Origin: a virus
IMG/VR virus record: IMGVR_UViG_3300020436_000100
Coordinates: 1-22,664 of that record
DNA: 22,664 bases
Reading direction: 5' to 3' (one strand)
Shown: positions 1-22,664 of the stretch, one piece after another
Numbering within the stretch: the stretch's first letter is position 1
Layout: each line of letters starts with the position of its first letter
Position numbers and translations under genes: made by a program
The notes under the pieces: model-generated
What the model was told of the DNA's origin: nothing
Database searches by the model: none
Seen by the model: the letters and a program-made list of their open reading frames with translations, nothing else

Positions 1-127
1 TTTTAAAATGAAGATGTACTCCTGCAACCATTCCTGGAACTGCTGCAATCGTTTCGAGTACAACTGCGCGGTGCCCGTATCTCTTTGCAAAGAAAGTATC
101 TGCAAAGAAACGAAAGAATGTTGTCAT
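1..127 (-). CDS. Alternative oxidase (AOX/PTOX family), N-terminal part
   Basis: Partial gene: it starts at 127 and runs off the left edge after about 42 codons. The protein begins [20 protein letters not shown] and continues with [16 protein letters not shown] and an HLHFK segment. The [19 protein letters not shown] block is the first di-iron helix of alternative oxidases, with the Glu of LET as an iron ligand. These membrane-bound quinol oxidases reduce O2 to water without pumping protons. The related plastoquinol oxidase PTOX is known from cyanophages, but this motif resembles the proteobacterial/mitochondrial AOX type more than PTOX. It is the most downstream visible gene of the leftward hsp20 cluster, 16 bases after the 49-aa membrane peptide. 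No strong Shine-Dalgarno is visible; an upstream non-ATG start is possible. The remaining iron ligands lie outside the window, so completeness cannot be judged. Confidence 0.85.
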
Positions 128-143
128 TGAACGGGCAAACCGA

Positions 144-293
144 TCAGCCAAACTTTGCTCCTGAATTTACTCCAGATTTTCTACGCTTGAAGAGAAGTGT
201 ATTCTCTCCATCCTGATAGTCTCCCCACATCATTCCTAAGAAAAGTAGTAGAGTAGACACTGCCCAGTAACTTAAAAAAATTATTCCGGACAT
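144..293 (-). CDS. 49-aa single-pass membrane protein
   Basis: Too short for routine gene calling. It starts [20 protein letters not shown] and then has a charged tail ([19 protein letters not shown]). Residues 3-21 form one hydrophobic segment, followed by a Lys/Arg patch that would place the C-terminus in the cytoplasm. It overlaps the preceding 30-aa ORF by 13 bases in another frame and ends 16 bases before the oxidase start. I do not recognise a family. Its position directly before a quinol oxidase, as the last of several membrane peptides, suggests a role at the inner membrane, which is inference. The Shine-Dalgarno is weak, so translation may be coupled to the upstream ORF. Confidence 0.6.
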
Positions 294-373
294 ACTTTAA
301 AACTAAAGTAAAGAGTTATACCCAAGGTTACTGGGCAAACTAACATTGCACAAGCTAAAAGAAATACATCCAT
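281..373 (-). CDS. 30-aa hydrophobic membrane peptide
   Basis: ORF MDVFLLACAMLVCPVTLGIT followed by [10 protein letters not shown]. Residues 3-24 form one uninterrupted hydrophobic helix containing two cysteines, with a third near the C-terminus. An AGGTG ribosome-binding site lies just upstream. The ATG shares one base with the TAA of the preceding 47-aa ORF (TAATG), which is typical of translational coupling. No family is recognised. The good ribosome-binding site and the stop/start overlap are the main reasons to believe it. Confidence 0.55.
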   Translation of the reverse strand: MDVFLLACAMLVCPVTLGITLYFSFKVCPE

Positions 374-516
374 TACCACACCTCGCATTTTTTGATAAAA
401 GAAACATTTTCATGTATAACATTACACTCTTTTTCTGGCATTTCACATCTGCTCATTGCTAGTAATACTACTAGTAGTGCTGTTATCATGAATACCTGTT
501 CTGTAGGAAATCTCAT
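373..516 (-). CDS. 47-aa membrane/secreted small protein
   Basis: ORF MRFPTEQVFMITALLVVLLA followed by MSRCEMPEKECNVIHENVSFIKKCEVW. Residues 8-22 are strongly hydrophobic. The downstream part has three cysteines (residues 24, 31 and 44), which could sit in the periplasm with the segment acting as signal anchor. The sequence LLAMSRC loosely resembles a lipobox, but the residue just before the Cys is Arg, so a lipoprotein call is not justified. It follows the hairpin at 526-547 and ends in a TAATG overlap with the 30-aa membrane peptide. Its Shine-Dalgarno is not obvious. Confidence 0.5.
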   Translation of the reverse strand: MRFPTEQVFMITALLVVLLAMSRCEMPEKECNVIHENVSFIKKCEVW

Positions 517-525
517 AGTGAAAAC

Positions 526-547
526 AGCCTGGGCCGTAACCCAGGCT
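526..547 (-). terminator. GC-rich hairpin between small genes
   Basis: On the minus strand AGCCTGGG and CCCAGGCT form a perfect 8-bp stem around a 6-base loop, followed by GTTTTCAC. The run of U is short, so this may be a weak terminator or a processing/stability hairpin after the Cys-rich 30-aa gene, just upstream of the 47-aa gene at 516. Confidence 0.55.
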
Positions 548-552
548 ACTCC

Positions 553-645
553 TTAGATTAGTGGTGCTAGAGTTCCTGCCATTATTGCGAATGAATATAG
601 GCAGAATAAACACTCTCCGCAACACTCAAGTTTGCTGTAATACAT
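553..645 (-). CDS. 30-aa Cys-rich membrane peptide
   Basis: ORF MYYSKLECCGECLFCLYSFA followed by IMAGTLAPLI. It begins 7 bases after the hsp20 stop and has a strong ribosome-binding site (TGAGGACAAT before the ATG). Four cysteines lie within eight residues in the pattern CC-x2-C-x2-C (positions 8, 9, 12, 15), directly before a hydrophobic helix (16-30). This could bind a metal or form disulfides at the membrane surface. No family is recognised. The ribosome-binding site and spacing make it a credible gene despite its size. Confidence 0.55.
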   Translation of the reverse strand: MYYSKLECCGECLFCLYSFAIMAGTLAPLI

Positions 646-652
646 ATTGTCC

Positions 653-1075
653 TCATGAAATTGAAACCTTAACTGGCTGCAATTCATCAGGGATTTCTTC
701 ATGTAAATCTATACACAGCAGTCCACGTTCCATATACGCTTTATCTAGCTTCACATGCTCACTTACACCGAATGTGCGCTTGAAGCACTTACCACTCAGT
801 CCTTTGTAAACAAATGTCTCATTGCCAGATTCTACCTGCTTTACGTTCCCTGCTACCGTGAGTAAGCCTTTGTGCAGGCTAATCTCAAGGTCGTCTTTAT
901 TCCAGCCAGGCACAGCCAATTCGACTCGAAAGCCATGCTTGCCTACGCGTAGAATATTGAATCGAGGATACCCACCATCGAGTGTGGGTGCGAAAACGCT
1001 GGTGTCGTTGAACATTCGGTCAAACCCTAACATAAATTTATGCAGGTCTGCCACTGCTAGTTTAGCATTAGTCAT
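653..1075 (-). CDS. Hsp20 / alpha-crystallin small heat-shock protein
   Basis: 140-aa protein with an alpha-crystallin-type domain (about residues 35-130). Visible landmarks are PRFNILRVGKHGFRVELAVPGWNKDDLEIS, a GLLTVAG strand, and FKRTFGVSEHVKLDKAYMERGLLCIDLHEEIP, i.e. the A-x-x-x-x-G-[LV]-L core of the family. Small heat-shock proteins are ATP-independent holdases that keep unfolding proteins soluble. Phage copies are known in T4-like cyanophages and pelagiphages, where a role in capsid assembly or stress protection has been proposed. The usual C-terminal I-x-I motif is replaced by VKVSIS. The start is fixed by AGGAGAA upstream of the ATG. It is preceded by a leader element that recurs upstream of the 21-aa gene. 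Confidence 0.93.
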   Translation of the reverse strand: MTNAKLAVADLHKFMLGFDRMFNDTSVFAPTLDGGYPRFNILRVGKHGFRVELAVPGWNKDDLEISLHKGLLTVAGNVKQVESGNETFVYKGLSGKCFKRTFGVSEHVKLDKAYMERGLLCIDLHEEIPDELQPVKVSIS

Positions 1076-1095
1076 AAAGTTCTCCTTTTATGAAT

Positions 1096-1130
1096 TGCGT
1101 CCTTTCGGTACGCTTGGGCTCTTTCGATGC
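1096..1130 (-). repeat. Leader element copy 1 (upstream of hsp20)
   Basis: On the minus strand: GCATCGAAAGAG, then a short spacer, then TACCGAAAGGACGCA, 21 bases before the hsp20 start. GGGC(atcgaaaga)GCCC and CGT(accgaaagg)ACG can each form a small hairpin. The same order of motifs recurs at 1282-1324. Confidence 0.5.
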
Positions 1131-1188
1131 CCGGTTAGTAGAAGTGAGGGTTTCTGTTGCAAGGTACCCTCTTAACCCCTATCAGCGC

Positions 1189-1254
1189 TTACTTAACTTG
1201 TACGCGCTTTCCGTTTACAATGCGGTATTTTACGCCGCGATAAACATATAGCAT
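1189..1254 (-). CDS. 21-aa basic peptide (YRGVKY-type)
   Basis: ORF MLYVYRGVKYRIVNGKRVQV followed by K and a stop, with a near-perfect ribosome-binding site (GAGGAGGTTATC before the ATG). This is about the best Shine-Dalgarno in the left part of the window, which argues for real, strong translation. The YRGVKY start resembles the opening of DUF4278-type cyanobacterial/cyanophage mini-proteins, but the similarity is too short to assign a family. The pattern suggests a two-strand beta hairpin with a basic face. It lies between the secreted-protein gene and hsp20 and has its own copy of the leader repeat just upstream. Confidence 0.6.
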   Translation of the reverse strand: MLYVYRGVKYRIVNGKRVQVK

Positions 1255-1281
1255 GATAACCTCCTCAAAAAACACTTTTTG

Positions 1282-1324
1282 TGCGTTCCTTCGGTGTCAC
1301 CCTACTTCCGTCTCTTTCGAGATG
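1282..1324 (-). repeat. Leader element copy 2 (upstream of 21-aa gene)
   Basis: On the minus strand: CATCTCGAAAGAGACGG, a spacer, then ACACCGAAGGAACGCA, followed by the AGGAGG of the 21-aa gene. TCTC-GAAA-GAGA is a GNRA-capped hairpin. The motif order matches the copy at 1096-1130. Confidence 0.5.
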
Positions 1325-1332
1325 AACGAGAG

Positions 1333-1346
1333 GGGGCCGTAGCCCC
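1333..1346 (-). terminator. Hairpin after secreted-protein gene
   Basis: Minus strand GGGGC-TACG-GCCCC, a stable 5-bp stem with a UACG tetraloop, lies 6 bases beyond the stop at 1353. No U tract follows, so it is either a partial terminator or a 3'-end protector. A second hairpin (1356-1373, GGAGGAG-TTTG-CTCCTCC) is formed by the last coding bases and part of the stop codon of the same gene. Confidence 0.5.
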
Positions 1347-1352
1347 ATCAAT

Positions 1353-1754
1353 TTAGGAGGAGCAAACTCCTCCCTCTGCTGATGCGTCGAAAGTTTCATC
1401 GCCGCATCCATACTTTCCATCATTATCAGTGTCACAAGCACGTTGCCATAGAATCATGTCAAATGTAAGACCTTCGCCCCAAGGGGTATAGGATTTACAC
1501 CATTCATGAGACCCAGGCTCAAAAGGGTCTTGTGGTTCTGGTACATAGTCTCTAGATGCCCAAGGATCTTGAGCAGTAAAGAATGTATCCTTATTATTCA
1601 TAATCCTCCGTGTAAAGAGAGTATTTTTACTGATAAAAATTTCTTCGCCATCCGCTAGCGTGTATGTTGATCCATCGTCATAGTTGATAACGGTTTCTGC
1701 ACTGATTCCGGCTGTAAAGCCGAGAAGTGCCAACCCCGCTAATAGTTTCTTCAT
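1353..1754 (-). CDS. Secreted 133-aa protein with EF-hand-like loop
   Basis: Begins with a classic signal peptide: MKKLLAGLALLGFTAGISA, likely cut after Ala19. The mature part is acidic and aromatic, with DPWASRDYVPEPQDPFEPG in the middle. Near the C-terminus D108, D110, D112 and G113 in CDTDNDGKYGCGDE resemble a calcium-binding EF-hand loop but with inserted cysteines. Cysteines at 86, 107, 117 and 131 could pair in the periplasm. No family is recognised. The start is fixed by GGAGGATGA and overlaps the stop of the 46-aa upstream gene (ATGA), so the two are probably co-translated. Export by a lytic phage protein suggests action in the host periplasm or outside the cell, which is inference. 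Confidence 0.8.
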   Translation of the reverse strand: MKKLLAGLALLGFTAGISAETVINYDDGSTYTLADGEEIFISKNTLFTRRIMNNKDTFFTAQDPWASRDYVPEPQDPFEPGSHEWCKSYTPWGEGLTFDMILWQRACDTDNDGKYGCGDETFDASAEGGVCSS

Positions 1755-1891
1755 TCATCCTCCACTTCGATGTAGCCTTGGTCAATAAAATATTGAACCG
1801 CTCCTTCTATGCCTTGTTGTTTGCCAAGATGCCAACTGTGAAGCCCACATCCGCAAAGGCATAGTATAAAAATTACTAAATCAATAGACAA
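1751..1891 (-). CDS. 46-aa membrane-anchored small protein
   Basis: Starts at TTG behind GGAGTAGTAGG. The ORF opens MSIDLVIFILCLCGCGLHSW, a hydrophobic segment with three cysteines, and then has a soluble tail GKQQGIEGAVQYFIDQGYIEVEDE. The GIEGAVQYFIDQGYIEV tail looks like a well-conserved small phage protein I have seen in marine phage genomes; its function is unknown. It is the first gene behind the promoter at 1946-1974 and overlaps the secreted-protein start by four bases. The TTG start is chosen because it has the only good ribosome-binding site and no in-frame ATG is available. Confidence 0.7.
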   Translation of the reverse strand: MSIDLVIFILCLCGCGLHSWHLGKQQGIEGAVQYFIDQGYIEVEDE

Positions 1892-1945
1892 ACCTACTAC
1901 TCCGTTTGAAACTTAGTTTATTGGTTAAACTTTTCACACGGGACT

Positions 1946-1974
1946 ATTGTATCAAAAATCAGCATCAAAGTCAA
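1946..1974 (-). promoter_or_regulatory. Sigma70-type promoter for 1891-to-1 operon
   Basis: On the minus strand TTGACT, a 17-base spacer, then TACAAT. The -35 is preceded by an A/T run and C (TTCTTGACTTT), a context shared by several promoters in this window. Predicted transcription starts about 1939, leaving a leader of about 50 bases. Confidence 0.8.
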
Positions 1975-2017
1975 GAAAAATTTTTTGATGTGTGGCAAAC
2001 AACGTTAAAAATAATAC

Positions 2018-2046
2018 TTGACTTTCAAACTTGCATCGCTTATAAT
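2018..2046 (+). promoter_or_regulatory. Consensus sigma70 promoter giving a leaderless transcript
   Basis: TTGACT, 17-base spacer, TATAAT. The ATG of the next gene (2054) lies only 8 bases after the last base of the -10 box, so transcription should begin at or within a base or two of the start codon. No Shine-Dalgarno can fit. It is back-to-back with the leftward promoter at 1946-1974. Confidence 0.85.
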
Positions 2047-2053
2047 ATGCAGT

Positions 2054-2257
2054 ATGAAAAAATATGAGAAGCAACCGTGGACAAGCGATGAGCGAAATGT
2101 TCTTCGCGATTATTATTACGTGCTCAGCATGGAACAACTGTTAGATGTTCTGCCTGGGCGAAGTCCGAATGCGATTCGCAAACAGGTTGCATACTTAAAG
2201 AAGCGAGGCTGGTATTTCAAGAAAGAAGAAATGCAGATAGGCTCAGGCTACCTATAA
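2054..2257 (+). CDS. 67-aa Myb/SANT-like HTH protein
   Basis: Begins MKKYEKQPWTSDERNVLRDY and continues with LDVLPGRSPNAIRKQVAYLKKRGW. The PWT..E...L...Y......LL..L.GRS..AI..Q...L...GW spacing is that of a Myb/SANT or GcrA-like tri-helical DNA-binding domain filling nearly the whole protein (residues 8-53). It resembles the GRS/KS-x-x-[SA]V/I-x-K core of the three HTH paralogs on the other strand and may be a distant relative. The reading frame is open upstream to a TTG at 2018, inside the promoter, so the ATG at 2054 is chosen. It heads the plus-strand unit with bS21 and MazG. Likely role: an early phage transcription regulator (inference). Confidence 0.75.
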   Translation: MKKYEKQPWTSDERNVLRDYYYVLSMEQLLDVLPGRSPNAIRKQVAYLKKRGWYFKKEEMQIGSGYL

Positions 2258-2261
2258 ATGT

Positions 2262-2462
2262 ATGAGAGTCAAAGTAAGAAATAATAACGTAGAAAGAGCT
2301 ATTCGTGTATTTAAAAAGAAATCTAACGAAATCATATTTGAATATCGAAATCGAGAGTATTATGAAAAACCTTCTATAGTGCGGCACAAAGCAAAGCAAG
2401 CTGCTATCAAGAGGGAGCAAAAGAGGCGAAAAAACAATGAGCTCAAACGGGACAAATTTTGA
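2262..2462 (+). CDS. rpsU: Ribosomal protein bS21 homolog
   Basis: 66-aa basic protein MRVKVRNNNVERAIRVFKKK... with the bS21 signature RNREYYEKPSIVRHKAKQAAIKR (residues 29-51) and a Lys/Arg-rich tail. Bacterial bS21 is a 65-71-aa protein of the 30S platform next to the anti-Shine-Dalgarno end of 16S rRNA, and it takes part in translation initiation. Phage-encoded bS21 genes are established for pelagiphages and many uncultured phages and can be incorporated in host ribosomes. The start at 2262 is 4 bases after the HTH stop with only a poor Shine-Dalgarno, so it may be translated by coupling. The 3' end overlaps the MazG gene by 26 bases. Confidence 0.93.
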   Translation: MRVKVRNNNVERAIRVFKKKSNEIIFEYRNREYYEKPSIVRHKAKQAAIKREQKRRKNNELKRDKF

Positions 2463-2820
2463 ACTTGTAGGCGACTTCATGGAAGCCTTCGGCCAGGATG
2501 TTCTTGTAGAACCGACTTGGCCCGACAGGGCGGTAACTGATCTTCGTGTGGAATTGATCGCAGAAGAACTAGAGGAACTCGAAGTTGCTATCGACAATGA
2601 TGATATGGTAGAAGTTGCGGACGCACTTACCGATCTACTCTATGTTGTATACGGAGCCGGACATGCATTTGGTTTAGACTTGGATGCTTGTTTCGACGAA
2701 GTACATGAAAGCAACATGAGTAAGATTGGCCCAGAAGGTCCGATCTACCGAGAAGATGGAAAGGTACTTAAGAGCGAAAACTTCTTTGCTCCAGACTTGA
2801 AGAGTGTCTTAAATCTCTAG
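2437..2820 (+). CDS. MazG-like nucleotide pyrophosphohydrolase
   Basis: 127-aa all-alpha NTP pyrophosphohydrolase. Metal-binding motifs are visible: E43-E44-x-x-E47 in ELIAEELEELE and E59-x-x-D62 in VEVADALTDLLYV, followed by YVVYGAGHAFGLDLDACFDEVHESNMSK and an IYREDGKVLK turn. This layout matches the MazG-like/HisE-like single-domain enzymes common in marine phages. They hydrolyse (d)NTPs or related nucleotides to monophosphates and have been proposed to adjust host nucleotide or alarmone pools. The start at 2437 is supported by AGAGG ten bases upstream and lies inside the bS21 gene. An internal Met at 2479 is a less likely start. It is the last certain gene before the terminator at 3009-3036. 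Confidence 0.9.
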   Translation: MSSNGTNFELVGDFMEAFGQDVLVEPTWPDRAVTDLRVELIAEELEELEVAIDNDDMVEVADALTDLLYVVYGAGHAFGLDLDACFDEVHESNMSKIGPEGPIYREDGKVLKSENFFAPDLKSVLNL

Positions 2821-2863
2821 AGAAACTACTTGCAAGTTATTTGGCTCTACCTTATTCTCGAAG

Positions 2864-3010
2864 GTGGTACAGCGATCTATAACTCTCGAAATCAAGTTGT
2901 CTCTGTCGGAGCTTGTGTGTATCGGAACTATCACGATGACAGGGATGATACTCGGTATACTTTTTATATACCTATACTTGCGAAATGCCCTCCATTTGTA
3001 CGGCATATAA
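2864..3010 (+). CDS. Possible 48-aa membrane peptide (uncertain)
   Basis: Between the MazG stop and the terminator, one frame from a GTG at 2864 is open for 48 codons. It ends in a hydrophobic segment TGMILGILFIYLYLRNALHL; an internal ATG at 2936 would give just the last 24 residues. Two other readings of the same stretch are also open: a TTG-start plus-strand frame (2830-3024) and a minus-strand frame (2809-3006). None has a convincing ribosome-binding site. I list this one because a transmembrane peptide is common in such positions, but the stretch could equally be 3' untranslated sequence. Confidence 0.25.
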   Translation: MVQRSITLEIKLSLSELVCIGTITMTGMILGILFIYLYLRNALHLYGI

Positions 3011-3036
3011 AAAAAGCCCTATGATTGGGCTTTTTT
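3009..3036. terminator. Bidirectional rho-independent terminator
   Basis: AAAAAAAGCCC, a 7-base loop, then GGGCTTTTTT: a symmetric stem with A and U runs on both sides, working in both directions. It separates the convergent plus unit (2054-2820) and minus unit (3743-3019). The last codons and stop of the minus-strand gene at 3019 lie inside the stem. Confidence 0.85.
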
Positions 3037-3249
3037 ATGGTTTTGGTACATTACTTCTACCTGATCTAAATTCATTGGAATGGGCGTGTCTAGTTCAAAA
3101 GTTACCACCCAAGGCGACAGTCCGTTAGGAGGTTTGATAGCCCATGCCGCAGCTTCAGCTTTGCTTGCACAAGAATATATACTGTGAACTTTTACTAAGC
3201 TACCCGCGTAGTTCTTGAACATCAGTGCGAACACTCGATCGCTCTTCAT
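3019..3249 (-). CDS. 76-aa hypothetical protein
   Basis: Starts MKSDRVFALMFKNYAGSLVK with GGAGAAGAAGT just before the ATG; the longer open frame upstream (to 3312) lies inside the previous gene and lacks a ribosome-binding site. It contains SIYSCASKAEAAAWAIKP and ends PMNLDQVEVMYQNHKKAQS. A beta-beta-alpha pattern with the S.AEA..WA helix recalls small phage proteins that annotate an amino acid sequence around 'ASSxxEAxxWA', but I cannot name a family. The last gene of the 3743-to-3019 operon; its stop is within the shared terminator. Confidence 0.7.
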   Translation of the reverse strand: MKSDRVFALMFKNYAGSLVKVHSIYSCASKAEAAAWAIKPPNGLSPWVVTFELDTPIPMNLDQVEVMYQNHKKAQS

Positions 3250-3391
3250 ACTTCTTCTCCGAATTTGTAAGGGACTGTGACAATGCAATTGCAGTAGCTT
3301 CTGATGATCCATGATACATCAATGCACCGTTTCTGTTGAACACTTTAAAAACGTAATGACCTGGCCGAATCACTTCTCTTATAATATGCAT
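3200..3391 (-). CDS. 63-aa hypothetical protein
   Basis: ORF MHIIREVIRPGHYVFKVFNR then NGALMYHGSSEATAIALSQSLTNSEKKYEERSS. The first half looks like a beta hairpin (YVFKVFNRNGALMYHG) followed by a helix (SEATAIALSQSL), the same beta-beta-helix layout as the downstream 76-aa protein. The two may be distant relatives. The ATG shares a base with the TGA of the 44-aa gene (TGATG), so translation is likely coupled. Its 3' end overlaps the next gene by 50 bases. Function unknown. Confidence 0.6.
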   Translation of the reverse strand: MHIIREVIRPGHYVFKVFNRNGALMYHGSSEATAIALSQSLTNSEKKYEERSSVRTDVQELRG

Positions 3392-3525
3392 CAGTTCTTT
3401 ACTCGAGGTGAGTTTGGCTTACGCTTTGCTCGATATGAGCCGTGTGACATTACTTTTTTGCCCTGAAATCGTCCTTTGCGGAACTTGCGAGTCAGAACGG
3501 GATCGTAGATCATTTGCTTTGCCAT
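3391..3525 (-). CDS. 44-aa basic small protein
   Basis: Begins MAKQMIYDPVLTRKFRKGRF and continues QGKKVMSHGSYRAKRKPNSPRVKN. It is strongly basic (about 13 Lys/Arg), without a hydrophobic segment, and could bind nucleic acid. The ribosome-binding site is excellent (AGGAGAAATTAAAA before ATG). It lies almost entirely inside the 3' end of the 86-aa ORF in a different frame, so one stretch of DNA is read twice. Because its ribosome-binding site is strong and its sequence is typical of small phage proteins, I consider this the better-supported of the two frames there. It is coupled to the 63-aa gene by TGATG. Confidence 0.6.
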   Translation of the reverse strand: MAKQMIYDPVLTRKFRKGRFQGKKVMSHGSYRAKRKPNSPRVKN

Positions 3526-3679
3526 TTTTAATTTCTCCTAATGTAACGTAGTAATACGCTTTGTAGTCGCGGTCATTTAAACTTTGTGCTTCACGAAATG
3601 CATCGTAGTAGTCTAGCCAAGTATTGAGCCACATATCAATAGGCCCAGCTTGGTATCGAACGATGTAATACTTAGACAT
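3419..3679 (-). CDS. 86-aa hypothetical protein overlapping the 44-aa gene
   Basis: Begins MSKYYIVRYQAGPIDMWLNTW and continues LDYYDAFREAQSLNDRDYKAYYYVTLGEIKNG. The N-terminal 55 residues (beta strand, helix with the AFREAQSL pattern, then AYYYVTLGEI strand) look like a real small folded protein. The rest (from about residue 53) overlaps the basic 44-aa gene and turns into a low-quality Ser/Arg-rich stretch. It may therefore be a native protein with an overprinted tail, or a gene whose true stop was lost by an indel. It starts inside the last codons of the 23-aa peptide gene. Confidence 0.6.
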   Translation of the reverse strand: MSKYYIVRYQAGPIDMWLNTWLDYYDAFREAQSLNDRDYKAYYYVTLGEIKNGKANDLRSRSDSQVPQRTISGQKSNVTRLISSKA

Positions 3680-3743
3680 CGAGATACAACCACCAAGCGA
3701 TGATTACGAATATAGCGATTAAATAAGCTCCCGCGATTTCCAT
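3672..3743 (-). CDS. 23-aa single-span membrane peptide
   Basis: ORF MEIAGAYLIAIFVIIAWWLY followed by LDV and stop. It is a single hydrophobic helix with two tryptophans near one end, as in membrane-interface peptides. GGAGAATCAAC precedes the ATG, it is the first ORF after the promoter at 3765-3793, and its end overlaps the start of the 86-aa gene by eight bases. Good ribosome-binding site plus correct position make it likely to be translated. Function unknown. Confidence 0.55.
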   Translation of the reverse strand: MEIAGAYLIAIFVIIAWWLYLDV

Positions 3744-3764
3744 GTTGATTCTCCATTTTCATAT

Positions 3765-3793
3765 ATTATACCAACTCTTCACCGAGAAGTCAA
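3765..3793 (-). promoter_or_regulatory. Sigma70-type promoter for 3743-to-3019 operon
   Basis: Minus strand TTGACT, 17-base spacer, TATAAT, with the shared upstream context TTCTTGACTT. Predicted start about 3758, 15 bases before the 23-aa peptide gene. Confidence 0.85.
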
Positions 3794-3892
3794 GAAGTTT
3801 TTTTCCGAACCCTGGCATTTATTTAAAACTTTTTTACGTTTCCCAGGAAGCTGTGAGCCCAGGTTATTTATGACACCATAGAAAAATAGTAC

Positions 3893-3921
3893 TTGTGTTA
3901 TGCCAAAATGTGTGATAAAAT
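3893..3921 (+). promoter_or_regulatory. Extended -10 promoter for RNA candidate
   Basis: TTGTGT, 17-base spacer, TAAAAT preceded by TGA (a TGn extended -10). It is weaker than the other promoters in the window. Transcription would begin near 3928, at the edge of the structured region. Confidence 0.45.
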
Positions 3922-3927
3922 ATATAC

Positions 3928-4258
3928 TAATTGTTAGACGATACGATCTAATCACTTTTAAACTAATTAGAAGATAGATACTGTGCATAAAGCTATTTGT
4001 GCGATTACCTTGGATGCGGGTTACAGGAGCATCCAGTGGGTAAACCCACAAGATTAGCTTGTTGTTGCATTGAATCTATCGACCTCCCCATGCAAACTTA
4101 CTTCAATCTAAGTTTCAATTTGATCAACCACTAATGATCCCGTTAATCGGATAACTCGCTAACGGCCCACCACAACCCCTCCACTCTTAAGTCAAATTTC
4201 GTCTTTTACTCACACGTTCAACTTCGCCCAACCGTCGATACTCAAAACGGTTTTTTCT
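3928..4258 (+). ncRNA. Candidate structured non-coding RNA (~330 nt)
   Basis: The 540-base stretch between the 3765-3793 promoter and the HTH gene at 4336 has no convincing protein gene. On the plus strand it contains, in order, six stem-loops: GCATAA/TTGTGC (3985-4002, one wobble), TGGATGC/GCATCCA (4011-4035), GTGGGT/ACCCAC (4036-4049), TTGCAT/ATGCAA (4065-4095) with CGACCTCCCC exposed in its loop, CCGTTA/TAACGG (4140-4165), and a final AACCGT/ACGGTT followed by TTTTCTT. The loop CCTCCCC could pair with Shine-Dalgarno sequences. A minus-strand reading is not excluded: a 28-aa ORF (MGRSIDSMQQQ...) starts at 4092, but it lacks a well-spaced ribosome-binding site. No known RNA family is recognised. 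Confidence 0.45.
4230..4258 (+). terminator. Rho-independent terminator of RNA candidate
   Basis: AACCGT, 11-base loop, ACGGTT, then TTTTCTT. A 6-bp stem with a following U-rich tract in the plus direction only; no plus-strand protein gene precedes it. Confidence 0.55.
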
Positions 4259-4335
4259 TACTTTGGGGAAATTTTGTGCTAGAGGCGGTGAATCTGACGA
4301 GAGGTTAGTAACCCCGTTGAGACCCCTGACAAGGT

Positions 4336-4644
4336 TTATTCAGATAGTACTCTCTCGATTGTTTTAAGAGTAGCTTTCGGAGCTTTCTCGAGACCAGCCA
4401 GATTGTCAATTTCGATTCCAAGCGCATCAGCAATATTGGATACAATTTCAACTTTCGTAACTGGATTTTCTCCCGTTTTGGTTTTGTAGACCTCGCGGCG
4501 ATATACACCCTCCCGTGATAGCTTGCCAATAACCGATTTAACACTTTTCGAAAATTCATCTGCTAGCTCCTCTACTGTGTCTCTCGACGGGTTTGTCTTG
4601 TACTTCTCGATCATGTACTCTGTTTGATCTTTTGTGTAATTCAT
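4336..4644 (-). CDS. HTH-like DNA-binding protein, paralog A
   Basis: 102 aa, beginning MNYTKDQTEYMIEKYKTNPS, then TVEELADEFSKSVKSVIGKLSREGVY, KTKTGENPVTKVEIVSNIADALGIE and a C-terminal LAGLEKAPKATLKTIERVL helix. The KS-x-x-SVI-x-KL-S-x-x-G-[IV]-Y core reads as a recognition helix of a small HTH. The second half is a second small helical domain. Two paralogs occur at 6165-6482 and 8912-9223. It follows the 117-aa gene with no gap (TAA directly before ATG) and so shares its promoter at 5055-5083. Likely a phage-encoded regulator or nucleoid-binding protein; this is inference. Confidence 0.75.
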   Translation of the reverse strand: MNYTKDQTEYMIEKYKTNPSRDTVEELADEFSKSVKSVIGKLSREGVYRREVYKTKTGENPVTKVEIVSNIADALGIEIDNLAGLEKAPKATLKTIERVLSE

Positions 4645-4998
4645 TTAATCCTCTTCGGGTGTAAAAACAATTTGAAAATCCTGATTTGGTTCCCAAACCA
4701 ACTTAAAACTTCCATCATCCTGGCAGTCCACTCTTACATTTTTTGAGTACTCCAAGAACTCTACTGGGATATTCTCTGCTCCCATAACATCACTGAGATC
4801 GCATAGAACTTCGTCGTATGCTTTTTCTACTTTCTCAGCTTCGGTCTCCATTATTTGCATACTTTCCCAACCGTCCTCAATGTGCTTGTAGACGTCCCGC
4901 AAAGCATTCTGTAGATTACTGAGTCTATTCATAATTAATGAAGTCTCAGCATCCTCTGGATATTTCTTTCTACTTCGAAAATCAATAATGTCACCCAT
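4645..4998 (-). CDS. 117-aa acidic coiled-coil hypothetical protein
   Basis: Starts MGDIIDFRSRKKYPEDAETS, then a long helical stretch (about residues 18-75, NRLSNLQNALRDVYKHIEDGW.. METEAEKVEKAYDEVLCDLS) likely to form a coiled coil. The C-terminal strand-rich tail contains FKLVWEPNQDFQIVFTPEED. The opening GDIIDFRSRKKY is a short linear motif common to phage early proteins of unknown function. The start is fixed by GGAGG eight bases upstream. First gene of its operon. No enzymatic motif is visible. Confidence 0.75.
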   Translation of the reverse strand: MGDIIDFRSRKKYPEDAETSLIMNRLSNLQNALRDVYKHIEDGWESMQIMETEAEKVEKAYDEVLCDLSDVMGAENIPVEFLEYSKNVRVDCQDDGSFKLVWEPNQDFQIVFTPEED

Positions 4999-5054
4999 AA
5001 CTGGTACCTCCGATAGTCAGCATAGAATTTTCTCCTTAGATTTCAGACTCATGT

Positions 5055-5083
5055 ATTATCTCAAATTTCAACAAGAAAGTCAA
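5055..5083 (-). promoter_or_regulatory. Sigma70-type promoter for 4998-to-4336 operon
   Basis: Minus strand TTGACT, 17-base spacer, GATAAT, with the TTCTTGACTTT context. Leader of about 50 bases. Confidence 0.8.
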
Positions 5084-5103
5084 GAAATATTTTTGAACAC
5101 GCA

Positions 5104-5143
5104 TAAAAAAATCCCCGACAGGATGGGCCTGCCAGGGATTTTC
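5104..5143 (-). terminator. Rho-independent terminator
   Basis: Minus strand AAAATCCCTGGCAGG, CCCA loop, CCTGTCGGGGATTTTTTT: a long stem with one or two mismatches and a seven-U tract. It ends the leftward unit that starts at the 5651-5680 promoter and insulates it from the next promoter at 5055-5083. Confidence 0.85.
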
Positions 5144-5170
5144 CGAACTTTGCTTATATAATGGCGGATT

Positions 5171-5275
5171 TCATGCTTTCGCGGTATCCGCACTGAGCCC
5201 GCTAGTTCTCCTCCTATAGTTGAATGATACGCACCTACCTCCAATCACGTATCTAGGTTTGCACTGCAGATACAA
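5171..5275 (-). CDS. 34-aa basic small ORF
   Basis: TTG-start ORF MYLQCKPRYVIGGRCVSFNY followed by RRRTSGLSADTAKA. GAGGTAGG sits directly before the TTG, one base after the stop of the 55-aa gene. Two cysteines and an Arg cluster are visible. It is the 3' portion of a longer open frame (to 5503) that lacks a plausible start. No family is recognised. Support rests on the ribosome-binding site and the correct spacing to the terminator at 5104-5143. Confidence 0.4.
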   Translation of the reverse strand: MYLQCKPRYVIGGRCVSFNYRRRTSGLSADTAKA

Positions 5276-5276
5276 C

Positions 5277-5444
5277 CTACCTCTGTTTCGTTTTTGTTGA
5301 GCCAGAATCCGAAACCGCGTCAAAGCTATAACTGGCCGTGTACCAACGCCCGTACACACGGGGGATCGATACCGCACCTCGATCAGGAGAGTGAGCTTCA
5401 GTAGCCACAAAACTAAGATGGTACTTTTTAACGTGCTTTGCCAT
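5277..5444 (-). CDS. 55-aa hypothetical protein
   Basis: ORF MAKHVKKYHLSFVATEAHSP then DRGAVSIPRVYGRWYTASYSFDAVSDSGSTKTKQR. The start MAKHVKKY resembles the opening of the 85-aa protein at 5868-6125 (MNNFVAKHAHKFN). Two predicted beta strands (KKYHLSFVATE and GRWYTASYSFDA) flank a loop. The ribosome-binding site is weak (GTGAG). It lies inside a unit bounded by a clear promoter (5651-5680) and a clear terminator (5104-5143), which supports expression. Unknown function. Confidence 0.55.
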   Translation of the reverse strand: MAKHVKKYHLSFVATEAHSPDRGAVSIPRVYGRWYTASYSFDAVSDSGSTKTKQR

Positions 5445-5518
5445 CTCACATTAGCACTAGTTCCGCTGACGATGCCTTTTAACCTTGTACACAGGAGGGT
5501 CAACGAAGGCGGAACAAA

Positions 5519-5593
5519 TTAGGTGTGGGGCTCCGGATAGGCCGAGTTAACTTTTACCGGGATCTTTACTGTCTTATCGCAAGTGGGTAGCAC
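5519..5593 (-). CDS. Possible 24-aa peptide (uncertain)
   Basis: GTG-start ORF MLPTCDKTVKIPVKVNSAYP followed by EPHT. It is the only open frame close to the promoter at 5651-5680. It has no convincing ribosome-binding site, and an in-frame ATG upstream (5610) is cut off by a TAA after three codons. The 200 bases between promoter and the 55-aa gene could instead be a regulatory leader; a CTTGG/CCAAG hairpin with a 7-base loop occurs near the predicted 5' end. Confidence 0.2.
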   Translation of the reverse strand: MLPTCDKTVKIPVKVNSAYPEPHT

Positions 5594-5650
5594 ACTTTAG
5601 GCGTCCATGACTTCCCCAAAACTTGGTTTATTTCCAAGATTTGAAAAGAT

Positions 5651-5680
5651 ATTATACTTGAAAGAACCACAAAAAGTCAA
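5651..5680 (-). promoter_or_regulatory. Sigma70-type promoter for 5444-to-5171 unit
   Basis: Minus strand TTGACT, 18-base spacer, TATAAT, with the same A/T-TTCTTGACTTT context as its neighbours. The -35 overlaps the stop codon of the 63-aa gene at 5677. Confidence 0.8.
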
Positions 5681-5868
5681 GAATTATTTTTTCGAATGTC
5701 CGATATTTTCTCGAATCTCTTATGGCCTGTTTCCCAATCAGTGTACTCAATCACAAGCGCATCAGCGTTCATGTGCAAAATCGGAGCGGGGTTTTTACTC
5801 GCTTCAATCATGTACGACTGTATTCGAAAACATACTGAGTCAGCATTCTCTTTTAGTATTGCACCCAT
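5677..5868 (-). CDS. 63-aa hypothetical protein
   Basis: Starts MGAILKENADSVCFRIQSYM at 5868, where the ATG shares a base with the preceding TAA (TAATG) and AGGAG lies 12 bases upstream. The longer frame to 5940 lies inside the previous gene and is rejected. Predicted helix then ALVIEYTDWETGHKRFEKISDIRK at the end. No family is recognised. Third and last gene of the operon headed by HTH paralog B. Confidence 0.65.
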   Translation of the reverse strand: MGAILKENADSVCFRIQSYMIEASKNPAPILHMNADALVIEYTDWETGHKRFEKISDIRKNNS

Positions 5869-6125
5869 TATAATGATACTCCTTCCCGTAGGCTTTGCAG
5901 AATCTCGTGAATTTGACCACTGGTGAGGCTGAGAACACACATAAGATACGCGTGCAGTCCCATTGAATCACCACGTTCGTAGTAATCATAAATTACTTCG
6001 CGCTCATACTCTCCCAGGCCAAACCATGTTTCATCGTAGCCCGTTTGCTTTGCATGTTTTTTGCGGTCTACCATTGTGACCGCACGATTGAATTTATGTG
6101 CGTGTTTTGCGACAAAGTTATTCAT
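5868..6125 (-). CDS. 85-aa hypothetical protein with KFNRAxTMVDRKK motif
   Basis: Starts MNNFVAKHAHKFNRAVTMVD and continues RKKHAKQTGYDETWFGLGEYEREVIYDYYERGD, ending in helices LTSGQIHEILQSLREGV. The opening [VA]xKHxxKFNxxxTxVDRKK resembles a short motif found at the N-terminus of many small phage early proteins; no function is known to me. AGGAGGACATC precedes the ATG, an excellent ribosome-binding site. It follows the terminator-like hairpin at 6141-6160, so its transcription depends on read-through from the HTH gene. Confidence 0.75.
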   Translation of the reverse strand: MNNFVAKHAHKFNRAVTMVDRKKHAKQTGYDETWFGLGEYEREVIYDYYERGDSMGLHAYLMCVLSLTSGQIHEILQSLREGVSL

Positions 6126-6140
6126 GATGTCCTCCTACCC

Positions 6141-6160
6141 AAAAAGGGGCCGAAGCCCCT
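6141..6160 (-). terminator. Rho-independent terminator / attenuator
   Basis: Minus strand AGGGGC-TTCG-GCCCCTTTTT, a stable UUCG-capped stem with a five-U tract, placed between HTH paralog B and the AGGAGG of the next gene. It would lower expression of the two downstream genes relative to the HTH protein. Confidence 0.8.
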
Positions 6161-6164
6161 GTGA

Positions 6165-6482
6165 TTATGAAAGTGCGGCGAACAGTGCCTCAAGGTCTTG
6201 CTTGTTTGCCTTGACCAGAGAAGGCAGTTCAACACCGAGCTTGCTGTTGATCTCAGCAACGATAGTCTCCTTCTTGACTACGGGAGCACCAGTCTTGGTG
6301 ACACGAGTCGGAGCTTGGTAGATACCGAGGGTGGACAGCTTGGCGATGACAGAGCGTGGGCTCTTGTCGAAGCGCTCAGCCAGTGAGTCTACAGTAGAGC
6401 GAACAGGGTTAGCCTCGTACTCAGAAGTGATAGTGGCAACCATTTCCTCAGTGTAGTTTACAACTTTTGCAGATTCAGACAT
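6165..6482 (-). CDS. HTH-like DNA-binding protein, paralog B
   Basis: 105 aa, starting MSESAKVVNYTEEMVATITS with GGGAGAAACTAT before the ATG. The core TVDSLAERFDKSPRSVIAKLSTLGIY, then TKTGAPVVKKETIVAEINSKLGVELPSLVKANKQDLEALF matches paralog A (4336-4644) and paralog C (8912-9223) nearly position by position: YT...., V..LA..F.KS.RSVI.KL...G[IV]Y, KTG..PV.K..IV..I...LG. It is the first gene of its operon, behind a consensus promoter and before a strong terminator, so it is probably the most highly expressed of the three. Role likely DNA binding; inference from the helical pattern. Confidence 0.8.
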   Translation of the reverse strand: MSESAKVVNYTEEMVATITSEYEANPVRSTVDSLAERFDKSPRSVIAKLSTLGIYQAPTRVTKTGAPVVKKETIVAEINSKLGVELPSLVKANKQDLEALFAALS

Positions 6483-6527
6483 ATAGTTTCTCCCGAAATT
6501 TGTTTGTTTCCTAACTTTTGAAAATAC

Positions 6528-6556
6528 ATTATAGAGTAATTTGAGCATCTTGTCAA
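6528..6556 (-). promoter_or_regulatory. Consensus sigma70 promoter for HTH paralog B
   Basis: Minus strand TTGACA, 17-base spacer, TATAAT: full consensus in both boxes and spacing. The -35 begins only 9 bases past the metallopeptidase stop. Confidence 0.9.
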
Positions 6557-6564
6557 CAACTTTT

Positions 6565-7005
6565 TTAGTTTTGGTAGTAATCTTTTAGCATTTGTTTTGC
6601 AACTTGGCGAGCTTCTACTTCCCAAGGTGCGTTCCAATACTCTAAGCTATCAGTGTCTTGAAAATCGCCGGTGTAGTAATCGCCCAGCCAGTATACTTTT
6701 GTTTGGTTTACATCCTGCAAGTAGCCCAGGGCATACTGCACAACGTGTTGGAGTTCGTGGAACAGAGTTTCTACAATTTCTTGTTCATCTTGTGTGCCAT
6801 CAATATGCACGATAAACTTGGTATCAGCATCAACAGCAGAGCCTGGGGCATAAGGTGTCCCCACCAGTCGAATATCAACTTTGACATCGAGTTTATACAA
6901 ATTCAGCATCCAAAAAGCATGGTGAAAAGCACGACGTACAAGATGCCGTTTGCGCTTAGTCCATGTATTTTTTGCTTTTGTTATGTATTTTACTTTAGTC
7001 GTCAA
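6565..7005 (-). CDS. Zinc-metallopeptidase-like protein (HExxH)
   Basis: 146 aa with H83-E-L-Q-H87 in VETLFHELQHVVQYALGYL, the zincin motif where both His bind zinc and Glu is catalytic. E129 in APWEVEARQVAKQML is a good candidate for the third ligand. The length and the helix following the motif resemble SprT-like or phage-type zinc peptidases. The N-terminus is basic (TKAKNTWTKRKRHLVRRAF). The start is a TTG at 7005 with AAGG six bases upstream, overlapping the end of the 62-aa gene by 11 bases; the next in-frame ATG (residue 33) would delete a conserved-looking region. Substrate unknown. Confidence 0.75.
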   Translation of the reverse strand: MTTKVKYITKAKNTWTKRKRHLVRRAFHHAFWMLNLYKLDVKVDIRLVGTPYAPGSAVDADTKFIVHIDGTQDEQEIVETLFHELQHVVQYALGYLQDVNQTKVYWLGDYYTGDFQDTDSLEYWNAPWEVEARQVAKQMLKDYYQN

Positions 7006-7183
7006 GTTTTACCTTCTCCCGTAACCAAGTGTATAATTCGATTGCACCATCATCGTATCCGTTGGGGTACTCCTCCTCTGGAAGCAGACACCGTATAGTA
7101 TACAGGAATGCATCCAGCTTAGACATACCGTCCATACGCATACCTGCGTACAAGCTAAAGGCTTCAAATTGTACATCGTTCAT
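6995..7183 (-). CDS. 62-aa hypothetical protein
   Basis: ORF MNDVQFEAFSLYAGMRMDGM followed by SKLDAFLYTIRCLLPEEEYPNGYDDGAIELYTWLREKVKLDD. It is helical and acidic, with no membrane segment. CGGAGGACTATGC precedes the ATG, a very good ribosome-binding site. First gene behind the consensus promoter at 7210-7238; it overlaps the metallopeptidase start by 11 bases, so the two probably are expressed together. No family recognised. Confidence 0.7.
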   Translation of the reverse strand: MNDVQFEAFSLYAGMRMDGMSKLDAFLYTIRCLLPEEEYPNGYDDGAIELYTWLREKVKLDD

Positions 7184-7209
7184 GCATAGTCCTCCGATTT
7201 ATGGTAACT

Positions 7210-7238
7210 ATTATACTAAAGTTTGGGCAAGTTGTCAA
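7210..7238 (-). promoter_or_regulatory. Consensus sigma70 promoter for 7183-to-6565 operon
   Basis: Minus strand TTGACA, 17-base spacer, TATAAT, full consensus. It marks the left edge of the AT-rich sequence before GC content rises. Confidence 0.9.
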
Positions 7239-7286
7239 CACTTTTTTCCGGATTGGTCGCCAGGCAGACGCTGACGAATTCCGGGG

Positions 7287-7296
7287 GGCCGCGCAC
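7287..7296. repeat. Direct repeat GGCCGCGCAC, left copy
   Basis: GGCCGCGCAC followed by CTCAC a few bases on. The same ten bases followed by TTCAC recur at 9408-9417, at the other edge of the GC-rich island. Confidence 0.4.
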
Positions 7297-7306
7297 GACC
7301 TCACCG

Positions 7307-7411
7307 TGTCAAGGATTATTTTGTCCAATTGTGGCAAATTTTCTCGAATTATCTTACCGTAAGTGCCCGCAATTTGTCAATATGCACAAAAACCCAAAAT
7401 AATCCTTGACA
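7307..7411. repeat. 105-bp inverted repeat with -35 boxes at its tips
   Basis: TGTCAAGGATTATTTTG (7307-7323) and its exact complement CAAAATAATCCTTGACA (7395-7411) are 17-bp arms around a 71-base spacer. The dyad centre (7359) falls on a smaller palindrome CTTAC-C-GTAAG (7353-7363). Each arm ends in an outward-facing TTGACA. The right TTGACA has a good -10 box (7430-7435); the left one faces GC-rich sequence with no -10. The stretch 7184-7659 contains no convincing gene. Confidence 0.8.
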
Positions 7412-7435
7412 ACCCCGCCTGGGTTATGATATAAT
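7406..7435 (+). promoter_or_regulatory. Sigma70-type promoter with operator-like dyad
   Basis: TTGACA, 18-base spacer, TATAAT. CCTGG (7419-7423) and CCAGG (7438-7442) form an inverted repeat spanning the -10, a typical repressor-operator position. The same arrangement (CCCGCCTGGG, TATGATA, CCAGG) recurs near 9351-9375. It fires rightward, toward the convergent leftward operon. Confidence 0.7.
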
Positions 7436-7514
7436 ACCAGGGTTGGGCACGGGGTCCAGGCCAACAAAGACACGCGCGCATAAAAATAATTTGGGGCACA
7501 CCCGCAAAAAAGAC

Positions 7515-7543
7515 TTGACATTTCTCGCTTTTGCACTTATAAT
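7515..7543 (+). promoter_or_regulatory. Consensus sigma70 promoter reading antisense to the GC-rich operon
   Basis: TTGACA, 17-base spacer, TATAAT. Predicted start about 7550. No plus-strand gene with a good ribosome-binding site follows; the RNA would pass a 14-bp CG palindrome, the parS-like site and then run antisense to the 32-aa and 168-aa genes. Confidence 0.75.
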
Positions 7544-7585
7544 GGCGCAGGCACCACCAAAGAAAATCGTCGTCGAACTACTACT

Positions 7586-7599
7586 GGCGCGGCCGCGCC
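7586..7599. repeat. 14-bp perfect palindrome GGCGCGGCCGCGCC
   Basis: Exact self-complementary sequence about 40 bases downstream of the 7515-7543 promoter. Could be a protein-binding site or an RNA hairpin stopping the short rightward transcript. The 12-bp core GCGCGGCCGCGC recurs exactly at 9404-9415. Confidence 0.6.
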
Positions 7600-7642
7600 G
7601 ACGGGGTCATGTCAAGCGCGGTGATCGCCTCCCGGCTGGAGC

Positions 7643-7660
7643 GTGTTCCACGTGGAACAC
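7643..7660. promoter_or_regulatory. parS: parS-like centromere site (perfect 18-bp palindrome)
   Basis: GTGTTCCACGTGGAACAC is a perfect palindrome. Its 16-bp core TGTTCCACGTGGAACA (7644-7659) matches the chromosomal parS consensus TGTTnCACGTGnAACA, in the form with C and G at the variable positions. parS is the loading site for the CTP-dependent clamp ParB, which segregates bacterial chromosomes and recruits SMC. No ParA or ParB gene is visible here, so a host protein would have to bind it. The site sits at the very end of the GC-rich operon; its last base is part of the stop codon of the 32-aa gene. Confidence 0.75.
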
Positions 7661-7758
7661 TAGCGGAGCAAGTAATACAACGCCGCGCCCCAGATTGCCA
7701 AATCAGTCACCACCGAATAGATAAGGTAGGCGGCGGCGAGCGCCGCACCAAATCTCAC
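7660..7758 (-). CDS. 32-aa membrane peptide
   Basis: GTG-start ORF MRFGAALAAAYLIYSVVTDL followed by AIWGAALYYLLR. The start overlaps the TGA of the 168-aa gene (GTGA), typical coupling. Two hydrophobic stretches (residues 4-16 and 21-31) are broken by TDL. The AAAYLIYSVV.D..IWG..LYYL pattern resembles a very short membrane protein that recurs in marine phages; its function is not known. The stop codon touches the parS-like palindrome. Confidence 0.6.
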   Translation of the reverse strand: MRFGAALAAAYLIYSVVTDLAIWGAALYYLLR

Positions 7759-8261
7759 GCCGTCACCTCAGAGTATACGCGAGGAAGCGGAACGCCGTGG
7801 ATTTTTTTGTCGCGTTTGTGGGCGACAATCTCAGCGCCGAGTTCCAGATTTCGCTTGCGATACGAATTAGTGAAACGGGCAAGCGCAGTTTTTTGATCGC
7901 AGAAATAAAATTCTGATTTGCCCCCAACCTCCAGCCACCGCTTGTCGTACAGCATCGCCTTGTCATCGCGGTTGCGAGCGTGAACAAATTGCTCTGCCGC
8001 CAGCACCTCATCATTTTCACCCAGCTTCATGCGCCATACGCGAGCGTGAAGTTCGCCGCGACCGTAGCCGAACGCGTCCTCAACATCCCGCAAGCACCAC
8101 ATCACGCGCTCGTATCCACCGTGTCGCCCGTTGGAATACGCGTGACACGCATATCCGTTTTTGAAAGTGCCAAACTCCAGCAGTTCCCAAACGTAGTGCC
8201 ACGCCATGCCGTCAATCGGGGTGATCTCAGGTGCAGTGTCAGTTGAACGTAAAATAATCAT
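7755..8261 (-). CDS. 168-aa hypothetical protein of the GC-rich island
   Basis: Begins MIILRSTDTAPEITPIDGMAW, followed by HYVWELLEFGTFKNGYACHAYSNGRHGGYERVMWCLRDVEDAFGYGRG and a C-terminal basic region (TNSYRKRNLELGAEIVAHKRDKKIHGVPLPRVYSE). It is mixed alpha/beta with many aromatic residues and scattered His and Cys, but no catalytic motif that I can name. The start overlaps the HAD stop (TAATG) with GAGGG nearby. GC-rich codons contrast with genes outside the island. Unknown function; position next to a HAD phosphatase suggests a metabolic or nucleic-acid-processing pair, a weak inference. Confidence 0.75.
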   Translation of the reverse strand: MIILRSTDTAPEITPIDGMAWHYVWELLEFGTFKNGYACHAYSNGRHGGYERVMWCLRDVEDAFGYGRGELHARVWRMKLGENDEVLAAEQFVHARNRDDKAMLYDKRWLEVGGKSEFYFCDQKTALARFTNSYRKRNLELGAEIVAHKRDKKIHGVPLPRVYSEVTA

Positions 8262-8731
8262 TAAGCGGCCCTCGCGTTGATTTCCAGTGCATTATAGCAT
8301 TTCAGACCGTTAGCGGTCAACAGTTCGATGACAGATTGATTGTCATCCATCATAACGGAGAATTGACAAAAGCGCCGCCATGAATACGTTTTAGTCGCGG
8401 CATAGTTTCGCAATGCGCGCAGTTTTAGTAGAGCATCGGGGGTGCGGTCACCAAGAGTGCGCGACAGCATACCGTGCCATTTTAGACCATGCTCCGCCAG
8501 AAAGCGGTAATCATGCTCACCCATAACGCGAGCAGTGCAGACCACAATTTCAGCGCCGCGAGCATATTGAATCCGCCAATGTTTGGCAAGCGGTAGCAAT
8601 CGATCACGCGCGATTTTTTCGGGCGTGTTGTTTTCGATCCAGTGAGACAGATCAAGGGAGCCGTCAGCAGTGGTGAGCTGACGGTGTGACGAGTCGATCA
8701 CGGTGTGATCTAGATCATATATAAAGCGCAT
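8261..8731 (-). CDS. HAD-superfamily phosphatase
   Basis: 156 aa with all four HAD motifs: motif I Y-D6-L-D8-H-T10 (nucleophile D6 and acid/base D8), motif II VVC-T66-A-R, motif III Lys about K103, and motif IV MM-D129-D130-N. The compact cap region (WIENNTPEKIARDRLLPLAKHW) and the MRF[IV]YDLD.T start resemble phage 5'(3')-deoxynucleotidase or polynucleotide 3'-phosphatase-type HADs. Substrate is therefore probably a phosphorylated nucleotide or DNA/RNA end. Start: GGATATACAT before the ATG, overlapping the preceding membrane-protein gene by 17 bases. Confidence 0.85.
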   Translation of the reverse strand: MRFIYDLDHTVIDSSHRQLTTADGSLDLSHWIENNTPEKIARDRLLPLAKHWRIQYARGAEIVVCTARVMGEHDYRFLAEHGLKWHGMLSRTLGDRTPDALLKLRALRNYAATKTYSWRRFCQFSVMMDDNQSVIELLTANGLKCYNALEINARAA

Positions 8732-8915
8732 ATGTATATCCTATAATTCCAGCCAGATTCAAGAATACCAGATTGTATGCCCGAATGTCAAGCGCCTGCA
8801 CCGTTAATAATACCAATCCACCGATCGCGGCGGTCTTGCCCGCGTCGGTGTCGATTGCGAAAGGAGCGAGTGCCATGCACACCGCCCCGCACCATCCGAT
8901 GATCGGGGAGATCAT
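8715..8915 (-). CDS. 66-aa two- or three-span membrane protein
   Basis: Begins MISPIIGWCGAVCMALAPFA, then IDTDAGKTAAIGGLVLLTVQALDIRAYNLVFLNLAGIIGYTYALYI. Hydrophobic helices at about 3-20, 30-45 and 48-65. This W.GA.C...AP.......G.....G...L..Q....R..N..L..LN..G..GY.Y is typical of small membrane proteins in marine phages that resemble SemiSWEET/CBU_0592-type folds; no function can be assigned. ATGA overlap with the HTH paralog C stop implies coupling. Confidence 0.7.
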   Translation of the reverse strand: MISPIIGWCGAVCMALAPFAIDTDAGKTAAIGGLVLLTVQALDIRAYNLVFLNLAGIIGYTYALYI

Positions 8916-9223
8916 CGAATAGACGCCAGCAAGCCGGACAAAGCGCGAGCAGTCGCTTTCTCGAGTCCCTCGAGATCGCTCGCATCCGCGTCGAGCGCCT
9001 TGGCAATAGCGGCGACATAATCCGCTTTGCTGGTAGCGCGTGTCCCCTTGACAGGGCGAGCCGCCGCCTGATACGGCAAACCGAGTGAGCCGATCTTGGC
9101 GATCACGCTCCGCTTGGATTGACCGAGCTGGTCAGCGAGTTGACCGGCAATCTCACCATTGAGAGTGCCGAATTTCTGAGCCGCGTTCTGCAGTGCGGCT
9201 ACCTGCTTATCAGTGTATGGCAT
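8912..9223 (-). CDS. HTH-like DNA-binding protein, paralog C (GC-rich)
   Basis: 103 aa, MPYTDKQVAALQNAAQKFGT..., with core AGQLADQLGQSKRSVIAKIGSLGLPYQ, a basic linker, then SKADYVAAIAKALDADASDLEGLEKATARALSGLL. It aligns with paralogs A and B across the whole length (YT..QV, LA..[LF].[KQ]S.RSVI.K...LG[LI], I...LG/LD, LEGLEKA..). Composition is strongly GC/Ala-rich, unlike A and B, so it likely came from another phage lineage rather than by recent duplication. CGGAGGCACT precedes the ATG. First gene of the island operon, controlled by the promoter and operator at 9265-9307. Confidence 0.8.
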   Translation of the reverse strand: MPYTDKQVAALQNAAQKFGTLNGEIAGQLADQLGQSKRSVIAKIGSLGLPYQAAARPVKGTRATSKADYVAAIAKALDADASDLEGLEKATARALSGLLASIR

Positions 9224-9264
9224 AGTGCCTCCGGTTGATTAGTGGTGGAGCGCCCATCGCCCCA

Positions 9265-9278
9265 TCTCACAAGTGAGA
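9265..9278. promoter_or_regulatory. Operator-like dyad TCTCAC-AA-GTGAGA
   Basis: Perfect 6+6 inverted repeat with a 2-base centre, abutting the -10 box of the leftward island promoter. This is the place where a repressor, possibly HTH paralog C itself, would block transcription start. Confidence 0.55.
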
Positions 9279-9307
9279 GTATACCATTATTATTCGCTCG
9301 CTGTACA
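9278..9307 (-). promoter_or_regulatory. Promoter of the GC-rich operon
   Basis: Minus strand TGTACA, 18-base spacer, TATACT. It is weaker than the other leftward promoters and lacks the TTCTTGACTTT context, consistent with a different origin. The leader (about 9224-9271) contains the GTGAGA dyad. Confidence 0.55.
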
Positions 9308-9342
9308 GATATTTTTTTGGTAATTTGTCACAAAAAAACCGC

Positions 9343-9375
9343 TTGCATTCCCGCCTGGGATATGATACGGCCAGG
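9343..9375 (+). promoter_or_regulatory. Promoter/operator element similar to 7406-7442
   Basis: TTGCAT, then CCCGCCTGGG, TATGATA and CCAGG in the same order as at 7406-7442, where the equivalent is TTGACA, CCCGCCTGGG, TATGATA, CCAGG. The box spacing here (TTGCAT to TATGAT, 12 bases) is too short for a good sigma70 promoter, so the conserved part may be a protein-binding site rather than the promoter. Confidence 0.5.
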
Positions 9376-9403
9376 GGGCGGTTATGAGACTCATTCTCAT
9401 TTA

Positions 9404-9417
9404 GCGCGGCCGCGCAC
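9404..9417. repeat. CG palindrome and right copy of direct repeat
   Basis: GCGCGGCCGCGC (9404-9415) is a perfect 12-bp palindrome, the same core as at 7587-7598. GGCCGCGCAC (9408-9417) repeats the sequence at 7287-7296. GC content falls to the genome's usual level immediately to the right. Upstream, ATGAG (9384-9388) and CTCAT (9396-9400) can pair. Confidence 0.5.
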
Positions 9418-9477
9418 CCCTTCACGTACAACTTGGGATATTTTGCAGATTTCTAAAAGGGTGCTTAAAAAAATTTC

Positions 9478-9506
9478 TTGACTTTCATACTCTTCTTCGA
9501 TATAAT
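9478..9506 (+). promoter_or_regulatory. Sigma70-type promoter for the rightward genes
   Basis: TTGACT, 17-base spacer, TATAAT with the shared TTTCTTGACTTT context. It launches the rightward block starting at 9565. The intergenic stretch 9224-9564 holds four regulatory elements and no gene. Confidence 0.85.
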
Positions 9507-9564
9507 ATTTCTAGAAAATTTCATAGGAGTACCAAAAAGCACTCTCCGGAGTCAGAGAATCACA

Positions 9565-10029
9565 ATGATAGAAGTAGCTGCGGCTGTGTCCATGGCAACC
9601 TCTGCGTATAAAGCAATTAAGACTGCCGTAGAAACTGGCAGAGAAGTAGAGGACATGCACTCCTTTTTTGCGCGCTTCTTTGATGCAAAAGAATCTTTGT
9701 CTGAAGCTGCAGTAAAATCGCAAAATCCTTCCATGGTAGGCAGTATTTTTGCAGGCAGCAGTGTCGAAGCACAAGCACTCGAAGTTACATCAGCAAAGTA
9801 TAAAGTGGCAGCAATTGAAAAGCAACTACGTGAATACTTAATCTATAGTGGACAAGCTGACTTTTATGATGACATGATGAAAGAACGCCGAGTAATTCGC
9901 CAACAACGAATTCAGGCAGCCGAAGCACGAGCTCGAAAGCGAGCATTCTGGATTGATGTAGGAGCAGTAATTTTTGGTTTAGTATCAGTTATAGCAATTT
10001 TTACAGGATTTTTAGCAATTGTAAGATGA
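9565..10029 (+). CDS. 154-aa helical protein with C-terminal membrane anchor
   Basis: Starts MIEVAAAVSMATSAYKAIKTAV and is nearly all helix: KAIKTAVETGREVEDMHSFFARFFDAKESLSEAA, then a coiled-coil candidate (SSVEAQALEVTSAKYKVAAIEKQLREYLIY), a basic stretch RVIRQQRIQAAEARARKRAF, and one membrane helix at about 131-152 (VGAVIFGLVSVIAIFTGFLAI). The frame is open back to a TTG in the promoter, but the ATG at 9565 follows the plausible leader and AGAGAATCACA. I have seen this type of protein beside structural genes in marine phages; function unknown. Its TGA overlaps the next start (ATGA). Confidence 0.75.
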   Translation: MIEVAAAVSMATSAYKAIKTAVETGREVEDMHSFFARFFDAKESLSEAAVKSQNPSMVGSIFAGSSVEAQALEVTSAKYKVAAIEKQLREYLIYSGQADFYDDMMKERRVIRQQRIQAAEARARKRAFWIDVGAVIFGLVSVIAIFTGFLAIVR

Positions 10030-10637
10030 AAATATTAATCGCCTGCGAATACTCGGGCAGAGTAAGAGATGCATTTACAAAGAAAGGCCACTATGCTATG
10101 TCGTGCGATATTTTGCCGACTGAAAGCGAAGGGCCCCATTATCAGGGTGATGTACTCGATGTGCTAAATGATGGATGGGATATGATGATCGCGCATCCAC
10201 CTTGCACATATTTAGCATCATCTGGCCTACACTGGAATAAGAAACGTCCAGAGCGAGCACTGAAAACAGAAGCAGCTTTGGAGTTTATCACAACTTTGTG
10301 GAAGTCGCCCATCAAGAAGGTAGTTTTGGAGAATCCTGTGGGCTGCATCAACACACGACTCAAGTTTATGCCGAAGCCTCAATATGTCCATCCCTATATG
10401 TTTGGAGATGACGCTAGCAAAAAGACAGGGCTATGGATGAGAGGTCTAGGCAAACTTGAACCAACAGATATGATACCGCCACGAATCGTTGAGACCCCGT
10501 CAGGAAGAAAGTATCAAAGATGGGGCAATCAATATGATTGTGGACGAGATAACACACCAAACACACCGGATCGTGCAAAGATACGATCTTTGACATTTCA
10601 AGGCCTGGCAGATGCTATGGCGAATCAGTGGGGCTAA
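10026..10637 (+). CDS. Cytosine-C5 methyltransferase-like protein
   Basis: 203 aa. N-terminus MKILIACEYSGRVRDAFTKKG-H is a SAM-binding Rossmann start (ACEYSGRVRDAF in place of F.G.GG). Then CDILPTE...HYQGDVLDVL, a HPPC60TYL motif that corresponds to the PC motif with the catalytic cysteine, and VVLENPVG (101-106), equivalent to the ENV motif. The protein is shorter than typical C5-MTases and lacks an obvious target-recognition domain. It belongs to a phage family usually labelled DNA methyltransferase-like; activity is not certain. Role might be masking phage DNA from host restriction. ATGA overlap with the upstream gene. Confidence 0.8.
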   Translation: MKILIACEYSGRVRDAFTKKGHYAMSCDILPTESEGPHYQGDVLDVLNDGWDMMIAHPPCTYLASSGLHWNKKRPERALKTEAALEFITTLWKSPIKKVVLENPVGCINTRLKFMPKPQYVHPYMFGDDASKKTGLWMRGLGKLEPTDMIPPRIVETPSGRKYQRWGNQYDCGRDNTPNTPDRAKIRSLTFQGLADAMANQWG

Positions 10638-10638
10638 C

Positions 10639-10935
10639 ATGATAACTTGGACTATTGAAGCTTTGGAATATGATAATACAGACTCAAACTTTCCAAAGCG
10701 AGTAACTCATATACACTTAAAAGCAAAACACTCAGAAGGCCCAGTACATAATTTTTGTTATGAAGTTCCACCTCCTCAAGAGGGAGATTCTTATGTTACT
10801 TTTGAAGATATAACAGAAGCTTGGGCAGTAAATTTATGGAACTCTATAGATGCTTCTGAGGGTGGAGGAACAGAAGCCTATCTAAATGAACTTGCAGAGT
10901 CTACAGAAAAAGGACAAGGACTTCCCTGGACTTAA
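10639..10935 (+). CDS. 98-aa phage hypothetical (MITWTIE family)
   Basis: Begins MITWTIEALEYDNTDSNFPK, followed by RVTHIHLKAKHSEGPVHNFCYEV, EGDSYVTFEDITEAWAVNLWNSID and a hydrophilic tail. The M-I-T-W-T-I-E opening with a beta-sheet core and VTFEDITE.W helix resembles a small protein found near tail-fibre genes of many marine phages (DUF7936-like); function unknown. The track frame extends upstream to 10612, inside the methyltransferase, but the ATG at 10639 is one base after that stop and is the natural start. Confidence 0.75.
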   Translation: MITWTIEALEYDNTDSNFPKRVTHIHLKAKHSEGPVHNFCYEVPPPQEGDSYVTFEDITEAWAVNLWNSIDASEGGGTEAYLNELAESTEKGQGLPWT

Positions 10936-10939
10936 TTAA

Positions 10940-13570
10940 ATGGCAACCGTAACTAGTAGTAGCATAATACTTCAATCCATTACTACTTTAGGAGGAGGGA
11001 CAGGTTCATATCCTTCTTCTGGAAATGGATTTACAACTGTTACAGTAAATTATGGAGATACTGTAGTTGTTCCTCTTAGAAGTGGAAGCACAGGAACAGG
11101 TGCAGGTACTTCAAACTACGGAAATAGACCAAATGGAAATACTAGTACGGGAGGAACTTTTACTAGACCTTCTTTTAACTTCTCTTCAACTTACCCTACA
11201 CTTAACGCAACTATTTCCAATATACAATATGATGGTTTGATTAGTTTTTGGTGTGGCCCCTCAGATGGAGGAAGTAGTGTAGGTTGGAGAGGTCGAGTCA
11301 GAGTAATTGTAAATAAAGATACTTCAATTAGTCTGAACAGTTCAAATGTTGTATTTAAAAGTTCAGATACTTCTTATCAGAATGGATTAACAGGTGGAGG
11401 TGCCGGAACAATCTACTATGCAATGAGTTCTTCTAGTATTGCAAATGGAACTAATATAGATGCTTTAAGAACGGGAGGAGACTCTCGATACGTAGCAAGA
11501 ACTTTTACCACTGCTTCAAGTAAGCCTTTTTCTACGTCAGGATCTGGAGCACAAATAACTAATCATCTACCTACTAGTAGTTCACTAACTAAAACAGTTT
11601 ACATTTATGGAGCAAATCTTTTAGGACAAGAAAGTCAATATTTAGGATATAGTTATAATGTAACTCTTACAGCACTTGCCCCAACAGTTACAGCTAGTAA
11701 GTCTATAATTCCAAATGGCTTCGGACTAACTACTAGTTCGAGTGGTACCACTTCTGGTACAATTACATATCAGTGGAGTACATCTGGGGGAGGTCCTAAT
11801 AATAAAGGCTCATATTCAACAGGCTACACAGCTAGTTCTGGTTTAGGAGTTGGAGTAGAGTGGGTAGGAACAACATGGCAAGTTCAAGCGAGAGCAACTG
11901 TAGATAATGGATCTAACTATGTATACAGTAATACATCTTCTGTAACTCTACCCACATACTCACTTACTGGCCCTGCCAGTATACAAGAAGGAAGTTCAGG
12001 AACATTTAGTAATACTCTTACAAATAGTATATCTAGTACTCTTTACTGGCAAGTTACTCCTACCTCAGAATTTTCAACATCAAACGGAAGTGTAGCATCC
12101 GGTGGCTCAGTTTCAGTTTCTCCAACTAGTGATGGAGTTACTGAAGGAACGGAAAGTGCTACATTTAGTCTTTATATTAATAATACTTTTAATTCTTTAA
12201 ATTTAGTAGCGACACGAACTTTTAATATTACAGATCCACCCGCCTCTGTTACTACTCCAGGGCCTCCAGTTGTCTCTCATAGTGATAATGATTCTCAAAC
12301 TGTAAGTGTCCAAGTTGATCTAGATAGTTCAAATCAGGGTTCTGGAGGAACAGTACAATTTGGCGTAAACACTTCAAACGCAGCTCCTACTACTTGGTAT
12401 ACTGGAAGTTTTTATGCGACTACTCAACCTAGAAATACTACAAGATACTATTTTGTAAGAAGATCGACTACTAATGTTTCTAGTAGTACATCACTGACCT
12501 TGCCTTATAAATCAGGAATAATTGATAATAGTATTGTTATAGGTACTTTAAGTCCTACAAGTCCTTTAGCAGCTACCTATGGAGATGATTCTGGAGAAAA
12601 TGTATCTATTCCTTATACAGGAGGAGCGGCAGGAGACCAGTATAGAATAAGATCAAATGATACAGGTGTAAATTGGATGGATACAAAAAATGGAGCTTCA
12701 AACACTTTTAGTCTCTCAGGCTCCTCAACAGCGGGGTATAATCTTCCAGGAGTCGGACAAACTTTTACCTACTTTTTTGAAGGCAGAAGAACTCAAACAG
12801 GAGGAGCAGATCCGAATCAAGCTTCGACCGCAAATTGGGAAGCGCTAACCACCCCAAATATTACTATAGCACGAGATGGTTCTACATACAGTTTTGATAC
12901 AAGTACAGCTACAAATGTAAATGAAAGCGGCACGGCAGTTTGGACAGTAAATACTACAGCAGGAAGTGTTGCAAATGGAACAACTGTTGGGTATACTCTC
13001 AGCGGCACTAATGTAACTGCAGCAGACTTTAGTAATCTAAGTTCCTTAACAGGAGATATTACTATAAACAATAATACAGGAACATTGTCCGCAACTCTTG
13101 ACGAGGACACTACGACAGAGGGAGTAGAGACTGTTAGATTAACCCTCGACAATCAAGACAGTGCAGGTAATAGCACGGGCGGAATATATCGCGAGATAAC
13201 TATTACGGATAGTTCACAGGCAGCAGCTTCAGGAGGGGGGACTACCGTTCCAAGTACCTCTGGGGATTATGGACTTATTTTAAAAAATGCAAGCGGAACA
13301 ACAATAATAGATGAAAGTTCAAGAGTTAGTAATATTATAGATTCAGATACATATAATACCGGTACTGAAGGTAGCTCTAAAGTTTTATTTTCAGGTATAG
13401 ACTGTACAAATCCTGCAGAAACTTCCTTTATAACACATTGGTCTAGTAGCACTTTAGTTTTTGGCCAACCTACGATTGGTAGAAGAAGTAGTGGAGGAGG
13501 CATAGAGTGTATTAAAAGTCAAGGAGATAACTCTGGCGGTCTACTTACAGTTATCCTAATAAGGTATTAA
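10940..13570 (+). CDS. Large tail-fibre/adhesin-like protein with Calx-beta repeats
   Basis: 876 aa, very rich in Ser, Thr, Gly and Asn, almost free of Cys and long helices: a beta-structured extracellular or virion surface protein. Two segments look like Calx-beta domains, about 344-433 (SIQEGSSGTF...GVTEGTESATFSL...FNITDPP) and about 647-758 (TNVNESGTAVW...TTEGVETVRLTL...REITITDSS). The C-terminal ~100 residues (YGLILKNASGTTIIDESSRV...) resemble the start of the next gene product. No signal peptide, so it is probably a virion tail fibre rather than a secreted protein. Likely host receptor binding, by inference. AT-rich codons with frequent ACT/AGT. Confidence 0.8.
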   Translation: MATVTSSSIILQSITTLGGGTGSYPSSGNGFTTVTVNYGDTVVVPLRSGSTGTGAGTSNYGNRPNGNTSTGGTFTRPSFNFSSTYPTLNATISNIQYDGLISFWCGPSDGGSSVGWRGRVRVIVNKDTSISLNSSNVVFKSSDTSYQNGLTGGGAGTIYYAMSSSSIANGTNIDALRTGGDSRYVARTFTTASSKPFSTSGSGAQITNHLPTSSSLTKTVYIYGANLLGQESQYLGYSYNVTLTALAPTVTASKSIIPNGFGLTTSSSGTTSGTITYQWSTSGGGPNNKGSYSTGYTASSGLGVGVEWVGTTWQVQARATVDNGSNYVYSNTSSVTLPTYSLTGPASIQEGSSGTFSNTLTNSISSTLYWQVTPTSEFSTSNGSVASGGSVSVSPTSDGVTEGTESATFSLYINNTFNSLNLVATRTFNITDPPASVTTPGPPVVSHSDNDSQTVSVQVDLDSSNQGSGGTVQFGVNTSNAAPTTWYTGSFYATTQPRNTTRYYFVRRSTTNVSSSTSLTLPYKSGIIDNSIVIGTLSPTSPLAATYGDDSGENVSIPYTGGAAGDQYRIRSNDTGVNWMDTKNGASNTFSLSGSSTAGYNLPGVGQTFTYFFEGRRTQTGGADPNQASTANWEALTTPNITIARDGSTYSFDTSTATNVNESGTAVWTVNTTAGSVANGTTVGYTLSGTNVTAADFSNLSSLTGDITINNNTGTLSATLDEDTTTEGVETVRLTLDNQDSAGNSTGGIYREITITDSSQAAASGGGTTVPSTSGDYGLILKNASGTTIIDESSRVSNIIDSDTYNTGTEGSSKVLFSGIDCTNPAETSFITHWSSSTLVFGQPTIGRRSSGGGIECIKSQGDNSGGLLTVILIRY

Positions 13571-13572
13571 AA

Positions 13573-14229
13573 ATGGCCTATGGAATAAAAATATTTGGAG
13601 CAAATGGTCAAACGATACATGATAGTACTGAGAGCGGTGTAGAATTTTTTGCAGTATCAGGCAGCGGCTCTCTAACCCCTAGTAATACTACAGTAAGTTA
13701 TAATAATCAGACTGAGCTTTTATTTGTACGTCCATCTTCCGGTTATACCTTGGTAAAAGGAAACACAGGCTTTGGTTCCCCTGGATTAACTGTTAGAAGC
13801 ACAACAAATGCAAATGATGGCAACTATGTTGATTATTTTAAATGTATAAAAACAAGTCAAGCAAGTCAAGGCAGTGATGCTTATGGTCTCGAAGTTCTTA
13901 GTCCTCCAGATACAAACGGAAATCAAACTGTAACTTTTTCTAGTAGACGTATGTCTTCAGCAGTAGATATCTTAAAAGTATGGGATCCTCTTACAATAAG
14001 TGGTACTCAAGTCAGTAATAATCAAGCAACTATATACACTGGTTCAACTACTAATGTATATGTTGCTGTTTCTTTTATGTTAGATAATAATGGTAGTCTT
14101 TGGGGAACACTAACGTTTAATTCAAATAGTATAGTCTATACTACTGCAGTTTTTTTACCTCCAAATTTTAGCTCCGCTACCGCTCTACCAAACTATGGAA
14201 GCGTAGTTATAGGCAAGCTTACAGCTTAG
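13573..14229 (+). CDS. 218-aa tail-fibre tip or accessory fibre protein
   Basis: MAYGIKIFGANGQTIHDSTES... continuing with beta-rich Ser/Asn-rich sequence to VVIGKLTA. The YG[IL]-x-[IL]-x-x-[AS]-[SN]-G-x-T-I-x-[DE]-[ES] opening matches the C-terminal domain of the 876-aa protein, so the two share a module. It starts two bases after that gene with AAGG before the ATG. Probably part of the same fibre; no enzymatic motifs. Confidence 0.7.
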   Translation: MAYGIKIFGANGQTIHDSTESGVEFFAVSGSGSLTPSNTTVSYNNQTELLFVRPSSGYTLVKGNTGFGSPGLTVRSTTNANDGNYVDYFKCIKTSQASQGSDAYGLEVLSPPDTNGNQTVTFSSRRMSSAVDILKVWDPLTISGTQVSNNQATIYTGSTTNVYVAVSFMLDNNGSLWGTLTFNSNSIVYTTAVFLPPNFSSATALPNYGSVVIGKLTA

Positions 14230-14237
14230 GAAATAAA

Positions 14238-14759
14238 ATGTCACTAATTATACAATACATAGCAAGTGTTGATGAATCAACAGGAAACATTAGACAATTA
14301 GAGCTAACAGGGAAAGGATTACCTTCAGAAGGACGTATTCCAAATTCAGAGCCTTCACAAATACTTATTCATCTAAAAAGTTCAGATAAAGAAGGATGGG
14401 CAGGGTACAGCTCAGCACAAATTTTAGAACAGTTTTGGTGGTCAGGAGAAGAATGGAAGCATAGAGGTCCTCGACCGGGAGACTTCTATATCTGGAATCT
14501 TACAGACAAAACTTGGGATTTTGATAGAGAAGCTTTTTTAAAAATACTAAGAGATGAAAGAGATTGTAGACTATTTAAATGTGATTGGACTCAAGCAGCA
14601 GACTCTCCACTAAATGATCTTCAAAAAGAAGAATGGAAAATTTATAGACAGGCGCTTAGAGACATTCCAAGTGCTTTTGGAGACGTAGATACTTTACAAC
14701 AAGTAGGCTGGCCTAATCCACCGGATGGAAGTAATATTGAGTTCACTATGGTTTTATAA
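14238..14759 (+). CDS. Tail-fibre assembly chaperone-like protein
   Basis: 173 aa. The C-terminal part from about residue 104, RDERDCRLFKCDWTQAADSPLNDLQKEEWKIYRQALRDIPSAFGD..., has the R-x-x-R-x-x-x-L-x-x-x-D-W-T-Q-x-x-D-x-P-L...W-x-x-Y-R-Q-A-L-R-D-[IL]-P motif of phage tail-fibre assembly/tail chaperone proteins. The N-terminal part is acidic and aromatic (GDFYIWNLTDKTWDFDREAF). These proteins typically help trimerise or attach the fibre. AGGAAATAAA precedes the ATG. It closes the first fibre cassette and is paralogous to 19243-19620. Confidence 0.8.
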   Translation: MSLIIQYIASVDESTGNIRQLELTGKGLPSEGRIPNSEPSQILIHLKSSDKEGWAGYSSAQILEQFWWSGEEWKHRGPRPGDFYIWNLTDKTWDFDREAFLKILRDERDCRLFKCDWTQAADSPLNDLQKEEWKIYRQALRDIPSAFGDVDTLQQVGWPNPPDGSNIEFTMVL

Positions 14760-14779
14760 TACCAACTAAAAAATATACC

Positions 14780-14808
14780 TTGACATTATAGCCCTTTTAA
14801 AGTAGAAT
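14780..14808 (+). promoter_or_regulatory. Sigma70-type promoter giving a leaderless transcript
   Basis: TTGACA, 17-base spacer, TAGAAT. The ATG at 14816 lies eight bases after the -10, so transcription should start at about the A of ATG. The sequence between is all A/T with no Shine-Dalgarno. Confidence 0.8.
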
Positions 14809-14815
14809 ACATTTT

Positions 14816-15283
14816 ATGAGTAAAGAAGTAACTACAATTTCTCCGGAGGGGCTGGAAATTGCAAATTCATATTTGCAGTTTGGGAATATTCGGGCAGTTT
14901 GCGAGCATCTCCAAGTTAGAGAAAACACAGTTGTAGAAGCTTTAAATAAACGAGAAGTAAAGAAGTATATTGATACTGTATATCTTGATGTGGGGTTCCG
15001 CAATAAAAACAATATTGCAAGTGCCTTAGACGAGATTATTGCATCCAAGCTCGAAGAAGCTCAAGAAAGCGGCGTCTATTCTAGTAAAGACTTAGCAGAC
15101 CTGCTTCAAATTGCTCACAAAATGAGAATGGATGAAATTAAAGCACAGGCCGATGCAGAGAAAGCTAATACTACAAATATTCGTACACAAAACAATGTAC
15201 AAATAAATGATGGTAGTGTTCCCTTTGGCCAAGGCAACTACGGAAAGTTGATGGAAAAATTACTAAATGGAACCGACGGTTGA
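14816..15283 (+). CDS. terS: Terminase small subunit-like protein
   Basis: 155 aa. N-terminal HTH: FGNIRAVCEHLQVRENTVVEALNKREVKKYIDTVY, matching the G[NS]..A[AV]..L.V...TV..AL..[RP]EV..Y[IV] pattern of small terminase DNA-binding domains. A long helical middle follows (NNIASALDEIIASKLEEAQESGVYSSKDLADLLQIAHKMRMDE), typical of the oligomerisation domain, then a disordered tail. Small terminase recognises the phage packaging site and regulates the large subunit. No large subunit is visible in this window. Its own promoter lies immediately upstream. The 3' end overlaps the next gene by 17 bases. Confidence 0.7.
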   Translation: MSKEVTTISPEGLEIANSYLQFGNIRAVCEHLQVRENTVVEALNKREVKKYIDTVYLDVGFRNKNNIASALDEIIASKLEEAQESGVYSSKDLADLLQIAHKMRMDEIKAQADAEKANTTNIRTQNNVQINDGSVPFGQGNYGKLMEKLLNGTDG

Positions 15284-15485
15284 CAGTAATCGAGAAAAAC
15301 TTCATTTATTAGAGTCCCGTATGGCAGCTCATGAAGCTCAGTGTGAAGAGCGCTGGAAAACTACTTTCAATAGACTTGATGACATTGATGGTCATTTACA
15401 AAAAATAGAAAGTAGAGTAATGGCAGCTTCAGGGACTATTATACTTTTCTTATTAGGGCTAGTAGCCGCGCACGTTTCTGCTTAA
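15267..15485 (+). CDS. 72-aa coiled-coil + membrane-helix protein (XhlA-like)
   Basis: MEPTVDSNREKLHLLESRMA... forms a coiled-coil candidate through residue 50 (AHEAQCEERWKTTFNRLDDIDGHLQKIESRV), then one C-terminal helix AASGTIILFLLGLVAAHV. This layout (amphipathic helix, then a single C-terminal transmembrane segment) is that of hemolysin XhlA-type accessory proteins, which in some phages assist holin. Here it lies between terminase and fibre genes rather than in the lysis cluster, so assignment is tentative. Confidence 0.6.
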   Translation: MEPTVDSNREKLHLLESRMAAHEAQCEERWKTTFNRLDDIDGHLQKIESRVMAASGTIILFLLGLVAAHVSA

Positions 15486-15487
15486 CT

Positions 15488-16108
15488 ATGGCACGTACAG
15501 TAATCAATGTAACACCTTCAGCAAATCTAGATGGTAGAGATATTTCTGTTGATGGTGCAAAACTTGACACAATAGAGAGCAACGCTACTGCAGATCAGAC
15601 TGCAGCAGAAATTCGTGCCCTTGTAGCTTCTGCAACTAACTCAAATGTATTTACAGACGCACAAGTATCAAAGCTTGCAGGTATTGAAGACGAAGCAACT
15701 GCAGGAGGAGGAGGTGGAGGCACTGGAGCTTCAATTACTGTTTTAAAGTCTCCGCCCGCTACGAGTCATATTCTTCCTGCAGGGTTTGTAATCGGACCGA
15801 ATAATTTAACGTTTAGCGGTACATATCAAATTCCGTCTGGGGATGCAAATGTTCTTCACGTCTCAGAAGCAGACACAATAGCAAATTCAGAAGTTCTAAA
15901 ACAAGAAGCGGTAGACAGAACAGTTTCTACGGATGGTGAAGTTTTTTACGATGAACTACTTATTGGAGATGCAGCAACTTTTACAATCGCAAGCGGCGGT
16001 GAAGTTCATGGAGTATTTCCTCCGTTAGCAGCAGGAGCAGTTGCTGCTAGCACAGGAGCCGATGGATTTAGAACGCTTGCAGCTTTGTATGCACATGGAG
16101 CAATATAA
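15488..16108 (+). CDS. 206-aa tail-fibre/virion protein
   Basis: MARTVINVTPSANLDGRDIS, then VDGAKLDTIESNATADQTAAEIRALVAS...FTDAQVSKLAGIEDEATAGG, a short poly-Gly hinge, then a beta-rich part with GPNNLTFSGTYQIPSGDANVLHV. The [KA]-L-[DA]-x-I-E-x-x-A-T-A-[DG] repeats before a Gly-rich hinge are usual in phage tail-fibre stems. Start on ATG with a weak ribosome-binding site. Stop overlaps the next ATG (TAATG). Confidence 0.7.
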   Translation: MARTVINVTPSANLDGRDISVDGAKLDTIESNATADQTAAEIRALVASATNSNVFTDAQVSKLAGIEDEATAGGGGGGTGASITVLKSPPATSHILPAGFVIGPNNLTFSGTYQIPSGDANVLHVSEADTIANSEVLKQEAVDRTVSTDGEVFYDELLIGDAATFTIASGGEVHGVFPPLAAGAVAASTGADGFRTLAALYAHGAI

Positions 16109-17511
16109 TGGCAGAAGCATTTAAAGAATTTGTAAATAAGGCACTTAGTGGATCAGATTTAGCTTCTGATAATCAAACTATTACTTTATTTACAAATGAG
16201 AGTAACAAGCAAGCAATTGTAAGAGGAATTGATGTAGCTTTAGATTCTAAAATTACAAAAGATAAAGCAAAATTTTTTATTGGAAATCAACCTGTCATGG
16301 AGACTTTTGAAAGTGCATCTGGCTCTTTATTAGTAGACTCAGGACAATCTTTAACAGTAAAATTAAACAAAGCAATTGCAAGTCAAACTGTTACAGTTTT
16401 ACCATTATCTCATCAAGGGTACGATAGTAGTGATAATACTTCGTATACTTACACAGAGTATAATTACACAATAGCAGATGCAAATGCAGACTTTAATCCC
16501 GTAGGAGTTATCCCAGGTTTTGTGAAAGGTACGGCATACAACCCAACAGGATTTGGCAGCAGCTCTCTTGGTACCTCTCACCATGGGCAACTATGGAGAG
16601 CTGATGATGGACACTATTGGGGTTGGTTTATGGATGACAACTCTACATCTAGAATTGTTTATAGTAGCGATGGAAGCTCTTTCAGTAATGTTGATACTAC
16701 TAGCTATTCTGGCCCCGCTATAGATTTTCATAATAAAAGAATATATAGGAAGTCGAGCAGTACTCTTTCATATTGGGATATGACAACAACAAGTAGTAGT
16801 AGTACTAATGTAAGTGGTAATATGCATAGCACGAATACGACTTATCAAACAGGAGCGATTTTGCCTAATGTAGAGGCTGGTGGTGATGTTTATTATTTTC
16901 ATAACTATAGCGGGTCAAGCCACTATGGTTATGTTAAAAAAGTAGGACAATCAGGAAATACCAATTCATATTTTGGAAGTTATAATGCTAATTTGAGTAG
17001 TGGCCCTAAAATAGTTGCTGCATATAACTCAGCTGAAGAAAAAGTTTATAATTTTCAAGTTAGAACAAGGGATTGGACGGGATCAGCCATAGGAATTCTT
17101 TTCGTGGTACCAATAGGTCTCATTAATAATCTTACTGGCGATGGTCAGATTAGCGGACAAGATGTAGGTGGTACGAATACCTCCCTTTATACAAAAATTC
17201 ATCATAATGCAAATATTGCTAATGTTTTAGGAAGCAACGTTCACAGTGTAAGTAGCTCGTGGGATTTTAAACATTTAGGTGGGCCTTATGTAAGTTTTCC
17301 TATCAATAGTAGTCAAGTGCGAATAGCAAAATGTGAAAATAATCAGTTAACCTTGGTAGAGGATGTTAATATACCTTTTGCGCACTCAAATAGAAATTCC
17401 GCAAATTCATCATTCTTAGTAGGTCGAGGGCCTATTACTGAAACAACTTATACTGCTGCAGATATTGATATCACTTCACAAGTAAGAGTAACAGGAGTAG
17501 AACTTTCATGA
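16108..17511 (+). CDS. 467-aa tail-fibre-like protein
   Basis: Begins MAEAFKEFVNKALSGSDLAS, followed by an immunoglobulin-like beta region (NQTITLFTNESNKQAIVRGIDVALDS) and then long Tyr/Ser/Asn-rich repeats (SSDGSSFSNVDTTSY, YWDMTTTSSS). A beta-propeller-like pattern of repeated Trp/Tyr/Gly strands is suggested at about 165-420. No enzyme motif. Probably a structural part of the second fibre. GGAGCAATATA precedes the ATG. Confidence 0.65.
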   Translation: MAEAFKEFVNKALSGSDLASDNQTITLFTNESNKQAIVRGIDVALDSKITKDKAKFFIGNQPVMETFESASGSLLVDSGQSLTVKLNKAIASQTVTVLPLSHQGYDSSDNTSYTYTEYNYTIADANADFNPVGVIPGFVKGTAYNPTGFGSSSLGTSHHGQLWRADDGHYWGWFMDDNSTSRIVYSSDGSSFSNVDTTSYSGPAIDFHNKRIYRKSSSTLSYWDMTTTSSSSTNVSGNMHSTNTTYQTGAILPNVEAGGDVYYFHNYSGSSHYGYVKKVGQSGNTNSYFGSYNANLSSGPKIVAAYNSAEEKVYNFQVRTRDWTGSAIGILFVVPIGLINNLTGDGQISGQDVGGTNTSLYTKIHHNANIANVLGSNVHSVSSSWDFKHLGGPYVSFPINSSQVRIAKCENNQLTLVEDVNIPFAHSNRNSANSSFLVGRGPITETTYTAADIDITSQVRVTGVELS

Positions 17512-18077
17512 GACTTTCACCCTCCGCAGGCGTAACAGCAGAAACGGTAGCACCTTTTCTTAAGCCTTCAAGAATTTATACTATTGACTGGGATCATCCG
17601 ACAAATGACAGCAATTGGGGTATAACGAAAAATCCAGGAGTAACTGCAAGCTCAGCAACAGAGCAAGTTTTATATACTGCGCCTTCTACAGTTAAATATG
17701 CTTTTCCTCATTTTCCACATCAAAACACATATAACAATAATAATGCTGATCTTGCAAATATGTTTGCATCTAGTACTAGTACTGGATACTACTATTTCTT
17801 CAAAATTGGTGGTAGAATGATTGTAGGAAATAGTACAGAAAACTCACAAACTTGCTATTTTAACAGTAGTCATAACTCATACGGGGACAATTACGGAGGC
17901 AATACTGACGGTTTTGATATGTATGATGTAATGGTTTCTTACAATGCAGATTATACAAAACTTCTTAGAAAAAGTCACTGGATTATTCATCCCGGAGAAG
18001 ATTTTGTTCTTTTTTCAGGCTCCTCCTCAAATCCTCAAGCTGTTTATTTACAGTTTGAAATTCATGAATTTACTTAA
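17508..18077 (+). CDS. 189-aa virion/tail-fibre-associated protein
   Basis: MRLSPSAGVTAETVAPFLKP..., then YTIDWDHPTNDSNWGITKNPG, aromatic beta-rich middle (STSTGYYYFFKIGGRMIVG) and end HPGEDFVLFSGSSSNPQAVYLQFEIHEFT. Jelly-roll-like strands, no Cys pairs of note. Starts in an ATGA overlap with the preceding gene, AGGAG ten bases upstream. No family recognised; context implies a fibre component. Confidence 0.6.
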   Translation: MRLSPSAGVTAETVAPFLKPSRIYTIDWDHPTNDSNWGITKNPGVTASSATEQVLYTAPSTVKYAFPHFPHQNTYNNNNADLANMFASSTSTGYYYFFKIGGRMIVGNSTENSQTCYFNSSHNSYGDNYGGNTDGFDMYDVMVSYNADYTKLLRKSHWIIHPGEDFVLFSGSSSNPQAVYLQFEIHEFT

Positions 18078-18115
18078 TAACTTTGCATCCCGCAAGTTAA
18101 GATATGGAGAAATAA

Positions 18116-19243
18116 ATGTCTAAAATTATTGTAGATCAAATACAAAAGAACGGCGGGGATGTACTGACGCTGCCAGCTACTGATGCGACGGCAAATAATC
18201 AACCTCTTGTAGGTAGTACTACCGGTGTTCTTTCTCATTCACCTCTGTCTCTTCCCGCCGCAGATGGAGCAGCAAATAAACCTCTTACTACAGATGGGTC
18301 AGCCCAACTACAGTTCGGTGCTTTTGCTCTTCCTTCGACTGCAGGAACAGATGGTCAAGTTTTAACAAGTACAGGAACTGCCGCAGCTTGGGAAACTCAA
18401 GTTACACCAGCGGGTGGTATTCCCAATGAAAGTTTTCAAAACGCACAGGATAAGTTTGTAGGTACAATGGTAACAACCAGCGCTAGGTCACATGGCTATA
18501 ATACTGGACAATGGCAGACAAGTGGTCCAAATAGTACTTATCAAAGTCATAATGCTTTTAGTTCCCATGCTGAAGAAACTTGGAATATGCTTTTAGGAGA
18601 TGGTTATCCAAACTCAGCCGGTTCAAATTCTATGTATGTAAATTCTCATGGATATGACAGCTATAGAGAACTTCAATATGCCTACGGAAATCGAGTTGGT
18701 CATTATTACAAAGATTACTATCATCAGCAAAATAATACAAGCTATTCTGGTATTTCATTTAGAGCAATGCCCATAAGAAATAAAGGAAGCTCAGATGTAA
18801 CTGTTTCAGTTTATGTAAGAGCATCGTCGTATAATGATAGCTATAGTGGAGCAGCTTTTGGATATTATACCCCTACTAATTCTAGTGGTACTCTCTATTC
18901 TACTGTAACTGGAGGTAGTTGGACAAATGTTTGGACTCATACAAGTAGTACCGCAGATGCTAATGCGGGCGCACAAAGCGTAACAGTTCCTGCAGGTAAA
19001 ACAGTTATAGTAGTTCTTGTAAGTGCTCACTCATACCAAACCACATATCGTTTTGTAGATACAAGTGTGTTTTACAGTTTGAATACTACTTTTAGTTCTT
19101 CCGATATAGTTTGTGATGGTCGTATGTTGTATGCATTGCAAGCCGCCCGCGCCGGCGTTGACGACAACGCAAGCTCATCTAATTCAACCGCGTATCCTTA
19201 TGTATTATATCAAGATTGCGCTAACTTATTTGGAGATAGATAA
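18116..19243 (+). CDS. 375-aa tail-fibre protein
   Basis: The first 100 residues have a fibre-stem pattern: MSKIIVDQIQKNGGDVLTLP and repeated blocks ATDATANNQPL, AADGAANKPLTTDGSAQLQFG, LPSTAGTDGQVLTSTGTAAAW. The N-terminal DQIQKNGG..LTLP is very common in cyanophage-type tail fibres. The rest is a beta-rich receptor-binding region. GGAGAAATAA before the ATG. Ends in a four-base overlap (ATAATG) with the chaperone-like gene. Confidence 0.8.
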   Translation: MSKIIVDQIQKNGGDVLTLPATDATANNQPLVGSTTGVLSHSPLSLPAADGAANKPLTTDGSAQLQFGAFALPSTAGTDGQVLTSTGTAAAWETQVTPAGGIPNESFQNAQDKFVGTMVTTSARSHGYNTGQWQTSGPNSTYQSHNAFSSHAEETWNMLLGDGYPNSAGSNSMYVNSHGYDSYRELQYAYGNRVGHYYKDYYHQQNNTSYSGISFRAMPIRNKGSSDVTVSVYVRASSYNDSYSGAAFGYYTPTNSSGTLYSTVTGGSWTNVWTHTSSTADANAGAQSVTVPAGKTVIVVLVSAHSYQTTYRFVDTSVFYSLNTTFSSSDIVCDGRMLYALQAARAGVDDNASSSNSTAYPYVLYQDCANLFGDR

Positions 19244-19620
19244 TGTCATTTACAAAATTTGATTCAGATGGATATGCTTATGAAATCTCAGCAACTGTAC
19301 AAGACCCTGAAAATTGGGTAGATACGCAATTTTCTCACTTAAATCAGTTTAGAGACTCTGATGGTAATGTTCGTGAACTTACAGCAGATGAAATAGTAGC
19401 TAGAAATAGAGCAGTACAATCAGCAGCTTGGTCTGTACAACAAAGAGACATAAGAAATACTAAACTAACAGATAGTGACTGGGTAGTAACAAAAGCTTTA
19501 GAAGCAGGGGAAGCAGTTCCTTCTGCTTGGGTAACTTATCGAACGGCTCTTCGAAACTTACCTACTCATAGTAATTGGCCTTTTCTTGAGGATTCTGACT
19601 GGCCAACAGAGCCAAGCTAA
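19243..19620 (+). CDS. Second tail-fibre assembly chaperone-like protein
   Basis: 125 aa. From about residue 68, RDIRNTKLTDSDWVVTKALEAGEAVPSAWVTYRTALRNLPTH..., it carries the same R..R...L..SDW....AL.AGE..P..W..YR.ALR.LP motif as the 14238-14759 product, here in the commoner form. The N-terminal half has few similarities. It ends the second fibre cassette. Good GGAG before the ATG. Confidence 0.8.
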   Translation: MSFTKFDSDGYAYEISATVQDPENWVDTQFSHLNQFRDSDGNVRELTADEIVARNRAVQSAAWSVQQRDIRNTKLTDSDWVVTKALEAGEAVPSAWVTYRTALRNLPTHSNWPFLEDSDWPTEPS

Positions 19621-19631
19621 GGGAGAGTGTA

Positions 19632-19808
19632 ATGCCAGGACATTATGGTGGCGGTAAAAAGCGTAAGAAGAAAAAGCGTACAAAAAAGAAAATGTCTATG
19701 AATGGAGGCTATAAGAAAGCTAAAAACGGCGGACTTACAGCAAAGCAAAAGAAACTGCCCATGGCTTTGCAGAAAGCAATTCTGCGAAAGAAGCGGCGTA
19801 AAAAGTAA
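19632..19808 (+). CDS. 58-aa Lys-rich basic protein
   Basis: MPGHYGGGKKRKKKKRTKKK then MSMNGGYKKAKNGGLTAKQKKLPMALQKAILRKKRRKK. About 24 Lys/Arg in 58 residues. Opens the chain of basic genes. GGGAGAG precedes the ATG. Likely a nucleic-acid-binding virion or nucleoid protein, by composition only. Its TAA shares a base with the next ATG (TAATG). Confidence 0.7.
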   Translation: MPGHYGGGKKRKKKKRTKKKMSMNGGYKKAKNGGLTAKQKKLPMALQKAILRKKRRKK

Positions 19809-19945
19809 TGGCTATGCGTAAAACCTACAGGGGCCGAAGGGCCCCTAAGGGTTATCACTTTATGCCCGGCGGCAAGTTGATGAAAGACTCTGCCCATAAG
19901 CACAAGAGGAAGAAACGTGGCCGTAAGAAAAAGAAAAAGTACTAA
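19808..19945 (+). CDS. 45-aa basic protein
   Basis: MAMRKTYRGRRAPKGYHFMP followed by GGKLMKDSAHKHKRKKRGRKKKKKY. The GYHFMPGGKLMKDSAH segment resembles a short motif (GYHxMPDGxxMxxSxH) common in small phage proteins. The Lys/Arg-rich tail (KRKKRGRKKKKKY) overlaps the start of the next gene in another frame. Function unknown; probably nucleic-acid binding. Confidence 0.65.
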   Translation: MAMRKTYRGRRAPKGYHFMPGGKLMKDSAHKHKRKKRGRKKKKKY

Positions 19946-20234
19946 GCGAAAAGCAGCGCCTAAAAGGAAAGCGAGGCCTTTAAGTGCTTCTACAAAAGCT
20001 ACTCTAGCTCGCAAAGCAAAGAATAGTAGATTTACTTTGGGACAGCTTACAAGAGTATATCGAAGAGGCCAAGGAGCTTTTTTGTCCTCTGGTTCAAGAT
20101 CAGGAGCATCTATGGCAGCTTGGGCCATGGGTCGAGTAAACTCCTTTATTCGAGGAGGACACTCCCAAGATAATGATATCAAGAGAGGGACTCGTGGCAA
20201 AAAGAAAACGACGAAAAAGCGTACCAAAAGATAA
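19917..20234 (+). CDS. 105-aa basic protein, DUF5824-like
   Basis: GTG-start. Basic N-terminus (MAVRKRKSTKRKAAPKRKAR), then a conserved-looking core SRFTLGQLTRVYRRGQGAFLSSGSRSGASMAAWAMGRVNSFIRGG and a Lys-rich tail. The core, with VYRRG.GA[FY].SSGSR.G.S...WAMGRVNSFIRGGH, matches DUF5824 as found in various phages and large viruses; function unknown. The GTG lies inside the preceding gene's tail-coding sequence (29-base overlap). Confidence 0.75.
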   Translation: MAVRKRKSTKRKAAPKRKARPLSASTKATLARKAKNSRFTLGQLTRVYRRGQGAFLSSGSRSGASMAAWAMGRVNSFIRGGHSQDNDIKRGTRGKKKTTKKRTKR

Positions 20235-20415
20235 AAGAACTGGTATTCCAAAAAAGTATTTGAGCGGCACTTCAGGAAGTAGAAGAGCGGAGCTTGCTAG
20301 ACTTATTAAGAGAATATCAAAACTTTATAAGGAAGGTAAAACTGTACCTCGATCCCTAATCAAACGACGAGTAGAATTAGGTAAAAAGAAAAAACGTGCC
20401 CGTAAGAAAAGTTAA
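20194..20415 (+). CDS. 73-aa basic protein, DUF5872-like
   Basis: GTG-start (GAGAGGGACTC before it): MAKRKRRKSVPKDKRTGIPK then KYLSGTSGSRRAELARLIKRISKLYKEGKTVPRSLIKRRVELGKKKKRARKKS. The VPKDK.TG.PKKYLSG..G..R.ELA..IKR.S.LYKEGK..P.SLI..R..LG pattern is that of DUF5872, a small phage protein of unknown function. A longer start (ATG 20173) is less likely. It overlaps the preceding gene by 41 bases. Confidence 0.75.
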   Translation: MAKRKRRKSVPKDKRTGIPKKYLSGTSGSRRAELARLIKRISKLYKEGKTVPRSLIKRRVELGKKKKRARKKS

Positions 20416-20560
20416 AGGAGGTTATCGCTGGGGAAAGTCTGGAAAACTTTACAAGACTAAAGCAGCAGCGGAAAGGCAGGGTAGAGCAATCTACGCTTCA
20501 GGATATAAAAATGGCTCACGCAAAAAGAGGAAAAAGTCTACTAAAAAGAGCAGGCGTTAG
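20396..20560 (+). CDS. 54-aa basic protein (RWGKSGK..KAAAERQGRAIYASG)
   Basis: GTG-start: MPVRKVKGGYRWGKSGKLYK followed by TKAAAERQGRAIYASGYKNGSRKKRKKSTKKSRR. The GGYRWG.SGK.Y.TKA.AERQGRAIYASGYK pattern is widespread in small phage proteins. It is too short for routine gene calls. The GTG lies within the last codons of the preceding gene (20-base overlap). Function unknown. Confidence 0.7.
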   Translation: MPVRKVKGGYRWGKSGKLYKTKAAAERQGRAIYASGYKNGSRKKRKKSTKKSRR

Positions 20561-20807
20561 AGGCTATAATAAGCCAAAGCGTACTCCTAGACATCCTAAA
20601 AAGTCACATATAGTTGTGGCAAAAGTTGGGCATAAAGTAAAAACTATTCGCTTTGGTCAGCAGGGTGCAAAGACTGCAGGCAAGCCTAGAAAAGGTGAAA
20701 GCCGAGCGATGAAAAGAAAGAGAGCTTCTTTCAAGGCCCGGCACCGTAAGAATATAGCTCGTGGAAAAATGAGTGCGGCTTACTGGGCAAATAAGGTGAA
20801 GTGGTAA
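20511..20807 (+). CDS. 98-aa basic protein, DUF6321-like
   Basis: MAHAKRGKSLLKRAGVRGYN... KPKRTPRHPKKSHIVVAKVGHKVKTIRFGQQGAKTAGKPRKGESRAMKRKRASFKARHRKNIARGKMSAAYWANKVKW. The K[SK]LLKRAGV.GYNKPKRTP.HP.KSHIVVAK.G.KVK.IRFG.QG..TAGKP and the MSAAYWANK[VT]KW end are the DUF6321 signature, frequent in phage genomes; function unknown. It overlaps the previous gene by 50 bases. TAATG connects it to the holin-like gene. Confidence 0.85.
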   Translation: MAHAKRGKSLLKRAGVRGYNKPKRTPRHPKKSHIVVAKVGHKVKTIRFGQQGAKTAGKPRKGESRAMKRKRASFKARHRKNIARGKMSAAYWANKVKW

Positions 20808-21145
20808 TGTCAGAACAAGAAGAAGTAGTCACAGTCGACAAATCAGTCGCTGATAGAATGGACGCAAATAAAGATGGACATATTTCCAGAGCAGAGATGG
20901 AGTTAGATCTTGAGTTTAAAAGAAAAGAATACGAAGACGCTGATGCAATGCGTGATGCGCAGCGTAATATGGCTTGGTTTGCTCTTCTTGGTATGTTGGT
21001 CTATCCCTTTGCTGTTGTTGGTGCTCAAGTGGCAGGATATGAGCATGCCGCTGACGTTCTCGGAGATATGGCTCCCACCTATTTTGTAGCTGTAGCTGGT
21101 CTTGTTGCTGCATTCTTTGGAGCCACTGCTTGGAGTAAAAAGTGA
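20807..21145 (+). CDS. Holin-like membrane protein with EF-hand
   Basis: 112 aa. N-terminal soluble part has one perfect EF-hand loop D19-A-N-K-D-G-H-I-S-R-A-E30, with ligands D19, N21, D23, H25 (backbone), S27 and E30. Then a helix and two hydrophobic segments (about 50-70 MAWFALLGMLVYPFAVVGAQ and 85-108 MAPTYFVAVAGLVAAFFGA) ending in WSKK. Two-span topology, position before DUF1353 and spanins, and small size suggest a holin or holin-like protein whose function could depend on Ca2+. That link is inference. TAATG start overlap. Confidence 0.75.
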   Translation: MSEQEEVVTVDKSVADRMDANKDGHISRAEMELDLEFKRKEYEDADAMRDAQRNMAWFALLGMLVYPFAVVGAQVAGYEHAADVLGDMAPTYFVAVAGLVAAFFGATAWSKK

Positions 21146-21702
21146 TTGCTGATCTTATAGTAACTTTCTGGCAACCAGTAGTTGTTGGAGTACTTATAAT
21201 TATTGGCTTCTTGATAAGTAAGTTTGACGGTCAAGGAGAGGATCGTGTAGGTTTTGAGTACATGGAAATGCCTGTAATGAAACCTATCAAGATTTGTACT
21301 GCTGACAAAGGATTCTGGAAAGCAATTTGGATGTGGCTAACAGGAGTTCGTCGTTGGCAACTTGCAGAAGATTTTTTCTATTTTTTAGACGGCGAAGAGT
21401 ACGTTATTGAAAAAGGTTTCGAGTTTGATGGCGCTTCTGTACCAAAGTTTCTTGCAATGTGGCTTTCTCCCACTGGAGTTCTGCTTATGGGAGGATTAGT
21501 ACATGACTATGGCTACAAGTACGGCGAACTCACAATTGCTGATAATGGAGAAGCAGTAAAAAGAAATCAAAAAGAAATGGACTTAATTTTTCGAGATATT
21601 TGTATAGAACAAAACGGATTTAAATTATTAAACTACTTAGCCTACTGGTCTTTGAGACTATTTGGCTTTGTTGCTTGGAACAGGCACAGGAAAAATGACT
21701 GA
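21142..21702 (+). CDS. DUF1353-family membrane-associated protein
   Basis: 186 aa, GTG start overlapping the previous TGA (GTGA). N-terminal membrane helix (VVVGVLIIIGFLISKF). Then the DUF1353 landmarks: FEFDGASVPKFLAMWLSPTG and GGLVHDYGYKYG, a FDGASVP..[FW].L.P.......G..HDY.Y motif, where the His-Asp pair may bind a metal. C-terminal helices include LLNYLAYWSLRLFG. DUF1353 proteins are common in phage lysis or tail neighbourhoods; activity unknown. Here the spanin neighbours argue for a lysis role. Confidence 0.8.
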   Translation: MIADLIVTFWQPVVVGVLIIIGFLISKFDGQGEDRVGFEYMEMPVMKPIKICTADKGFWKAIWMWLTGVRRWQLAEDFFYFLDGEEYVIEKGFEFDGASVPKFLAMWLSPTGVLLMGGLVHDYGYKYGELTIADNGEAVKRNQKEMDLIFRDICIEQNGFKLLNYLAYWSLRLFGFVAWNRHRKND

Positions 21703-21916
21703 ATTTTGGAGATGGCTGAAATCTTTATTTATTAAAGAGTATCAGGTTACAATATGGGTTGACCCAATGAAAAAGACAGAGTACTTTTTTCGTACAATTA
21801 GTAAAGTATCTCCAACCCATATAAAAGGAAAGCTTGCATCTGGAGAGTTATTTGAGCTTCACACGCAAGATAAATTTAACTATCAAATCGTGGAAAAAGA
21901 ACCATGTTGGGATTAA
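21695..21916 (+). CDS. 73-aa hypothetical protein
   Basis: Starts MTEFWRWLKSLFIKEYQVTI at 21695 (ribosome-binding sequence ACAGGAAAA), then WVDPMKKTEYFFRTISKVSPTHIKGKLASGELFELHTQDKFNYQIVEKE. An amphipathic N-terminal helix precedes a small beta-sheet. No catalytic motif. It overlaps DUF1353 by 8 bases and the spanin by 13, so it belongs to the lysis-type cluster; unknown function. Confidence 0.7.
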   Translation: MTEFWRWLKSLFIKEYQVTIWVDPMKKTEYFFRTISKVSPTHIKGKLASGELFELHTQDKFNYQIVEKEPCWD

Positions 21917-22326
21917 TTAAAATGCTCCCACTGTTAGCAGTTGTAGGTGCAGGAGCATACGGATACCACACGCTGGAAGTAGGAAAAAGAGAAACAACTA
22001 TTGCCCAGCTAGAAAAAAATAATGTAGTACTGAAAGAAAATTCTATGCGTTTGGAAACTGCACTTGAAACCGAGACAGCTTCCAGAGAGCAAGCAGAAAA
22101 GAATTTAAAAGTACAGCTAGAAGCTGTTGGAAAACTTACTGAAGCTAATACTGCAATGCAGGAAGAGATGGATGATTATCTATCTATATTTAAACGTCAC
22201 GATCTTACTAAGTTAGCAAGAGTGAAGCCAGGACTTATAGAACCTAGAATTAACAATGGCACAAAAAAAGTTTTTGAACAGATAGAAAAAGATAGTGAAG
22301 AGGTGGAAAATGCGGATAGCAACTAG
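21904..22326 (+). CDS. Inner-membrane spanin (i-spanin, Rz-like)
   Basis: 140 aa, MLGLIKMLPLLAVVGAGAYG: N-terminal membrane helix (about 4-21), then a long coiled coil (TTIAQLEKNNVVLKENSMRLETALETETASREQAEKNLKVQLEAVGKLTEANTAMQEEMDDYLS) and an acidic C-terminus. Type-II membrane protein with periplasmic coiled coil is the layout of Rz-type i-spanins, which with an outer-membrane lipoprotein fuse the two membranes of a Gram-negative host at lysis. The next gene begins inside its end in another frame, as usual for Rz/Rz1-type pairs. Confidence 0.75.
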   Translation: MLGLIKMLPLLAVVGAGAYGYHTLEVGKRETTIAQLEKNNVVLKENSMRLETALETETASREQAEKNLKVQLEAVGKLTEANTAMQEEMDDYLSIFKRHDLTKLARVKPGLIEPRINNGTKKVFEQIEKDSEEVENADSN

Positions 22327-22664
22327 TTTTTTAACTATACTATTTTTATCTGGTTGTTCTTTTTTACAAAATGACCCTCTACCAACCCCCGAGCCGGTCA
22401 TAAAAACTGTAACAGAATATAAAACACTGGAAATCTATCAGCCTCAGCTCCCTAGAAAAATAGATTTGCAGGATGTAGAATTTTTTGTAGTGACAGAAAA
22501 AAATCTCGAAGAGCAGATTGCTCGCATCAGTAAAATGCAGGGTGGAACATTTGTTATATTTGGAATGACTCCACAAGACTATGAAAATATGGCGTTTAAC
22601 TTACAAGAGTTACGCAGATATATACGCCAGCAGAAAGAAATAATTATTTACTATCGAGATGCAA
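22310..22664 (+). CDS. Outer-membrane spanin-like lipoprotein (partial)
   Basis: Starts at ATG 22310 with AGAGGTGG before it and runs off the window. N-terminus MRIATSFLTILFLSGCSFLQ has a signal sequence and lipobox LSGC (Cys15). Proline-rich part follows (PLPTPEPVIKTVTEYKTLEIYQPQLP), as in o-spanins. Then a larger domain VEFFVVTEKNLEEQIARISKMQGGTFVIFGMTPQDYENMAFNLQELRRYIRQQKEIIIYYRDA. Rz1 proteins are usually shorter, so this could be a fused o-spanin/extra domain or an independent lipoprotein. It implies a Gram-negative host. Confidence 0.8.
   Translation, partial: MRIATSFLTILFLSGCSFLQNDPLPTPEPVIKTVTEYKTLEIYQPQLPRKIDLQDVEFFVVTEKNLEEQIARISKMQGGTFVIFGMTPQDYENMAFNLQELRRYIRQQKEIIIYYRDA

Follow-up and report, generated by a model that had tools for sequence, protein, structure and literature searches.

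The DNA analysed here, a stretch of 22,664 bases from the IMG/VR virus record IMGVR_UViG_3300020436_000100 (the window), is a fragment, 22.7 kb out of a genome of roughly 100 kb. It contains a leftward operon with small and unassigned genes, the features of which are listed in Table 1 together with the promoters around its end. The TAG stop codon (7662-7660) of the last ORF directly abuts a 16-bp core, the distance between stop and site being 0. This core lies within the sequence GTGTTCCACGTGGAACAC at window positions 7643-7660, which is a perfect palindrome of 18 bp and the longest perfect palindrome of the window. The 168-aa protein encoded in the operon had no match in Pfam or PHROG.

Table 1. 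Features at the end of the leftward operon and in its surroundings (window positions).
Feature	Position	Strand	Basis
Perfect sigma-70 promoter of the next leftward operon (7183 and below)	7210..7238	-	
Second, tandem perfect sigma-70 promoter, TTGACA-18-TATAAT, also directed at the parS-type site	7406..7435	+	
Perfect sigma-70 promoter, TTGACA-17-TATAAT, directed at the parS-type site about 100 bp away	7515..7543	+	
Palindrome GGCGCGGCCGCGCC between promoter array and parS-type site	7586..7599	no strand	conserved in relatives
parS-type site, perfect 16-bp palindrome TGTTCCACGTGGAACA	7644..7659	no strand	identity to P. putida/P. aeruginosa parS; footprint in relatives
Membrane-like ORF of 32 aa (MRFGAALAAAYLIYSVVTDLAIWGAALYYLLR), last gene of the leftward operon	7660..7758	-	read from sequence
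168-aa protein, function unassigned, marker gene for finding the family	7755..8261	-	homologues 31-86% identical in relatives
HAD/PNKP-type polynucleotide phosphatase, operon marker gene	8261..8731	-	PHROG 415, E 2e-16; PF25109 below cut-off; 80 relatives
66-aa ORF of the same operon, kept in relatives	8715..8915	-	
Small DNA-binding-type protein, first gene of the operon	8912..9223	-	PHROG 1725, E 1e-7

The first-pass annotation of the window had described an exact 18-bp palindrome with a 16-bp core corresponding to the chromosomal parS consensus, and this held letter for letter: the 16-bp chromosome-type consensus tGTTnCACGTGnAACa is matched exactly at 7644-7659. The 16-mer is listed as parS of Pseudomonas putida (PMC7022226, Table 1, where the consensus is also found), and parS2 and parS3 of P. 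aeruginosa have the same sequence, are bound by ParB in vivo according to ChIP-seq, and allow spreading over more than 20 kb (PMC5098823). In the window it is present in a single copy, and the next-best match has 3 mismatches. The annotation had also called the palindrome very unlikely by chance. This holds for the exact 16-mer, for which 4e-6 occurrences are expected in the window from its base composition; any perfect 18-bp palindrome is expected about 0.11 times in 22.7 kb, so that the palindrome as such is not very rare.

No close relatives of the window at the DNA level were found in the phage collection used. Family relatives were first found through two marker genes, which yielded 14 contigs. 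The long ones (G003, 94.6 kb; G006, 101 kb) share about 50% identity with Pectobacterium phage My1 in the large terminase subunit, and about 44% with Demerecviridae of Aeromonas and Vibrio in the DNA polymerase. Based on this Demerecviridae-like terminase and polymerase, we infer that the family belongs to a T5-like group, probably of marine Gammaproteobacteria; its genome size of approximately 95-101 kb is a further likeness to Demerecviridae. The host is not known, and the presence of the exact 16-mer also in genomes of Bacteroidota, Acidobacteriota and Planctomycetota speaks against a clear host call. Unlike the family, the T5-like cultured phages which we checked do not contain the consensus site: Pectobacterium My1 and Vibrio 70E37.1 show nothing within 1 mismatch of GTTNCACGTGNAAC, and the matches in Aeromonas vB_AdhS_TS3 and Vibrio Achelous are all off-consensus, with 1 mismatch. 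Two other features of this putatively T5-like phage were recorded in passing. A glutamine riboswitch (RF01739, 55.8 bits, window 1280-1330, minus strand) precedes an Hsp20 gene (653-1075), and a homologue of ribosomal protein S21 is encoded at 2262-2462 on the plus strand (PF01165, above cut-off).

The site is kept in the relatives. Exactly one copy is present in each of ten of the 14 close-relative contigs, and G009 has the site plus an additional match with 2 mismatches; two of the remaining three contigs end soon after the marker gene, while G005 is truly devoid of the site. A profile search extended the family to 80 loci, many of them on fragments, in which sites downstream were counted at up to 1 mismatch. 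The site was found in 45 of the 80 loci. Downstream sequence of 2.5 kb or more was available for 45 loci, of which 33 have the site. Conservation of the palindrome at the end of the same operon in related phages, a check proposed in the first-pass annotation, was thus confirmed. The other 12 of these 45 evaluable relatives lack the site, which is therefore not essential. The exact sequence GTTYCACGTGRAAC occurs in 38 of the 80 loci, compared to an average of 0.06 loci for 1259 permuted palindromes. Permuted palindromes which do not match parS again reach one locus at most, and those with higher counts are degenerate forms matching the same parS site.

To define the footprint, 40 non-identical sites were aligned by position only, after a search with a 14-bp pattern in which 1 mismatch was allowed anywhere. 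The outer T (35 of 40) and the outer A (39 of 40) were found to be conserved despite their absence from the search pattern, and beyond them only noise was seen on both sides. The conserved footprint is exactly the 16-bp parS core. Within it, only the C/T wobble and the central CpG vary, the 10 other core positions being invariant, and the changes thus fall mainly at positions that ParB tolerates. The genes preceding the site differ among relatives (a PPK2 gene, an unassigned ORF of 234-254 aa, or small ORFs) and the site remains in place, with no base between it and a stop codon in 15 of the 40 cases. Most genomes of the family have a single site, compared to up to six in Pseudomonas phages. 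Together, these data show that the site is a selected element which is kept on exactly the 16 parS positions. Among the neighbours of parS in long relatives we observed an IscU-type Fe-S scaffold gene (L165:1560-1940; 76-81% identical to three other phage records) and a gene for polyphosphate kinase 2 (L134:10608-11207).

A promoter array is also found next to the site. It is located at 7400-7550 in the window and at the same place in relatives; its promoters are approximately 90-100 bp apart and share similar spacer letters, and no clear gene lies downstream. They head into the site and run antisense to the operon. Near-perfect sigma-70 promoters directed at the site, one to five within 500 bp, were found in 33 of the 36 family loci with enough sequence. 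In these 36 loci, 76 site-directed promoters were counted in 18 kb, compared to 9 in 54 kb of upstream sequence. The product of the array could be a short RNA, or the array could act as an insulating transcription barrier or as a transcription-primed origin; all three remain mere possibilities. No RNA family of Rfam was detected at the parS site, the riboswitch mentioned above being the only match in the window.

Is the site read by a protein of the phage itself? No ParB family of Pfam was detected among the 33 scanned ORFs of the window. Since the window is a fragment, this proves little; a stronger point is the absence of ParB_N (PF02195) from 14 relatives, including the contigs of 94.6 and 101 kb. 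ParB_N was also not found in 50 of 50 other IMG/VR contigs tested which carry the exact site, nor in 20 of 21 cultured parS-bearing phages. The exception is Stenotrophomonas phage BUCTxx99 (OR529408.1), with ParB_N in two adjacent ORFs at 34175-35064, about 15 kb from its single site. A ParA-type ATPase (AAA_31, PF13614) was not found above cut-off in six relatives and 14 cultured phages, and no integrase above cut-off was detected in the 20 genomes searched for it, among them six relatives. A phage-encoded ParB as the reader of the site was rejected on the absence of ParB_N from the 14 relatives, and a complete ParABS partition locus on the phage was rejected as well, as neither ParB (14 relatives) nor a ParA-type ATPase (20 genomes) was found. 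The suggestion that this is a phage genome without ParAB held for the window ORFs in the case of ParB, and for the long relatives.

The same 16-mer is not restricted to this family. It is present in at least 120 IMG/VR contigs, compared to 10 for a scrambled palindrome. With 18-letter queries against 50,697 cultured-phage records, the GTTCCAC type was found in 41 and 23 records and the GTTTCAC type in 198; two scrambled controls had no match. The GTTCCAC-type records lean strongly towards Pseudomonas phages, four of which had been isolated on P. putida KT2440, while the GTTTCAC type is found in phages of Gram-positives and Ruegeria. Published parS sequences of pseudomonads on the one hand, and of Gram-positives and alphaproteobacteria on the other, are split in the same manner between the half-sites GTTCCAC and GTTTCAC (PMC7022226). 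Several phages harbour clusters of sites: of the GTTCCAC type in SYP (six), ventosus (four), Ep020 (four exact and one variant) and vB_PpuM-Kassivere (three, near 60.3, 62.4 and 66.4 kb), and of the GTTTCAC type in phages of Ruegeria, Gordonia, Lactobacillus, Bacillus, Butyrivibrio and Glutamicibacter. When the site by which each genome was found was left out, none of the 16 further sites in five Pseudomonas phages was fully of the GTTTCAC type, and in six phages with hosts other than Pseudomonas all 11 were (Fisher p 8e-8; the test takes sites within one genome as independent, which may not hold). We conclude that the spelling of parS in phages follows the host group. Enterobacteriaceae have no chromosomal par genes (PMC7022226), which applies to Pasteurellaceae as well, and no phages of Escherichia or Salmonella are among the listed GTTCCAC-type records. 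Matches in Klebsiella phages are located inside annotated genes or in unannotated records, and many share one baseplate site of jumbo phages. It cannot be excluded that some database matches, such as the in-gene sites of Klebsiella jumbo phages and Listeria fragments, are due to chance or contamination.

In 21 genomes, 32 of 49 sites are located between genes, compared to 4.1 expected, and the contexts in cultured phages vary: sites are found near a lysozyme gene, next to the gene for the major head protein, or between convergent genes. In several genomes they are close to extrema of the GC skew. A linkage to the origin, striking by eye, is only suggestive and not claimed here, since a permutation test over 16 lineages gave a combined p of only 0.037. 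Two further groups of phages are worth mentioning. In a second group in IMG/VR (L029, L032, L045, L090, L095, L037, L104, L049, L071), parS is found at several different places in short gaps between late structural genes, and the terminase resembles those of Pelagibacter phage HTVC027P and of phage 023Pt_psg01. HTVC027P itself contains one exact GTTTCACGTGAAAC, and HTVC023P only off-consensus matches with 1 mismatch. The bajarodino viruses PQ006097.1, PQ006134.1 and PQ006149.1, small microvirus-like records of about 6 kb, have 10-12 match places each, which correspond to about five to six parS sites of the GTTTCAC type per record, as palindromes count twice.

Based on these observations, we consider it likely that the palindrome is a chromosome-type parS that serves as loading point for the ParB clamp of the host. 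Host ParB is proposed as the reader because the 16-bp footprint is that of parS, the wobble is of the ParB type, the spelling is matched to the host and no phage ParB was found. The identity of the site, selection on its 16 positions, its fixed place, the lack of ParB and ParA in the phages tested and, for phages of other hosts, the agreement of the spelling with the host are established; that host ParB truly binds the site in the infected cell is inferred, as is a benefit to the phage, and no binding data are available. According to this model, host ParB-CTP dimers would attach to the 16-mer, turn into closed clamps and move out over the neighbouring phage DNA, so that the phage genome would gain a ParB-coated patch like the one which the host makes beside its own origin. 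Host ParA and the SMC-type condensin could then position, compact or separate phage DNA during infection. The notion that a host-type parS may load host ParB-CTP clamps, put forward from sequence alone, is thus supported by conservation, footprint and absence of ParB_N, with binding still inferred. Among the outcomes proposed along with it (positioning, interference with segregation, blocked spreading), no single effect is settled. The selected consequence is undetermined, and any ranking is more speculative than the site itself: we place positioning, compaction or segregation first, silencing or timing of the promoter array second and sequestering of ParB last.

How does this compare to known systems? 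The chromosomal ParABS systems of P. putida and P. aeruginosa use the identical 16-mer with the same wobble (GTTCCAC or GTTTCAC half-sites), and several Pseudomonas phages hold clusters of three to six sites within about 10 kb. In contrast to the chromosomal systems, the phage site has no parAB nearby and is usually present in a single copy in the window's family, and a link to the origin is not shown. SGI1 (PMC10954446) is similarly a mobile element which has only a centromere and uses the ParB of another replicon, namely that of the parABS system of the IncC plasmid. Such mimicry implies a site matching the target specificity and no own ParB, and both apply here, given the host-matched spelling and the absence of ParB. 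However, SGI1 mimics a plasmid parS, whereas the phages mimic the chromosomal system of the host and, with no integrase above cut-off in the 20 genomes tested, appear to be lytic. Plasmid-prophages such as P1 and the extrachromosomal mycobacterial prophages (PMC7157519) also have parS-like sites on phage DNA, but they bring their own ParA and ParB for maintenance of the low-copy prophage, neither of which was found in the relatives of the window.

Several other explanations were considered. The one which survives best, and remains possible, is a promoter switch, in which spreading ParB clamps silence the neighbouring array and thereby provide timing or a carrier state. There is precedent for this: in test plasmids, spreading of ParB from parS shuts down promoters in its vicinity, and in P. 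aeruginosa ParB represses promoters at parS3 and parS4 (PMC4368675, PMC5521831). Conservation of the array beside the site in most evaluable family loci is also in line with this idea. Against it, the site is found in many different surroundings in cultured parS phages, so that silencing of one given promoter is not what they share.

A decoy function is unlikely in our view. Here host ParB would bind as proposed, but the selected effect would be titration of ParB off the chromosomal centromere, stalling segregation or division. In support, the parS mimics of SGI1 stabilise SGI1 and destabilise the helper plasmid (PMC10954446), any imbalance of ParA, ParB and parS in P. aeruginosa may trigger the SOS response (PMC5521831), and, with phage DNA present in many copies, even one site per genome would add up. 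On the other hand, a single site per genome is not much to titrate ParB with before the phage DNA is replicated, and ParB is dispensable in pseudomonads (PMC7022226), so that loss of segregation would be of little benefit to a lytic phage.

Still less probable is an operator, at which a phage-encoded repressor or activator recognising a parS-like palindrome would control the tandem promoters beside it. The conserved sigma-70 array about 100-300 bp from the site and pointing at it (with its excess over the threefold amount of upstream DNA), as well as the small DNA-binding-type proteins encoded in the same operon, are in favour of this possibility. However, unrelated phages that have neither these proteins nor the array also carry the 16-mer, the C/T wobble corresponds to the two ParB half-sites and the spelling follows the host group, while a phage operator is not expected to track the parS of the host. 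A repressor operator and a Noc-like site had been the alternatives in the first-pass annotation, and both fit less well in view of this recurrence and host-dependent spelling. The Noc consensus is ATTTCCCGGGAAAT; a Noc-binding site was rejected, as the sequence at the locus differs from it.

A transcription terminator hairpin, to which a perfect inverted repeat right after the last stop codon would point, can practically be discarded, since there is no T-run after the palindrome in the window and no terminator-like site in 6900-7900, a T-run follows the palindrome only in L145 among 10 aligned sites, and a terminator would not hold the same 16 letters. A chance palindrome is likewise as good as excluded: an arbitrary one of 18 bp is not a rare event, but the very low expectation for the exact 16-mer, its conservation in relatives and the permuted controls rule chance out.

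Returning to host ParB as the reader of the site, it is tempting to go one step further. On balance we lean, with reservation, towards the view that borrowing of the host centromere is a general phage strategy, by which phages of pseudomonads, other proteobacteria, actinobacteria and firmicutes carry one to several host-matched sites, mostly between genes and without ParB, and recruit ParB, ParA and condensin of the host. No report of host-type parS in phages without ParB was found in the open literature searched; preprints and most subscription papers were outside this search, so the novelty is provisional. ParABS is the main chromosome-sorting machine of bacteria, and little is known about the ways in which lytic phages position and condense their DNA inside the cell. 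Should phages that lack ParB indeed carry host-matched parS sites, the segregation apparatus of the host would be a resource that is exploited or attacked during infection. Last but not least, the spelling of parS (GTTCCAC or GTTTCAC type) may provide a sequence-based hint to the host group of a phage.
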